DNA of 64,000 nt from an uncultured Alphaproteobacteria bacterium (GTDB lineage: Bacteria; Pseudomonadota; Alphaproteobacteria; CAAGCB01; CAG-977). Of the stretch, positions 1 to 64,000 are shown piece by piece. Numbering within the stretch: position 1 is the first letter of the stretch; every line of letters begins with the position of its first letter. The stretch spans positions 1 through 64,000 of the forward strand of contig CALXOZ010000005.1 in the NCBI GenBank assembly GCA_944390195.1. The letters are read 5' to 3'. The notes under the pieces were generated by a model. That model did no database searches and was not told where the DNA came from. It saw nothing but the letters and a program-made list of their open reading frames with translations. The translations under genes were made by a program, and so were the position numbers.

Positions 1-75
1 GAAGGCTTGCGTTTTGCTATTCGTGAAGGCGGTCGTACGGTCGGCGCCGGCGTCGTTGCTAAAATTATTGAGTAA
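1..75 (+). CDS. tuf: Elongation factor Tu, C-terminal end (partial)
   Basis: The first 75 bases encode the last 24 residues of EF-Tu and a TAA stop. The sequence contains the hallmark C-terminal stretch REGGRTVGAGVV of domain III. EF-Tu is the GTPase that delivers aminoacyl-tRNA to the ribosome. The gene starts upstream of the window. Its position before tRNA-Trp and secE is the conserved proteobacterial arrangement. Confidence 0.96.
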   Translation, partial: EGLRFAIREGGRTVGAGVVAKIIE

Positions 76-115
76 TAATTTGAATTTTTTCAAATTTTAT
101 ACTTGATTTTTTTTG

Positions 116-149
116 AAGGGATGGGTAAGTTGGCTCATCCCTTTTGTTT
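116..149 (+). terminator. Hairpin terminator after tuf
   Basis: An 8-bp stem (AAGGGATG at 116-123, CATCCCTT at 136-143) with a 12-base loop is followed by a T-rich run TTGTTTT. A weaker AT-only hairpin precedes it (AATTTGAA at 77-84 with TTCAAATT at 89-96). Either could end or attenuate tuf transcription before tRNA-Trp. No convincing promoter for the tRNA lies between, so read-through probably supplies it. Confidence 0.55.
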
Positions 150-175
150 TGACAGAAGGCTGTAAATGCGGTTTT

Positions 176-251
176 AGGGGTATAGCTCAATTGGTAGAGC
201 ACCGGTCTCCAAAACCGGGGGTTGCGGGTTCGATCCCTGCTGCCCCTGCCA
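176..251 (+). tRNA. trnW: tRNA-Trp (CCA anticodon)
   Basis: A full cloverleaf can be folded. The acceptor stem pairs AGGGGTA with TGCCCCT, the discriminator is G and the 3' CCA is encoded. The anticodon stem CCGGT/ACCGG closes the loop CTCCAAA, giving anticodon CCA for tryptophan. The T-arm holds GGTTCGATCC. It sits between tuf and secE, as in many proteobacteria. Confidence 0.97.
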
Positions 252-276
252 GCCGCCTTAACTTAGGAATTCTTTT

Positions 277-474
277 ATGGCAAAAGTTCATCCCGTATTA
301 TTTTTACGTCAAGTACGACAGGAAGTCGGAAAGGTCGTTTGGCCGACGCGCAAAGAAACGATGATGTCCACGTTGATGGTTGTCTTGTTTACGGTATGTG
401 CGACTCTGTTCTTTTTTGTTGTTGATCAGGTTATCGCGTATATCATGAAATTGATCCTTGGTTTGGGAGGTTAG
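277..474 (+). CDS. secE: Preprotein translocase subunit SecE
   Basis: 65 residues, the usual length of a short single-span SecE. SecE clamps SecY in the SecYEG inner-membrane channel that exports unfolded proteins. The conserved amphipathic segment EVGKVVWPTRKET (about residues 16-28) precedes one hydrophobic span (about 32-55). It starts 25 bases after tRNA-Trp, and nusG follows after 3 bases, so secE-nusG is one transcription unit. Confidence 0.96.
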   Translation: MAKVHPVLFLRQVRQEVGKVVWPTRKETMMSTLMVVLFTVCATLFFFVVDQVIAYIMKLILGLGG

Positions 475-477
475 ATC

Positions 478-1008
478 ATGGCCGCCCGTTGGTATGTATT
501 GCATGTTTATTCAGGCTTTGAAAAAAAAGTGGCCGAATCGATTCAAGAATTTGCGGCTCAAAAGGGCATGGCGGATTCGTTTGAACAAATATTGATTCCG
601 ACAGAAGAGGTTGTTGAGGTTCGTCGCGGAACAAAAGTCAATTCAGAACGGAAGTTTTTCCCTGGCTATGTTTTGATAAAAATGGAAATGACGGACGAGA
701 CGTGGCATTTGGTAAAGAGTACGCCAAAGGTAACGGGCTTTTTAGGGGGGCGCGAACGTCCGACTCCGATATCCGAAGCCGAGGCGCAACGTATATTGCA
801 TCAGGTAACAGAAGGGGTTGAACGTCCTAAGAATTCGGTTTCTTATGATGTAGGGGAACAAGTTCGCGTTGTTGACGGACCGTTTGCGTCTTTTATTGGT
901 TTTGTAGAAGAAACGGATGATGAAAAAGCGCGTTTAAAAGTTTCTGTTTCCATTTTCGGTCGTTCGACACCTGTGGAATTGGAATATTCTCAAGTCGAAA
1001 AAGTTTAA
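478..1008 (+). CDS. nusG: Transcription termination/antitermination factor NusG
   Basis: 176 residues, standard length. The N-terminal NGN domain begins [15 protein letters not shown] and contains [12 protein letters not shown]. The C-terminal KOW domain starts near [14 protein letters not shown]. NusG binds RNA polymerase through NGN, and Rho or ribosomal protein S10 through KOW, coupling transcription to translation and termination. It is directly downstream of secE. Confidence 0.97.
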
Positions 1009-1055
1009 AAGAATAAAACATTATTCCGGATATTGATTCGTTCCGGGTAATGTTA

Positions 1056-1086
1056 TTGCGGCAGATAAGCCATTATCGTACCGCAA
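1056..1086 (+). promoter_or_regulatory. Stem-loop in the rplK leader, possible L1 autoregulatory site
   Basis: The 117-base gap between nusG and rplK contains a stem TTGCGG (1056-1061) / CCGCAA (1081-1086). Inside it lies GATAAGCCATTATC, which can form a smaller interrupted stem. In other bacteria the L11-L1 operon is repressed by L1 binding such a leader. The structure is visible; the L1 role is inference from position. Confidence 0.35.
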
Positions 1087-1125
1087 GCCTGAAAACGAAT
1101 CGAATAAAAAAATAGAGGTGTAAAA

Positions 1126-1554
1126 ATGGCAAAGAAAATTGTCGGGTATATCAAGTTGCAAATCCCGGCTGGAAAAGCGAACCCGTCTCCTCCGGTTGGG
1201 CCGGCGTTGGGGCAACGTGGTTTGAATATCATGGAATTTTGTAAGGCATTTAATGCTGCGACACAAAAGCTGGAACCAGGAATGCCAATTCCTGTTATTA
1301 TTACGGCTTATGCGGATCGTACATTTTCATTCGTAACAAAAATGCCGCCTGTAAGCTATTTTATTATTAAAGCTTCAGGATTGCCGAAAGGTTCTAAGGA
1401 ACCCGGACGTTCTAAAGTCGGGAAAATCACCAAAGCACAAGTCCGTGAAATTGCTGAAAAGAAAATGCCTGATTTGAATTGCTCGACAGTTGAGGCTGCT
1501 ATGAGCATGGTAATGGGACAAGCACGTTCCATGGGCATTGAAGTTGTGGAGTAA
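1126..1554 (+). CDS. rplK: 50S ribosomal protein L11
   Basis: 142 residues, typical length. The N-terminal domain begins [19 protein letters not shown] and continues [19 protein letters not shown], the characteristic proline-rich L11 motif. The C-terminal RNA-binding domain binds the GTPase-associated region of 23S rRNA. A GAGGTG Shine-Dalgarno precedes the ATG. rplA follows after 6 bases, so the two are co-translated. Confidence 0.97.
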
Positions 1555-1560
1555 CGAACG

Positions 1561-2271
1561 ATGGCAAAGTTGGGAAAACGCTTAACGAATGCGTATAAAA
1601 ACGTTGATAATTTAAAAGCCTATGATCTTGATGAAGCCATTGCCGTTTTGAAAGCGGCTCCGAGAGCTAAATTTGACGAAACAGTGGAAATTGTTATGGG
1701 ATTGAACGTTGATCCCCGTCAAGCGGATCAGATGATTCGCGGTGTTGTCGGCTTGCCTAATGGTACGGGAAAGACTGTTCGAGTCGCTGTTTTTGCCAAA
1801 GGGGCTAAAGCTGAAGAGGCAAAAAAAGCGGGTGCCGACATTGTCGGGGCGGAAGATTTGATGGAAACCGTGATGGCGGGAAAAATCGAATTTGATCGTT
1901 GCATTGCGACTCCGGATATGATGGGTGTCGTTGGACGTTTGGGTAAAATACTCGGTCCTCGCGGTTTGATGCCGAACCCGAAGCTTGGTACAGTTACGAT
2001 GGATGTTGCCGGAGCTGTTAAAGCTGTTAAAGCCGGACAGGTTGAATATCGTGTTGAATCGGCAGGTCAAATTCATGCCGGTGTCGGCAAAATCAGCTTC
2101 AGTGAAGCACAGATTAAAGAAAATATTATCACTTTTGCACAGGCGATTTTAAAAGCCAAGCCTGCAAGCGTGAAGGGAACGTATTTAAAGCGAGTCGCTT
2201 TGAGCACGACGCAAGGTGTTGGTGTAAAAGTGTCGGTTTCTAACATTGCTTCTTTGGCAAGTGGAAATTGA
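1561..2271 (+). CDS. rplA: 50S ribosomal protein L1
   Basis: 236 residues, typical bacterial length. The signature region contains [20 protein letters not shown] around residue 125-145. L1 binds the mobile L1 stalk of 23S rRNA, helps move deacylated tRNA out of the E site, and represses its own operon in other species. It lies 6 bases after rplK. A structured leader for rplJ follows. Confidence 0.97.
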
Positions 2272-2536
2272 TTGAAGAATACCGGTCGGATTCGATCGGG
2301 AAAAGGGAAAACCGCTATGTCGGCTTTCCCTTGGCCTGTCCAAGACTGTAGGTGCGATGATAAATCGTTTAATAGTCAAGTTGACTGCCTGCATAGACAG
2401 AAGAACAAGTTTTTGCCGCTCCGTTGGGAGGTTTATAGCTTGAGCTTTTGGACAGGGACGGCTTTCAGCATGGGGCTGAAAGCATAACGTAACCGGCTTT
2501 CGTTGAACAGACGGAAGAAATAAAGAGGATACAAAA
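2272..2536 (+). promoter_or_regulatory. rplJ leader region (candidate L10-L12 autoregulatory leader)
   Basis: 265 bases without a credible gene separate rplA from rplJ. The stretch holds several pairings: GGGAAAACCG/CGGCTTTCCC-like arms around 2298-2330, and GGCTTTCAGC/GCTGAAAGC arms at about 2459-2483. In many bacteria the L10(L12)4 complex binds a kink-turn leader here and represses rplJL translation. The length and pairing fit that role; no exact family consensus was verified. Confidence 0.5.
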
Positions 2537-3022
2537 GTGAAACGTGAACAAAAAGCTGAATTGCGTTCTAAAATGAATGAAGATTTCAGCGCCGCAGGTT
2601 TGGTGGTTGTTACCCATTATTCAGGGTTGACTGTTGCCGAAATGTCGACATTGCGCGCTGCCGTTCGTAAACAGGATGCTAAGTTTCGCGTGACAAAGAA
2701 TCGTATTACTCGTCTTGCTCTGGCTGGGACACAGTATGAGCAATTGGCAGATTTGATGGTTGGACCGACAGCGATTTCTTATTCTGTTGATCCGGTTGCA
2801 GCTGCTAAAGCGGTCGTGGAATTTTCCAAAAAGAATGAAAAACTGGTTATTCGCGGCGGTATCATGAACGGGAAAGTATTATCCGTAGCTGAAGTAATAG
2901 CTTTGGGTGAATTGCCGTCCATGGATCAGTTGCGCGGAAAATTGGTTGGATTGCTTCAGGCTCCGGCTGCTCAAATTGCTCGTGTACTCAAGGCTTATGC
3001 CGACAAAGAACAAGCCGCGTAA
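2537..3022 (+). CDS. rplJ: 50S ribosomal protein L10
   Basis: 161 residues with a GTG start preceded by AAAGAGGA. L10 is the base of the ribosomal stalk: its N-terminal domain binds 23S rRNA and its C-terminal helix carries L7/L12 dimers. Conserved parts include the KNRITRLALAGT segment (about residues 54-65) and the alanine-rich C-terminal helix. The 161-residue length is near that of E. coli L10. rplL follows after a structured gap. Confidence 0.96.
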   Translation: MKREQKAELRSKMNEDFSAAGLVVVTHYSGLTVAEMSTLRAAVRKQDAKFRVTKNRITRLALAGTQYEQLADLMVGPTAISYSVDPVAAAKAVVEFSKKNEKLVIRGGIMNGKVLSVAEVIALGELPSMDQLRGKLVGLLQAPAAQIARVLKAYADKEQAA

Positions 3023-3040
3023 TTATTCTTATTTGTCATA

Positions 3041-3083
3041 AAGGGGGGGATCCCCCCTGCTAAAAGTGAATGCCGGAAGGCAT
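3041..3083 (+). other. Two hairpins between rplJ and rplL
   Basis: A near-perfect GC palindrome AGGGGGGATCCCCCCT lies at about 3042-3058. It is followed by ATGCC-GGAA-GGCAT at 3070-3083, a 5-bp stem capped by a GNRA-type tetraloop. There is no T-run, so these are unlikely to terminate transcription. They may stabilise or process the mRNA so that rplL, whose product is needed in excess, is translated more than rplJ. That role is inference. Confidence 0.5.
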
Positions 3084-3115
3084 GAAATTTAAATTATTAA
3101 ACGGAGTAAAATAAA

Positions 3116-3481
3116 ATGGCTGATCTCGCCAAAATCGTTGAAGAATTGTCTGCTTTGACAGTGTTGGAAGCTGCGGAACTGTCTAAGATGTTAGAAGAAA
3201 AATGGGGTGTTTCCGCTGCCGCTCCTGTTGCTGTCGCTGCTGCCGCTGCTGCTGCTCCTGCAGAAGAAAAGACGGAATTTGATGTTATCTTGGCCGAAAC
3301 CGGTGCGAACAAAATCAATGTTATTAAAGAAGTTCGTGCAATTACCGGTCTGGGCTTGAAAGAAGCTAAAGATTTGGTCGAAGGTGCACCGAAGACGGTA
3401 AAAGAAGGTGTTTCAAAAGAAGACGCCGAAAAATTCAAAAAGCAGCTTGAAGCTGCAGGCGCTAAGGTTGAAATAAAATAA
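3116..3481 (+). CDS. rplL: 50S ribosomal protein L7/L12
   Basis: 121 residues. The N-terminal dimerisation domain ([20 protein letters not shown]) is joined by an alanine-rich hinge (about residues 35-52) to the globular C-terminal domain. That domain contains [16 protein letters not shown], the factor-binding helix region. L7/L12 recruits and activates translational GTPases. A long hairpin follows before rpoB. Confidence 0.97.
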
Positions 3482-3502
3482 TTTTATTAACCTTGTGTTT
3501 TG

Positions 3503-3546
3503 AGGATCGGACGAAATGCTGGAAAAGGGCTTTTTCGACCGATCCT
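3503..3546 (+). promoter_or_regulatory. Long hairpin between rplL and rpoB (attenuator or RNase III site)
   Basis: AGGATCGG (3503-3510) pairs with CCGATCCT (3539-3546), and CGAA (3512-3515) with TTCG (3534-3537). The outer stem is nearly continuous. It sits where E. coli has a partial terminator and an RNase III cleavage site that set the ratio of ribosomal proteins to RNA polymerase. There is no clear T-run, so processing is more likely than termination here. Confidence 0.5.
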
Positions 3547-3639
3547 TCAAGTCGTCTGAAAAACCTTTTACGCCATGAGGGTTAAAGTTTATATCAAGGC
3601 GTCAAGAATTTTTATCTTTTTTAAGAATGGGGAGCTCAT

Positions 3640-6600
3640 ATGGTCAAATCTTTTACAGGCCGGAAACGTGTACGCAAAAACTTTGGAAGAATTCCTTCTG
3701 TTGCACCGATGCCTAACCTTATCGAAGTGCAAAAGAGTTCTTACAGTCAGTTCCTTCAATTGGGGGTGCCTGCCGCAAAAAGAACGGAAACGGGATTGCA
3801 GGAAGTTTTAAAGTCGATTTTCCCGATCAAGGATTTTTCCGGTCGCGGTGAGCTGGAATATGTTAAGTATGAATTAGACGATCCGAAGTATGATGTTGAC
3901 GAATGTATTCAACGCGGGATGACGTATTCGGCTCCGTTGCGTGTAACTTTGCGTTTGGTCGTTTGGGATGTCGATGAAGAAACGGGAGCCCGTTCGATCA
4001 GGGACATCAAAGAACAGGATGTTTACATGGGCGATATGCCATTGATGACACAAACAGGAACGTTTGTTGTCAATGGGACGGAACGTGTTATTGTTTCTCA
4101 GATGCACCGTTCTCCGGGTGTGTTTTTCGACCATGATAAAGGAAAAACCCATTCTTCAGGAAAGTATTTGTTTGCCGCCCGTGTCATTCCGTATCGCGGT
4201 TCTTGGTTGGATTTTGAATTTGATGCGAAAGATTTGGTCTATGTTCGTATCGACCGCCGTCGCAAATTGCCCGTAACAACATTGTTATACGCTTTGGAAT
4301 CCAGAGAAACGGAGGAATTGCGTAAACAAAGGGAGGCTCAAGGTCGTGAAGTGAGTCTGCTCGAAGTGCGCGGTATGAGCCAAGAAGAAATTCTGGAATA
4401 TTTTTATGATAAAATAGTCTATACTGTCGATCAAAAAGGGTGGAAGACACCGTTTGTTCCCGAATACCTGAAGGGAATGAAACTTCGTTACGACTTGGTG
4501 GATGCTTCTTCCGGTGAAGTTTTGATCGAGGCAGGACAAAAAGCAACAGCCGGCAAATTAAACAAGTTGAAAAAAGACGGATTGAGTGAAATTCATGTGT
4601 CAAAAGACGAATTGATCGGCTCTTATCTGGCAGAAGATATGATCAATGAAAAAACCGGTGAAATATTGGTTGAAGCCGGTCAAGAAATTACTGAAGATGT
4701 TCTTACCATGTTTGCTAAAAACGGTATTGAAGAATTTTCGGTTTTACGTATTGACCATGTCAATGTCGGACCTTATATCCGCAATACTTTGGCTGCGGAT
4801 AAGAATATGTCACGCGAAGAGGCTTTGATTGACATTTACAAGGTCATGCGCCCGGGTGAACCTCCTACGGTGGAATCGGCTGACGCTTTGTTCCGAGGTT
4901 TGTTCTTTGATTTGGAACGCTATGATTTATCTGCTGTTGGTCGCGTGAAGATGAACGCGCGTTTGGATTTTGATAAAGAACAAGTGCCTGATACAATCCG
5001 TGTTTTGCGCAAAGAGGACATTTTGGAAATTGTCCGTGTCTTGGTCGAATTGAAAGACGGGCGTGGAGAAATAGATGATATTGACAACTTAGGCAACCGT
5101 CGTGTCCGTTCCGTCGGTGAATTGATGGAAAACCAATACAGAATCGGTTTGTTGCGCATGGAAAGAGCCATTCGCGAACGGATGAGTTCTGTTGATATTG
5201 ATACGGTTATGCCGCATGATTTGATCAATGCAAAGCCTGCCGCTGTGGCGGTTCGTGAATTTTTCGGTTCATCTCAATTGTCTCAGTTTATGGATCAGAA
5301 CAATCCTTTGGCGGAAGTTACCCATAAACGCCGTTTATCGGCTTTGGGGCCGGGTGGTTTGACTCGTGACCGCGCAGGTTTTGAGGTTCGCGACGTTCAT
5401 CCGACGCACTACGGTCGTATTTGCCCGATTGAAACTCCGGAAGGTCCGAATATCGGATTGATCAACTCTTTGGCGACGTACGCCCGTGTCAACCGCTATG
5501 GTTTTATTGAAAGTCCGTATCGTAAAGTTGTTGACGGAAAAGTAACCAAGGAAGTCATTTACTTATCGGCAATGGAAGAAAACAAACACGTTATAGCTCA
5601 GGCGAACGCGGAATTGGATAGCAAGGACTGCTTTGTAAAAGATAAGCTTGTCGCCTGTCGTAAGAACGGTGAATTTGTTTTATGCCCTCCGGAAGAAATC
5701 ACTTTGATAGACGTTTCTCCGAAGCAGTTGGTTTCCGTTGCTGCCGCTTTGATTCCGTTTTTGGAAAATGATGACGCGAACCGAGCTTTGATGGGATCGA
5801 ACATGCAGCGTCAAGCTGTTCCGTTATTGCAAGCGGACGCTCCGTTGGTCGGAACGGGAATGGAAGCTTCCGTCGCTCGAGACTCTGGTGCTTCGATCAT
5901 AGCAAAACGCGCCGGTGTTGTTCAGTCTGTTGACGGTATGCGCATTGTCGTTCGTGCAACAGGGAAGGTGAAGGCTGACGAATCCGGTGTTGATATTTAT
6001 AAGTTGTACAAATTCCAACGTTCAAACCAATCGACCTGTATTACGCAACATCCTTTGGTTAAAGTGGGGGATATCGTTGCTGAAGGCGATATCATTGCGG
6101 ACGGGTCTTCAACTCAGTTGGGCGAATTGGCTTTAGGACGTAATGTTTTGGTGGCTTATATGCCGTGGAACGGTTACAACTATGAAGACGCGATTTTAAT
6201 TTCCGAACGTATCGCCAGAGATGACGTGTTTACTTCAATTCATATTGATGAATTTGAAGTCATGGCGCGTGATACGAAACTGGGACAGGAAGAAATCACA
6301 AGAGACATTCCGAATGTCGGTGAAGAGGCTTTGAAGCAATTGGACGAGGCCGGTGTCGTTTATATCGGGGCTGAAGTCAAAGCCGGTGATATTTTAGTCG
6401 GTAAGGTTACTCCGAAAGGGGAATCGCCGATGACGCCGGAAGAGAAGTTATTACGGGCTATTTTCGGTGAAAAAGCGGCTGATGTGCGTGATACGTCTTT
6501 GCGCGTTCCTCCTGGTATTTCGGGGACAGTTGTGGAAGTCCGTGTGTTTTCGCGCCGCGGTGTCGATAAAGACCAAAGGGCGATGGCTATTGAACAATCG

Positions 6601-7824
6601 GAAATCGAGGCTTTGGCAAAGGACAGAGATGCCGAAAAAGCGATTTTGGAAGGCTCTTTTTATGACCGTTTGAAACAGGCTTTATTAGGTCAAACTGCGA
6701 CAACGGGGATCAGGCGTGTGGAAGCGGGAACAGTTTTAACCGAAGAGGTTTTAAACAGTATGCCGCCGTCACAGTGGCGTAAGATTTCAGTCAGTGACGA
6801 TCAGGTCATGACAGAAATCGAGCAAATGAGTAAAGTTTTCGATGTAAGTGTTGAACAATTGCAAGAACGCTTTGAAAACAAAGTTGAAAAGCTCCAACGC
6901 GGAGATGAGATGCCTCCGGGTGTTTTAAAGATGGTAAAAGTCTTTATTGCGGTGAAACGTAAATTGCAACCCGGTGATAAGATGGCTGGTCGTCATGGAA
7001 ACAAAGGTGTTGTTTCCCGTATTCTGCCGATTGAGGATATGCCTCATATTGCAGATGGGACCCCTGTCGATATCGTATTGAATCCGTTGGGTGTGCCATC
7101 GCGTATGAATGTCGGTCAGATTTTGGAATGCCATTTGGGTTGGGCATGTCGAGAATTGGGCAGACAGGTTTACGATTTATATGAACAGGTTCATGCGCAA
7201 AAAGCGACTGTGGATGATTTGCGTGCGAAGTTGGAAGATGTATACGGCAAAAAGGAATATCGCGATAATATTGCGAAGTTGACGGATGATGAAGTTTTGG
7301 AATTGGCAAACAATATGAAATCGGGTTTGCCGATTGCGACACCTGTCTTTGACGGGGCGCGTGAAAGCGATATCAATGAAATGTTGCGCAAAGCTGGATT
7401 GCCTGTATCCGGTCAGGTAACTTTGTATGACGGACGCACAGGAGAGCCGTTTGAACGTCCCGTTACGGTCGGTGTAACGTATATGTTGAAATTGCACCAT
7501 TTGGTCGACGAAAAGATCCATGCCCGTTCGATTGGTCCGTATTCATTGGTGACTCAGCAACCGTTGGGCGGTAAAGCGCAATTCGGTGGGCAACGTTTCG
7601 GAGAAATGGAAGTGTGGGCTTTGGAAGCTTACGGTTCAGCTTACACATTGCAGGAAATTTTGACTGTTAAGTCGGACGATGTTTCCGGACGTACAAAGGT
7701 CTATGAGTCGATTGTGCGCGGCGATGATAAGTTTGAAGCCGGTATCCCTGAATCCTTTAACGTTTTGGTCAAAGAAATGCGTTCTTTGTGTCTGAACGTT
7801 GAATTGAACCAGCATGAATTCTAA
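3640..7824 (+). CDS. rpoB: DNA-directed RNA polymerase subunit beta
   Basis: 1394 residues, slightly longer than E. coli RpoB (1342) and usual for Alphaproteobacteria. Beta forms one side of the active-site cleft and the rifampicin pocket. The rifampicin region reads [14 protein letters not shown] and [13 protein letters not shown], with the Gln, Asp, His and Ser positions associated with sensitivity all intact. Other landmarks are [20 protein letters not shown] and [19 protein letters not shown] near the C-terminus. Start ATG at 3640 follows GGGGAG. rpoC begins 28 bases downstream. Confidence 0.98.
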
Positions 7825-7837
7825 AAACATCTCTTGA

Positions 7838-12157
<4,320 letters not shown>

Positions 12158-12167
12158 AAAAGTAGAA

Positions 12168-12196
12168 AACGCCGAAGATTTTCTTCGGCGTTTTTT
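12168..12196 (+). terminator. Rho-independent terminator after rpoC
   Basis: A 10-bp stem AACGCCGAAG (12168-12177) / CTTCGGCGTT (12183-12192) with loop ATTTT continues into a run of T. It lies 10 bases after the rpoC stop and ends the ribosomal protein/RNA polymerase operon. Confidence 0.93.
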
Positions 12197-12236
12197 GTAA
12201 AAAATAATGGTCGGTTTTTTAAAAAAGATCCTCAGA

Positions 12237-12264
12237 TTGAAAAAGAAAAAAAATTCTGTATAAT
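12237..12264 (+). promoter_or_regulatory. Sigma-70-type promoter for the gene at 12297
   Basis: TTGAAA at 12237-12242 and a consensus TATAAT at 12259-12264 are separated by 16 bases. The expected start of transcription is near 12271, about 26 bases before the ATG at 12297. AAGG just upstream of that ATG is a plausible ribosome site. Confidence 0.75.
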
Positions 12265-12296
12265 AACGTTGTATTTTGTCTCGAAGGTGTAAAAAA

Positions 12297-12668
12297 ATGG
12301 ATATAAATGAATTATCTTCTCCTCGGTTTGTCATCAATGAAGCAGGTATGATTTCCGTATTTCTACCGGCTTTTCAAGGAGAGCCTTCCAATCCGGTCTT
12401 ATTAAACAAGGATGATAAAACGCTTTGTTTCCGTCGGTCTGCCGATGGAGAAATATTGTTGACTGATATTGATGAAGTTACAATGCAAGCCCTGAAAAAG
12501 GTGAAAAAGATATTGGTTATTGAAACTAATGTCTTGAAAAGCATAGATATTTTGGATAAGGCTTTATCCTCGTATATCAAGTCGGAAGAACCTGACTATG
12601 AAACAACTCAGCAAAATATTATGGACACAATTGAACGGGCTTATGAAACAAACGTACTTTTTGAATAG
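12297..12668 (+). CDS. Hypothetical protein, 123 aa
   Basis: I do not recognise this family. The ATG at 12297 is preferred to an in-frame TTG at 12276 because the promoter and an AAGG site point to it. The product is soluble-looking, acidic at the C-terminus, with no signal peptide or membrane span. A middle segment TMQALKKVKKILVIETNVLK looks like a helix followed by a strand. It has its own promoter right after the rpoC terminator, and the gene for a repeat protein follows after 130 bases. Confidence 0.65.
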   Translation: MDINELSSPRFVINEAGMISVFLPAFQGEPSNPVLLNKDDKTLCFRRSADGEILLTDIDEVTMQALKKVKKILVIETNVLKSIDILDKALSSYIKSEEPDYETTQQNIMDTIERAYETNVLFE

Positions 12669-12798
12669 CGAGTTATTTTTTATTTGGAAATTAAAAGAAA
12701 TCGACAAAAATTTGAAGAAATTTTTTGGAAACTGTTTGACAAAAAAATAAAATGATTTTAACCTGATTCTAGAAGTATTTTCGTTACGGGGGAATGTT

Positions 12799-13953
12799 AT
12801 GGAAATAAAATACAGTCATATTTCTGATTATCAGAAAAATGCAAAAATCTCAGAAGATAACAAAACCTATAAACTATTGAATTCTTATTTGGACGGGGCT
12901 GTCGCTTTGACAGAGGGAAAAGCGAAAGCGGATGCCAAAGAAGCAATCGGGACATATCATAAACAAACAGACATGAAATCTTTTAAAGATTCTGCCGATG
13001 CTTTAAAAATTATAGCTGAAAAGGAAAAAGATCTAAAGAATAAAGCTTCTTCTTTCGGATTAAGAGAAAAAGTGAATTATGCTTCGGATGCAGATGTTGT
13101 TCGTTTGTCGGAAGTTGTTTCAATGGGAATGGCTTCGGTCGCATCTTCTTTGTTGGCACCGATTGTCGCGACTGATCCGAATGCTTTATCTGCAACTGTT
13201 TTGACAGCGACAGCTGCTTATGCCACGACAAAAATTTTAAAATCTGTTGGCGGGCAAATATCTATGTCTAAAACACCGGATCAACAGGCAAAGGCAAAAG
13301 AGTATGCAGCGGTTAAACATGCTCAATTAGCGTTAAAATTGCTGAAAAAAGAAATAGAAGCTCCTTTGAAAGAAGCGAAAAAGACGGAATATAAGAAAAA
13401 GGTTGCCGAATTGTTTGCAGCAGGATACGGTCAACCGAGTGGTGGTATGGTACATTCCCCTATGGTGCCAGAACCTTCAAGTGCTATGCCGGCGGGAAAA
13501 GAGCAAGTGCAACAGGATAATAAGTCGTATTGGCAGGAAGTGAAAGAAGTCTTTGCCACATACGGAAATCCGAGCGGAGGAATGGTTCACAAAGATGTTC
13601 CGGTAAAGAATGAAGCGGGTGTCGGAGTGGCGAAACAGCCGCAACCGCAACAGGATAATAAGTCGTATTGGCAGGAAGTGAAAGAAGTCTTTGCCACATA
13701 CGGAAATCCGAGCGGAGGAATGGTTCACAAAGATGTTCCGGTAAAGAATGAAGCGGGTGTCGGAGTGGCGAAACAGCCGCAGCCGCAACAAGATAAAAAG
13801 TCTTCTTATAAAGAGGAAGTCGGAAAGTTGTATGCAGCATTCGGAAATCCGAGTGGTGGTATGGTTCATCATGATTTACCGGAGAAAAAGGAAGAAGTCG
13901 GTAAAAAGACTGTAACAGCAGCTGTTATCCGTCGTGCTCAAAAAGGACGTTGA
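12799..13953 (+). CDS. Repeat-bearing hypothetical protein, 384 aa
   Basis: I know no family for this protein. There is no signal peptide. Residues 1-100 are Lys/Glu-rich and helical. Residues about 108-150 form an Ala/Ser/Thr-rich hydrophobic stretch (MGMASVASSLLAPIVA, then ATVLTATAAYATT) that could be one or two membrane-associated helices. From about residue 205 a module ending GNPSGGMVH occurs four times. Two central copies of 46 residues are identical apart from their edges. The linkers are Pro/Gln-rich (QPQPQQ). A consensus TTGACA lies at 12736, but its -10 is weak; GGGGGAATGTT precedes the ATG. A terminator follows. The layout resembles a low-complexity surface or effector-like protein, but no function can be assigned. 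Confidence 0.8.
   Translation: MEIKYSHISDYQKNAKISEDNKTYKLLNSYLDGAVALTEGKAKADAKEAIGTYHKQTDMKSFKDSADALKIIAEKEKDLKNKASSFGLREKVNYASDADVVRLSEVVSMGMASVASSLLAPIVATDPNALSATVLTATAAYATTKILKSVGGQISMSKTPDQQAKAKEYAAVKHAQLALKLLKKEIEAPLKEAKKTEYKKKVAELFAAGYGQPSGGMVHSPMVPEPSSAMPAGKEQVQQDNKSYWQEVKEVFATYGNPSGGMVHKDVPVKNEAGVGVAKQPQPQQDNKSYWQEVKEVFATYGNPSGGMVHKDVPVKNEAGVGVAKQPQPQQDKKSSYKEEVGKLYAAFGNPSGGMVHHDLPEKKEEVGKKTVTAAVIRRAQKGR
13511..13786 (+). repeat. 138-bp tandem direct repeat within the gene at 12799
   Basis: Two consecutive 138-bp units (13511-13648 and 13649-13786) are almost identical at DNA level, including synonymous positions. A third, diverged unit begins at 13787 and a partial older one lies before 13511. 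The period is 46 codons, so copy number can change without a frameshift. Confidence 0.93.
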
Positions 13954-13982
13954 TTTTTTGATAATTTATGAAAAAATTACAG

Positions 13983-14010
13983 AGCGCCATAAAAAATGGC
14001 GCTTTTTTTT
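13983..14010 (+). terminator. Rho-independent terminator
   Basis: AGCGCCAT (13983-13990) pairs with ATGGCGCT (13996-14003) and is followed by a run of seven or more T. It lies 30 bases after the repeat-protein stop. Confidence 0.92.
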
Positions 14011-14845
14011 ATAGAGAAAATATACGCTACTTGTGTGGTTTTATTGAGTTTATATTCTTACTCCACAAAAAACTTCTTTACTCCAATATAGATGAGTAAT
14101 GACCTGATAGGTATTGAAATCAAAAGAATAACTATAATAAATAATACGCTTGTGTGATTACATTCGATGTGAAATTGTAAATATCAAATATTTTTTAGCC
14201 GAATGTTACAGGAAAATACTTTATGTCAATAGTGTAATATTGAAAGAACCATTTAAGTAGAAGAAGAATATCATAGAAACACTATTTGAATTATATCCGT
14301 ATGTTGGAAGGTATATTGCAAATAAAAGTGAAGCCGTTTTTTGTTCTGTCGAATTATCTTTGTATGCCCAAAAGATGAGCACTTTGAGCTTTACAGATTT
14401 TCTGAAGGGTGAAAGTGATCGGATGATTTATGGATGTCGGAGTGATATGAAATTCAAATACTGTAATAAAGAAAAGAGCAATTATGTTGATATGGCAGAT
14501 AAGAATAAACGAATAATCGTCAGATCCATTAGAAATCAGTCGGAAAGGGATGTGCCGATCGACCAGATCTGTTTTATTTACAGAGGGTAAATAACAAATT
14601 GATCTTACTAAAGCGGACGAAATGTCATTCAGGATCAGGATATGAAGACTATTCGCATAGAAAGAATATGCAATTTAAAGGAAAGTTTTTTAAATTGATG
14701 TTTCATAAAAATAATTAAGTTTTTATTCAAACAATTTCATCAATACATTTTTTTATTTATATGAATTTGTATGCTGTTAATGATTTTTCCTGATAGTTCT
14801 GGTATTGATTTCCTACCGGTTTGAAAGAAGCGATAATCCATATAT
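14011..14845. other. Gene-poor stretch with one degenerate reading frame
   Basis: About 830 bases between the terminator of the repeat protein and the hairpin that ends the esterase transcript. Apart from the reading frame at 14261-14590 described separately, I see only short AT-rich frames with stops. No tRNA, no repeat and no convincing promoter were found. It looks like decayed or non-coding sequence. Confidence 0.6.
14261..14590 (+). pseudogene. Orphan open frame without a good start, possible gene remnant
   Basis: The frame is open from 14261 (after a TAG at 14258) to TAA at 14588-14590, about 109 codons. Only a TTG at 14360 and an ATG at 14375 could start it, and neither has a clear ribosome site. 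The translation looks protein-like throughout, for example ETLFELYPYVGRYIANKSEA before the TTG and FTDFLKGESDRMIYGC after it. Coding-like sequence upstream of any start suggests the 5' part of an old gene was lost. Chance open frame in AT-rich DNA is the alternative. Confidence 0.3.
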
Positions 14846-14877
14846 AACACCCCCCTTGTATTATCCAAGGGGGTGTT
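14846..14877 (-). terminator. GC-rich hairpin downstream of the esterase gene
   Basis: AACACCCCCCTTG (14846-14858) faces CAAGGGGGTGTT (14866-14877) with one bulged C. On the minus strand it follows the esterase stop by about 30 bases and leads into a weak TATATA tract. It probably ends the esterase/ATP-grasp transcript, though the T-run is poor. Confidence 0.55.
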
Positions 14878-14908
14878 GGCGTATTTGTATTTTCAGACAA
14901 GGAGGTGA

Positions 14909-15661
14909 TCAAGCTAAGACTTTATCTAAGAAATAAGGCATTTGCTTATACCACCAATCCCAATCGTGATTCACATCTTTTCCCCAGAAATCGACGAAAG
15001 CCGGAATATTTTTTTCTTCAAGAATTTGCTTCAGTCTTGCCGTATCTTGGATCATGGGATCTTCCCAAGCCCCTTGTCCGACACAAAAAACCAATCTAGC
15101 CCGTCGCATTTGATTAAGATATCTTTCGTCAGTGACATTGGGCAGAAAATAAAGTGGGCAATTTTTATAAACCGTATCATCCATATAATCGCCCAAAAAA
15201 TATTTCGAAGAGTAAAGACCGCTTAAAGCAATGACCGAATCAATCAAATCGGGACGCCTGAAAAAAGTATTGGCACTGTGTGTCGCTCCCATGGAACAAC
15301 CGGTAGCCATAATGCCGATGGATCTGGAATTATTGGCGTAATAACTTATTTCTTTGATGCGGGGAATAAATTCTTCAACAGTATAGTTGAAATATTTTTC
15401 TTGCATTTGCATATTATCATAAGGATGTCCTGATTTATTTTCCCAACTTTCCCAGTCTATGCCGTCAATACAGAACAATTGAATCCGTCCCGCTTCAATA
15501 TAAGGGGCGCAAATATTGACCATGCCATGAAACTCATAATGCCAAAACCGACCGCATCCGGGAGGAAAAACAAGGACGGGTTTTCCCGTATGTCCGTAAA
15601 CTTTAAATTCCATTTCCCTGTCTAAACAAAAAGAGTATTCCTTAAAATATTCTTCTTTCAT
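14909..15661 (-). CDS. Esterase family alpha/beta hydrolase
   Basis: About 250 residues of the putative-esterase (esterase D-like) group of alpha/beta hydrolases. The nucleophile elbow GCSMGA (G-x-S-x-G) lies near residue 125, and the C-terminal HDWDWW supplies the likely catalytic histidine. VLVFPPGCGRFWHYE near the N-terminus matches the strand-loop region of the fold. There is no signal peptide, so it is cytoplasmic. The ATG at 15661 is chosen because GAGGA stands 8 bases before it; an in-frame ATG at 15670 is too close to any ribosome site. It follows the ATP-grasp gene by about a dozen bases, so the two act together. The substrate is unknown. Confidence 0.8.
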   Translation of the reverse strand: MKEEYFKEYSFCLDREMEFKVYGHTGKPVLVFPPGCGRFWHYEFHGMVNICAPYIEAGRIQLFCIDGIDWESWENKSGHPYDNMQMQEKYFNYTVEEFIPRIKEISYYANNSRSIGIMATGCSMGATHSANTFFRRPDLIDSVIALSGLYSSKYFLGDYMDDTVYKNCPLYFLPNVTDERYLNQMRRARLVFCVGQGAWEDPMIQDTARLKQILEEKNIPAFVDFWGKDVNHDWDWWYKQMPYFLDKVLA

Positions 15662-15672
15662 GATCGACATCC

Positions 15673-16851
15673 TCAGACACGTTCATTAATAGCATTGATA
15701 ATTTCATTTGTTTTTTCCAAAGTATCTGCACAAATCAGATAAATATAATCCCCCATGGCACGGGCGGTAATTCCTTCGACGGGCATATGCTCCATGATAT
15801 TGTTTCCGTATTTTGCAAGAATGGCTTCATGGGTATAGACATAGTTGAAACGGAACTTTCTGCTGGCGTAACCGGCATAACGTTTTTGTGTTATATCTGT
15901 TGAAGGTTTTCCCTTGATCAATGTATCCGCCCATACTTTATAAATATTGACATCATGGGAAGCCTGATAAAGTTCTGTGATCATACCGCCGGGTGGACGC
16001 ATATTGACTTCCAATGCCATGATTTTAGATTGTCCGGTTTTTTTATCCGTTGTGCGGAAAAATTCGAAATGGAAAAAAGTGTCTTTGATACCGTAAGCTT
16101 TGACGATGGCGTATCCGGCAGTTTTTATATCGTCCGCCATATTTTTTTCAGAATGATACATAATGCAGTCGTCATTGACAACAGTATCCATTAAGGATTG
16201 ATGATAGACTTGGCTGGCGCAAAAGACGATTTCTCCGTTTTTATTGACGATACCGTCGAATGTTTCGACATGCCCGTCGATAAAAGTTTCCATGATGTAG
16301 GGAATGTCTGGTTTTTGAGCAAAGAAATCAGCCATTTCCGATTCCGTATACAAAGTGTATGTATTGCAAGCGCCGACACCGTCATCAGGTTTAACGACGA
16401 CAGGAAAACCGTGTGTATCGGTAAAGGCTTTTCCATCGACAAAATTTTGAGGCAGGCAATAATCCGCGAAAGGAACCTGCGCTTTTTTGAAAAAGCTTTT
16501 CATTCTTGATTTTTGTCTGTGATCCAGGATTTCTGGATATTTAACGCCTTCGATATTGAAATCTGTTCTCAACATGGCTTCGGTTGTCAGCCAAAATTCG
16601 TTATTGGATTGAATCCTGTCAATTTTTCCGTGATGATGGATCAAACAAGCGGTGGCGCGGTATACTTGATCATAATCTTGCAGATTGTCAACACGGTAAT
16701 ATTCAGTCAAGGCGTCTTTTAATTCCGGTTGTAAAGAATCATAATCGCCGTCTCCGATTCCCAGAACATTAACGCCGTTTTCTTTTAAAGCGCGGCAGAA
16801 TTTCCACCCGTAGGTGGGAAAATTCGGAGAAAAATAAATAAAATTGATCAT
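15673..16851 (-). CDS. ATP-grasp domain protein (carboxylate-amine ligase type)
   Basis: 392 residues. An N-terminal pre-ATP-grasp Rossmann-like part (INFIYFSPNFPTYGW) is followed by the ATP-binding fold: GFPVVVKPDDGVGACNTY around residue 155-172, a YIMETFIDGHVETFDG segment, and the metal-binding ALEVNMRPPGG near residue 290. Such enzymes activate a carboxylate as acyl phosphate and join it to an amine or thiol. It is the first gene of a two-gene unit with an esterase. The true substrate cannot be read from sequence; a small peptide or amino-acid amide is possible. Confidence 0.82.
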   Translation of the reverse strand: MINFIYFSPNFPTYGWKFCRALKENGVNVLGIGDGDYDSLQPELKDALTEYYRVDNLQDYDQVYRATACLIHHHGKIDRIQSNNEFWLTTEAMLRTDFNIEGVKYPEILDHRQKSRMKSFFKKAQVPFADYCLPQNFVDGKAFTDTHGFPVVVKPDDGVGACNTYTLYTESEMADFFAQKPDIPYIMETFIDGHVETFDGIVNKNGEIVFCASQVYHQSLMDTVVNDDCIMYHSEKNMADDIKTAGYAIVKAYGIKDTFFHFEFFRTTDKKTGQSKIMALEVNMRPPGGMITELYQASHDVNIYKVWADTLIKGKPSTDITQKRYAGYASRKFRFNYVYTHEAILAKYGNNIMEHMPVEGITARAMGDYIYLICADTLEKTNEIINAINERV

Positions 16852-16884
16852 TTTTTTTCCTGTTAAATTTTTATCAAGTTTTCA

Positions 16885-16931
16885 TAAAAAAGGCTTGCCT
16901 TTTTTGCCATGGTAAAAAGTTGGCAAGCCTT
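16885..16931 (-). terminator. Rho-independent terminator after the nitroreductase gene
   Basis: AAGGCTTGCC (16890-16899) pairs with GGCAAGCCTT (16922-16931). Read on the minus strand the stem is followed by a run of T at 16890-16885. It ends the nitroreductase gene (stop at 16969) before the ATP-grasp gene begins. Confidence 0.85.
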
Positions 16932-16968
16932 AAAAGAGATGTCAACAAAATTATATAAGATATTTTAT

Positions 16969-17484
16969 TTAATTCCCCCATTCATTCTGATGAATGAATT
17001 CCGGATGGAATCTTTGAGCTTCCTGAGCATTTTTTTCGGGATAACCGGCAATCATTAAAGAATGAACTTTTATTTTTTCGGGGATGGCGCAAACTTTTTT
17101 AGCGACATTTTCACGATCTTCATGCGGGTGCATCCCGACCCAGACAGCTCCGATCCCTTTGGCATGACAAGCCAATAACATATTTTCCATAGCGGCGGCG
17201 CAGTCTTGTTCCCAATATTCACCTGCCGTTGCCCGATCTTGATCAGCGCAAACAATCACGGCGAAAGCGGCGTTCTTTGCCATTGGAGCCGTTGGCGATC
17301 CGTCGCTGAGTTGAGCTAGTTTGTTTTTGTCTGTGACGATGACAAATTCCCAAATTTGTTGATTGCGTGCGCTTGGAGCATACATACCGGCTTTGACGAT
17401 ATCTGTAATATCGGATTGGTCGACTTGTTGATGAGTATATTGCCGAATGCTACGACGGGTTAACAATCCTTCCATAAGTTCCAT
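16969..17484 (-). CDS. Nitroreductase family flavoprotein
   Basis: 171 residues, typical of short FMN-dependent nitroreductases. The N-terminal RRSIRQY FMN-phosphate motif lies at residues 10-16, APSARNQQIWEFVIV around 36-50, and the C-terminal AGYPE region is present. These enzymes reduce nitro groups, quinones or enones with NAD(P)H. The fold is clear but the natural substrate is not. It is divergently oriented to marC and has its own terminator. Confidence 0.9.
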   Translation of the reverse strand: MELMEGLLTRRSIRQYTHQQVDQSDITDIVKAGMYAPSARNQQIWEFVIVTDKNKLAQLSDGSPTAPMAKNAAFAVIVCADQDRATAGEYWEQDCAAAMENMLLACHAKGIGAVWVGMHPHEDRENVAKKVCAIPEKIKVHSLMIAGYPEKNAQEAQRFHPEFIHQNEWGN

Positions 17485-17590
17485 AATAAAATCCTTTCAA
17501 AAAAATGATAAATTGATTCTATCAGCTTTCTTATTTTTATCAAAGATGATAATACTAAAAATCAAATTTCAGTAATATGAGAAAAGACGA

Positions 17591-18223
17591 ATGTTAGCTT
17601 GGTTTTTAGATTATCTTCATTTTTCTTTGGCGATGCTGGCAGTTTGCGCGCCCCAATCCGCGATTCCCGTTTTTGTGAATTTGACGGAAGGAATGGGAAC
17701 CCGTGAAAAGGAGGGGATTGCCAGACAGGCAGGAATTACGGTCGCATGCGTCCTGTTGTCTTCAGCATTTTTCGGCAGTGCTATTTTGGATGTTTTCGGG
17801 GTCAGTTTGAATTCATTCCGCATTGCCGGCGGTATTCTTTTGATTTCCATTGCTTTCGGAATGATGAAAGCGTCTGAAAAAAGGCATACAAAAGAGGAAC
17901 AGGCTGAAGCCGAAAATCGTGACGCCATTGGTGTCATGCCGATTGCTTTGCCGGTCATTTCCGGTCCAGGAGGAATTTCCGCAATTGTTATTGCGACGCA
18001 AACGGACAAATCTTGGACGCATATGCTTTCAGTCTGTTGCGCCGGTTTGACGGTTGCCGTTGTTTCTTGGGTCTGTTTAAGGCTTGCCGACAAATTGGCG
18101 CTTGTTTTAGGACAAACCGGATTGAACATTATCGGTCGTATTTGCGGTATGATCTTATCCGCTTTGGGAATTGAATTTATTTACACTTCTTTGAAAGCCA
18201 TGTTTCCCGCTTGGATTGCTTAG
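17591..18223 (+). CDS. MarC family integral membrane protein
   Basis: 210 residues with about six membrane spans, matching the MarC/UPF0056 family. Recognisable parts are SAIPVFVNLTEGM near the N-terminus and VMPIALPVISGPGGISAIVI in the middle, the family's Pro/Gly motif. MarC proteins are small inner-membrane proteins of unproven transport function; the early link to multidrug resistance is not supported. It ends exactly where the convergent minus-strand gene at 18224 ends. Confidence 0.9.
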   Translation: MLAWFLDYLHFSLAMLAVCAPQSAIPVFVNLTEGMGTREKEGIARQAGITVACVLLSSAFFGSAILDVFGVSLNSFRIAGGILLISIAFGMMKASEKRHTKEEQAEAENRDAIGVMPIALPVISGPGGISAIVIATQTDKSWTHMLSVCCAGLTVAVVSWVCLRLADKLALVLGQTGLNIIGRICGMILSALGIEFIYTSLKAMFPAWIA

Positions 18224-18835
18224 TTATATTTTGCGGTTTTGTTTGACGGAAATTTTCTTTTTGTATGATTTTTCATATAAAAGCCAAACCGGAAAAAAGC
18301 CTGTTGTCAGAAAAAAAGACCAACGGATGCCTTTTTTAAACGGGTTGTCTTCGGCTGTGCCGTTTTCAAAAAAATAGTCCGTCTGCTGTGGTGTTGTTAA
18401 AAATTGTTTAATCTTGTTGATTTCCTTTTCCGCCTTTTCTTTAAAGTCAAATTCGTAAGGGAAGATGCTTTTGGAAGAATTTGAATGGAAAACGATTTCG
18501 TAAGTGTCATGGCGGCGTTTGTGTTTGAGTGTACGCAGCTCTATTTGTGTTAAATTTCTAAAATTGTATGTCCTGACAAAGCGCACTTGAGGATCAGCTA
18601 TGGTTGATCGGGAATAAGAACATTGCAAAGTGTCTTTATGACACTGAAAGATAGTTTGGTTGTCATCATAAAACAAGATTTTTGCAAGAACGCAAATAAA
18701 ACATAACAAGATGTATTTCAAGCGGCTGATGACTTTAAAACGTTCTTCTTCGTTAAATTTGATCGAGGCGTAAAGAGCGATGATCCCGATGACGGTAAAG
18801 GGAAAGAAGGTGAGGATTAAAGTGAAAATATTCAT
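18224..18835 (-). CDS. Hypothetical membrane protein, 203 aa
   Basis: I do not recognise the family. The ATG at 18835 is chosen because the first residues then form a clean membrane segment (MNIFTLILTFFPFTVIGIIA). A second span (YILLCFICVLAKILF) and a third near the C-terminus (FFLTTGFFPVWLLY) flank a mixed alpha/beta domain of about 100 residues. That domain sits between two spans, as in small bacterial PH-like membrane proteins, though I cannot confirm it. It lies 10 bases after xerC and is probably co-transcribed with it. Confidence 0.65.
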   Translation of the reverse strand: MNIFTLILTFFPFTVIGIIALYASIKFNEEERFKVISRLKYILLCFICVLAKILFYDDNQTIFQCHKDTLQCSYSRSTIADPQVRFVRTYNFRNLTQIELRTLKHKRRHDTYEIVFHSNSSKSIFPYEFDFKEKAEKEINKIKQFLTTPQQTDYFFENGTAEDNPFKKGIRWSFFLTTGFFPVWLLYEKSYKKKISVKQNRKI

Positions 18836-18845
18836 GAAAATCCCG

Positions 18846-19808
18846 TTATTTTTTTGCGCGGGGATGGGCGTGCAAATACACATCCATCATCGTATCGGCA
18901 TCTAATCCCGTGTAGCGTTGCGTCGTAGATAAAGAAGAATGTCCCAACAATTCTTGAATGGTACGCAAATCGCTGCCGTTGGACAACAAATGAGTCGCAA
19001 AGCTGTGGCGTAAGGCGTGCGGGGTGGCTGTTTGAGGCAATCCTAACATATTACGGATTTTTCGCATTTGGCGTTGCATGACCCCGGGATTGACTCGTTC
19101 TCCGCGAGCACCGATAAACAAAGGGGAGTTGGCAGGAGCGCCATCAGGGCGTTCTTTGATATAATCTTCGATGATGTTGCGTACGACGGGCAGGACGGGA
19201 ACGACACGTTCTTTTTGCCCTTTTCCCATAATGGTTATCGTATCGGATTTCGGACGGTCTCTGACGTTTAAAGATAGAGCTTCACCGATGCGCAGACCGC
19301 AACCATATAACAACATGATGAAAGCCATATCACGTTTTTTCAACCATAGATCCTCTTGCAATTCACCAGCTGTTTTAATGACGTTGAACACTTGTTCTTT
19401 TGTCAAGGGCTTAGGCAAAGTTTTGGGAGAAGAGGGAGAATGAATGACATTGATTGCCGGATTGGATAGCAAGGCGTTTCTTTCCAGAAACTTAAAAAAG
19501 TTCCTCAGCGTGGACATATTGCGGGCTAAAGACGACCGGCCGATCCCCTCTTGTGTTTTTGCTGCAAGGTAGGCGCGAAAGTCGGTGACTTCCATTTTTG
19601 CCAAAACGTCGAAAGAAGGTGTCATTGCCGTATAATTTTGTAAAAAAGATAAAAAAGCGGCCAAATCCCGTCCATAAGCCGCAACGGTATGTCCGGAACA
19701 ACGCTTTTCAGTCTTCAACCAACGTTGCCATTCTTCAATCACAGTCATTAAACGACCATCTGCCGCATAATCGACAGAAACATTTTGAGATTCATATAAA
19801 TGCGCCAT
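18846..19808 (-). CDS. xerC: Tyrosine recombinase XerC
   Basis: 320 residues from the ATG at 19808. The N-terminal SAM-like core-binding domain (about 20-110) precedes the catalytic domain. All tyrosine-recombinase catalytic residues are visible: Arg173 (GCGLRIGEAL), Lys196 (GKGQKER), His264 and Arg267 (HALRHSF), His290 (LLGHSS) and the nucleophile Tyr299 (TTQRYTG). With XerD it resolves chromosome dimers at dif. An in-frame start further upstream at 19862 lacks support. The housekeeping role is favoured because no mobile-element genes surround it; the preceding gene is an acetyltransferase. Confidence 0.93.
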   Translation of the reverse strand: MAHLYESQNVSVDYAADGRLMTVIEEWQRWLKTEKRCSGHTVAAYGRDLAAFLSFLQNYTAMTPSFDVLAKMEVTDFRAYLAAKTQEGIGRSSLARNMSTLRNFFKFLERNALLSNPAINVIHSPSSPKTLPKPLTKEQVFNVIKTAGELQEDLWLKKRDMAFIMLLYGCGLRIGEALSLNVRDRPKSDTITIMGKGQKERVVPVLPVVRNIIEDYIKERPDGAPANSPLFIGARGERVNPGVMQRQMRKIRNMLGLPQTATPHALRHSFATHLLSNGSDLRTIQELLGHSSLSTTQRYTGLDADTMMDVYLHAHPRAKK

Positions 19809-19824
19809 AATGATTCTCCAAAGG

Positions 19825-20349
19825 TTACAACTTTTTTGTAAAATAAATTGCCAAGCTGTCATCTACGGTTACTTTTGTTCCCGCTTTTACAGGTTTTTTG
19901 TCGTAATGAACTCCCGTTGCGTCGGGAATATATTTCATTTTGACATATAAACGCTGTGCCACGCCGTAATCATCGTACAGTCCGACCCCTATGCCGACTT
20001 GATCATAGCCGGATTCTTTGGCAATATATTCTATGCGTTTTAATAACTTCCGACCGATGCCCGATCTTCTGAAACAAGGGACGACATTGAAATCGACAAT
20101 TTCCGGAATGTTGTCTTTTTTGAAATTTTCGTACTCGGAAACATATTGTAACGTTACATATCCGACGATTTTTGCGTTATAGCATGCCAATAAAACGTAT
20201 CTGGTTTTATCCAAATGTTCTTTTAAATATTTTTTGAACAAGTCAAATCTGTCGCTTAAATAAGTGCCTTTAAAACTTTCATGAAAAACGTCAAGATCTG
20301 AAGGAGATAGGGCTTTTAGTGTGATTTTAAGAAGGGGCTTTTGTTTCAT
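19825..20349 (-). CDS. GNAT family N-acetyltransferase
   Basis: 174 residues. The acetyl-CoA-binding motif A is clear: VPCFRRSGIGRKLLKRIEY around residue 90-108, preceded by strand FNVVP. The C-terminal YGVAQRLYVKMKYIP is the usual closing strand-loop. GNAT enzymes transfer acetyl groups to amines. The acceptor is not apparent. It ends 16 bases before xerC and is probably in the same transcript. Confidence 0.85.
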   Translation of the reverse strand: MKQKPLLKITLKALSPSDLDVFHESFKGTYLSDRFDLFKKYLKEHLDKTRYVLLACYNAKIVGYVTLQYVSEYENFKKDNIPEIVDFNVVPCFRRSGIGRKLLKRIEYIAKESGYDQVGIGVGLYDDYGVAQRLYVKMKYIPDATGVHYDKKPVKAGTKVTVDDSLAIYFTKKL

Positions 20350-20381
20350 TTCATACTCCCGCCCGATAAGGAACGATTAAA

Positions 20382-20412
20382 AAAATCCGGAGAAGGCAGT
20401 TCTCCGGATTTT
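20382..20412 (-). terminator. Rho-independent terminator after the aldolase gene
   Basis: AAAATCCGGAGAA (20382-20394) and TTCTCCGGATTTT (20400-20412) form a 13-bp stem with a 5-base loop. On the minus strand the stem runs into T residues. It lies 30 bases after the stop of the transaldolase-like gene. Confidence 0.9.
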
Positions 20413-20442
20413 AACAATCAAACTTTAAAAAAACGTAATCCG

Positions 20443-21099
20443 TTACAAAATGGACTGTCCTGTTTTCGCCCAATCTTCTGCGAATGTCTTCAATCCTGAA
20501 TCCGTCAACGGATGATGATAAAGCTGACGGATGACTTTCGGAGGAGCCGTAATGACATCCGCACCTATTTTACCGGCATTGATAACGTGTTCAGGACTGC
20601 GAACGGAAGCGACGAGAACCTGTGTTTTAAAGCTGTCGTAATTGCAGTAGACTTGAACGATGTCCTCAATCAGTTGCATGCCGTTAACACCCAAGTCGTC
20701 CAAACGTCCGACAAACGGAGAAACGAACGTGGCTCCCGCTTTTGCGGCGAGAATAGCCTGACCGCATGTGAAACATAAAGTTACATTGACCATTGTTCCT
20801 TCGGCGGACAATGCTCGGCAAACTTTCAATCCGTCTTGTGTCAAAGGGACTTTAATTGTAACGTTGCGAGCAATCTTACGCAACACTTCGGCTTCTTTCA
20901 TCATGGTTTCATAATCCAAAGCCGTAACTTCAGCGGAAACGGGGCCCGGAACGACTTTGCAAACTTCGGCAATCAATTCTTTGAAATTCATGCCTTGCTT
21001 TGCTGCCAAAGACGGGTTTGTTGTAACGCCGTCAACCATGCCGGTCGTTGCCAATTCCTTGATTTCATTTAAATCAGCAGTATCTATAAAAAATTTCAT
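20443..21099 (-). CDS. Transaldolase-like protein / fructose-6-phosphate aldolase family
   Basis: 218 residues, the size of the short TalC/FSA group rather than the 315-residue TalB type. The N-terminal [15 protein letters not shown] and [14 protein letters not shown] are diagnostic. The Schiff-base lysine is Lys83 in [11 protein letters not shown]. Members either exchange dihydroxyacetone units in the pentose phosphate pathway or cleave fructose 6-phosphate. Sequence alone does not decide, though many Alphaproteobacteria use this short form as their transaldolase. It is divergent from priA. Confidence 0.92.
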
Positions 21100-21153
21100 T
21101 TGAGTCTCTCACCGTAAAATTAGTAAATTAAACTGATTATTGAGTGTAAGGAA

Positions 21154-23352
21154 ATGTCGGACAAGAATCAATCAAATAAAAAACGTCTACGGGTTTTATT
21201 GCCGTTGCCTTTGAAGGGGGCATTCGAGTATCTGTGTCCAGATCATATCCGTTTTCCGGAACACGGCTGTTTCGTGCGGGTTCCGTTCGGAAATCGGACG
21301 ATGGTCGGGGTCGTATGGGATTCTTTGACGCAAGAGGAAGTCGAAGAAGAAAAATTGAAAAATATTTTGGAAGTTTTGGATTTTCCTGTTTTACCCCGTT
21401 CAAACCGCCGTTTAATCGATTGGGTGTCCGATTACACGTTATCAGCGCCGGGATCGGTTTTAAAAATGGCGATGAGTGTTGATTCTGTTTTCGATGTAGT
21501 CAAAGAAATTGCAAAGTATGTCAAGGCGGCGGATTTTTCGGATGATATTTTATTGACCCCTGCGCGACGCAAAGTGTTGGACATATTGGGGGACGAAGCC
21601 CGTTCAGCAAGCGATATCGCCCGTTTGGCAAAAGTATCGGTTTCTGTTGTAACGGGTTTGATAAAGTCGGGAGTTTTACACAGATCTGAGTCTTCTTCCG
21701 TTATTTTCGGTCGACCGGAAACAAATTCGAGCTCGGTTTGTTTATCAGACAAACAGACATCGGCGGCACGTTTATTATCCGGTTGTGTGGGTAACGGGTT
21801 CAGTGTAACCGTTTTAAACGGTGTAACCGGATCGGGAAAGACCGAAGTGTATTTTGACATGATTGCGACGGTTTTAAATCAGAACAGGCAGGCTTTGATT
21901 TTGTTGCCCGAAATCGGGTTGACAGGACAATGGTTGGAACGTTTCCGGCGTCGTTTTTCCGTGATGCCTGCCGTATGGCATTCGGGATTGACTCCCAAAG
22001 TTCGTCGGGAAACATGGAAAGCCGTCTTGAACGGGAGTGTCCGCGTATTGGCTGGAGCACGTTCGTCTTTGTTTTTACCTTTTAACGAATTGGGTGCCAT
22101 TATTGTCGATGAGGAACATGACGCTTCTTATAAACAAGAGGACGGAGTCGTTTATCAGGCGCGTGATATGGCTGTCGTCAGGGCGAAAATTGAAAACATT
22201 CCAATTGTTTTATCTTCCGCGACGCCGTCTTTGGAAACCAGAATTAATGTCCGTAACGGAAAATACAAAGAGGTTGTCTTGCCAAACCGTTTCGGTAACG
22301 CCGTCATGCCGGATGTCGAGTTGGTTGATATGCGTCGGTTCCCGCCGGAAAAAAATGACAGGATAAAAAGTTTTCTTTCCCCTGTTTTGTTGGAAGAAAT
22401 TAAACGGACATTGTCGCGAAAAGAACAAGTTTTGCTATTTTTAAACAGGCGAGGTTACGCGCCTTTGGTTTTATGCCGCGAATGTGGATATCGTTTTCAA
22501 TGTCCCCATTGTTCTGCGTGGTTGGTGGAACATAAAAAAATTGCAAAATTACAGTGCCATCATTGTGGTTACAGCCTTTCCCCTCCTTCAATTTGTCCTG
22601 TGTGCGGGCAACCCGATACGTTAACTTCTTGCGGTCCCGGAGTTGAACGGATCAGTGAAGAGATGGAATTTTATTTCCCGCAAGCAAAACAATTGGTTGT
22701 GTCAACGGATTTGAACGTTACGTCAGAAAGGATGGCGGATTTGATGCGCCGCATCGGCGATCATGAAGTCGATCTTGTCATAGGCACTCAAATTTTAACG
22801 AAAGGGCATCATTTTCCAGATTTGACGTTGGTTGGTGTTGTCGATGCGGATTTAGGATTGAGCGGCGGGGATCTTAGAGCAGGGGAAAGAACTTTCCAGA
22901 TGTTGAATCAGGTCGCGGGACGTGCCGGTCGTGAGGACAAGAAAGGACATGTTTTCTTACAGACGTTTGATCCCGACAATCAGATCATGCAATCTTTAAA
23001 AACAGGGGACGCCGACCGTTTTTTCGCCGCAGAGATACAATCCCGTGAAATGTTGAACATGCCGCCCTTCGGTCGTCTGGCAGGTGTCATTGTCAGCAGT
23101 TTTTCTCAGGATTATGCTAGAAAAGCCGCTGAATTGCTTGGCAAATCGGCTCCTTGCGGCGACGGGGTTCGCACATTGGGGCCGGTGCCGGCTCCTATGG
23201 CGTTGTTGCGGGGAAAATACCGCTACAGGTTATTGTTACAAACCGGCAAGCATATCAGGATTCAGGAAATCTTGAAAAAGTGGCTGTCTCGATTTTCATT
23301 TCCCGCTTCGGTTCGCATTCAAACAGATGTTGATCCGTATAGTTTTTTTTAA
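21154..23352 (+). CDS. priA: Primosomal helicase PriA
   Basis: 732 residues. The N-terminal DNA-binding part begins LRVLLPLPLKGAFEYLCP. The helicase Walker A is NGVTGSGKTEVYF (about residue 225) and Walker B is IIVDEEHDASY. The zinc region keeps the cysteine series CREC, CPHC, CHHC and CPVC (about 445-490). PriA recognises stalled forks and reloads DnaB. The ATG at 21154 has AAGGAA just upstream. Confidence 0.96.
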   Translation: MSDKNQSNKKRLRVLLPLPLKGAFEYLCPDHIRFPEHGCFVRVPFGNRTMVGVVWDSLTQEEVEEEKLKNILEVLDFPVLPRSNRRLIDWVSDYTLSAPGSVLKMAMSVDSVFDVVKEIAKYVKAADFSDDILLTPARRKVLDILGDEARSASDIARLAKVSVSVVTGLIKSGVLHRSESSSVIFGRPETNSSSVCLSDKQTSAARLLSGCVGNGFSVTVLNGVTGSGKTEVYFDMIATVLNQNRQALILLPEIGLTGQWLERFRRRFSVMPAVWHSGLTPKVRRETWKAVLNGSVRVLAGARSSLFLPFNELGAIIVDEEHDASYKQEDGVVYQARDMAVVRAKIENIPIVLSSATPSLETRINVRNGKYKEVVLPNRFGNAVMPDVELVDMRRFPPEKNDRIKSFLSPVLLEEIKRTLSRKEQVLLFLNRRGYAPLVLCRECGYRFQCPHCSAWLVEHKKIAKLQCHHCGYSLSPPSICPVCGQPDTLTSCGPGVERISEEMEFYFPQAKQLVVSTDLNVTSERMADLMRRIGDHEVDLVIGTQILTKGHHFPDLTLVGVVDADLGLSGGDLRAGERTFQMLNQVAGRAGREDKKGHVFLQTFDPDNQIMQSLKTGDADRFFAAEIQSREMLNMPPFGRLAGVIVSSFSQDYARKAAELLGKSAPCGDGVRTLGPVPAPMALLRGKYRYRLLLQTGKHIRIQEILKKWLSRFSFPASVRIQTDVDPYSFF

Positions 23353-23358
23353 AAAAAA

Positions 23359-23388
23359 TTGTAGCTATTAACGGAAATTTACTATAGT
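23359..23388 (+). promoter_or_regulatory. Sigma-70-type promoter for ppx/gppA
   Basis: TTGTAG (23359-23364) and TATAGT (23383-23388) are 18 bases apart. They start about 30-60 bases upstream of the GTG start at 23418. The ribosome site CGAGG lies at about 23408-23412. Confidence 0.6.
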
Positions 23389-23417
23389 TAAAATATATTT
23401 TTTGAATCGAGGTCGGC

Positions 23418-24458
23418 GTGGATGGAAAAGTCGTAAAAAAACGCAGAAGACATTCTTTTTCTGTGGCGAAAGACACGAAATACTTAACGCCTGTTTTTGC
23501 CGCTATAGATTTGGGGACGACAAATTGCCGTTTGTTGATAGCAACGCCGATGCCGACAGGCTTTGCCGTAAAGGAAACATTTTCAAAAATTACAAGGCTG
23601 GGTGAAGGGTTGGTCAGTAACGGCGTTTTATCGGAACGTGCGATAAAAAGAACAATTCACGCTTTAAGGTTGTGTGTAAAAAAATTAAGCAAGTACAAAA
23701 CGGTCAGAACGCGTTTTGTTGCGACAGAAGCTTGCCGGCGTGCCAAGAACGGTTCCGATTTCATAAACCGTGTACAAAAAGAGACGGGCTTGGTTTTGGA
23801 AATCATTTCTTTTGAAGAAGAATGCCGGTTGGGTGTGTCGGGTGTCGTCCCGTTGATCAATCGTAACATCAGTCATGCTTTGGTTTTTGACATCGGTGGC
23901 GGATCAACGGAAGTGTCTTGGGCCAAGATTGATAAAAACAATCAGGTGAAGATAGAAGGCGTGTTATCTTTTCCTTTGGGCGTTATCACGGTGTCTGAAG
24001 GCTTTACGGGGAAAGGTCTGTCCTCTTCGGCTTACAGGGCGGTTGTTAAAAAAGTGCTTTCCTACCTTCGTCCGTTTGAAAACCGTTACGGTATTTTGAA
24101 ATTGATTGAACAAGGCGATGTTCAAATGATTGCCATGTCGGGGACGGTAACGACAATCGGAGCTTTTCATTTGGGACTTCCGGTTTATAACCGGACGGTT
24201 GTCGACGGCTTGACGTTAAGTTACGAAGATTTGGCAAAGGCTAAAAGAAAACTTGAAAAACTCCCTTATCCTGAAAAGGAGAATCATCCTTGCATCGGTC
24301 CTTTGCGAGCGGATCTGTCATTGCCGGGGTGTGCCATTTTGCAAGGGATCTGCGAAATGTGGCCGATCGGAGAAGTTACGATTGCCGATCGAGGATTGCG
24401 TGAAGGGATTGTTTTGGATTTGATACGTAAAGAAAGCAAAGAAGCGGGGAAAAAATGA
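23418..24458 (+). CDS. Ppx/GppA family phosphatase
   Basis: 346 residues with a GTG start. The actin/ASKHA-fold phosphate-binding loops are visible: AAIDLGTTNCRLLIATP near residue 30 and LVFDIGGGSTEVSW near residue 155. The family hydrolyses polyphosphate or pppGpp. The length matches the short alphaproteobacterial forms without the C-terminal HD region. The stop overlaps the rlmE start (ATGA), a conserved pairing in this class. Confidence 0.9.
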   Translation: MDGKVVKKRRRHSFSVAKDTKYLTPVFAAIDLGTTNCRLLIATPMPTGFAVKETFSKITRLGEGLVSNGVLSERAIKRTIHALRLCVKKLSKYKTVRTRFVATEACRRAKNGSDFINRVQKETGLVLEIISFEEECRLGVSGVVPLINRNISHALVFDIGGGSTEVSWAKIDKNNQVKIEGVLSFPLGVITVSEGFTGKGLSSSAYRAVVKKVLSYLRPFENRYGILKLIEQGDVQMIAMSGTVTTIGAFHLGLPVYNRTVVDGLTLSYEDLAKAKRKLEKLPYPEKENHPCIGPLRADLSLPGCAILQGICEMWPIGEVTIADRGLREGIVLDLIRKESKEAGKK

Positions 24459-25135
24459 AAGAACAAATGCCTCACAGAATTAAAACGCGTGTCAAGACGG
24501 CGAAAAAGAGGTCTTTGGCATCGACACAGTGGTTGCAAAGACAATTGAACGATCCTTATGTCGCTTTGGCAAAGCAAAACGGTTATCGGGCGCGTTCCGC
24601 TTTCAAGCTTATCGAATTAGACGATAAATTTCATTTTTTGGTTCCCGGAAGGCGTGTCGTCGATTTGGGCGCCGCTCCTGGGGGGTGGACGCAAATTGCT
24701 GTTAAAAGAGTGAAATCTTCAGCGGAAAATCCTTTGGTCGTCGGGCTGGATTTGTTAGAAATCGTTCCTATTGCCGGCGCAAAGACGGTTCAATTGGATT
24801 TTTTAGATGATTCGGCTCCGGAAGTGTTGAAAGAAATGTTGGGCGGTCATAAAGCCGATGTTATTTTAAGTGATATGGCTCCGAACACGACGGGAATGAA
24901 AGATATCGACCATTTGCGTATCATGGGGTTGCTTGAAGCGGCCTATGCTTTCGCGTGTGAGATTTTAAACTGTGACGGTGTCTTTGTGGCAAAAATATTC
25001 CAAGGGGGAACGGAGCAGAATTTATTGAACGAGATGAAACGCAAGTTCAAAACCGTTAAGCATGCGAAACCTCCTGCCAGCCGCAAGGAATCATCCGAGT
25101 TTTATGTTGTCGCGTCAGGTTTCAAGGGGGAGTGA
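24455..25135 (+). CDS. rlmE: 23S rRNA (uridine-2'-O)-methyltransferase RlmE
   Basis: 226 residues. RlmE (FtsJ/RrmJ) methylates U2552 in the A loop of 23S rRNA late in 50S assembly. The SAM-binding motif is VVDLGAAPGGWTQIAV. The K-D-K-E catalytic tetrad is visible in SAFKLIE, LSDMAPNTTG, VAKIFQGG and SSEFYVVA. The N-terminal extension of about 30 basic residues is common in Alphaproteobacteria. It overlaps both neighbours by a few bases. Confidence 0.95.
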   Translation: MKEQMPHRIKTRVKTAKKRSLASTQWLQRQLNDPYVALAKQNGYRARSAFKLIELDDKFHFLVPGRRVVDLGAAPGGWTQIAVKRVKSSAENPLVVGLDLLEIVPIAGAKTVQLDFLDDSAPEVLKEMLGGHKADVILSDMAPNTTGMKDIDHLRIMGLLEAAYAFACEILNCDGVFVAKIFQGGTEQNLLNEMKRKFKTVKHAKPPASRKESSEFYVVASGFKGE

Positions 25136-26343
25136 TGAAAGATTCTTCCAGAGTTCAGGCGGCAATAGAAATTATTCAGGAAGTCTTTAAATTCAACCGT
25201 CCGGCAGATCGTTTTATCAGTGATTACTTTAAAAGCCACCGTTATATAGGAGGAAAGGACAGGCGCGAAATTTCCGCTCTGGTTTGGCAAGCGGTTCGGT
25301 GTTACGGACGGTTGTCTTTTGTGATGAAAGAAAATTTGACCCCCAGAACCGCGATTATGAGTCTTCTATTTTATCAAGGTAAAAATGCGGATTGTTTTTT
25401 CAACGGTGAAAAATACGCTCCTGCGGTTTTAAGTGATACTGAAAGAAAGGTGTTGGACGGTCTTGCGGAACGTTTGCCCGAAGCTGATCTGGAATGTCCG
25501 GATTGGCTTCGCGGAAAAATAGATGTTGCCGATGTCATTGCAATGGTTCAAAAAGCTCCGTTGGATTTGCGCGTGAACACTTTAAAAACGGATCGTCCGC
25601 AGACTTTAAGTATTTTGCGTGATTCCGGCATTAACGCTTATGAAACACCGTTTTCTCCTTATGGCATAAGAATTGACGAACGTATGGATATTTGTTCGCA
25701 TCCTTTGTATCGAAAAGGGTGGATTGAAATTCAGGATGAAGGATCTCAAATCGTTTCTTTGTTGACTCAAGCAAAGCCGGGACAAAGTGTCATTGATTGG
25801 TGCGCGGGTGGTGGTGGAAAGACGTTGGCTTTATCTGCCATGATGCAGGCGAAGGGGGAGTTGTATGCGGTTGATAAAGATGTCCGGCGGTTGAAAGATT
25901 TGCCTGAAAGAGCCGGCAGGGCAAAAGCGGATAACATCATTTTGCTGAAAGATTATGATCATTTAAAAACGTATGATCTGGTTTTAGTTGACGCACCGTG
26001 TACGTCGACGGGGACATGGCGGCGTTGTGCGGACGCGAAATGGCGCTTAAGCGAAGAGTGGGCGAATAGTATTGTTGGCGAGCAAAGGAAAATATTGGAT
26101 AATGCCTGCCGTCATGTAAAAAAAGGTGGAAGACTGTTTTATATCACCTGTTCGTTGGATTTTCGTGAAAATGAAAGTCAGGTGGCTGTTTTTTTGCAAA
26201 ATCACCAAGAGTTTGAACTGGAAGATCTTAGACCGGTTTTAGAAAGGTTGACAACGATAAGGATGTCTGAAAAGACAATAAGATTACATCCGTCTCTATT
26301 GCATACAGACGGTTTTTTCGCGGCGTCTTTCATCAAAAAATAA
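25135..26343 (+). CDS. rsmB: RsmB/NOP family RNA m5C methyltransferase
   Basis: About 402 residues. The ATG at 25135 shares a base with the rlmE stop (TGATG); a GTG three bases earlier is the alternative. The SAM region is VIDWCAGGGGKTLALSAMM (about residues 222-240). Motif IV APCTSTGTWRR and motif VI ITCSLDFRENES carry the two cysteines used for C5 methylation of cytosine. Likely target is C967 of 16S rRNA or a nearby site. Third gene of the ppx-rlmE-rsmB unit. Confidence 0.9.
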   Translation: MKDSSRVQAAIEIIQEVFKFNRPADRFISDYFKSHRYIGGKDRREISALVWQAVRCYGRLSFVMKENLTPRTAIMSLLFYQGKNADCFFNGEKYAPAVLSDTERKVLDGLAERLPEADLECPDWLRGKIDVADVIAMVQKAPLDLRVNTLKTDRPQTLSILRDSGINAYETPFSPYGIRIDERMDICSHPLYRKGWIEIQDEGSQIVSLLTQAKPGQSVIDWCAGGGGKTLALSAMMQAKGELYAVDKDVRRLKDLPERAGRAKADNIILLKDYDHLKTYDLVLVDAPCTSTGTWRRCADAKWRLSEEWANSIVGEQRKILDNACRHVKKGGRLFYITCSLDFRENESQVAVFLQNHQEFELEDLRPVLERLTTIRMSEKTIRLHPSLLHTDGFFAASFIKK

Positions 26344-26353
26344 GTGAAAAAGA

Positions 26354-27019
26354 TTACTTTTGAATTATTTGTGTTTGAAAAGAGTCGGCGTTGGCATGAG
26401 TTTTCAATAAAAGCTCCGTTTTGTTCAACCAATATTCCAAACCGGCTCCTTCATCAAAGCAATAAATGACAAAGAGCAGAGGTTTGCGGTTGCCGCAAGT
26501 AATCATGGTTCTTTGGCTATCGCTGGTAGGGTTTCCGAAAACACCGTCGTCATCGTAAAGAGCGGGTAAGTGTTCGATATTCAGCGTATCCTTTCCGATC
26601 CCTTTGTATTTTTCGCCGTCGGGCGTTTTTTTCCAAACAATGTGCCCTTTTATGGCGGTCATGTCATACGATCCAAGAGAATATCCAGATTCAATTGAAA
26701 TCATATTATTAATATCGACGGCATTATTAATAAAGTACAGACCGTTTTTTTTACAGATCCGGCGCAACATGGATTCTGCGGAATTCCGGTACTTCAAAGG
26801 GTCTTTTCCTAAAATTTTGTAAGCCTGTCGTGTCGAAGCGATATGAGGATTTTTTGCAATCTGCGGCAATTCCGTGTATTCATCTTGCAACTTTTGAACA
26901 AGGGCGTGAAAATCGTCTAACAAGTTTTTCGAACTATCACAAACATCCGCGGTACAGCTTAAAACCCCTAAACGGGCGTTATTTAAAACGGAACGCAAAG
27001 AATCATCAATGAAAATCAT
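26354..27019 (-). CDS. B3/B4 tRNA-binding domain protein
   Basis: 221 residues from the ATG at 27019. The whole protein matches the B3/B4 editing-type domain of phenylalanyl-tRNA synthetase beta. Characteristic parts are RQAYKILGKDPLKYRNSAE (about 66-84), NAVDINNMISIESGYSLGSYD (split here by its strand) and GNPTSDSQRTMI near residue 165. Free-standing members are thought to hydrolyse mischarged aminoacyl-tRNA or a related ester, but the substrate is not settled. It is convergent with rsmB and divergent from ygeW. Confidence 0.83.
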   Translation of the reverse strand: MIFIDDSLRSVLNNARLGVLSCTADVCDSSKNLLDDFHALVQKLQDEYTELPQIAKNPHIASTRQAYKILGKDPLKYRNSAESMLRRICKKNGLYFINNAVDINNMISIESGYSLGSYDMTAIKGHIVWKKTPDGEKYKGIGKDTLNIEHLPALYDDDGVFGNPTSDSQRTMITCGNRKPLLFVIYCFDEGAGLEYWLNKTELLLKTHANADSFQTQIIQK

Positions 27020-27112
27020 TATTTTTAACCTCGAAATGCTTTTAAAAGATATGGATTCAAAAAAATCATTATTTTGCAAGCTTTTTTTTTGAATCTTTTT
27101 TATAGAATGCTG

Positions 27113-27140
27113 TTGACTTCGATATGAACGTCTTTAGACT
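27113..27140 (+). promoter_or_regulatory. Candidate promoter for ygeW
   Basis: TTGACT (27113-27118) and TAGACT (27135-27140) are separated by 16 bases. They lie about 70 bases upstream of the ATG at 27208. A TTGAC/GTCAA inverted pair (27113-27117, 27145-27149) overlaps the promoter and could be an operator, though this is speculative. Confidence 0.4.
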
Positions 27141-27207
27141 ATTTGTCAAACGAAGAAAAATCGTTGAACGTTATTATTTTCATTTTTTATTTTACTTAGG
27201 AGTCATC

Positions 27208-28488
27208 ATGGCTGAAACAGAAAAGAAATGCTGCAAGAAATCCGCCGCCGAAACATGTGAAACAAATGCGACGTGTTCTACGGACGGGCATTGTTGTTGC
27301 AAGCATTATGAAGAGTTGATAAAGGAAATCAAAAGCTGTAAGTCCGATTTGGATAAGAAGGATTTCCTGCTGACATGGGAACAAAGCGAAGATGAACTGA
27401 AACGCGTCTTGGCTGTTGCTGAAATCCTGAAGTTGTTCCGCGATAAAAATATTTCTTCAAAAGTGTTTGAAACAGGCTTGGGAATTTCAATTTTCCGCGA
27501 TAATTCAACACGCACCCGCTTTTCGTTCACTTCCGCATGCAACCTGTTGGGACTGGGTATGCAAGATTTGGATGAAAACAAATCTCAGATCGCTCACGGG
27601 GAAACGGTTCAAGAAACTGCGAACATGATTTCTTTCTGCGCTGAAGTGATCGGTATCCGCGATGATATGTATCTGGGCGCCGGTCATACATATCAAGTCG
27701 AAGTCGCCGAAGCTTTGGACATGGGATACAAAGAAGGCGTTTTACCCAATCGTCCGGCAATGATCAACCTGCAATGCGATATCGACCACCCGACCCAATC
27801 CATGGCGGATCTGGCGTGGTTGAAAGAACATTTCGGCGGATTGGAAAACTTGAAAGGGAAAAAGCTTGCGATGACATGGGCGTATTCTCCGTCTTACGGC
27901 AAGCCGCTGTCCGTTCCCCAAGGGATCATCGGGTTGATGACACGTTTCGGTATGGATGTTTCTTTGGCTTATCCGGAAGGGTACAACTTAATTCCTGAAG
28001 TCGAACAGATCGCCGCTCAACAGGCAAAGGCGAACGGAACGAAGTTTGAAATCGTCCATTCAATGGAAGAGGCGTTCAAAGATGCTGATATTGTTTATCC
28101 GAAATCATGGGCTCCTTATGCAGTGATGGGGCGGCGTACCGAATTGTTAAAAGCCAAAGACATGGACGGATTGAAGGCTTTGGAAAAAGAATGCCTCGCC
28201 AATAACGCGAAGTTCAAAGATTGGGAATGCACCGAAGAAAAAATGAAGCTGACAAAAGACGGTAAAGCTTTGTATATGCACTGTCTGCCGGCGGACATTA
28301 CAGGTGTTTCCTGTGCGCAAGGCGAAGTCGCGGCTTCCGTGTTTGATCGCTATCGTTTGGATACATATCATGAAGCCGGTTGGAAACCATATATTATAGC
28401 TTCAATGATTATGAACCGTCGTTTCAAAGATGTGGCGGCTGTTTTGGAAGCAATAAAAGAACGGGCGACCCCACGGATCAATTTCTAA
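27208..28488 (+). CDS. ygeW: Carbamoyltransferase YgeW with cysteine-rich N-terminal extension
   Basis: 426 residues. From residue 33 onward the protein aligns throughout with E. coli YgeW, a trimeric aspartate/ornithine carbamoyltransferase-fold enzyme. Landmarks are FRDNSTRTRFSF (carbamoyl-phosphate loop), QCDIDHPTQSMAD, TWAYSPSYGKPLSVPQG and ALYMHCLPADI. The true substrate is not proven; the gene travels with ygeX and ygeY in anaerobic purine/urate-degrading clusters. The start at 27208 is supported by TTAGGAG 7 bases upstream. The first 31 residues are extra and hold seven cysteines (8, 9, 17, 23, 29-31). No internal Met could remove them. ygeY follows after 76 bases. Confidence 0.93.
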   Translation: MAETEKKCCKKSAAETCETNATCSTDGHCCCKHYEELIKEIKSCKSDLDKKDFLLTWEQSEDELKRVLAVAEILKLFRDKNISSKVFETGLGISIFRDNSTRTRFSFTSACNLLGLGMQDLDENKSQIAHGETVQETANMISFCAEVIGIRDDMYLGAGHTYQVEVAEALDMGYKEGVLPNRPAMINLQCDIDHPTQSMADLAWLKEHFGGLENLKGKKLAMTWAYSPSYGKPLSVPQGIIGLMTRFGMDVSLAYPEGYNLIPEVEQIAAQQAKANGTKFEIVHSMEEAFKDADIVYPKSWAPYAVMGRRTELLKAKDMDGLKALEKECLANNAKFKDWECTEEKMKLTKDGKALYMHCLPADITGVSCAQGEVAASVFDRYRLDTYHEAGWKPYIIASMIMNRRFKDVAAVLEAIKERATPRINF

Positions 28489-28492
28489 TTTA

Positions 28493-28529
28493 AAAGGCAA
28501 GTTTTCCCTTCGGTTGAAAGCTTGCCTTT
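28493..28529 (+). other. Hairpin between ygeW and ygeY
   Basis: AAAGGCAAG (28493-28501) pairs with CTTGCCTTT (28521-28529) around a 19-base loop. There is no T-run beyond the stem, so it may be a weak attenuator or mRNA-stabilising element between the two genes rather than a full terminator. Confidence 0.5.
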
Positions 28530-28564
28530 CTTAAACTGAAAACTAACGAAAGGATGAATGTTTA

Positions 28565-29785
28565 ATGGATACGAAAATTATTCAGGCTGCTGAAAAATAT
28601 CGCGATGATATGACAAAGTTTTTACGCGATATGGTAGCCATTCCTTCCGAATCCTGTCAGGAAAAAGATGTTATCTTGCGCATAAAACAGGAAATGGAAA
28701 AAGTCGGCTTTGACGAAGTCCGTATTGATAAGATGGGGAATATTTTAGGGCGTATCGGACATGGCAAACACGTTATAGCCATGGATGCCCATATTGATAC
28801 GGTGGGAATTGCCGATCCGAAATTGTGGTCTTGCGATCCGTATAAAGGAAAGTTGGAAAACGGTATTATTTACGGGCGTGGCGCTTCGGATCAGGAAGGC
28901 GGCATGGCATCCATGGTCTATGCCGGTAAAATCATCAAAGATCTGGGATTGGAAGGGGATTACACTTTATGGGTGACCGGTACCGTTCAAGAAGAGGATT
29001 GTGACGGATTATGCTGGGATGTCATTATGAAAGAAAAGGTTTTGGATCCAGCTCCGGAAATCGTTGTGATCACTGAACCCACAAATTTGAATATTTATCG
29101 CGGACATCGCGGTCGTATGGAAATTTGCGTACGCACACATGGTGTTTCCTGTCATGGTTCCGCTCCGGAACGTGGAAAGAATGCTGTTTATATGATGGCA
29201 AAAATTGCAAACGAAATCGAACAGTTGAACGAACGTTTGCATGTCGATCCGTTTTTAGGCAAAGGAACGATTACAATTTCCTATATTGATTGCAAGACAC
29301 CGTCATTGTGTGCCGTTCCTGATGAAGCCTATATTCATTTGGATCGCCGTTTGACTGCGGGGGAAACCGAGGAAATCGCCGTTAACGAAGTGAAAGACGC
29401 CGTTAAACGCGCAGGTTTTGAAGTCGGTAAAGACGCTGATGTCGAAGTTTTGACCTATACGACACCGTCGTATACGGGATATGTGCCGAATTTTAAAAAA
29501 TATTATCCGACTTGGGTTTTGGAAGAAGATCATCCGGGGTGTGTCGCCGCGGTTGAAGCTTATAAAGATACCGTCGGTCCGACGCCCAAAGTTGATAAGT
29601 GGACGTTTTCAACAAATGGAATTGCAACGATGGGCTTGCATAAAATCCCGACGATCGGTTTCGGACCGGCGAACGAGGTTTATGCTCATACGGTGGAAGA
29701 TCAATGCCCTGTCGACCATCTGGTCAAAGCCGCCGCTTTTTATGCAGCGTTCCCTGCAAAATATCTGGAAGCGATCAATAAGTAA
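28565..29785 (+). CDS. ygeY: YgeY family M20 peptidase-like hydrolase
   Basis: 406 residues of the M20 (ArgE/DapE) metallohydrolase family. The metal ligands are recognisable: AMDAHIDTVG (His/Asp), GRGASDQEGGMASM (bridging Asp), GTVQEEDCDG (catalytic Glu pair) and EVYAHTVEDQ (C-terminal His). The YgeY subgroup is annotated as linked to selenium metabolism and occurs beside ygeW and ygeX. It probably hydrolyses an amide or ureido intermediate of purine breakdown, which is inference from context. GAAAGGATGA provides the ribosome site. A strong terminator follows. Confidence 0.92.
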   Translation: MDTKIIQAAEKYRDDMTKFLRDMVAIPSESCQEKDVILRIKQEMEKVGFDEVRIDKMGNILGRIGHGKHVIAMDAHIDTVGIADPKLWSCDPYKGKLENGIIYGRGASDQEGGMASMVYAGKIIKDLGLEGDYTLWVTGTVQEEDCDGLCWDVIMKEKVLDPAPEIVVITEPTNLNIYRGHRGRMEICVRTHGVSCHGSAPERGKNAVYMMAKIANEIEQLNERLHVDPFLGKGTITISYIDCKTPSLCAVPDEAYIHLDRRLTAGETEEIAVNEVKDAVKRAGFEVGKDADVEVLTYTTPSYTGYVPNFKKYYPTWVLEEDHPGCVAAVEAYKDTVGPTPKVDKWTFSTNGIATMGLHKIPTIGFGPANEVYAHTVEDQCPVDHLVKAAAFYAAFPAKYLEAINK

Positions 29786-29810
29786 TTTGATTTCTTTTTC
29801 TTTAAACGAA

Positions 29811-29834
29811 AAACGGGCGTTTGCCCGTTTTTTG
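29811..29834 (+). terminator. Rho-independent terminator after ygeY
   Basis: AAACGGGC (29811-29818) pairs with GCCCGTTT (29823-29830) around a GTTT loop and is followed by further T. It lies 25 bases after the ygeY stop. Confidence 0.92.
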
Positions 29835-30294
29835 CATTTGAACTTTCTTTGCAAACAGGAAAGAGGAAAAAAGAGATACTTATCATCAGATTGCAATTTG
29901 CAGATGATAATATGATGTTCGACTTGAACATTTTTGCGCTTATAAACGGATTTTTATCTGTTATCAATTGAAACGCAACACGGACGGTGATTTAAACAGA
30001 TGTGCGAAGATGTTTTAACAGGGAATTGTTTTGTCGGCAAGCTGTTGGAAAATTTGAAAGTCGGTGAAGAGAACCGATAATGTGTGAAAGTTGATTTTCT
30101 GGACAGGATATTGAAATGCCGGAAAAGGCTTTTGCAACGTATCTTTAAAAAAAAGTGTCTTATCGTTCGGGGAAGATATTTACGGATTAAAACAGAACAG
30201 GAAGATGTCTTCCTTTTTGTTTTATCAAAAGAACAGATGAAAGTTTTTTTTAAATCTGCTACAACGAAAAAAGCTTTGATGAGGGGAATAATCC
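29835..30294. other. Intergenic region between ygeY and rarA
   Basis: About 460 bases. It contains an inverted repeat TTATCATC (29880-29887) / GATGATAA (29903-29910) that could be an operator. An open frame from a GTG at 30084 to 30311 encodes 75 basic residues (for example RILKCRKRLLQRIFKKK) and overlaps the rarA start by 17 bases. It lacks a good ribosome site, so I do not call it a gene. A shorter frame beginning near 30000 is also unsupported. Confidence 0.5.
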
Positions 30295-31620
30295 GTGCCG
30301 TCTTTGTTTGATTCGACCATAGCCCAACCGTTAGCCGACAAGTTGCGTCCAAAGACAATTGATGAGGTTGTCGGACAAGATCACTTATTGTCTGCGGACG
30401 CTCCATTAGGGCGTATGTTAATTACGGGGAAGGTGTCTTCGTTTATTTTATGGGGGCCTCCGGGGTGCGGTAAAACAACGATAGCACGTTTATTGGCGCA
30501 TCATACAAATATGGCGTTTGAACCGGTTTCTGCAGTCTTTTCAGGTGTTGCCGATTTGCGAAAAATATTTGAAACAGCAAAAAAACGCCGTCAGACAGGC
30601 AAAGCGACGATATTGTTTGTTGATGAAATACATCGATTCAACCGGTTGCAACAAGACGGTTTTTTACCGTATGTCGAAGACGGGACGGTTGTGTTGGTTG
30701 GTGCGACGACCGAAAATCCTTCATTTGAAATTAATGCGGCATTGTTATCGCGTTGTAAAGTGTTTGTGTTAAAACGTTTGACGGAAGACGCTTTGGATTT
30801 GATCATCTCGCGTTGTGAAAGGTTGATGGGGCGCGTGTTGCCGGTTACCGATCAGGCGCGTGAACAGTTAAAAGCCATGGCAGACGGAGATGGACGTTAT
30901 TTGTCCAATATGTTAGAGTCCTTGTATGATTTGCCGGATCGAGATCTGGCATCCGGTCCGTTGTCGGTGGAAAAGATGATGACGGTCGTTGCGCGTCGTC
31001 CCGCCGTTTATGACAAAGATCGAGACGGACATTATAATTTGATCAGCGCCGTTCATAAGTCGTTGCGAGGTTCCGATCCTGATGCGGGATTGTATTGGGT
31101 CGCCAGAATGATGACGGCAGGGGAGGATCCGAAGTATATTTTCCGCCGTTTGACGCGTTTTGCTGTCGAAGATGTCGGTTTGGCGGATCCGAACGCTCTT
31201 TTACAAGCGGTTTCGGCATGGGACGCTTATGAACGTTTGGGGTCTCCGGAAGGCGATCTGGCTTTAGCGCAACTGGTGATTTATCTGGCGACGGCTCCGA
31301 AATCCGTCGGAGCCTATAAAGCTTGGAATACGGCGGTTCATTTGGCAAACCAGACAGGTTCTTTGATGCCTCCGATGAATATATTAAATGCTCCGACCCG
31401 TTTAATGAAAGAAATAGGATATGCAAAAGGATACGAATACGATCCGGACACCCGAAACGGTTTTTCCGGTGCGAATTATTTTCCTGATGAAATGGGGCGT
31501 CAGAAGATTTATCATCCTGTGGAACGCGGTTTTGAACGCGAAATTATCAAGCGGATAGCCTATTGGGATAAATTGAGAAAGGAAATTGAAAATGACAGGC
31601 GTTCATCTGGCAACGGTTGA
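30295..31620 (+). CDS. rarA: Replication-associated recombination protein RarA
   Basis: 441 residues, GTG start with GAGGGG 7 bases upstream. RarA (MgsA) is an AAA+ ATPase that acts at stalled replication forks with SSB. Walker A is WGPPGCGKTTIARL (about residue 49-62), Walker B FVDEIHRFN. The clamp-loader-like lid and the C-terminal tetramerisation region (SLRGSDPDAGLYWVARM) are present. The end overlaps rluC by 29 bases. Confidence 0.95.
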   Translation: MPSLFDSTIAQPLADKLRPKTIDEVVGQDHLLSADAPLGRMLITGKVSSFILWGPPGCGKTTIARLLAHHTNMAFEPVSAVFSGVADLRKIFETAKKRRQTGKATILFVDEIHRFNRLQQDGFLPYVEDGTVVLVGATTENPSFEINAALLSRCKVFVLKRLTEDALDLIISRCERLMGRVLPVTDQAREQLKAMADGDGRYLSNMLESLYDLPDRDLASGPLSVEKMMTVVARRPAVYDKDRDGHYNLISAVHKSLRGSDPDAGLYWVARMMTAGEDPKYIFRRLTRFAVEDVGLADPNALLQAVSAWDAYERLGSPEGDLALAQLVIYLATAPKSVGAYKAWNTAVHLANQTGSLMPPMNILNAPTRLMKEIGYAKGYEYDPDTRNGFSGANYFPDEMGRQKIYHPVERGFEREIIKRIAYWDKLRKEIENDRRSSGNG

Positions 31621-32593
31621 AAAAGATGATGAAGATGTCCGTTTGGATCGTTGGTTCAAGCGCCATTATCCTCAGCTGACACAAGGTCGTTTACAAAAAT
31701 TGCTTCGTTCCAAACAAATCAAAGTGGATGGAAAAAAAGCACAGGCTTCTCAACACTTGTTTGCAGGACAAGTCGTCAGAATCCCTCCATCCGTTTTTTT
31801 GGAAAATACTGACGGAGCTTTGGAAAAGCGCAAAGAACCAGAAGTGAGCGCTAAAGATGCCGAGTTTATAAAAAGTCTGATTTTATATAAAGACGATAAT
31901 GTTTTGGTGCTTAATAAACCTTCCGGATTGTCTGTTCAAGGAGGGACTGGCATAACTCGTCATTTGGACGGATTGCTATCTGCATTGCGTTTTGAAAAAA
32001 AAGAAAATCCCCGTTTGGTTCATCGCTTGGATAAAGATACTAGCGGTGTTTTGGTTCTAGCTCGTACGGCAACAGCGGCGGCTAAATTGTCGGCGGCGTT
32101 CAGGAACAGACAGGCAAAAAAGATATATTGGGCTTTGGTTTTCGGTGTACCGGAAATAAAAGAAGGTAAAATTTGTGCAAAATTATTGAAATGTTCTGCC
32201 GAACATGGAGGAGAATCCGTTCGCGTTGATGAAAAGAACGGTCGGAACGCGGTAACATTGTATCGCGTTGTTGATCAGGTGTATGAAAAAGCGGCATGGC
32301 TGGAATTAATGCCTTTAACGGGACGAACACATCAATTGCGTGTTCATTGCGCTTTTATGGGGCATCCCATTATCGGGGATTCAAAATATGCGGGGGCTGA
32401 ATATCAAGCCGGTTATTTGAAACACAGTCAGAGCTTGCATTTGCACGCTCGTGGCTTGTGCATGGAATTGCCTGATGGTAAAATATTGCAAATATACGCC
32501 CCTTTGCCTGAAAAAATGGCAGAGAGTTTTGACTTTTTAGGTTTTTCTTATAAAAAGACGGAAAATCCTTTTCAGAAATTTCCTTCAATATAA
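31592..32593 (+). CDS. rluC: RluA-family 23S rRNA pseudouridine synthase (RluC-like)
   Basis: 333 residues from the ATG at 31592, which has GAGAAAGGAA upstream. An N-terminal S4 RNA-binding domain (about 15-65) precedes the synthase domain. The catalytic aspartate is Asp147 in HRLDKDTSGVLVLA. GRTHQLRVHCAFMGHPIIGD further on is typical of RluC/RluD. Probable targets are 23S rRNA uridines 955/2504/2580. It is translationally coupled to rarA. Confidence 0.9.
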   Translation: MTGVHLATVEKDDEDVRLDRWFKRHYPQLTQGRLQKLLRSKQIKVDGKKAQASQHLFAGQVVRIPPSVFLENTDGALEKRKEPEVSAKDAEFIKSLILYKDDNVLVLNKPSGLSVQGGTGITRHLDGLLSALRFEKKENPRLVHRLDKDTSGVLVLARTATAAAKLSAAFRNRQAKKIYWALVFGVPEIKEGKICAKLLKCSAEHGGESVRVDEKNGRNAVTLYRVVDQVYEKAAWLELMPLTGRTHQLRVHCAFMGHPIIGDSKYAGAEYQAGYLKHSQSLHLHARGLCMELPDGKILQIYAPLPEKMAESFDFLGFSYKKTENPFQKFPSI

Positions 32594-32604
32594 GGAGCAA
32601 AAAT

Positions 32605-34719
32605 ATGAAAAAGACATTAATAGTTATTTCTGTATTTGTCGTTTTAGGTGGAGCTATCGGCTTTTGGACATTAAAAGATTTTGATCAAAAGCTACGTTCT
32701 GGAATTATGACGGTTGTGTCTGAAAAAACTGGACGTTCTTTGGTTATCAACGGGGAAACGGAAACTCATTTTTCTTTTTCGCCCAGCATTACGATAACGG
32801 ATGTTAAATTTTCCAATGCTTCGTGGGCGGAAGAACCCGATATGGTTCAAGTGGACAAACTAACCGCGGAGGTTTCTCTGTTTCCTTTACTAAATCGTCA
32901 AGTGAAGGTCAAAAGGTTTTTGCTCAATGGGGTTCGAGTGAATCTGGAAATCGGCAAAAACGGGGAAAACAATTGGACGTTTCTTTCCAATAAAGCTGTT
33001 GACGGCTCTGAAAAACAAGAAAAAACAGAGGAAAAACAGGAAAAAAAAGGCTTTGATGTCCAGGTCAACCATGTCATGTTGGAAAATGTCAGTGCTGTTT
33101 TGGTCGATCGTCAAAAAGACGAAGTGTTTAACGCCAAGCTGAATTCTTTGGCGTTTCAGTCGACAGATCAAGGTGTGGACATGATGTCGCAGTGGACTGT
33201 TCAAAATCAAGATTTCGCCATTTCTTTAAAAGCGGCTCCTTTGCCTGAAAAAGTTGAAAAAGATAAAACGTATCAAATTAAAGCTCAGTTGACGAATCCG
33301 AAAATGGCTGTGAATTTGGATGTGGCTGTTTCTGATTTATTCACTCAAAACAAGATGGACGCAACATTAAGAGCCGATATTTCAGATCTTTCTGTGTTAA
33401 GCCGGATTGTCGGATATGATTTACCGTCCGTTGAAAATACGGTGGTAACGGCAAAAGCCGTAGGGACATTAAAAGATTTATCAATCCCTTCATTTGAAAT
33501 CACGATGGGTAAAGCTGAAACATTTCGCGCAAAAATTGACGGTGAAATCGGTACTTTTTCGCCTTTTTCCGGCAAGATCCAAACAGTGGTCAATGCGCCT
33601 AACGCCGGACAGGTGAAAGGATTCCCTGTAATGCCGAAAACAACACTGTCATTTAATATGCAGATTGATAACGGGATTGTGTTGGATGATTTTTCATTGA
33701 ATGTCGGGCAATCTGATTTGACGGCAAATTTATCTGTGCAAAAAGAACCCGTCCTTTTTGTTCAGGGGAATGTATATTCAAAGAAAACAGATCTTTCCGA
33801 ACTGTTAGCCATTCCGTATGTTTTACAAAAAAGGAGCGATACAAATAAACGGGATATGGCGGCTAAGCGGGAAGCGGCAGACCGGATGTTTTCAAAAAAA
33901 CCTTTTTCTTTAGATAATATGAAAGCGATAAATATTAATTTGAAAACGGTTGTCGAACAACTTATTGCTGCGGACGGGACTGATCTGGGCGATCTTAGCT
34001 TTTCGGCAATGATGAAAGATGGTCATTTTACATTGTCAAACTTTAAGATGGCGGATTATGCCGTCGTTCATGCTGATTTGAACGCAAAGCAGACAGTCGA
34101 ATTAAATGTTGACGCTAAATTGAAAAAAATGCCGTTGTCTCTGTTTTTTGCAAAAAGAGGGGTAACAAAAGGAGTGGTCAACGGGTCTGTTAATTTAAAA
34201 GCGCAAGGAAATTCCGAAGCGGCTTTGGCTTCCTCTTTAAACGGTAAGGTTTTCTTAAACGTTCAAGATGTTTACATCGATTCATTTCAATGGATAACAT
34301 TGCCTTCCTTTTTGTCGTTTTTATCACCGCTAGACCAAACAAAACCGTTGACGCTTTTTTGTGGCGTTATCAATGTGCCTGTTGTAAACGGTGTGTTGTC
34401 TTCCGATAAAAAGATAGCTTTGGAAAGCAGTCTGTTCGATATGCAAGTAAGCGGAAATGTAAATATGGCAAATGAGCAGCTTGACTTGAAAATGAATGTG
34501 TCTCCGCGTTCAAAAGGATTGTTGGCTTCGGTGTTTAACACAGTGTTTTTCGGAGGAACGCTTTCTTCACCGGATATAAATATCAATACGCAACAAACTT
34601 TTGATCGTGCTTTGTCTTTGGGTGTCGCTTTCTTTATGGGAGGACGGTCTGCGGCGCAAGAATTGATCCAACAAGACGCTTTGAAAAATGTTTGCGCTCA
34701 GGCGATGGCGTCCGACTGA
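32605..34719 (+). CDS. AsmA family envelope protein
   Basis: 704 residues. The N-terminal signal anchor (TLIVISVFVVLGGAIGFW) is followed by the AsmA domain with the typical INGETETHFSFSPSITITDV and DVSxNWT-type features (NGENNWTFLSN). The C-terminal half contains ANEQLDLKMNVSPRSKGL, the family's closing beta-groove motif. AsmA-like proteins are periplasmic bridge-like lipid-handling proteins anchored in the inner membrane. A charged Lys/Glu run (about 134-148) interrupts the N-terminal domain. The stop overlaps the next start (TGATG). Confidence 0.85.
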   Translation: MKKTLIVISVFVVLGGAIGFWTLKDFDQKLRSGIMTVVSEKTGRSLVINGETETHFSFSPSITITDVKFSNASWAEEPDMVQVDKLTAEVSLFPLLNRQVKVKRFLLNGVRVNLEIGKNGENNWTFLSNKAVDGSEKQEKTEEKQEKKGFDVQVNHVMLENVSAVLVDRQKDEVFNAKLNSLAFQSTDQGVDMMSQWTVQNQDFAISLKAAPLPEKVEKDKTYQIKAQLTNPKMAVNLDVAVSDLFTQNKMDATLRADISDLSVLSRIVGYDLPSVENTVVTAKAVGTLKDLSIPSFEITMGKAETFRAKIDGEIGTFSPFSGKIQTVVNAPNAGQVKGFPVMPKTTLSFNMQIDNGIVLDDFSLNVGQSDLTANLSVQKEPVLFVQGNVYSKKTDLSELLAIPYVLQKRSDTNKRDMAAKREAADRMFSKKPFSLDNMKAININLKTVVEQLIAADGTDLGDLSFSAMMKDGHFTLSNFKMADYAVVHADLNAKQTVELNVDAKLKKMPLSLFFAKRGVTKGVVNGSVNLKAQGNSEAALASSLNGKVFLNVQDVYIDSFQWITLPSFLSFLSPLDQTKPLTLFCGVINVPVVNGVLSSDKKIALESSLFDMQVSGNVNMANEQLDLKMNVSPRSKGLLASVFNTVFFGGTLSSPDININTQQTFDRALSLGVAFFMGGRSAAQELIQQDALKNVCAQAMASD

Positions 34720-35186
34720 TGACATTGGAAGAACGGGCTAAAATAATACAAGAACAAATCGAATTCGCCCAAGCGGATACGGTTTGTTTCTTGGCTCCAT
34801 ATCCGATGGACTTAAAAAAACAGCAACAGGAAAAATGGCAACCAGTCATTGATTGGATTAATGCGAAAGGATGCGATTTTACAGCGTCATGTCATTTGAC
34901 GGTCAATTCTTTGTCCGATCGGACAAAGTCATTTTTGAAAACCCGTTTGCAAAAGTTAAATGATACCGCTCTTGAAGCTTTTTGTCTTATGTCAGGGGGA
35001 TGTAAATCGGTTATATTGGCTTTAAGCGTTTTAGAAGGTTTTTTAACACCGGAACAGGCATTTGATTTGTCTGTTCTGGAAGAAACTTTTCAAAATCGTT
35101 TTTGGTCCGAGGATGAGGAAGCGTTGATTGCCAGAAAAAACAGAAAAGAGGCGGTTGTAAAGGCGTTTCAAATGTTGAAAGGATGA
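34719..35186 (+). CDS. Short Atp12-like F1-ATPase assembly chaperone
   Basis: 155 residues. The sequence fits the C-terminal helical domain of Atp12: QADTVCFLAPYPMDL near residue 20, then QQQEKWQPVIDWINAKG, the CKSVILALSVLEG helix and the FWSEDEEALIARKNRKE end, where canonical members have W(G)xDxEA. Atp12 binds the alpha subunit of F1 and is a hallmark of Alphaproteobacteria and mitochondria. Usual length is about 230-250 residues, so the N-terminal beta domain is absent. The ATG overlaps the AsmA stop. A longer in-frame TTG start adds only 9 residues. Confidence 0.68.
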   Translation: MTLEERAKIIQEQIEFAQADTVCFLAPYPMDLKKQQQEKWQPVIDWINAKGCDFTASCHLTVNSLSDRTKSFLKTRLQKLNDTALEAFCLMSGGCKSVILALSVLEGFLTPEQAFDLSVLEETFQNRFWSEDEEALIARKNRKEAVVKAFQMLKG

Positions 35187-35190
35187 TTTT

Positions 35191-35487
35191 ATGGCACAAG
35201 AAACAATACATATTCGAATACATGGACGGGTGCAAGGTGTTTTTTATCGCCAATGGACGATGAGCGAAGCTCGGGCTCGCGGATTGTCCGGATGGGTTCG
35301 TAATCGTGTTGACGGTACAGTCGAAGCCGTATTTAAAGGGGATTCCGAAATTCTTCTTGATATGGTCAAGGCTTGTAAAAAAGGGTCTCCGCGTGCGTTT
35401 GTAACAAAGGTTGAATATCAACCCTCGCCAGACGCGGTAATGGAGGAAATTGTTGATGGCGTTTTCGATCAAAAAAGGACGGTGTGA
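35191..35487 (+). CDS. acyP: Acylphosphatase
   Basis: 98 residues, the standard size. The phosphate-binding loop GRVQGVFYR lies at residues 12-20 with catalytic Arg20, and Asn38 in GWVRNRVDG positions the water. The enzyme hydrolyses carboxyl-phosphate bonds in acyl phosphates. GATGATT and the Atp12-like stop lie 4 bases upstream, so it is in the same transcript. Confidence 0.94.
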   Translation: MAQETIHIRIHGRVQGVFYRQWTMSEARARGLSGWVRNRVDGTVEAVFKGDSEILLDMVKACKKGSPRAFVTKVEYQPSPDAVMEEIVDGVFDQKRTV

Positions 35488-35489
35488 AA

Positions 35490-35777
35490 ATGAAAGTTGT
35501 TCATGACGAAAAAAGGCATACATTTGAAATAGTCGTCGAGGGTAAACGGTCATATTTGGAATATGAAATCAAGACGGACGCGGAAAGCGAAAAGATGTTG
35601 TTTACACATACGTTTTGCGATCCGTCCCTTCGCGGAAAAGGGATCGCCGCCGCTTTGGTGGAAAGCGGTTTGAGTTATGCGCGTGAGAATGGATACGATG
35701 TGGAAGCGCTTTGTTCTTATGTTGCCGCTTATTTGGAACGTCATCCCTTTGTCCCGAATGATGTGCAAAGCAAATAA
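35490..35777 (+). CDS. Small GNAT-like N-acetyltransferase (YjdJ-type)
   Basis: 95 residues from the ATG at 35490; a GTG at 35484 overlapping the acylphosphatase stop is the alternative. The acetyl-CoA loop is DPSLRGKGIAAALVE (about 46-60), and a CSYVAAYLERHP segment ends the fold. This minimal GNAT group (YjdJ/COG2388) is one-domain and of unknown substrate. Last protein gene before tRNA-Leu. Confidence 0.87.
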   Translation: MKVVHDEKRHTFEIVVEGKRSYLEYEIKTDAESEKMLFTHTFCDPSLRGKGIAAALVESGLSYARENGYDVEALCSYVAAYLERHPFVPNDVQSK

Positions 35778-35790
35778 ATTATTTTTTCAG

Positions 35791-35819
35791 TTGCGTATTT
35801 CGCATAAGTTTGCTATTAC
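35791..35819 (+). promoter_or_regulatory. Promoter for tRNA-Leu
   Basis: TTGCGT (35791-35796) and TATTAC (35814-35819) have an ideal 17-base spacing. Transcription would start about 5-8 bases before the mature tRNA 5' end at 35832. Confidence 0.55.
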
Positions 35820-35831
35820 CATTGTAAATAT

Positions 35832-35918
<87 letters not shown>

Positions 35919-35944
35919 AAACTCCTGTAACGGGAGTTTTTCTT
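35919..35944 (+). terminator. Rho-independent terminator after tRNA-Leu
   Basis: AAACTCC (35919-35925) pairs with GGAGTTT (35933-35939) and continues into TTTCTTTT. It directly follows the CCA end of the tRNA. Confidence 0.8.
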
Positions 35945-36008
35945 TTATCCAACATTTTTCAGATAAAACAGGAATACCCGTTTAAACCGTTTCCCAAATA
36001 AGAATGCC

Positions 36009-37454
36009 ATGCCGACCGTTGCTTTGATTTATCCTTGCGGTGCGTTGTTTCAACGAGGCGAAGACCGCTGTCAGTCTAATATCGATTCTTCGACGGCAAC
36101 GGCAATGCGAGCTTGTAACGATTTGGGGTATGCCGCATCTGTTTTAAAACAAAAAGGATTTCATGTTTTTTTAAAAGATTACCAAACGGAACGGCTCGAT
36201 TTTCAACATTTGATAGCGGATTTGAAAAACAATTCCGTCGATCTGCTGATGATCAGTACGACAAACGCAACCGTATTCAAAGACTTAAACATTGTTGCAT
36301 CAATAAAGAGAAGCTTTGCGAACATCAGTGTCGTTCTGAAATCCGCTTTGTTTTTCGATCCTCCGGCGGATCTGTTAACACAACTGGATTTGAGAAACGT
36401 CGATTATTTGATCGGAGGCGAGTCCGATTTTATTATTGCAGATTTGGTTCAAGCTCATTTTTTTGATAAAACGCGTCTGGCGAATATAGGCGGAATTCTT
36501 TATAAATCGGAAGGGCAGTGGGTGAAAACCTGTTTTTCGTCTTGGCGCGATGATTTAGACAGTCTGCCTTTTCCTGATCGTTCTTTGATGAACAACGCTT
36601 TGTATTTGCGCCCCGATACACAAGAAAAACAGGCGACGATTTCCGTTTCACGCGGTTGTCCTTCCAATTGCATTTTTTGTCTGACTCCCCATATTTCTGG
36701 AAAAAAACTCCGCATTCGTTCTCCGGAAAATATTTTTGAAGAAATAAAACAATGTTATGAACAATTCGGGATAAAAAACTTTTTTTTCAAAGCCGATACG
36801 TTCACTGTCAATAAATCATGGACGACGGCTTTATGCGATTTGATCATAGCCTCTCCTTTAGCCGGAAAAATACAATGGGTCGCTAATTCACGCGTTCATC
36901 CTCTTGATCAGGAAACATTGCTGAAAATGAAACAGGCCGGATGCTGGTTGGTGGCTTTCGGTTTTGAATCCGGCAGTCCCGAATCTCTGGAAAAAATGAA
37001 AAAAGGGACAACCGTGGAACAAAACAAGGCGGCTGCTGAAATGGCAAAAAAAGCGGGACTGAAAGTTTACGGATTTTATTTAATCGGTTTTCCTTGGGAA
37101 AAAAAAGAGCATCTCTTACAAACGCAAAAATTGATGTTCGACATTGATGCCGATTTCGTTGAACTTCATATAGCAACTCCGTTTTACGGGACGCAATTGT
37201 ATGATATGGCAAAAGCCGGAGGATTAATTCCGGATACTGTTCTTGGTAAAGATTATTTTAACGCTCCGACGGTTGGGACAAAGTTTTTATCCATTCAAGA
37301 AATTGAACGATTCCGTAAGACAACGATTTTAAAATATCATCTTCGCGCATCCTATATTTTACGCAAACTTAAAGAGGCGATGTTCAAGCCCGTAATATTG
37401 AAAAACTATATCGTCTTCGGTTTGAAGCTGATCGGGAACACTTTGAAAAAGTGA
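36009..37454 (+). CDS. B12-binding-domain radical SAM protein
   Basis: 481 residues. An N-terminal Rossmann-like domain of the B12-binding type (about 1-150) precedes the radical SAM core. The [4Fe-4S] motif is RGCPSNCIFC (C-x3-C-x2-C, about residue 215). WVANSRVHPLDQETLLKMKQ and FGFESGSPESLEKMKKG are the usual core strands. I do not see the DxHxxG cobalamin-lower-ligand motif, so cobalamin binding is unproven. The family includes many lipid and cofactor modifying enzymes; the substrate here is unknown. It ends against a convergent transporter. Confidence 0.85.
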   Translation: MPTVALIYPCGALFQRGEDRCQSNIDSSTATAMRACNDLGYAASVLKQKGFHVFLKDYQTERLDFQHLIADLKNNSVDLLMISTTNATVFKDLNIVASIKRSFANISVVLKSALFFDPPADLLTQLDLRNVDYLIGGESDFIIADLVQAHFFDKTRLANIGGILYKSEGQWVKTCFSSWRDDLDSLPFPDRSLMNNALYLRPDTQEKQATISVSRGCPSNCIFCLTPHISGKKLRIRSPENIFEEIKQCYEQFGIKNFFFKADTFTVNKSWTTALCDLIIASPLAGKIQWVANSRVHPLDQETLLKMKQAGCWLVAFGFESGSPESLEKMKKGTTVEQNKAAAEMAKKAGLKVYGFYLIGFPWEKKEHLLQTQKLMFDIDADFVELHIATPFYGTQLYDMAKAGGLIPDTVLGKDYFNAPTVGTKFLSIQEIERFRKTTILKYHLRASYILRKLKEAMFKPVILKNYIVFGLKLIGNTLKK

Positions 37455-38792
37455 TTATCGGCTGTCGATCAAAGACAATAAGCGCGGATAAAGAAAGTAT
37501 AAAACGATGGCGGCAATTACTGCGGTAATGGCAATTGACAGAAAGATCGAAAAGGCGCCGATATTTTCGACAAGAGAACCGAGCATTCCTGCGATAAAAT
37601 TAGCTAAAGCCGCAAAGCCGAACCAAATGCCCATCATCAAAGAAAGGTAGCGTGCTGGAGCCAATTGGGAAACCATGGATAATCCAGTTGGAGAAAGGCA
37701 TAATTCTCCGACGGTGTGAAAAAAATAAGCGCCGACCAGCCATAGCATGGACGCTTTTTGATCAGGCGCGTTTTCCGCCTGAATGACCGCTCCGACCATA
37801 AATAAAAATCCGATCGCCAAAAAGATTAAGGCAAAGACGAATTTAATAATGAAATGAGGATCTTTTTTGCCCAGCTTTACCCATAACCATGCGAAAACCG
37901 GAGCCAGAAATATAATAAACAAGGGGTTTAAAGATTGAAAGAAAGCTGTCGGAATTGTGTAGGAATTGATTGTTCTGTCGGTATATTCAGCCGTATATAA
38001 ATTTATTAATCCGCCGGCTTGTTCAAATCCCGCCCAAAAAATGACAGTGAACAGCCCCAGAATGAAAATGACTTTCAAATGATCGATTTCTTTTTGTGTC
38101 ATCTGTGAAGACTTATTTTCAGCCTGATTTTCTCCGGACTTTCGACCAACCGGTATAGTTCCGATATTTCCCAGATATTTATTTGAAAGAAAAAGCTGCA
38201 GGCATAAAGCCAACAACATACCAATGCCGGCGACACCAAACGTTGCTTTGAACGAATAGTGATGGCAGACAAAGCCGGCTGTAATTCCAGCCAGAAAAGA
38301 CCCGATATTAATTCCCATGTAAAAAATTGTGAAAGCGCTGTCTTTCTTTGGATCTGTCTGTTCGTATAAATCACCGACCATTGTCGATATGTTGGGTTTG
38401 AACAATCCGTTTCCGCAAATCAAAAGAAACAAGCCCAGATACAACTTCATTGTATCCGACAGGGGCAACAGGTTTTCAGGCAAAGACAATATGAATAATC
38501 CGCCTGCCATTAACACGGCACCATTGATAATGGCTTTTCTTTGTCCCCAAAAATTGTCTGCCAGCCAGCCTCCGATCAAAGGGGTTATATAAATCAATCC
38601 AGTATAAAGCCCGTATAAACGCAAAGCGTCGGATTTATTCCATCCTAATCCGCCGTTGATACTCAATTCTGTCAAGTATAAGACCAAAACAGCTCGTAAT
38701 GCGTAAAAAGCGAAACGTTCCCATAATTCAGAACCGAACAGTAAAAAAAGTCCCTTAGGATGCCCTAAAAAATTTGCAGTGTTTGGCGCCAT
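37455..38792 (-). CDS. POT/PTR family peptide:proton symporter
   Basis: 445 residues from the ATG at 38792, about 12 membrane spans. The proton-coupling motif ELWERFAFYALRA (ExxERF) is at the N-terminus. PTR2 signatures GGWLADNFWGQRKAI and FTIFYMGINIGSFLAG are intact, as is GELCLSPTGLSMV near the C-terminus. The family imports di- and tripeptides. A long in-frame N-terminal extension is not supported. Convergent with the radical SAM gene, with no space between the stops. Confidence 0.93.
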   Translation of the reverse strand: MAPNTANFLGHPKGLFLLFGSELWERFAFYALRAVLVLYLTELSINGGLGWNKSDALRLYGLYTGLIYITPLIGGWLADNFWGQRKAIINGAVLMAGGLFILSLPENLLPLSDTMKLYLGLFLLICGNGLFKPNISTMVGDLYEQTDPKKDSAFTIFYMGINIGSFLAGITAGFVCHHYSFKATFGVAGIGMLLALCLQLFLSNKYLGNIGTIPVGRKSGENQAENKSSQMTQKEIDHLKVIFILGLFTVIFWAGFEQAGGLINLYTAEYTDRTINSYTIPTAFFQSLNPLFIIFLAPVFAWLWVKLGKKDPHFIIKFVFALIFLAIGFLFMVGAVIQAENAPDQKASMLWLVGAYFFHTVGELCLSPTGLSMVSQLAPARYLSLMMGIWFGFAALANFIAGMLGSLVENIGAFSIFLSIAITAVIAAIVLYFLYPRLLSLIDSR

Positions 38793-38914
38793 ATATTTTA
38801 TCTCCAGAAAAAAAAGAGTATATCGAAGGCGCTTTTTTTTTAACAAGATGATAAAGGGGATATGAAAAAGATATAATCAAATATATTGAATTATAAGTAA
38901 TAATTTGAGTTTTT

Positions 38915-39049
38915 ATGGAGTATAAAAAATATTATATTAAATATAATTATAATGTTGTTTTTTTTATATTAATTAGTTGTTTTAAATTTTTTAATGACGA
39001 TTTTTTTACCGGAGAACTTATTGATCCGATTTGGAAAAGCTTGAGGTGA
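38915..39049 (+). CDS. Possible 44-residue small lipoprotein-like ORF
   Basis: An ATG frame of 44 codons ends with TGA at 39047-39049. The product has a basic, Tyr-rich start, a hydrophobic run VVFFILISC that resembles a short lipobox (L-I-S-C), and a polar tail with TGELIDPIWKSLR. The DNA is extremely AT-rich up to about 39000. No clear ribosome site was found. It could be a chance frame; the tail is the only part with ordinary codon composition. Confidence 0.25.
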   Translation: MEYKKYYIKYNYNVVFFILISCFKFFNDDFFTGELIDPIWKSLR

Positions 39050-39283
39050 TAAGAATTTTTATTTTTTCCTTTATATTATTTTGATCGAATGTTTTGTGTT
39101 GGTTGAGCAAGGGTAAGGTGTTTGATGGCAATTGCAGAGAGTTTTTTCAGTTTGAGATCAGATTAAAAAAATTATCCGGTGGGAAGTCGTTGCAAAGAAG
39201 CTTCCGTAAAAAGGGATTGATGTATTTTTTTATCTGTCTTTGGCGTATTTCCGCTATTTAATTTAAAGTGTAAACGCTTTGAT

Positions 39284-39706
39284 TTAAGAAGTAAAAGTTG
39301 TTATTGATCCAGTGTTTTTAAAAAACGGTTTTTTTATAAGTTCTTGAATCTCCGGTGTATCAAAAAGTATTTGTTTTCCCTGTGTATCCGTTTTTCTGCA
39401 TTCATATCTGATTTTTTGAACGAAGCCTGTTATTGCCCTTTGAAGGGGATCAGGTGTGTATATTTCTGCAATTGATAACTCTACAGCCACTTGTTTGTTC
39501 GATTTGCTTGGAACGGATCAATTGACTTCGCCTGTAACCGGACCCCAAAAAGAGTCTTTTTCATCCGGATTATCAATGTGGAATTATTTTGAAACTTTAA
39601 AAGTTTTTTTTAAGAAAAAAAGGATATCTTTTAACCTGTTGTTATATGATAAAAAAACAACGGTCTTTTTTATTACATACGATTTTTTTACTATTGTTGT
39701 AATGGA
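39284..39706 (-). pseudogene. Decayed gene with in-frame stops
   Basis: One minus-strand frame stays protein-like across 39706-39284 but is broken by TAA at 39584-39586 and TGA at 39518-39520. The last segment (68 codons from a GTG at 39490) includes AVELSIAEIYTPDPLQRAI and DTPEIQELIKKPFF; the middle one has DEKDSFWGPVTGEVN. I do not recognise the family. In-frame stops without an intervening frame change suggest point-mutation decay. TGA readthrough is a remote alternative. AT-richness increases toward the 5' side, where coding character is weakest. Confidence 0.4.
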
Positions 39707-39864
39707 TTACAGCTTCTTAATTTGAAACTTTGAATGTCAATGAAAAAATTCGATTGAGTTACCCATGCTTGATTTTTGTTTATTCCGATCATAAAAATTT
39801 TTTATAAAAGGACTGCTAGCATTTAGAGAGCCACAGCTTCTTACACAATTTTATTTTTTATGGA

Positions 39865-39889
39865 AAAAGCCCTTGAAGTAAGGGCTTTT
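39865..39889 (-). terminator. Rho-independent terminator after the HNH gene
   Basis: AAAAGCCCTT (39865-39874) pairs with AAGGGCTTTT (39880-39889) with a 5-base loop. On the minus strand it lies about 33 bases after the HNH-protein stop and leads into T residues. It could work in both directions. Confidence 0.85.
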
Positions 39890-39921
39890 GATTATTTTAG
39901 TTAATTTTTAAACACAACTTT

Positions 39922-40488
39922 TCAACGTCCGTTTCGTGCGGCTAAAGCGTTGGCTATGAAGGCTGTTTTTTGAGGTGCTGCCTTTTTGCGTTCGGGATCA
40001 ATATAGACCATATCGTCCGTCCAAGGAATAACGACTTTTTTTGTTTCTCCGGACTGCATCTGAGCCACTTGAGGATCCATAACCTTATGATGCAGATCGT
40101 CATGAGGACCGATCGGCATTAAGATCAGATTTGAAAATTCGTTTTTTCCACCGCCATGGATCGGCAATTTATGGTGAACATTGTACCCGATAGGAGCTTT
40201 TCCTTTTTTTACCAGTGCGATTTCTTTGTCGGTCAACCCCATTTCGCGTAAAGCCGGAGCCATTGTTTCACCGATATGTTTTAAGAAAGCTTCACGGACG
40301 TTGTTGAAAGCGCGGCGTCTTGACTTGCGCGTTTTTTGGTCAGGAACACTCCATTCAACCTCTTTTAATTTGAAACCGTGTATTTCCGTAAAAGGGAATT
40401 TTCCTTTTTCTGCATCTAATTGCTCAGGTGTTTTCCCGGCTTTATTTTTGTGTTTACGTTTTGTGTGAATGAAGCGATCATTAACCAT
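39922..40488 (-). CDS. HNH-type nuclease domain protein
   Basis: 188 residues. A Lys/Arg-rich N-terminus precedes a C-terminal HNH-like core: GYNVHHKLPIHGGGKNEFSN, then NLILMPIGPHDDLHH (about residues 100-135). The paired His at the first position, GG, Asn-x3-Asn and later His-x4-His fit a beta-beta-alpha-metal nuclease. There is no signal peptide or toxin delivery domain. A restriction, repair or phage-derived role are all possible. It stands alone, flanked by gene-poor DNA. Confidence 0.72.
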   Translation of the reverse strand: MVNDRFIHTKRKHKNKAGKTPEQLDAEKGKFPFTEIHGFKLKEVEWSVPDQKTRKSRRRAFNNVREAFLKHIGETMAPALREMGLTDKEIALVKKGKAPIGYNVHHKLPIHGGGKNEFSNLILMPIGPHDDLHHKVMDPQVAQMQSGETKKVVIPWTDDMVYIDPERKKAAPQKTAFIANALAARNGR

Positions 40489-40921
40489 GATATAAAGTCC
40501 TTTTTTTATACTTACTTATGAAAATATTGCCACAAAAAATTTTTTTTGTCCATTTTTTTTGAATCTTTTTATGAGAAAAATATTGTTATTTATCAGTCTT
40601 TGTACATAAAGTTGATTTTTGGAAAAGGAATATGCTTTTTTTGTTGTCTTTAAAGTTTTGTGCCTATGTTTTATCCGTCGCACACAGGTAAAACGCCAAA
40701 AGACAATCTTTTAAAGGGATTTCCGTTCCGGTGTTTTATCGGAAACGGGTATGTTTTCGACAATGAGTATGGTGGATGTGTCTGAAAAAAGCCGAAAAAA
40801 TGTAAAATCGGTTTTTCCGTGGAAATTAAAGTTGCTTAACGGTTTATAAAAAGAGTATATCATAAGGCGCTATCAAGGAATGATTTTGACAAAAATAAAT
40901 TTTTTGGAAAAACGGGGCAGC
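40489..40921. other. Intergenic region between the HNH gene and prephenate dehydratase
   Basis: About 430 bases. The part next to the HNH gene is T-rich and may contain its minus-strand promoter. An imperfect hairpin CCGTTCCG (40723-40730) / CGGAAACGG (40740-40748) is present. I see no gene. An in-frame ATG at 40880 could extend the dehydratase by 14 residues. Confidence 0.55.
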
Positions 40922-41800
40922 ATGATTGAAAACAACAGGAATGTCATTGCGTGTCAAGGCGTAAAAGGGGCGTTTTCCCATTTGACAGCGCTGGAGATTT
41001 TTCCAGATCGGGAAATTTGTTTTTATTCGACTTTTGAAGAGGCGCTGTCGGCAGTGGAGGATGGAGAAGCCGGATATGCCGTTTTACCGATTGAAAATTC
41101 GGCGGCTGGACGTGTAACAGATATGCATCGTTTGTTGGCAAAGACAAAGTTGTATGTTGTTGCGGAACATTTTTTTAAAATACATCATTGTTTGCTGGGA
41201 ATTGCAAGTTCGCAACCTGAAACGGTGAAAGTCGTACGTTCCCATCCGCAAGCGTTGTCCCAATGTGCGTCTTTTTTGAAAACGATGGGGGTTAAGACTG
41301 AATCTTGCGGCAATACGGCAGCCGCTGCGTTGGAAGTCTCATTGTTAAAGTCTGCAGAGGTCGCCGCGATTGCCTCAGAGCGGGCGGCGGAGTTATACGG
41401 GTTGAAAATATTAAAACGGAATATTGAAGATTTTTCTTTTAACACAACCCGTTTTTGGGTTTTATCTCGTACACCCGAAACAGGTGTCGATCCAGAAAAA
41501 GCAATCACTTCTTTTGTTTTTTGGGTGGCAAACAAACCGGCTGTATTGTATAAATGCTTGGGAGGTTTTGCAACGAACGGAATTGACCTGTTGCGTTTGG
41601 AAAGTTATGTCGACCCGTATCATTTTTTTACTTCAGCCGGTTTTTTGGTTGATGTCGCTTGCCATCAGGAATCCGGTGCGTTCCGGCGGGCAATGGAAGA
41701 GTTGACCTTTTTTTCCGAAAAGGTGAAAATTCTGGGGACATACTCCGCCGATCCGTTGCGATCGGAGATGCAAAAGCGGCAAAAGGAAAATGAAAAATGA
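40922..41800 (+). CDS. pheA: Prephenate dehydratase
   Basis: About 292 residues from the ATG at 40922; a GGGG run 4 bases upstream supports it over the ATG at 40880. The enzyme converts prephenate to phenylpyruvate in phenylalanine synthesis. The catalytic domain contains CQGVKGAFSHLTALEIFP, VLPIENSAAGRV and the NTTRFWVLSR (TTRF) motif. A C-terminal ACT domain follows (KPAVLYKCLGGFATNGIDLL). The phenylalanine-binding ESRP motif is ESYV here, so feedback control may differ. The stop overlaps the next start. Confidence 0.92.
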   Translation: MIENNRNVIACQGVKGAFSHLTALEIFPDREICFYSTFEEALSAVEDGEAGYAVLPIENSAAGRVTDMHRLLAKTKLYVVAEHFFKIHHCLLGIASSQPETVKVVRSHPQALSQCASFLKTMGVKTESCGNTAAAALEVSLLKSAEVAAIASERAAELYGLKILKRNIEDFSFNTTRFWVLSRTPETGVDPEKAITSFVFWVANKPAVLYKCLGGFATNGIDLLRLESYVDPYHFFTSAGFLVDVACHQESGAFRRAMEELTFFSEKVKILGTYSADPLRSEMQKRQKENEK

Positions 41801-42399
41801 AAAAAATATTTTGTGCTTTGATCTTTATTTTATCAGGGAGCTTACCGGTCTTTGCCCAAGACGGCGATCAAGGGTTTTATACGCGTTTCGATCTCGGTTA
41901 CGCTTACAGCACATTGCCGGGGATTGAAAAAGGTTATGCCGTGCAAACGGGCTTCGGTCAAAGGTGGGGACGATTCGTACGCGGTGAATTTACACTTGAG
42001 TTTTCTAGAAACAGGTTGAAGGGCATTTCGGATTTAGATCCGCCGGACGGATCGGTTCGTAGTCGTTTGCCATCTCTTTCCGCCATGTTTTCAGGATATG
42101 TCGATTTGTTTGATTATAAAGGCATATCTCCTTATATCGGTGCGGGAATAGGGGTTGCGCGTAACGATATGCCTGATTTTGTTGTGAACGGACAGCAATT
42201 TTACGGAGATTTGAATTACCGTCTGGCATGGAAGGCAATGGCGGGGATCGGGATTGATCTGCCTGCAAATCTGGTTTTGGATATCGGATACGCTTATAAC
42301 GATTTAGGGCGTTTTTCGGCAAGGTCTCTTTATTCCGCTCCTTTACAACAAGAAGCGAAGATAAGAAAGATCTATGTCGGTTTGCGCTATGATTTTTAA
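41797..42399 (+). CDS. Outer-membrane beta-barrel protein (OmpA/porin-like small barrel)
   Basis: 200 residues. A signal peptide (FCALIFILSGSLPVFAQ) ends near residue 21. Alternating strands rich in Tyr, Gly and aromatics follow, with FYTRFDLGYAYS early and KIYVGLRYDF at the end, the C-terminal Phe typical of outer-membrane barrels. The size suggests eight strands, like OmpW/OmpX/Omp25-type proteins. It overlaps the prephenate dehydratase stop by 4 bases, an odd functional pairing. Confidence 0.85.
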   Translation: MKKIFCALIFILSGSLPVFAQDGDQGFYTRFDLGYAYSTLPGIEKGYAVQTGFGQRWGRFVRGEFTLEFSRNRLKGISDLDPPDGSVRSRLPSLSAMFSGYVDLFDYKGISPYIGAGIGVARNDMPDFVVNGQQFYGDLNYRLAWKAMAGIGIDLPANLVLDIGYAYNDLGRFSARSLYSAPLQQEAKIRKIYVGLRYDF

Positions 42400-42411
42400 A
42401 CGGAGTCTTGC

Positions 42412-43401
42412 ATGATGCACGATTTTCTTTTTTTTACAGTGTTGCATCAGCCGTTATGGATATGGCTGATGTTTTTTGGAATATTTTCTTTCATTTTGTT
42501 TTTGGATCTGGGAGTCTTGGAAAGAAAAGCGGAAGAAATTAGCGCAAAAAAAAGCCTAATCCTTTTTTCCACTTATGCCGTAGTAGCTTGTTTGTTCGGT
42601 TTGTGGATACGTTGGTATTTCGGAAATCAAATGGCGGCTGATTTTTTCACGGGGTATATTGTGGAAATGGGCTTGTCCATTGATAATGTATTCGTTATTT
42701 CCCTTGTCTTTTCGTACTTGTCAATACCGCGTCATTTGCAACACCGCGTCTTGTTTTGGGGGATCTTGGGCGCAATCGTTTTGCGCGGGATCATGTTTGT
42801 TATCGGCGCTGAAATTTTGGACCGTTATGATCCGGTTTTGTTGATTTTCGGGGTCTTTTTGATTTATTCCGGTCTGAAAATGTTATTAACCGACGAACCG
42901 GCAATCAATCTGTCGGACAGTAAAATATTATCATTTTTACGTCGTTATTTGCGTGTTTCAAATGAATTGCATGGAGAACGCTTTTTTATCAGGCGGGCGG
43001 ATCCGTTAAAAAAAGGAAAAACAAAATTATATGCGACGCCGTTGTTTTTAGCTTTGTTGTTGATTGAATTCGGTGATGCCATGTTTGCCGTCGACAGTGT
43101 GCCGGCTATGTTAGCCGTTTCTCATGAAACGTTCGCAATTTATTCCTGTGACATGTTTGCCGTCTTGGGATTGAGGGCGTTGTATTTTTTATTATCTGCG
43201 GCTATGAACCGTTTTTGTTATTTGCAACCGGCTTGTGCCGTATTGCTGGTTTTTATCGGCTTGAAAGTTTTTGTTTCCGAATTTTGGTTTAAAGTGGATG
43301 ATCGGGTTTCCTTGTTAGTTACTTTTGTCTTATTGCTTGGTGGGATTGTCCTGTCTTTGTTGAAAACGGCGGAATCAAGAGAAAGTGTAAAAGTTTCCTG
43401 A
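42412..43401 (+). CDS. TerC family integral membrane protein (Alx-like)
   Basis: 329 residues, about nine membrane spans. The TerC signature FTGYIVEMGLSIDNVFVISL (about 77-96) and the mirrored EFGDAMFAVDSVPAMLAVS (about 217-235) provide the conserved acidic residues. E. coli Alx belongs to this group and exports Mn2+; TerC itself is linked to tellurite resistance and metal loading of secreted enzymes. It follows the barrel gene after 12 bases and precedes a membrane-anchored metallohydrolase. Confidence 0.92.
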   Translation: MMHDFLFFTVLHQPLWIWLMFFGIFSFILFLDLGVLERKAEEISAKKSLILFSTYAVVACLFGLWIRWYFGNQMAADFFTGYIVEMGLSIDNVFVISLVFSYLSIPRHLQHRVLFWGILGAIVLRGIMFVIGAEILDRYDPVLLIFGVFLIYSGLKMLLTDEPAINLSDSKILSFLRRYLRVSNELHGERFFIRRADPLKKGKTKLYATPLFLALLLIEFGDAMFAVDSVPAMLAVSHETFAIYSCDMFAVLGLRALYFLLSAAMNRFCYLQPACAVLLVFIGLKVFVSEFWFKVDDRVSLLVTFVLLLGGIVLSLLKTAESRESVKVS

Positions 43402-43438
43402 TAAAAACGGGAACGGCTTTATTTAAAAAAGGGACAAA

Positions 43439-45058
43439 ATGGCAAAAAAAGGCAAGATGAAAACACTTGTCCGGCTTTCGGGGATTTTTTTTCTTGCCGG
43501 TTATGCCTTTTGTCTGTTTTTTTTTAAATCTGAACAGTGTGATTTATGGATATACGCGAAATATATCGTCAGTAACGACGGAATATTGAAAAACAAATAT
43601 CTCGGGATAACCGGAAACGGAAAAATCGGAGCAATATCAGATCAAAAGCCGGATCACGGGGTCATTATTGATGCCGGAAACCATATTCTGTCGCCGGGCT
43701 TTATTAATGCACACGACCATCTATCCTATAATCATCGCGGACCTTTGAAAGAAACATTGCCGTCCTATGTGGAAGAATATCCAGAGCGTTTTAATCACCG
43801 TTACGACTGGAGCAGGGGATGTCGGGAATATCAGCGTTTTTCCACGCCTAAAACGAAGCGGGCGGAATTTCTAATTTGGAATGAATTGCGTCAAGTGGTC
43901 GCCGGAACGACCAGCAATATAGGGGCGGGCGGTTATTTTGGTTTTTTGCGCAACTTTGGCAGTTACTTTCCGCACGAAGGGGTAAAGTTGAAAAAGAAAA
44001 TTTGGAGTGACACCTTTCCCTTAAAGGGAAAGACATGCAAGTTTTTATTGGAAGACGGTGATCAATATCCTTTTCATCCTTCAAACAGAGATGATTCAAT
44101 TTATATCGTCCATATCAGCGAAGGAAAAGACGCGGCTGCACGCAATGAGTTCATCAACATCAGTTCTGATGAAGGGAAAAGAAGAAATATTTTAGGAAAA
44201 AACATCGGGTTGACTCACAGTATTGCCCTTTTGGAAGAGGATATAAGAAAAATAGCGGTTTCCGGAGCGACAGTTGTTTGGTCTCCCCGCTCCAATCTGG
44301 CTTTATACGGTGTTACGGCTCCTGTTTCATTGATGAAAGATTACGGAATAAATCTGGCTTTAGGGACGGATTGGGCTTATTCAGGATCGGCGCATATTTT
44401 GGACGAATTGAAAGTCGCTTCGCAATATAATGAAAAGTATTTGAACAATGTTTTTTCAAATAAAGAATTGTGGCAAATGGTAACGGTAAATCCTGCCAGA
44501 TTGTTGGCTTTGGACGATCAAATCGGAGACATCAAGGTTGGAATGCTGGCTGATATCGTTTTATTTTTCGCCGGTAACAAAGAATTTGAAACGGATGAAG
44601 ATATCTATGGCGCTGTGATCGGCATGGATACGTCGAAAACGGCTCTTGTGATGCGTTCGGGAACGGTTTTATATGGAAAATGGAAGCTGTTGAAGGGGAT
44701 TATAGCTGAAAATAAACAAGACACGGACATTTTTTTTAATGAGGAGTATTATATCGCAACCAGTGCCGAGACAGGATACACATACCGCCAATTGCGTACA
44801 GTGAATGAAAAGTATCATACATATCCTTTATTCCCCGCTCCGGATCCGTCCGCAACGCCCGTTATGTATCCTGTAAATCTGAAAAACCGCCTTTATCCGG
44901 AAGCTTCAGTTTATACGGGTGAAATCACATCATCCGATCCGGACGGAGACGGAATTATGCAAGACGATAATGACGAACGGTATTTCAATCCCGTCCGTCC
45001 GGTTGATCTCACCGATAACAATAAACGCCAGACACGGGCAAGACGTTTGAAAAATTAA
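43439..45058 (+). CDS. Membrane-anchored amidohydrolase (Atz/Trz type) with Ca-binding-like tail
   Basis: 539 residues. An N-terminal anchor (SGIFFLAGYAFCLFFF, about 14-29) suggests a periplasmic enzyme. The metal site of the amidohydrolase superfamily is complete: His92 and His94 in NAHDHL, His225 with Glu228 in VHISEG, His260 in LTHSIAL, and Asp311 in LGTDWAYSG. The usual VTVNPARLLAL...DQIGDIKVGMLADIV ending closes the barrel, with about 120 further residues. Those end in SDPDGDGIMQDDND, like a calcium-binding loop of thrombospondin-3/EF-hand type. Substrate unknown. A TerC gene precedes it by 37 bases and could supply metal. Confidence 0.83.
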   Translation: MAKKGKMKTLVRLSGIFFLAGYAFCLFFFKSEQCDLWIYAKYIVSNDGILKNKYLGITGNGKIGAISDQKPDHGVIIDAGNHILSPGFINAHDHLSYNHRGPLKETLPSYVEEYPERFNHRYDWSRGCREYQRFSTPKTKRAEFLIWNELRQVVAGTTSNIGAGGYFGFLRNFGSYFPHEGVKLKKKIWSDTFPLKGKTCKFLLEDGDQYPFHPSNRDDSIYIVHISEGKDAAARNEFINISSDEGKRRNILGKNIGLTHSIALLEEDIRKIAVSGATVVWSPRSNLALYGVTAPVSLMKDYGINLALGTDWAYSGSAHILDELKVASQYNEKYLNNVFSNKELWQMVTVNPARLLALDDQIGDIKVGMLADIVLFFAGNKEFETDEDIYGAVIGMDTSKTALVMRSGTVLYGKWKLLKGIIAENKQDTDIFFNEEYYIATSAETGYTYRQLRTVNEKYHTYPLFPAPDPSATPVMYPVNLKNRLYPEASVYTGEITSSDPDGDGIMQDDNDERYFNPVRPVDLTDNNKRQTRARRLKN

Positions 45059-45078
45059 AAAATAATGTCTTTTCCCCT

Positions 45079-45107
45079 CTTGAAACCGAAAAAAAGTGCG
45101 CCTATAT
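45079..45107 (+). promoter_or_regulatory. RpoH (sigma-32) type heat-shock promoter
   Basis: CTTGAAA at 45079-45085 and CCTATAT at 45101-45107. The spacing from CTTG to CCTAT is 18 bases. This fits the alphaproteobacterial RpoH consensus CTTG-N17/18-CYTAT. Transcription would start near 45113-45116 and give a leader of about 90 bases before hsp20. Confidence 0.8.
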
Positions 45108-45112
45108 CCTTT

Positions 45113-45201
45113 GTGTCAGGATAAGCCTTGACGGATATTCTGACGACGGGTGTCTTTAAGAACCCGCCCTATATTTGCTCATAAACTAAAGGAGAAATAC
45201 T
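45113..45201 (+). promoter_or_regulatory. ROSE-like RNA thermometer in the hsp20 leader
   Basis: The leader contains a hairpin CGGGT (45147-45151) / ACCCG (45162-45166), extended by TCT/AGA inside. Next comes TTGCT at 45175-45179, which can pair with the Shine-Dalgarno AGGAG at 45190-45194. A UUGCU opposite AGGAG with a central G-G is the diagnostic 3' element of ROSE thermometers. At low temperature this would hide the ribosome site. The pairing is visible; temperature response is inference from the known family. Confidence 0.62.
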
Positions 45202-45663
45202 ATGGCTTTATTAACAACAAACAATCCGTTCATGCTCGGTTTCGATTCATTGGAACGTATGCTGGATCGTGCGGCGAAAAATTCGGAAAGTTACCCTCCC
45301 TATAACATAGAACAGATAGATCCCACCCATTTGCAAATTACGATTGCCGTCGCCGGTTTCGGTGAAGAGGATTTGACGATAGAAGTCGAAGACAAACAAT
45401 TGGTTGTTCGCGGTCAGCATGTAGAAGATGAAAACGCATCAGAACGTCAATATTTGTATCGGGGAATTGCTTCTCGTCAATTTCAACGTTCGTTCATCTT
45501 GGCGGAAGGCATTGAGGTTTTGGATGCACATTTGGATAATGGTTTGTTACATATTGATCTGGAAAAGAACGAACCTGAAACAAAAGTCCGTCAAATTAAA
45601 ATTTCCAAAAAGGATACGGCAAAGAAAATCGATAAAACAACATCCGAAAAGCAAAACAAATAA
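45202..45663 (+). CDS. Small heat shock protein Hsp20 (IbpA-like)
   Basis: 153 residues. A short N-terminal arm (NPFMLGFDSLERMLDRA) is followed by the alpha-crystallin domain (about 35-125) with VAGFGEEDLTIEVEDKQLVV and NGLLHIDLEKNEPE. The C-terminal tail carries the I-x-I motif (IKI). Hsp20 holds unfolding proteins for refolding by DnaK/ClpB. It has an RpoH-type promoter and a thermometer-like leader, and the DUF1150 gene follows, as in other Alphaproteobacteria. Confidence 0.95.
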   Translation: MALLTTNNPFMLGFDSLERMLDRAAKNSESYPPYNIEQIDPTHLQITIAVAGFGEEDLTIEVEDKQLVVRGQHVEDENASERQYLYRGIASRQFQRSFILAEGIEVLDAHLDNGLLHIDLEKNEPETKVRQIKISKKDTAKKIDKTTSEKQNK

Positions 45664-45698
45664 TATTCTTTTCGACTTGAAACGCTGGAGGGTTTATT

Positions 45699-45914
45699 GT
45701 GCTCATAAAAACGGATAAAAAGGAATTTACAATTGATGACTTGGCTGGTTTGGGCGTGAATTCCATTGCTTACATCAGGAAAAAAGTCGTTGATAACCGT
45801 AAGTTGTGGTTTGTCCATGCGGCTGAAGGAACACAATTGGCTTGTACGGATGATGAAAAAAAGGCTATATCTTTGGTTATTGATAACGAATTGATTCCAG
45901 TGAGCGTACATTGA
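45699..45914 (+). CDS. DUF1150 family protein
   Basis: 71 residues, GTG start after GGAGGG. The DUF1150 pattern is plain: LAGLGVNSIAYIRKK, FVHAAEGTQLACTDD and ELIPVSVH at the end. The family is small, restricted mainly to Alphaproteobacteria and usually encoded right after an hsp20 gene. The function is unknown, but the position suggests heat-shock induction with hsp20. The stop overlaps the following TTG start. Confidence 0.88.
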   Translation: MLIKTDKKEFTIDDLAGLGVNSIAYIRKKVVDNRKLWFVHAAEGTQLACTDDEKKAISLVIDNELIPVSVH

Positions 45915-46558
45915 TAAACGATGAAGGCGTAATTTGCCAAAAATGTAAAAAACCGGTTCCGCTCTGCGTTTGTACAAACGCAGAGCCTTTAAATAACAAA
46001 CATTTTGTTTTAATCATTCAACATCCCCAAGAACAGGATAAAGAATTGGGCACTGCGGGGATTTTGTGTTCAATGCTTGAAAATGTGCATTTGGAAATAG
46101 CGTTGTCACGGTCGGGATTGAAAGCAATCCTGAAAAAGGATGTTGATCCGAAACAGTGGGGTGTCTTGTATTTAGGCGCTCAAAAACAAACGCCTTGTAA
46201 AGCGGGATTGTACGCTTTAAGCCGGAAGGGAAATATTCTGGAAAATACGAACGAATGTTTAAAAAATCTTAAAGGGATAATTCTTTTGGACGGCTCTTGG
46301 TCTCAGGCAAAAGCGCTTTGGTGGCGTAATCCGTGGTTGCTGAAAACACAACGTTTACTTTTAGTCCCGGCTCAAAGGTCTTTATACGGAAAGTTGCGCA
46401 AGGAACCGCGTAAAGAAAGCATCTCAACGTTGGAGGCGTGCGCTCAATGCTTGGATTTTCTCGGAGAAGATCCTTTGATATCTTCCCGTTTGACGGGTGC
46501 ATTTTCCGATATGTTGGAAAAATATAAACTGTTGCATCAAAACCAATCTAAAAGATGA
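45911..46558 (+). CDS. DTW-domain tRNA-uridine aminocarboxypropyltransferase
   Basis: 215 residues with a TTG start that overlaps the DUF1150 stop (TTGA). The N-terminal cysteines CQKCKKPVPLCVC form the usual zinc knuckle. VLIIQHPQEQDKELGTAGIL and ILLDGSWSQAKALWW (DTW motif with Gly-Ser) and SISTLEACAQ complete the family pattern. TapT/TuaA-type enzymes attach an aminocarboxypropyl group from SAM to uridine 47 of tRNA. It is the third gene of the hsp20 unit, unusual company for a tRNA modification gene. Confidence 0.88.
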   Translation: MINDEGVICQKCKKPVPLCVCTNAEPLNNKHFVLIIQHPQEQDKELGTAGILCSMLENVHLEIALSRSGLKAILKKDVDPKQWGVLYLGAQKQTPCKAGLYALSRKGNILENTNECLKNLKGIILLDGSWSQAKALWWRNPWLLKTQRLLLVPAQRSLYGKLRKEPRKESISTLEACAQCLDFLGEDPLISSRLTGAFSDMLEKYKLLHQNQSKR

Positions 46559-46560
46559 TT

Positions 46561-46588
46561 TTGATTTTTTCCTGATTTTTTTTATTCT
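46561..46588 (+). promoter_or_regulatory. Promoter for the TM1266-like gene
   Basis: TTGATT (46561-46566) and TATTCT (46583-46588) have a 16-base spacer. The start of transcription falls about 25 bases before the ATG at 46623, and TAGGAG at 46611-46616 is the ribosome site. Confidence 0.55.
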
Positions 46589-46622
46589 GGAAAAGTATGA
46601 AACATCTGTTTAGGAGAATAAA

Positions 46623-46868
46623 ATGTCTGAAATGAAATTGGCGGAAATTGCAATTGTGGTCGTTAATCGTGAAAAGTCCGCAAGTGAAGTGAATGATGTA
46701 TTGACACAGTACGGTAATTATATCATAGCCCGTATGGGAGTTCCTCATCGTAGTCGGGAGATGTTTATCATTTCTGTTGTGATGGAAGCTCCGGAAGAAG
46801 AAATTGAGCATTTGACGGATCAATTGCATAAATTGGAAAATATTCGTGTGAAATCGATTATGATCTGA
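46623..46868 (+). CDS. TM1266-like small ACT/NikR-C-fold regulator
   Basis: 81 residues. The pattern AIVVVNREKSASEVNDVLTQYG ... IIARMGVPHRSREMFIISVV ... IEHLTDQLHKLENIRVKSIM matches the TM1266 family, an ACT-like fold related to the C-terminal domain of NikR. It is annotated as a putative iron-only hydrogenase system regulator because it clusters with hydE/hydF/hydG in many anaerobes. No hydrogenase gene is in this window. It has its own promoter and terminator. Confidence 0.8.
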   Translation: MSEMKLAEIAIVVVNREKSASEVNDVLTQYGNYIIARMGVPHRSREMFIISVVMEAPEEEIEHLTDQLHKLENIRVKSIMI

Positions 46869-46880
46869 AAAATATTATTC

Positions 46881-46909
46881 AGGGGCTTAAAAAAAAGCCC
46901 CTTTTTTTG
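46881..46909 (+). terminator. Rho-independent terminator
   Basis: AGGGGCTT (46881-46888) pairs with AAGCCCCT (46895-46902) around AAAAAA and is followed by a T run. It ends the TM1266-like gene 12 bases after its stop. Confidence 0.93.
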
Positions 46910-47405
46910 TAAGGAAGGTTTCCGTTCCGCCGCCTATCGGCAAACAGTATGATTTGCACTTTTGCAGGCGCGGCGTTTTGTCAGAATTGATTAAAGATAA
47001 TATTGTAAATACTGAATGTGTGTTACTTGTCAGTGTGAGATATGGATTTGTATTTATTTGTTTAAAAAATTTATAGGGACGGAGTGGAAAATAGCGGAGT
47101 TTCTATCGCTTTTGCAAGGAAGATCAACATTTCCGATAAAAAATGTCATGTGGTATTGTGCACTGAAAATGTTCCGTATATGAAATCAAAGTGATAACTG
47201 AAAAAATTTTCATGTAATATTGATGAACTATTGACAAAATAAATCCCTTTAGCAAGATAAGAGCGCAATAACTCTGTTCCCAGTATGATGAAAAAGTTTT
47301 TTTAAAAGACCGAACGTGTTCATGTTTTAATTAAAAAGCGTTGAAGAAAGGGATTTTTTTCTTTAAGATGCTATAAATTATTTAATCACTGTTTAGGAAA
47401 AAATT
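46910..47405. other. Gene-poor stretch before the SUKH gene
   Basis: About 495 AT-rich bases. A short protein-like frame of about 40 codons (47090-47192, containing GVSIAFARKINISDKKCHVV) has no start codon with a ribosome site and may be a remnant. TATAAA at 47372-47377 is a possible -10 for the SUKH gene without a clear -35. I see no RNA gene or repeat. Confidence 0.5.
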
Positions 47406-47846
47406 ATGATCGAAGATATTCTTAAGAAATTGGCCGATGATGAAGGGGCAATGATTGTCCGTCCGGCATCCAGCAAAGATTTGGCTCAATGTCAAAAAGA
47501 TATGGCGGAAATCGGATTGCCGCCCGTACCGCAAGGGTATATAGATTTTTTAAGAGAAGTGAACGGTTTTGCATGGAACGGTATTGAGTTTTTCAGTACG
47601 GATCAAGTAACGGATCCTGAAAGCAATTACACATTGAATGATATCGTTTCCGCGAATGAGGATTTTGCGGAATATAACGATGATTTGGAAGGAATGGTTT
47701 TGTTGGGGCGGGCGGATGATGACCTGTTTGTTTATAATACCGCCAATCAAAAGTACGAAGTTCTGGATTTTACAGGACATGATGTGATGGAAGATTATGA
47801 TGCTTTTGACGCCATGTTTGAAGGTGTCGTAACACCACGGTTGTAA
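47406..47846 (+). CDS. SUKH (SMI1/KNR4, YrhA-like) family protein
   Basis: 146 residues. The SUKH pattern is visible: LPPVPQGYIDFLREVNGFAWNGIEFF (interrupted here for length as LPPVPQGYIDFLREVNGF) around residues 40-60, then NDDLEGMVLLGRADDDLFVY and EVLDFTGHDVMEDYD. SUKH proteins often act as immunity proteins against polymorphic toxins, but housekeeping members exist. No toxin gene is adjacent; queA follows after 6 bases. Confidence 0.8.
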   Translation: MIEDILKKLADDEGAMIVRPASSKDLAQCQKDMAEIGLPPVPQGYIDFLREVNGFAWNGIEFFSTDQVTDPESNYTLNDIVSANEDFAEYNDDLEGMVLLGRADDDLFVYNTANQKYEVLDFTGHDVMEDYDAFDAMFEGVVTPRL

Positions 47847-47852
47847 AAAGCC

Positions 47853-48908
47853 TTGTTAGTCTCGGATTTTGATTTTTTTCTGCCAAAGGACAGAATAGCC
47901 GACCGACCGGCGGAACCAAGAGAGTCCGCCGGACTGTTGCATGTGTGCCCGCCGGATTCTTTTACCGACGGACATATTCTTGATTTTCCGACTTTGTTGC
48001 GCCAAGACGATTTGTTGGTCTTTAATGACACGAAAGTCATTCCGGCTCGTTTGTTCGGAAAGCGGGGCAATGCCGGAATCGAAGCAACATTATTTAAGGC
48101 TGTCGGGATAAATCAATGGGAAGCGTTGGTTAAAAATGCCAGACGTTTGCATGAAAACGATATCGTTTGTTTTTATCCGCCCGACGATTCCGAAGCCGAT
48201 CCGTTGCAAGCGAAAGTGTTGGGGCGTGGAGAAACGGGGACGGTAATTCTGGAGTTTTTAACATCTCCCGATTTGCTGTTTGTTTTGTTGGAAAAATACG
48301 GTGTCATGCCGCTACCCCCTTATATCCATCGCAAAAAAACGGATTACGAAGATGACAAAAGCAATTATCAAACGGTTTATGCCAAACATGACGGAGCTGT
48401 CGCGGCTCCGACCGCCGGATTGCATTTTACAAAAGATTTGCTGGCAAAAATAGCCTCCATGGGGATCGAAAGCGTACATATCACTTTGCATGTGGGGGGA
48501 GGCACTTTTTTGCCGGTTAAGGTACAGGATACCAAAGATCATGTCATGCATGCGGAATTCGGTCATATTTCCGATCATACGGCTAGGGTGATCACTCAGG
48601 CGAAACAGAAAGGACGTCGTATCGTTTCTATCGGAACGACAGCTCTGCGTTTGTTGGAAAGCGCGGCGGATGAAACGGGGGTTGTTCATCCTTTTCATCA
48701 GGAAACGTCCATATTTATTACACCGGGGTATAAATTTAAAGCTGTTGATGCTTTGTTTACGAATTTTCATCTGCCATGTTCGACTTTATTTATGCTGGTT
48801 TGCGCTTTCAGCGGTATTTCTTGTATGAAAAAAGCCTATGAGCATGCAATACAACAAAAATACAGATTTTTTTCTTACGGTGATGCCTGTTTTTTGGAAA
48901 AGCAATAG
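47853..48908 (+). CDS. queA: tRNA preQ1(34) S-adenosylmethionine ribosyltransferase-isomerase QueA
   Basis: 351 residues, TTG start directly before VSDFDFFLPKDRIADRPA, the family's N-terminus. QueA transfers the ribosyl part of SAM to preQ1-tRNA to make epoxyqueuosine. PTAGLHFTKDLL, HVGGGTFLPVKV and LFTNFHLPCSTLFMLV are family motifs. The ribosome site is weak. It is 6 bases after the SUKH gene and probably shares its transcript. Confidence 0.95.
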   Translation: MLVSDFDFFLPKDRIADRPAEPRESAGLLHVCPPDSFTDGHILDFPTLLRQDDLLVFNDTKVIPARLFGKRGNAGIEATLFKAVGINQWEALVKNARRLHENDIVCFYPPDDSEADPLQAKVLGRGETGTVILEFLTSPDLLFVLLEKYGVMPLPPYIHRKKTDYEDDKSNYQTVYAKHDGAVAAPTAGLHFTKDLLAKIASMGIESVHITLHVGGGTFLPVKVQDTKDHVMHAEFGHISDHTARVITQAKQKGRRIVSIGTTALRLLESAADETGVVHPFHQETSIFITPGYKFKAVDALFTNFHLPCSTLFMLVCAFSGISCMKKAYEHAIQQKYRFFSYGDACFLEKQ

Positions 48909-48925
48909 TAAAATCTTATTTATAC

Positions 48926-48954
48926 TTGCTCTTTTAAAGAAATTCTTTTATAAA
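48926..48954 (+). promoter_or_regulatory. Promoter for mucR
   Basis: TTGCTC (48926-48931) and TATAAA (48949-48954) have a 17-base spacer. They lie about 30 bases upstream of the ATG at 48983. GGGAGAAA is the ribosome site. Confidence 0.55.
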
Positions 48955-48982
48955 AAATAATGAATTAATCGGGAGAAATATT

Positions 48983-49387
48983 ATGTCTGATACATTTACA
49001 AATGAAGACCTTTTAGCGTTTACAACGGAAATAGTTTCTTCTCATGTGTCAAACAATGAAACGGATGCTTCGGAATTGCCCAAGCTAATTCGTGATGTTT
49101 ATTATGCTTTGGCAAACATCATGTCTCCCCAGCCCGAAGAAGAGCAATTGCAACCGGCTGTTCCTGTGAAAAAATCCGTTTTTCCTGACTATGTCATTTG
49201 CTTGGAAGACGGTAAAAAGTTAAAAATGTTAAAACGCCATTTGAAAACGGCTTATGGCATGACACCTGAAGAATATCGCATACGTTGGAATTTACCCGCC
49301 GATTATCCGATGGTCGCCCCGAATTACGCTAAGCACCGCTCTGGTCTGGCAAAAAAGATCGGGCTCGGAATGCGTGCTAAAAAATAA
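48983..49387 (+). CDS. Ros/MucR family transcriptional regulator
   Basis: 134 residues. The C-terminal half is characteristic: DYVICLEDGKKLKMLKRHL, YGMTPEEYRIRWNLPADYP, then MVAPNYAKHRSGLAKKIGLG. MucR/Ros proteins are alphaproteobacterial zinc-finger, H-NS-like regulators of surface polysaccharide, motility and cell-cycle genes. Zinc ligands Cys, Asp and the first His are kept, while the usual second His position is Ala (RHLKTAY), as in some non-canonical members. It has its own promoter. Confidence 0.94.
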   Translation: MSDTFTNEDLLAFTTEIVSSHVSNNETDASELPKLIRDVYYALANIMSPQPEEEQLQPAVPVKKSVFPDYVICLEDGKKLKMLKRHLKTAYGMTPEEYRIRWNLPADYPMVAPNYAKHRSGLAKKIGLGMRAKK

Positions 49388-49425
49388 AAAAATCTGTTTA
49401 CTCCTCTTTATTCAAGAGCTTTATT

Positions 49426-49869
49426 TTGTCGAATAACAAGCCCTTTTGGGAAACAAAAAAGCTTTCTGAAATGACGCAAACCGAATGGGAAGCTTTATGT
49501 GATCGGTGCGGAAAGTGTTGCTTGGAAAAAATCCTCTTTCAAGAAAGTGGTGAACTCGCTTTTACAAATGTCGCTTGCCAGTTGTTAGATCGTCGGACAT
49601 GCCGTTGTTTGCATTATGAAAATCGCACTCATTATGTCAAAGAATGTAAAAAAATCAGCCCTGAAAATTTAAAAGAATGTTATTGGTTGCCTAAAACGTG
49701 TGCGTATCGTTTGTTAAGTGAAGGAAAAAAACTACCCGTCTGGCATCCTTTGATTACAGGAACACAAAAAAGTGTTTTAAAAGCCGGTATGTCTGCGGCG
49801 GGGCGTTGTGTTCCTCCTAAGCCCGAAGATGAACTGCAAAATCATATTGTTCACTGGGAGGATCTGTGA
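49426..49869 (+). CDS. YcgN family cysteine-cluster protein (UPF0260)
   Basis: 147 residues. The TTG at 49426 is chosen because FWETKKLSEMTQTEWEALCD matches the conserved N-terminus of E. coli YcgN. The cysteine cluster CDRCGKCCLEK (about 25-35) and later CRCLHYENR, WLPKTCAYRLL, PVWHPLITG are all retained. The cysteines may bind a metal cluster; the function is unknown. The last bases overlap the following gene (GTGA). Confidence 0.88.
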   Translation: MSNNKPFWETKKLSEMTQTEWEALCDRCGKCCLEKILFQESGELAFTNVACQLLDRRTCRCLHYENRTHYVKECKKISPENLKECYWLPKTCAYRLLSEGKKLPVWHPLITGTQKSVLKAGMSAAGRCVPPKPEDELQNHIVHWEDL

Positions 49870-50576
49870 AACAAACAGACCAAACGATTTCAGTGTGTTA
49901 CGGAACGGCGATTTTTCCGGTCAGTGTCCAAAAAAATTCGCGGGCAAAGCGTGTGCGTTTGAAAATCAACCGGAAGCTCAGACAGGCAATTCTGGTTTTG
50001 CCTCAAAAAGCTTCGTTTCAAACAGCCTGCAACTTTGCCCGAAGCAAAGCGGAATGGATAGCCCGTCAGTTAGATTGTTTGCCAGAAAAACAAATTTTCC
50101 ATGAAAACATGTCGCTCCCTTTTTTGGGAAATACTGTGTTGGTTCATCATTCCTTGACAGCTAAAAGAGGTGTTTGGATTGATCAAAATGTGCTTTGGGT
50201 ATCAGGGAAAAAAGAACACTTAGCTCGTAGAGTTCAAGATTTTTTAAAAAAAAGCTTTTCTGTTTATTCTTTAAAAAAAGCACGCCAATTTGCTCAAAAA
50301 ATAAATGTAAAGGTTCAAAGGGTGACAGTTCGTGATACTGTTTCAAGGTGGGGAAGTTGTTCTAAATCCGGACGGTTGAATTTATCATGGCGTCTTGTTT
50401 TTGCACCGTTGTCTGTTGCGGATTATGTTATTGCTCATGAAGTGTCTCACTTGTGCGAAATGAATCATTCTTCCGCTTTTTGGAAGGTCGTGGAAATGTT
50501 GTGTCCGGATTATCAAAAAGAAGAATTGTGGTTGAAAAAGAATGCAGCTTATTTATACAGCTTTTCCGATAAATAA
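49866..50576 (+). CDS. YgjP-like (DUF45/SprT-type) zinc metallopeptidase
   Basis: 236 residues, GTG start overlapping the ycgN stop. The C-terminal domain holds the zinc site HEVSHLCEMNHSSAFW (HExxH plus a downstream His) around residue 193-208. SRWGSCSKSGRLNLSWRLV just before it is the family signature. The N-terminal part is a beta-rich domain with ARSKAEWIARQL. YgjP-like proteins are predicted metal-dependent hydrolases with unknown substrates. Confidence 0.88.
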   Translation: MKQTDQTISVCYGTAIFPVSVQKNSRAKRVRLKINRKLRQAILVLPQKASFQTACNFARSKAEWIARQLDCLPEKQIFHENMSLPFLGNTVLVHHSLTAKRGVWIDQNVLWVSGKKEHLARRVQDFLKKSFSVYSLKKARQFAQKINVKVQRVTVRDTVSRWGSCSKSGRLNLSWRLVFAPLSVADYVIAHEVSHLCEMNHSSAFWKVVEMLCPDYQKEELWLKKNAAYLYSFSDK

Positions 50577-50770
50577 AGTATAATAAAAGAATAATTGTAT
50601 GAATTAACACTTTTTTATTTTAAAGAAATGATCTGAAAAAAGACGTTTCCAATTGAAATGAAATAAGCAGGATTTTGATCAATTTGAAGCTTGATACAAA
50701 GAAAATGAATAAAATAGGAGCTTTCCCCCGCCTTTTACAAAAGACGAAAATAAAAGAAGCCACTTTTTTA

Positions 50771-52156
50771 TCAAGAAGCTTTTTGAATGTTGTTTTGCCA
50801 ACCTTTGGCAGCCCGATTATATTTTTTATCCCAATCGTTTTTTATCAAATCGGTTGTTTTGTGTTGCTCTAACAAGGATGATAATAGATATGATTTTTGT
50901 GTTTGCGGTAAGACGTAGATCCCCGCGACAGTAGGTGTTTTGCAGCCCGTGCTTTCAGGAAAGCTGAAAGGTTCGGCTGTAATGCGGCAATAAGCCATAT
51001 CGGCAAAGATACGGGCTTCCATATAAGCGCCGCTGTAACCGTATTTATCAGAGAAGACGGCTTCCAGAGAATCTGAAAAACGAGATCTGATTGTAGAAAA
51101 CAAATTTTTATGATAATCCAGAACCACCCCTTTGCCGTGCAGCAAATTTTGGAAATCGTCGTAAATGACAGGGTTTTTCCAACCGCCTCCGAAAAGCAGG
51201 AATGTATTGGGCATTTTGACATTTTCAGGGACGAAAGCTAAAGTATGGAAAAAAGTGTAGGCGCTGAAATACTCAATTGTTCTGAGAGAATTTTTAAATC
51301 CGTAATGTTCTTGAATGTTTTTTAAATCAAGTCGATACCATGTCGGATCTGAAGATCTTGGCGGGGATTGGAGGAAAAAATTGTTTTTTTGATTTGTGAT
51401 TGCGGCGTTGTTAAATAAATCGTCTAAAAGATCCGGAATGATCTGTCCTTGTTTTCCATATCTGGCATTCAGATCGCAAGATTCAGATTTAGCCAATCGC
51501 ACTAACATATCCGGAAAATGATTGAACGGACCTGTGTCCCAACCGGAAATAACATTTTTCAGATTTGTTGTTTCAGAAATGATTGTAATATTTCCTGTAT
51601 TTCCGGCATTACAAAAAGCGACGGGAAAGATTCCCTTTTTTTTCAGATCGTCGGCGATATGTTTATTATGAGTTGGCGCCAGAGGAGCTCCTTCTCCACC
51701 ATTCATGATATCATCGGAACGAAAATCATAGATGACGGGGATATCGGTTAAATTTGCCAAACGTTGCGGATCGGCAATTTGTAAAGTATAAGGAGGCAAG
51801 TTTCCGGCAATTGAAGGAGGAAAATGATCGCAAGTTTGTCCATGCCAACCGATAGCCGCGATTTCAGATTTATTTATTTGTGAAGCCTCACAAAGTTTAT
51901 TAACAGTTTCTGCGACCAGAAGAGTGTAATTTTTTAAGATGCTGGCAAAGAAAGGGTTATTTTCCAAAAAAGACGGTAAACTGTCATGTCCTGTGATTTG
52001 AGAACGCAACTGGATCATATCATGTGTAAGTTCGACGGGATATTTTAAAGTATACGTTGCCAGATCTTTAATGGATCCGTGATCAAATTCAGTTAAAACA
52101 GCATCTACGGCATCTAACGAATTACCCGTCATTATACCGATTGTTTTAATGGACAC
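50771..52156 (-). CDS. Divergent anhydro-N-acetylmuramic acid kinase (AnmK) homologue
   Basis: 461 residues, GTG start. The protein aligns along its length with AnmK, which phosphorylates and opens 1,6-anhydroMurNAc in cell-wall recycling. Shared parts: GWHGQT, GGEGAPLAPTHNK, GWDTGPFNHFPDM with the catalytic-base Asp, FGGGWKNP, and the C-terminal PTVAGIYVLP. Differences: the first ATP loop reads GIMTGNSLDAVD where AnmK has GxMSGTSLDGxD; NAGNTGN replaces NIGGIAN; SSDPTWYRLDL replaces the STGREYFN motif. There are about 40 extra C-terminal residues. It may be a true AnmK or a paralogue for another sugar. A lipoprotein gene lies 18 bases upstream in the same direction. Confidence 0.75.
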   Translation of the reverse strand: MSIKTIGIMTGNSLDAVDAVLTEFDHGSIKDLATYTLKYPVELTHDMIQLRSQITGHDSLPSFLENNPFFASILKNYTLLVAETVNKLCEASQINKSEIAAIGWHGQTCDHFPPSIAGNLPPYTLQIADPQRLANLTDIPVIYDFRSDDIMNGGEGAPLAPTHNKHIADDLKKKGIFPVAFCNAGNTGNITIISETTNLKNVISGWDTGPFNHFPDMLVRLAKSESCDLNARYGKQGQIIPDLLDDLFNNAAITNQKNNFFLQSPPRSSDPTWYRLDLKNIQEHYGFKNSLRTIEYFSAYTFFHTLAFVPENVKMPNTFLLFGGGWKNPVIYDDFQNLLHGKGVVLDYHKNLFSTIRSRFSDSLEAVFSDKYGYSGAYMEARIFADMAYCRITAEPFSFPESTGCKTPTVAGIYVLPQTQKSYLLSSLLEQHKTTDLIKNDWDKKYNRAAKGWQNNIQKAS

Positions 52157-52174
52157 GACAGACCTCTTTTAAGC

Positions 52175-53020
52175 CTATTTCAACGGTAAGGGCGTAACCT
52201 TATATTGTCCGGGAGCCAAATTCGGTCCTTCCGTTCTGACACCGTATTCATGTTGAACTTTTCCGGATGCGGATCTTGGCATGACCGGCGCTTCGTTACT
52301 TTTAGGCAAAACGAATTTTTTCGGATCGGAAGGGAAGGCATTTTTTTGGAAACGCATCAACATATAACCGGTTCCTCCGCCATAAGCGGGGCCTGAAACA
52401 CCGAAAGAGTAATTCGCCCCTATGATACCGTAATCCAGATCGACATAATCGATGGCGAAGACGGTGGAAATCATAGAATCCGAAGTTGTTGTGAATTTGC
52501 AGATATAGCCTGTGTCTTCCATCAAGACATAATCGGGTGATTTTACGAACAAGGCGTTTTTAGAACTCATGCAAGCGGGGCGGACGGCATTGTAATGTAT
52601 ATTGTAGTCCAGGGCGATATCTATGATCTGTTCGCTTTTTTTCAATTTAACGCCCAGTATTTTTGCAGAGTCGATAACAACGGTGGCGGGGGTGACACCG
52701 GCTTTGATATTGAACTGGATATAATTTTCAAAACACATTCTGGAATCGGGATCGGCATCACAGATCAACAATGTCGAATCGAGGTTGTTATCGAACAGAT
52801 TCAACAAACTGTTATATAAGAATTCGCGTGTCATGTTTGTTCGTGCGGGGGCACATTGTTGGGAACGGCAGACAATGACGGATGAAGGGGCTTTAGGCGT
52901 AATGATCGTACGTTGAGTAAACGGATCTGCCAATCCGCCGGACATGTCACAAGCGCCGACTAACGCTGTTGTAGCAGTTAAAACAAGCGTTTTAATGGAA
53001 TAATGAAAGTGTTTCAACAC
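52175..53020 (-). CDS. Predicted lipoprotein of unknown function, 281 aa
   Basis: The N-terminus is a lipoprotein signal: basic start, hydrophobic TLVLTATTALVGAC with Cys at about residue 24 followed by Asp-Met. The mature part has several cysteines (VCRSQQCAP, LICDADPDSRMCF, RPACMSS, GYICKF) that could form disulfides in the periplasm. A Gly-rich segment SGPAYGGGTGYMLM follows. An Asp after the lipid Cys would favour inner-membrane retention by the E. coli rule. Function unrecognised. It is the first gene of a unit with the AnmK homologue. Confidence 0.75.
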   Translation of the reverse strand: MLKHFHYSIKTLVLTATTALVGACDMSGGLADPFTQRTIITPKAPSSVIVCRSQQCAPARTNMTREFLYNSLLNLFDNNLDSTLLICDADPDSRMCFENYIQFNIKAGVTPATVVIDSAKILGVKLKKSEQIIDIALDYNIHYNAVRPACMSSKNALFVKSPDYVLMEDTGYICKFTTTSDSMISTVFAIDYVDLDYGIIGANYSFGVSGPAYGGGTGYMLMRFQKNAFPSDPKKFVLPKSNEAPVMPRSASGKVQHEYGVRTEGPNLAPGQYKVTPLPLK

Positions 53021-53088
53021 ATCGAACCTCTTTAGTTGAACCGATTTTTATTAAAAGATAGCAAGACTTTCTTACGAAAAGATAAAAA

Positions 53089-53112
53089 AAGAGCCGGGAA
53101 AAACCGACTCTT
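53089..53112 (-). terminator. Rho-independent terminator after ygeX
   Basis: AAGAGCCGG (53089-53097) pairs with CCGACTCTT (53104-53112) with one mismatch. On the minus strand it follows the ygeX stop by 12 bases and runs into seven T. Confidence 0.88.
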
Positions 53113-53124
53113 GATATTTTTTTA

Positions 53125-54339
53125 TTAATCACAAGCAACTTGTGCAGCGGATTTTCCGACAATTTCCTGATACATTTCGGGATCCGTAGCTCCTTCCGAG
53201 GAAAACAATAAAATAACACTGTTTTCATCCAGTTTAAGAGCTTTACGGAATTCGGGGGTTTCACAGGCGGTAACCAAACCGGCTAAACCGGAAACACCGG
53301 ACTCTCCGGACACGACAGCCGTATTTGCGCATTTTTTATTCGCCAAATCGCGCATCATAACCGGAATTAAAGTATCGGGAATCGTCATAAAACCGACGGC
53401 ATATTCTTTTAAAATATCCAATGCCAATAAAGACGGTTCTCCGCAGGACAAGCCAGCCATGATTGTTTCCAAATCACCATGAATGACTGTGTATTCGTCA
53501 TTTTTTATGCTGGCATATAAACAATCGGCGTTTTTAGGTTCTACAACCGTAAACAAAGGACGGTTTTTGTGCATTCTGCAACAAATGCGTGTTGACACGG
53601 CGGCCGCCAGACCTCCGACACCTCCTTGGACAAACGTATGGGTCGGTGTTTGAGGAATTTGATCTAAAGCTTCATCAACCATGACAGTGTAACCGTGCAT
53701 GACATCACACGGGACATCCATATACCCCGGATAAGACGTGTCCGAAATGACGAACCACCCGTTTTTTTGTGCATCATTCGCGCAATCATGGACTGAATCA
53801 TCATAATTTCCAGGACAACGGATCACTTTTGCGCCGTATTTTTCAATGGCTTTTTTACGTCCTTCGCTAACGCCTGCATGGATGTAAATAACGCATTGAG
53901 CACCGAACATTTGTGCTCCCCAAGCAACGGATCTGCCGTGGTTTCCGTCGGTCGCGGAACAAACGGTGATTTTTTCAATAATGTTCTTATATTTACCGCT
54001 TAACAAATCCGGAGTTGTCGCCTGTTCTCCTGTTGCCTCTTTAATTTTATTTAACAATAAACGGCAAACAGCGTAAGCTCCACCCAAAGCTTTAAAGCTG
54101 TCCAGTCCGAAACGCGTACTTTCGTCCTTGTAATAAATTGCTTTTACGCCAAGTTTTCGAGCATACTCATCCAAACTCACCAAAGGTGTGCGGGCGTACC
54201 CCGGCCATGTCATGATCTCTGCTTTTGCGGCTTTGAAACCCTCCTCATTTAAAATCGTTTCTGCCGCTCCGCCGATTTTATCGGGTTCGGCTTTCGGATT
54301 GATCAGTAATTTCGCCTCGCCGGCTTCAAACATTTCCAT
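53125..54339 (-). CDS. ygeX: Diaminopropionate ammonia-lyase YgeX
   Basis: 404 residues. A PLP fold-type II enzyme that converts 2,3-diaminopropionate to pyruvate and two ammonia. The Schiff-base lysine is Lys83 in RFGLDSFKALGGAYA, preceded by the YYKDESTR loop. ATDGNHGRSVAWGAQMFG, then GVGGLAAAV (phosphate-binding Gly loop region) and AVVSGESGVSGLAGL are conserved. E. coli encodes this gene beside ygeW and ygeY; here those lie about 25 kb away. A RutE-like gene is divergent upstream. Confidence 0.93.
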   Translation of the reverse strand: MEMFEAGEAKLLINPKAEPDKIGGAAETILNEEGFKAAKAEIMTWPGYARTPLVSLDEYARKLGVKAIYYKDESTRFGLDSFKALGGAYAVCRLLLNKIKEATGEQATTPDLLSGKYKNIIEKITVCSATDGNHGRSVAWGAQMFGAQCVIYIHAGVSEGRKKAIEKYGAKVIRCPGNYDDSVHDCANDAQKNGWFVISDTSYPGYMDVPCDVMHGYTVMVDEALDQIPQTPTHTFVQGGVGGLAAAVSTRICCRMHKNRPLFTVVEPKNADCLYASIKNDEYTVIHGDLETIMAGLSCGEPSLLALDILKEYAVGFMTIPDTLIPVMMRDLANKKCANTAVVSGESGVSGLAGLVTACETPEFRKALKLDENSVILLFSSEGATDPEMYQEIVGKSAAQVACD

Positions 54340-54456
54340 TCGCGTTTTCCTTAAATATTGAATTTAGTCCTTAAAGACAGATATTGTTCCATCTTCTTAT
54401 TGATGTACTATCATATCAATCTAATTTCTTTAGGCAACTGATTTTAGGATGGATTA

Positions 54457-55044
54457 ATGTTAAAACTTTCTCAATCCGATTTGGATGTTTTGTTTTGTCA
54501 GGCAAGAACATTTTCGTCTTGGACGAATGAAAAGATTCCGGATAAGTTGATAAAACAGTTATATGATTTGGCAAAAATGGCTCCGACTGCGGTCAATTGC
54601 CAACCGGCAAGAATCATTTTCGTTGTTTCCGATGCGGCAAAGAAAAAATTGGAACCGTGTTTGGATCCGGGAAATGTGAAAAAAACAATGACGGCTCCGG
54701 TTACGGCTATTATTGCCGGAGACCTTAAATTCTATACTCATTTGGATAAACTCTTCCCGATCGCCGATGTGAAAGCGTGGTACGAAGGAAAAACGGATCT
54801 TATTCAAGAAACCATGGTACGCAATACAGTGCTGCAAGGAGCTTATTTAATTATGGCTGCCCGTGCGCTGGGACTGGATTGCGGACCAATGAGCGGGTTT
54901 GATAATAAAATGGTTGATGAGGCTTTTTTCAAAGGAACACCGTATAAATCCGATTTTTTATGCAACTTCGGCTATGGAGATCGAAGTAAAATGTATCCTC
55001 GTTTGCCACGCTTTTCCTTTGATGAAGCGTGTCGGATCATTTGA
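54457..55044 (+). CDS. RutE-like nitroreductase (malonic semialdehyde reductase family)
   Basis: 195 residues. FMN-binding and substrate motifs match the RutE/HadB group: ARTFSSWTNEKIPDKLI, MAPTAVNCQPARIIFV, then VLQGAYLIMAARALGLDCGP and SGFDNKMVDEAFF, NFGYGDRSKMYPRLPR. In E. coli RutE reduces malonic semialdehyde to 3-hydroxypropionate in uracil breakdown. No rut genes are nearby, but ygeX is divergent, 117 bases away, so a role in nitrogen-compound catabolism is reasonable inference. Confidence 0.88.
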   Translation: MLKLSQSDLDVLFCQARTFSSWTNEKIPDKLIKQLYDLAKMAPTAVNCQPARIIFVVSDAAKKKLEPCLDPGNVKKTMTAPVTAIIAGDLKFYTHLDKLFPIADVKAWYEGKTDLIQETMVRNTVLQGAYLIMAARALGLDCGPMSGFDNKMVDEAFFKGTPYKSDFLCNFGYGDRSKMYPRLPRFSFDEACRII

Positions 55045-55067
55045 TTCCCTGTGTTTTTGAAAAGAAC

Positions 55068-55109
55068 AATCCGGAAGTCCGTCAATCGGGATCCGGATTT
55101 TTTTATTTT
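55068..55109 (+). terminator. Rho-independent terminator after the RutE-like gene
   Basis: AATCCGGA (55068-55075) pairs with TCCGGATT (55092-55099) around a 16-base loop that may itself pair. A T-rich run follows. It lies about 23 bases after the stop. Confidence 0.85.
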
Positions 55110-55207
55110 TGTAAAATTAGAATAGGAAATAAAAAAAATTTATCAGATAATAACTTTATTGTGCTTTAAAAAAAATTAGACCGATCATTCATAATTTTGG
55201 AAATAAA

Positions 55208-56431
55208 ATGAAAAAAATACAATACAAAGATATTTATTCCGAATTGAAAAAAAATATGTCGTTGTCTCTGTTCCTTCTGTTGTTGGCAGGACTTTTCAAT
55301 TTATATTGTGTTATAAAGTTTTCTGTGAACGTTCCGGTAAAAGAAGAATGGAATCTGATGGAAATGTTATCGGAAAACGGTTCCATTTTTGATTCGACAT
55401 CTTCTTCACGTCCGCTGATTCCCAATTTTATCATATATATGCTTTACTTGATAAACGGCTGGAATGTGCGTTTTAATTTATTTCTGAATTATTTCATATA
55501 TATTGCGGATATTATCTTAATGTACCGTTTGATTGTAAAAGCAACCGGAAAAAATAAGTTTTTACCGTTGTTTTTCCTGCCTTTTTTTTCAGATCTGAAT
55601 GCTTTGAATTTAATGCAGGCGACTGCTTTGCAATTTCATCTGACGATCCTGTTCGGATTGATTGCCGCAGATATAGGTTTTTTGCGTTCGCCAACATACC
55701 ATAATTCTTTATTATTCATTTTGTTTTCCGCCTTGTCTGTCTTTTCAATGAATTTATTGTTTGCCTTAGGCATATTTGTCGGTTGGGGGATTATGGAAAT
55801 AGGACGTAAAAACTTCAAAAGAGTTGGCGGAGCGGCTATTCTGATGTTAGTGATTTTTCAAATTTCCATGTTCCATAGCGGTATAATGCTTTTTTCCGAA
55901 AAGCAATTATTTCAGTCGGCGCTGATCCTTTATTCAGCGGTGTTGACAGGAATTGATAAAGTAACTCCTGTGCATTTTATTTTCATTCTTCCGGTATTAA
56001 TTGCTTTAGGCTATCTTTTTTATAAAAAACGCTTTTGGACAGATATCAATTATATGTTTGTTTATTCTGTCATTATTGCAACGTTCCTTTCGGCTTTAGG
56101 GGCGGATCGGACATCTTCCGAATATATGTTCATTCATAGGGGAGCAGGCATTTTGCTGTTTTCAATACCGGCGGTTTTCGTTGTAATGCGTTTATTTAAA
56201 CCGGTATGCGTTTATTTGTGTTGTCTTTGTGTTATCGGATATAGCGCCTCGTTTTCAACAAATTATTTCCATATGGAAAAGCAAGCTCGCCTGCTTATTT
56301 TAGACTGTGCCAAAGAATATTATCTTGGTGTGAACGAGGGAACTTGTGAAATTATGGATAATCAGCAGCTAAGGGAGTTCTTAGATTCTTCTAAAAAGCT
56401 GAAGTTGAATTATGTAAAGGGTATACTTTAA
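55208..56431 (+). CDS. Polytopic membrane protein, possible GT-C-type glycosyltransferase
   Basis: 407 residues with about ten hydrophobic spans. After the first span a loop reads VPVKEEWNLMEMLSENGS, followed by SSSRPLIPNFIIYMLYLIN. An acidic pair in the first extracytoplasmic loop is the usual position of the catalytic site in GT-C lipid-linked glycosyltransferases, so that is my best guess. I do not recognise a specific family. It has a good terminator upstream and faces the PLD gene. Confidence 0.6.
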   Translation: MKKIQYKDIYSELKKNMSLSLFLLLLAGLFNLYCVIKFSVNVPVKEEWNLMEMLSENGSIFDSTSSSRPLIPNFIIYMLYLINGWNVRFNLFLNYFIYIADIILMYRLIVKATGKNKFLPLFFLPFFSDLNALNLMQATALQFHLTILFGLIAADIGFLRSPTYHNSLLFILFSALSVFSMNLLFALGIFVGWGIMEIGRKNFKRVGGAAILMLVIFQISMFHSGIMLFSEKQLFQSALILYSAVLTGIDKVTPVHFIFILPVLIALGYLFYKKRFWTDINYMFVYSVIIATFLSALGADRTSSEYMFIHRGAGILLFSIPAVFVVMRLFKPVCVYLCCLCVIGYSASFSTNYFHMEKQARLLILDCAKEYYLGVNEGTCEIMDNQQLREFLDSSKKLKLNYVKGIL

Positions 56432-56560
56432 AATCATGGCATTTCTTAAGCTTTTCGTGTGTCGGATTGTGTAAAAAATATTTGTATAAAAGAATGCTCC
56501 ATATTAAATAGTCATTTCTTTTTGTCGTTTGTTCCCGTTTCCGGATTGGGTATAAGGAGT

Positions 56561-57130
56561 TTATTTTTCTGTTTTCTCCTGTTCTTTTCTTTTCCGCTCC
56601 CGTTCCCGTTGTTTCCTTTCCAACCATAGATCTGATTTTTCCTGCGAATTATCTGCCCATCTTTGATCGAACAATTTTTGGTGTTGCATGGCATAGTCAG
56701 GTTCATTGATAAAAATATCGCAAACTTCTTCATTTTTATATACGGCGGGTTCTGTCCAGTTAAAAGAACCGCTGGATACAGAAACTCCATCATAAATAGC
56801 AACTTTTGTATGCATGATGCGTTTGTGCGTGTGGACGCGTAAAGGAATATTTTCCGCTATAAATTCCCATATTCGTGACGATTTGCCTGCCGCTTGGACT
56901 TTATCAGTCAAAATACGTATTTTTACACCTCGATGGTAAGCGTCGATAACAGCCTTTACAAGGCGTTCATTATTAATAGAATAAACAGAAATATCTATAT
57001 AATTTGTTGATTTCTCAATCAATTCAATGAGCTTCTTTTCGCATTCCACTGATTGTAAAACAACAGATTCCGCATAAATCCTGAAAGGGAATAAAAAAAT
57101 AGAACTCACAAAAAAAATTTTAAGTAACAT
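56561..57130 (-). CDS. Secreted phospholipase D-like nuclease (single HKD motif)
   Basis: 189 residues. A signal peptide (LLKIFFVSSIFLFPFRIYA) is cleaved near residue 20. The PLD domain has one HKD motif: MHTKVAIYDGVSVSSGSFNW (His-x-Lys near residue 107). KSTNYIDISVYSINNERL early in the domain is typical. Single-motif members such as Nuc/EndA act as dimers on DNA. The C-terminus is a highly charged Arg/Glu/Lys tail that could bind nucleic acid or be disordered. Confidence 0.85.
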   Translation of the reverse strand: MLLKIFFVSSIFLFPFRIYAESVVLQSVECEKKLIELIEKSTNYIDISVYSINNERLVKAVIDAYHRGVKIRILTDKVQAAGKSSRIWEFIAENIPLRVHTHKRIMHTKVAIYDGVSVSSGSFNWTEPAVYKNEEVCDIFINEPDYAMQHQKLFDQRWADNSQEKSDLWLERKQRERERKRKEQEKTEK

Positions 57131-57173
57131 CCCGCTTATCCTTATTTTTCAAGGAGCGTAGTTTAGCAGGATT

Positions 57174-57204
57174 TTTTAAAAAAAAAAGCCCCATAAAAGG
57201 GGCT
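57174..57204 (-). terminator. Rho-independent terminator after the glutaredoxin gene
   Basis: AAGCCCC (57185-57191) pairs with GGGGCTT (57198-57204). On the minus strand it follows the glutaredoxin stop by 16 bases and is followed by a long run of T. Confidence 0.93.
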
Positions 57205-57220
57205 TCTCGTAATGCGTGTG

Positions 57221-57520
57221 TTATTTGTAGATTTTTTCTGCAGTGAATTTATTAATATAATCGCTGCTGCCAATGAATTTCCCGTCAACAAAAAGCTGAG
57301 GAAAATGAGTATAATTGGTGTATTGACGAATGCCGTCGAATAAGTCGGGATCGGAAAACACATCAATACTTTTATATTCTACACCGGCTTCGGTCAATTT
57401 TTTGGACGCGTCCGCCGAAAAGCCGCAGCGAGGATGAGAAGGTGTGCCTTTCATAAACAAAACAACGTGATTATTTTTCAAAACGCGTTGAATACGTTGA
57501 AACATATCGCTCTTTGTCAT
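57221..57520 (-). CDS. grxD: Monothiol glutaredoxin, Grx4 type
   Basis: 99 residues from the ATG at 57520; an upstream in-frame start adds 16 unsupported residues. The single-cysteine active site CGFS is at residues 32-35, preceded by MKGTPSHPR. FPQLFVDGKFIGSSDYI near the end binds glutathione. Grx4-type proteins carry [2Fe-2S] clusters and pass them to target proteins. In Alphaproteobacteria it often follows bolA; no bolA is adjacent here. Confidence 0.94.
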   Translation of the reverse strand: MTKSDMFQRIQRVLKNNHVVLFMKGTPSHPRCGFSADASKKLTEAGVEYKSIDVFSDPDLFDGIRQYTNYTHFPQLFVDGKFIGSSDYINKFTAEKIYK

Positions 57521-57695
57521 TACTGTATTCCTTCTAAAAGAGTTGACAACAACCAATAATGCCGCCAATCGACATTAATATGCTTTTTCCTGTTAAAAGC
57601 CTCTGTCCTTTCTCTTTTTCTCTATAAAACATTATATACCAATCTTACGATATATAAAAAGATTAATTACCTTGACCGTTTCAACTGTCGTAATA

Positions 57696-60600
57696 TTATG
57701 AAGCTGGACGAAGCACGGGGGCATTTGTTCTTTTTATAAGATCATCTTCCAAAGATTCAGTCGGTTCTATCAACGGCTTGTTATCGTTTGACAAATCAGA
57801 CGGTTGATTGATACCATTTTCAGAGCTTGTGTTTTCATTTTCCATACCTGATTGAGGATCTTTAACACTATCTTCTTCTGGAACTTCTTTTTTCTTAAAA
57901 CGATTAGGGTTCGGTTGGCGCTCTATAAAGATGATCGTTTCAACTTCACCATATTCGTTTACTCTTTCAGTTACTGTTTCCTTAATGATATCCAATTGGT
58001 CTAAATCTCTGGGGGCAGGGGTATCCTTTATCTCATTTGCCTGATTATCAGCTTGCTCTTTTGAGGTCTCTTTAGCAGGCTCTTTTGCTTCGGAAGCTTT
58101 CACTCCTTCTTCGGGCGCTTTACCGGCAACGTCTTTACTCAGAGCGACCGCTTGTTCTTTTGAGTCCTCTTTAGCAGGCTCTTTTGCTTCGGAAGCTTTC
58201 ACCCCTTCTTCGGGTGCTTTACCGGCATCGTCTTTAGCTTGATCGACGGAAGGTTCTTTTGCCGCCTCTTTTGCAGGTTCTTGCGTTTCGGAAGCTTTCA
58301 CCCCTTCTTCGGGCGCTTTACCACCAGCGTCTTTAGCTTGAACGACGGAAGGTTCTTTTGCCGCCTCTTTTGCGGGTTCTTGCGTTTCGGAAGCTTTCAC
58401 TCCTTCTTCGGGCGCTTTGCCGGCAACGTCTTTAGCTTGATCAGAACTTGCTCCAGAAACCGGTTGAGAGTTTGTTTGTATACCGGTAGATGTCTGTTCT
58501 CTGTCTTTTGTTTTTTGATTGTCAGACGTATCTGTCGGGAATAATTCCAAAGTTGTTTTCTGTCCCTCTTTTATATTTACAGTCTTCCATTTTTCTTCGG
58601 GCATTTTAACTTTGGGCAAAACGATTGGCTGGGGCAATTCTCCAAATTCATCTCTTTTCACGACTCTTTTTTTCGCTTTTTTAGGTTTGCTTGCCTTACG
58701 TTTTTCTTTTGCTTTTACTTTCGAAGATTTTGCGCTGACGCTTGATTTTCCTTTTCCGGATTTATCTTTGGTAAGCTCTTTTTTATCTTGAGATGCTTTT
58801 TTAGACTCGACAGTTTCTTTTTCAGAAGAGGGAATTAAGTCGATATTAACTGATTCCGATTCTTCTTCAATTTCAACCGTATCATCCGATCCGTCATATA
58901 AAACAGAATACTCATCATCTTCTGATATTGCAGCCGATTCTTCTACATCAACTTCTTCTGATAAAACAGCTCCTGCAGATTCGATTAATTCAGACTGTTT
59001 AATGAAAGCAGGATCTTGTTTTAGTTCATCATGTTGTAATTCTTCCGGAGCGACTGAAACAGACGGGACTTTCTCGGTTTCTCCTTTTTCCCGACCGGCT
59101 TGTTTTGAATCCGGTACAGAAGAGACCTTTTCATCCTTTGTTTGTTTTTCTTGCAAAGCTTTGTGTTCCGGCTTTTTGGTCGGAATTGGCACAAAATCGG
59201 TTGTTTTTCTTTTAATGTTTTCCGTATCATCCTCTTGCAAGAAAGAAGGCGGAGCGACAAAACCGATTTTCGCTTTTTCTTGTGGGTCGACAGACTTTAA
59301 TTGTTCGTCCAATGAAGCCATATAAGCTTGTCCCCCTTGTTCAAGCCAAGAGGCGTAAAGTTTGTCGAAATTTGAAGAAACTTTATAATTTTTTGACGCG
59401 GACGAGTTTAACCAAGCCAGTGATTTTTCTTGTTCTTCCCGTGTGAAGTTTGAAAAATCGGGTCGTTTGCAACTTGTTATGTTTTTACCTAAGACATTAT
59501 TTGCAATTAATGTTCCGATGTCGCAAACTTTATTATTGATATCAAACTTTTTATTGGACGGTTTATAAATGGCGAATGATGACGCCATATTGTGCTTAAA
59601 GCGGTAAATTGCTTTGTCTGTGCGTGTCAAGGATTGATAATCGTCCTTGTCTTTTTGAATGCCATCCCCCTTATCGCCATGGATAACGATGGTTGTTTTA
59701 TTTAATAAACGGGCGTTATCCAGATCATTGATGAGATATTGGATTTGCGCATAAGTGCAAAACAGTTGTTGATTATAATCCTGCCAACGTTTCAACTCTG
59801 CATTTTTTTCCTTTTCATCCGTATACGGTGCATGGCTCCGCCATGTCATTGGATCAAGTTTGAGTTGGCAATTTTGATCGTAAACATAAGGATAATGAGG
59901 CAAATTCAAATGGGCGAAAAAGACGTTCTTTCCTGTCGAATTTAAAACGTCTTTACGCAAGTGAGCCAACACAAGAGGTTGTCCGACTGGTAAAGAGCGG
60001 GAAAGCGGGTTCCCTAAAAAAGCAATATCCGAAGTATCCATAAAGTTGCTTAACTTTTGTTGGAGAAATTTCGCCAGATTTTCACCGAAAGGCATGGAGT
60101 AAAGGAAGTGTCCTGCCAGTAACATCAGTCTGGAAGAGGTTGTCAGATCCGTGTAATAAAGAGCTCCCAAAGGTGCGGGAAAAGTTTTGCACAAATCGAC
60201 ATTTTTCGCGTCGTCTCCTTTGCAAAAGTCGAACGGATATGTCTGGTAAACATTCAAACGGTATCCCTGTTTTTTCAGTTCAGCAAACAAGTCGTTTTTG
60301 GTCGTGTAGACTTTTGCGTCTTGAGAACTGACATAATAAGCGGCATCATCCTTGTTGAACATATCATTATCGATTTTTGTTCGTGCGGGATTCAAAATGT
60401 TACCGATATTACGGTATTTATTCGGGTAACGCAGGTATGCCGAAGGGAAAAAGGTAAAATTGTTTGCTTTATAAAAAGCGGGAATGAAACTTGGATTGAA
60501 TGGCAGAGCGTCCGGATCTGGAGTTTTAGGATTTAAATTCCGCCAGCTTTCAACGGCTGTGGGATACCCTGCATGATCGGCTAAGACCAGATAGATCAGG

Positions 60601-61220
60601 TTTTCCGTTTTTTGTTTCGACCCTCCTGCCTCCGGCAGCGTTATTTGATCGACTTGAGGTATGATTTGTTTCGACGCTGTGTTAAGCAACAAAAACAACG
60701 CGACTAAGACAGGCAGGGATAAAAATGCCATGGCGCTACCTTTAAAAGTGTTTAAAACGGCAAAAAAGCCGATTGCAGTTACGATAGCAACAATCTGATT
60801 GCCATTTTCTGCAATGTAATCTGACAATCCGGCAGGAAGGAATGATATGTAGTGCGTAAAGTATGTGCCGATATTATCGGGATAAATCAGCCCGAGGATA
60901 TAGGCAATAGCCCCCCCGGCTACGATGGCGACAAACAGACGAGCCAGAATCCGCCAAAAAGACAATAGGAATAAACTGAGAAAGGAAAATACGAACAACC
61001 CGAAACAGGCGAGTAACACCTCTGGTTGAATTTCGTTGTTTAAAATCAGTGGATACTTGTTTTCGTGCAAGAACAGCAAGAAAGTGTAAGTCCCGAGGAA
61101 AAAGATAAATAAAGAGGCGTGCAGATAAAAAGTAACGAATGATTCGCTTTTTTGAGAAAGCGCCACTTCTTTTTGTTTTCTTCTTCTGTGTTTTTTTTCT
61201 ATGCGATCTGTTTGAGCCAT
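57696..61220 (-). CDS. Large membrane protein with alkaline-phosphatase-fold domain and repeat-rich tail
   Basis: 1174 residues from the ATG at 61220. A basic N-terminus is followed by five membrane spans (about 25-195), as in EptA/LtaS-type transferases. The next domain (about 200-600) looks like the alkaline phosphatase/sulfatase fold: NLIYLVLADHAGYPT, HLNLPHYPYVYD, TTIVIHGDKGDG where typical members have a DHG metal motif. The usual nucleophile context is not clear. From about residue 700 the chain is acidic, Lys/Glu/Pro/Ser-rich and disordered, with a basic patch (KAKEKRKASKPKKAKKRVVKR split around 870) and four 33-residue repeats. Possible envelope-modifying enzyme; function unproven. 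Confidence 0.7.
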   Translation of the reverse strand: MAQTDRIEKKHRRRKQKEVALSQKSESFVTFYLHASLFIFFLGTYTFLLFLHENKYPLILNNEIQPEVLLACFGLFVFSFLSLFLLSFWRILARLFVAIVAGGAIAYILGLIYPDNIGTYFTHYISFLPAGLSDYIAENGNQIVAIVTAIGFFAVLNTFKGSAMAFLSLPVLVALFLLLNTASKQIIPQVDQITLPEAGGSKQKTENLIYLVLADHAGYPTAVESWRNLNPKTPDPDALPFNPSFIPAFYKANNFTFFPSAYLRYPNKYRNIGNILNPARTKIDNDMFNKDDAAYYVSSQDAKVYTTKNDLFAELKKQGYRLNVYQTYPFDFCKGDDAKNVDLCKTFPAPLGALYYTDLTTSSRLMLLAGHFLYSMPFGENLAKFLQQKLSNFMDTSDIAFLGNPLSRSLPVGQPLVLAHLRKDVLNSTGKNVFFAHLNLPHYPYVYDQNCQLKLDPMTWRSHAPYTDEKEKNAELKRWQDYNQQLFCTYAQIQYLINDLDNARLLNKTTIVIHGDKGDGIQKDKDDYQSLTRTDKAIYRFKHNMASSFAIYKPSNKKFDINNKVCDIGTLIANNVLGKNITSCKRPDFSNFTREEQEKSLAWLNSSASKNYKVSSNFDKLYASWLEQGGQAYMASLDEQLKSVDPQEKAKIGFVAPPSFLQEDDTENIKRKTTDFVPIPTKKPEHKALQEKQTKDEKVSSVPDSKQAGREKGETEKVPSVSVAPEELQHDELKQDPAFIKQSELIESAGAVLSEEVDVEESAAISEDDEYSVLYDGSDDTVEIEEESESVNIDLIPSSEKETVESKKASQDKKELTKDKSGKGKSSVSAKSSKVKAKEKRKASKPKKAKKRVVKRDEFGELPQPIVLPKVKMPEEKWKTVNIKEGQKTTLELFPTDTSDNQKTKDREQTSTGIQTNSQPVSGASSDQAKDVAGKAPEEGVKASETQEPAKEAAKEPSVVQAKDAGGKAPEEGVKASETQEPAKEAAKEPSVDQAKDDAGKAPEEGVKASEAKEPAKEDSKEQAVALSKDVAGKAPEEGVKASEAKEPAKETSKEQADNQANEIKDTPAPRDLDQLDIIKETVTERVNEYGEVETIIFIERQPNPNRFKKKEVPEEDSVKDPQSGMENENTSSENGINQPSDLSNDNKPLIEPTESLEDDLIKRTNAPVLRPAS
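58048..58443 (-). repeat. Four 99-bp tandem repeats in the tail of the large membrane protein
   Basis: The core GGAAGCTTTCAC recurs at 58092, 58191, 58290 and 58389, an exact 99-base period. Each unit encodes 33 residues with KAPEEGVKASE and EPAKE. Units 1-2 and units 3-4 resemble each other most, which points to stepwise duplication. Confidence 0.92.
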
Positions 61221-61319
61221 ACCTGTTTTTCCATTAAGCAAACATAAGTCTAGTATTTATTCATAGACTCGCATAAATTATAAGTCAATTTTTCCGTGTT
61301 AATTTAGAGAAGATATTTT

Positions 61320-63167
61320 ATGTCATTCGATTTGATTTTACAAAATGCCGTTCGTTTGCACGAACAGGGAAGGTTGGATGAAGCCGAAACGGCTTATCGT
61401 CAATTATTAGAGATAAATCAAGAACATACTGATGTTTTACATTTGCTTGGAATGATCGCCATGCAAAAAAAATCGTATGATTCAGCGATTGAATTGTTAT
61501 ACAAAGCCGTTCGTTTGGCTCCTCAAACAATAGCCTATGAATTCACATTGGCGCAGGCTTTGCAAGAATCGGGGCATCCGAAAGAGGCTTTGGAACATTA
61601 TAAGGTTGTTTTGGATCAAGACGATTCTTTACCCGAAGTTTATCACAACATGGGAATCATTTTCAGATTCCAAGGTGAAACGGATCGGGCAAAACAGATG
61701 TTTCAAAAAGCGATAGATCTCAGGTCGGATTTTTCATCGGCTTATGTGAATTTGGCACTTATCGCGCGCGATGAGAATCTTTATCCGGAGGCTTTGGATT
61801 TTTTGGATAAAGCTGTTCAATGCGATCCCCGAAATCCCGAATCGTATGCCCAGAAAGCTGTAACCTGCCGGCTGATGCAACGGTATTCGGAAGCGTTGGA
61901 TTTGTATGAACAGGCGCTTTCTTTGCAATCGAACAATCCTGTTTATTTGAATGGATTGGGGATTACTTTTGAATGTCTGGGACGTTTGGATGAAGCGATT
62001 GACGCTTACAACCGGTCTGTTGAAAGTGATCCGTCTTTTGCCGACGCGTATAATAACCGTGCAAATGTTCTAGCTAAACTCGGTAAACATTGGGAAGCCG
62101 AAGACGATTATAAAAAGGCTGTAAAATTGGATCCTTCGTTTGCCTCCGCCTATAATAATCTTGGCGCTTTGTTGTACGATCACGGACGTTGGCAAGAGGC
62201 TTTGGAATGTTATCGTAAAGCTTTTATCATAAATCCGAAACAGGCGGAAACCTGTTGCAACCTCGCGATGGTTGTCAAAGAAACCGGAGATCCTGCCGAA
62301 GCGGTCGGTTTGTATTTCAATGCCTTGGCATTGGATCCGTCTTTGCATAAAGTTCATCATTATCTGGCTCAAACTTTGTATGATTTGTACCGTGGAGAAC
62401 AGGATGACGCAAAAGAAATGGCAAAGAATTTAGCCGGTAAGTGGAAACAATTTTTCCCCGATAACCCGATTGCGAATTATGTGTGCAAGGCCTTGAACGG
62501 AGAGGATATTTCTCAGGCGGATCGGGCTTATGTCAAAGAAATGTTCGACGATTTCGCTGATTCTTTTGAAACGACGTTAGCAAAACTGGATTACCAAACA
62601 CCGGAAATATTGAAATCTTTTTTGGAAAAAAAGACGCAAAAGATTAAAATTCTGGATGCCGGATGCGCGACCGGCAACAATGCGTTTTGTCTTAGACCCC
62701 ATGCGAGTTTTTTAATCGGGATTGACCTGTCGGATAAAATGGTGCGGGAAGCGCGTAAAAAAAATATGTATGATGTCTTGGAAGAGACGGATATCACTGA
62801 ATTCTGTAACAGAAATCCATCATCATTCGATCTGGTTGTTATAACAGACGTCATGTGTTATTTCGGTAATATCGAACCATTGCTTTGCGCAATTTTTTGT
62901 GCTTTGGATGATAAAGGAGAAGTTTTTTTGACTTTTGAAAAACAAGAAAAAGGTGAAGAAAATTTTGTTCTGCAGCCTTGCGGACGTTTTGCGCACAATA
63001 AAAACTACGTTGTCAATACCCTGCGGCATCTTGGATTTCATCAGGTCGATGCACAAGACCGGATCCTGCGTTACGAAGACGGGAAACCTGTCGCAGGAGT
63101 GGTTGTAACAGCCGAAAAAATAACAAAAATAAACTCAAAACTGGACAATAATGACAAGAAAGATTAA
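61320..63167 (+). CDS. TPR protein fused to a SAM-dependent methyltransferase
   Basis: 615 residues. About ten to eleven tetratricopeptide repeats fill residues 1-360 (for example DAYNNRANVLAKLGKHWEAE and SAYNNLGALLYDHGRWQEAL). A linker (DRAYVKEMFDDFADSFETTL) leads to a class I methyltransferase with motif I KILDAGCATGNNAFCL near residue 445 and a DLVVITDVMCYFG motif. This domain order is seen in predicted TPR-repeat methyltransferases of Proteobacteria. The substrate is unknown. Divergent from the large membrane protein; the end overlaps the next gene by 17 bases. Confidence 0.87.
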   Translation: MSFDLILQNAVRLHEQGRLDEAETAYRQLLEINQEHTDVLHLLGMIAMQKKSYDSAIELLYKAVRLAPQTIAYEFTLAQALQESGHPKEALEHYKVVLDQDDSLPEVYHNMGIIFRFQGETDRAKQMFQKAIDLRSDFSSAYVNLALIARDENLYPEALDFLDKAVQCDPRNPESYAQKAVTCRLMQRYSEALDLYEQALSLQSNNPVYLNGLGITFECLGRLDEAIDAYNRSVESDPSFADAYNNRANVLAKLGKHWEAEDDYKKAVKLDPSFASAYNNLGALLYDHGRWQEALECYRKAFIINPKQAETCCNLAMVVKETGDPAEAVGLYFNALALDPSLHKVHHYLAQTLYDLYRGEQDDAKEMAKNLAGKWKQFFPDNPIANYVCKALNGEDISQADRAYVKEMFDDFADSFETTLAKLDYQTPEILKSFLEKKTQKIKILDAGCATGNNAFCLRPHASFLIGIDLSDKMVREARKKNMYDVLEETDITEFCNRNPSSFDLVVITDVMCYFGNIEPLLCAIFCALDDKGEVFLTFEKQEKGEENFVLQPCGRFAHNKNYVVNTLRHLGFHQVDAQDRILRYEDGKPVAGVVVTAEKITKINSKLDNNDKKD

Positions 63168-63855
63168 AATCCGCTATTGTGTAGTCAGTATCATCCTTAT
63201 TACACTCGTTTTTTTGACATTAATATGGAGAAAACAAATGCCCCAGTATAACTGGAATGAAATCCCCGACACGCAAAATGAAATTTTAATAAAGAAAATA
63301 AATGAATTATCTTCTTTTAAAATGTTTACTCCCGGACGTGCACATTTAACAATTACGGATCTGCCATTTTATTCTAAATTCAAATTGTTGCAAGCAACAA
63401 CGTTTTCTTCCATTCCGCCTGTAACAATGCATTATCTCGTTTCCGGAAACGGAGAAGATGCCGAAGTTATTAAGATGAACGGAACGCGTGAACCGATTTT
63501 CGAAAACAATCACCGCGCCGGTTTGATTTTGAATGCCCAGACGGTCGTCGCTTATGCAACATTCGTTTTAGGGGCGGTTCAAACGGAAGAAGGTTCTTTG
63601 CGTTTGGTCGAAAGTGTCGATGAAAACACTTTTACGGATACGCCGACCCCCCAACAACGTAAAGAAGTAACCCACCTGATCCGTCCGGCAAAAGTTGTCG
63701 AAACCGCCGACGGATTCAATTTGGATGTCATTATGTTATATGGCGATTCCGTTTATCGTGCCGACTTGGAAGTTAAAAAAGACGGCTTTATTGAAATCAA
63801 GGAAGAGGAATTATTGGCTCAAGGGCTTCCGATCCGCCCTATTTTCTTGGAATAA
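63151..63855 (+). CDS. Hypothetical protein, possibly membrane-anchored
   Basis: 234 residues from the ATG at 63151, which overlaps the methyltransferase gene. The first residues form a convincing single anchor (CVVSIILITLVFLTLIW). A second candidate start at 63238 has a better ribosome site (GGAG 8 bases upstream) and would give a soluble 205-residue protein. The remainder is mixed alpha/beta with PGRAHLTITDLPFYSKFKLL and RAGLILNAQTVVAYATFVLG. I do not recognise the family. It precedes an aldehyde dehydrogenase gene by 20 bases. Confidence 0.65.
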   Translation: MTRKIKIRYCVVSIILITLVFLTLIWRKQMPQYNWNEIPDTQNEILIKKINELSSFKMFTPGRAHLTITDLPFYSKFKLLQATTFSSIPPVTMHYLVSGNGEDAEVIKMNGTREPIFENNHRAGLILNAQTVVAYATFVLGAVQTEEGSLRLVESVDENTFTDTPTPQQRKEVTHLIRPAKVVETADGFNLDVIMLYGDSVYRADLEVKKDGFIEIKEEELLAQGLPIRPIFLE

Positions 63856-63875
63856 ACAGATAAAAGACGGTGCCT

Positions 63876-64000
63876 ATGTTCAACCGCGTTGCAGAAATTG
63901 TTAAACGCCTGAATCTTGATCTGGAATTTATTTCCAGCGGGAATTGTGTCGATTGTTCTCCTGTAACGGGAGAACAAATCGCTTCTTTCCCTTTAAATGA
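63876..64000 (+). CDS. Aldehyde dehydrogenase family protein, N-terminus (partial)
   Basis: The 41 visible codons include NCVDCSPVTGEQIASFPL, the SPxTGExI strand found near the start of NAD(P)-dependent aldehyde dehydrogenases. The window ends before the catalytic region, so subfamily is open; members with this short start include aminoadipate-semialdehyde dehydrogenases. It probably shares a transcript with the preceding hypothetical gene. Confidence 0.55.
   Translation, partial: MFNRVAEIVKRLNLDLEFISSGNCVDCSPVTGEQIASFPLN

Follow-up and report, generated by a model that had tools for sequence, protein, structure and literature searches.

Putative RpoH Promoter and Divergent ROSE-Like Leader Upstream of hsp20 in an Uncultured Gut Alphaproteobacterium

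In this work, we analyzed the region preceding a small heat-shock gene (hsp20) within a 64-kb stretch of alphaproteobacterial DNA, referred to here as the window. Our preferred reading, to which we assign a probability of roughly 0.83, is that hsp20 is under two-step heat control, with a likely RpoH promoter acting on transcription and a ROSE-like RNA thermometer acting on translation. An RpoH-type RNA polymerase would transcribe the gene from 45079-45107 and heat would raise this transcription. The resulting leader of ~88 bases would carry two stable 5′ hairpins followed by a 3′ hairpin that is weak and rich in A/U. There, pairing of UAUUU-[G]-CUC with GAGAAAUA would mask most of the Shine-Dalgarno (SD) sequence and a GCC/GGC clamp would lie over the AUG. 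A conserved bulged G would keep the 3′ helix weak enough for opening, and heat would separately open this hairpin (hairpin III) and allow ribosome binding. Dual transcriptional and translational heat control had been proposed by an earlier, sequence-only reading of this DNA, and it is still the best reading of the promoter, the RpoH gene, the fold and the ROSE core, with heat opening as a presumed step.

Results

The source genome comprises 2.12 Mb in 38 contigs and belongs to an alphaproteobacterial family represented here by 12 genomes; the named close relatives are mostly metagenome-assembled genomes from rumen or other gut. The features of the locus are as follows.

45079..45107, + strand: putative RpoH (sigma-32 type) promoter, CTTGAA-N16-CCTATAT (RpoH1 consensus match, conservation, regulon pattern)
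45113..45147, + strand: predicted hairpin I, GUCAGGAUA-GCC-loop-GG-AUAUUCUGAC (minimum free energy fold, MFE; compensatory changes; GCC(N3-7)GGR type enriched in ROSE)
45148..45165, + strand: predicted hairpin II, GGGU...ACCC, G+C rich (MFE fold; compensatory changes)
45166..45206, + strand: predicted hairpin III, proposed thermosensor (fold; pairing in the alignment; bulged-G core)
45175..45179, + strand: UUGCU ROSE signature on the anti-SD side, predicted bulged G at 45177 (invariant in 8/8 leaders; U(U/C)GCU match)
45190..45194, + strand: Shine-Dalgarno AGGAG (sequence; in the predicted fold GAG 45192-45194 is paired and AG 45190-45191 lies in the loop)
45202..45663, + strand: hsp20, small heat-shock protein of 153 aa (PF00011, E=7e-20)
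45699..45914, + strand: DUF1150 gene with a GTG start (PF06620, E=3.7e-12)

The ORF with the PF00011 match opens at 45202, which makes the leader a small heat-shock 5′ UTR, the position expected of ROSE-like elements. The DUF1150 gene follows hsp20 after a gap of 35 bases and is probably co-transcribed with it as part of the same operon. Slightly 3′ of the hsp20 and DTW-domain genes, a TM1266-like small protein (putative iron-only hydrogenase system regulator) is encoded at 46623-46868.

The promoter candidate, CTTGAAACCGAAAAAAAGTGCGCCTATAT, occupies bases 45079-45107 upstream of hsp20, with CTTG at 45079-45082, 18 intervening bases and CCTATAT at 45101-45107. Barnett et al., in the form in which PMC4843759 quotes them, give the RpoH1 promoter consensus as CTTGAA-N15-16-CCTATAT, and the present sequence is identical to that quoted consensus with a spacing of N16. 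CTTG and TATAT recur at equal distance, with small changes, upstream of all eight hsp20 orthologues of the family, and a gene for RpoH scores over the curated cut-off in 12/12 family genomes. The exact pattern has 13 matches in the genome, five of which, besides that of hsp20, lie just 5′ of groES, dnaK, clpB, lon and rpoD, genes recognized by reading translations and not by family scan. These five are loci L127, L132, L135, L136 and L138 of the source genome (G000), preceding dnaK, clpB, lon, rpoD and groES, and the genes behind the pattern provide a first outline of a putative RpoH regulon in this uncultured lineage.

Within the 64-kb window, the promoter pattern was found once against 0.70 expected by chance, and the leader motif TTTGCTY-N3-16-GGAG once against 1.05 expected. 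Such single-window counts carry no weight alone, as each motif is expected about once per 64 kb; position and conservation are what lift both above chance. For the promoter, this rests on consensus identity, conservation in 8/8 orthologues, the matches before the five further genes and the presence of the RpoH gene. An RpoH-type promoter of hsp20, which would make the gene RpoH-dependent and set its transcription start, is therefore the best reading of 45079-45107, and the sequence-only description of CTTG-N18-CCTATAT as a match to the alphaproteobacterial RpoH promoter holds as stated.

Three hairpins were predicted in the leader of ~88 bases by both the consensus fold and the MFE. The 5′ end of hairpin I would lie near the transcription start, as placed by the promoter. 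The GC hairpin noted in the sequence-only reading is hairpin II, at about 45148-45165, where relatives carry GGAG/CUCC and GGGA/UCCC in place of GGGU/ACCC. In the predicted hairpin III, U45172-U45176 pair with A45195-A45199 and C45178-C45180 with G45192-G45194, which sets UAUUU-[G]-CUC (45172-45180) opposite GAGAAAUA (45192-45199) with a single bulged G at 45177. Most of the SD would thereby be masked, and a clamp between GCC 45166-45168 and GGC 45204-45206 would cover the AUG and include its G. It had been suggested that UUGCU pairs with AGGAG; both motifs are where that reading placed them and pairing to the SD is predicted, but the predicted register is one with a bulged G45177 and not a G-G mismatch.

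An alignment of eight leaders, from the source genome and seven relatives with 79-91% protein identity, allowed the fold to be assessed by comparison. All eight members keep the three-hairpin fold, a number within the two to four hairpins of ROSE-like elements. Across the consensus pairs, 92.3% of cells are paired; sliding the partners by 1-3 columns lowers this to 41-55%. Two-sided changes occur in six pairs, and none of 500 shuffles reached the covariation score of the alignment. Additionally, the leader is more stable than its dinucleotide shuffles (z -2.2, 6/200). The UUUGCU/GGAG leader is retained in all eight family genomes that have hsp20, and TTTGCTY-N3-16-GGAGARAT occurs a single time in the 2.12-Mb genome, exactly at the hsp20 leader. 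The bulged-G core is likewise present in all of them.

It is hairpins I and II that carry the covariation. Within the family, hairpin III is near-invariant and shows almost no covariation of its own and no two-sided changes. This is a point in favor of an unlikely alternative, namely a real RpoH promoter followed by a low-GC leader whose weak hairpin is static and has no thermometer function, so that heat would act on transcription only. That alternative is opposed by the covariation of hairpins I and II and by the form that the invariance takes. The T-TTTGCT and GGAG-A-ATA blocks, and with them the bulged G, are invariant, while the loop between them varies in sequence and in length, from 5 to 13 bases. 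Although invariance is not itself covariation, the conservation of both strands on either side of a changing loop points to pairing between them, and 98.4% of hairpin III helix cells are paired in the alignment. Hairpin III is predicted in most relatives; in G008 its form is shifted, and for G005 a different fold is predicted from 37 C upward.

ROSE-like elements precede small heat-shock genes, contain two to four hairpins and are defined by a U(U/C)GCU in the 3′ hairpin whose imperfect pairing with the SD leaves a G bulged (PMC3669281, PMC9450479, PMC11342760, PMC4166951). In the present leader, UUGCU lies at 45175-45179, is predicted to pair on the SD side and is invariant in 8/8 leaders, and G45177 is unpaired in the predicted fold. 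Using mechanical ORFs with an SD-like site as controls, and with some latitude in the choice of start codon for every group, we found the bulged-G core over the SD in 8/8 leaders of the family (two of them tabulated as L110 and L111), 37/38 Rfam-ROSE hits and 23/37 orthologues of 50-62% identity, compared with 13/250 control ORFs (Fisher p = 4.7e-10, 2e-34 and 1.3e-15, respectively). This recurrence before hsp20 across the class, as against ~5% of control ORFs, further disfavors a static hairpin. An independent feature, the 5′ hairpin GCC(N3-7)GGR, was present in 6/8 leaders of the family, 30/38 Rfam-ROSE hits, 14/37 orthologues and 8/285 controls. The bulged-G geometry is real in the ROSE reference family, since the pairing itself is backed by covariation in 33 canonical ROSE cores.

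A covariance search with ROSE models, proposed in the sequence-only reading as a check, did not recover the leader. With E allowed up to 10, the Rfam ROSE model (RF00435) reported nothing in the 5 kb or the 201 bases surrounding the leader, and it had no match in the source genome or genus; its gathering cut-off is 45 bits, a score that the leader does not reach. The model is very strict: among 289 alphaproteobacterial genomes, 69 had a match at E up to 1, mostly sub-threshold, and one passed the cut-off. Yet hsp20 lies immediately 3′ of the match at 38 of the 40 loci examined (L070-L109). We also built a 29-position covariance model (R2) from 33 canonical ROSE 3′ hairpins. R2 recovers Moritella ROSE loci at 27.4 bits, but the hsp20 leader was not among its matches in the window, and of the eight family loci only two gave a core match, both weak: L007 at 12.1 bits and L006 at 9.1 bits. 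A model of the family itself (R1), run across the class, clearly found only its own genus, with three weak outside matches that lack an hsp20. Because the Rfam ROSE and R2 models fail to recover the leader, we call it divergent: by the published definition it is very probably a ROSE-like element, too diverged for profile membership.

Folding at 25 and 42 C, a further check from the same reading, predicted the SD-masking hairpin but did not distinguish its opening from that of shuffles. At 25 C, the in silico cost of opening the SD rose from 4.3 to 9.8 kcal/mol upon deletion of the bulged G, in agreement with the delta-G mutants of ROSE-like Pseudomonas elements, which are repressed and locked off (PMC3669281). 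The opening energy of the native leader at 25 C was equaled or exceeded by 88/200 shuffled leaders with the same SD, and 4/14 control ORFs of the window were at least as closed as the hsp20 leader, as a static hairpin would predict. The modelled SD was still about 0.73 paired at 42 C, with the fold largely closed. Thermodynamic folding over 25-50 C was consequently rejected as thermometer evidence, as it separates the leader neither from shuffles nor from controls.

The leaders of other genes with the same promoter type also bear on transcription-only control. No thermometer signature was seen before clpB, dnaK and groES (the comparison across relatives covering clpB only), which again fits a static hairpin. 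The promoter type of clpB is conserved in relatives but its leader, in contrast to that of hsp20, is without a conserved fold. In G000, TTTTTTGC-TAGAG-GCGAAAATG in the clpB leader (L132/L140) might fold into a hairpin covering the start of clpB; a second thermometer at this position was rejected, as the hairpin is not kept in relatives.

Discussion

Comparison with characterized elements places the leader closest to the ROSE group by its core while setting it apart in detail. Like ROSE (RF00435, the element in the leaders of Bradyrhizobium hspA and further small heat-shock genes of alphaproteobacteria), it lies upstream of hsp20, contains several hairpins including a 5′ GCC(N)GGR hairpin, and is predicted to have a 3′ hairpin with UUGCUC/SD pairing, one bulged G and a partly covered start codon. 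Unlike typical ROSE, in which the lower stem is CAUGUU/GAUAUG and the apical loop about 4-6 bases, its lower stem is A/U only (UAUUU/AAAUA), the family's apical loop is variable at 5-13 bases, and a GC clamp is formed by the AUGGC start. The short ROSE-like elements of Pseudomonas ibpA share U(U/C)GCU over the SD, a stable hairpin I and a sigma-32 promoter, but have two hairpins in a leader of about 62 bases with the AUG unpaired (PMC3669281), as opposed to three hairpins, ~88 bases and an AUG predicted to be paired here. FourU thermometers, such as that of Salmonella agsA, likewise place a U-rich strand over the SD region; however, the present leader has no four-U run paired to AGGA, and instead UUGCU with its bulged G would pair to GAGAAA.

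Instead of melting directly with heat, the leader might have been kept for another form of post-transcriptional control, for example autorepression by the small heat-shock protein binding its own 5′ UTR as for IbpA of E. coli, mRNA stability or targeting by a small RNA. PMC10474464 describes gamma-proteobacterial IbpA as repressing its own translation via the ibpA 5′ UTR, stabilization of mRNA by 5′ hairpins is possible (PMC3669281), and conservation extends to hairpins I and II. Nevertheless, we consider this explanation highly improbable: the anti-SD core with its bulged G is exactly the defining part of ROSE-like thermometers, our analysis gave no pointer to any specific binder, and thermal and protein control can in any case coexist.

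The sequence-only reading had presented ROSE as described mostly for rhizobia. This lineage claim is weak, because >40 leaders from alpha- and gamma-proteobacteria were already predicted to carry ROSE-like elements (PMC3669281, PMC4166951). A literature search of partial coverage returned no paper joining RNA thermometers with rumen Alphaproteobacteria, and the two-step reading would add an uncultured gut lineage to those with ROSE-like heat control. It also implies that, even inside Alphaproteobacteria, clear relatives escape the Rfam ROSE model. The eight leaders offer a natural series, from bacteria living at constant warm host temperature, in which to test how the opening temperature depends on loop length and the bulged G.

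More tentatively, and at somewhat less than even odds, the leader may belong to a second ROSE-like branch, unreported by Rfam, that precedes a second hsp20 type across Alphaproteobacteria and is marked by UCGCUC or UUUGCUC, a bulged G and a longer loop; the lineage studied here would then have, as an adaptation to warm-gut hosts, an extreme form with an A/U stem. Leaders of this second hsp20 type (L009-L030, L038-L055; 50-62% identity) often (23/37) carry UCGCUC, which would pair with GAGGA over the SD and leave a G bulged. In L050, L051 and L054, from other gut alphaproteobacteria, the ROSE core is absent and hsp20 directly follows an ORF ending like DnaA domain IV (GRDHTTIIHAV). In genomes with the second hsp20 type, the RF00435 matches listed precede a different hsp20 copy.
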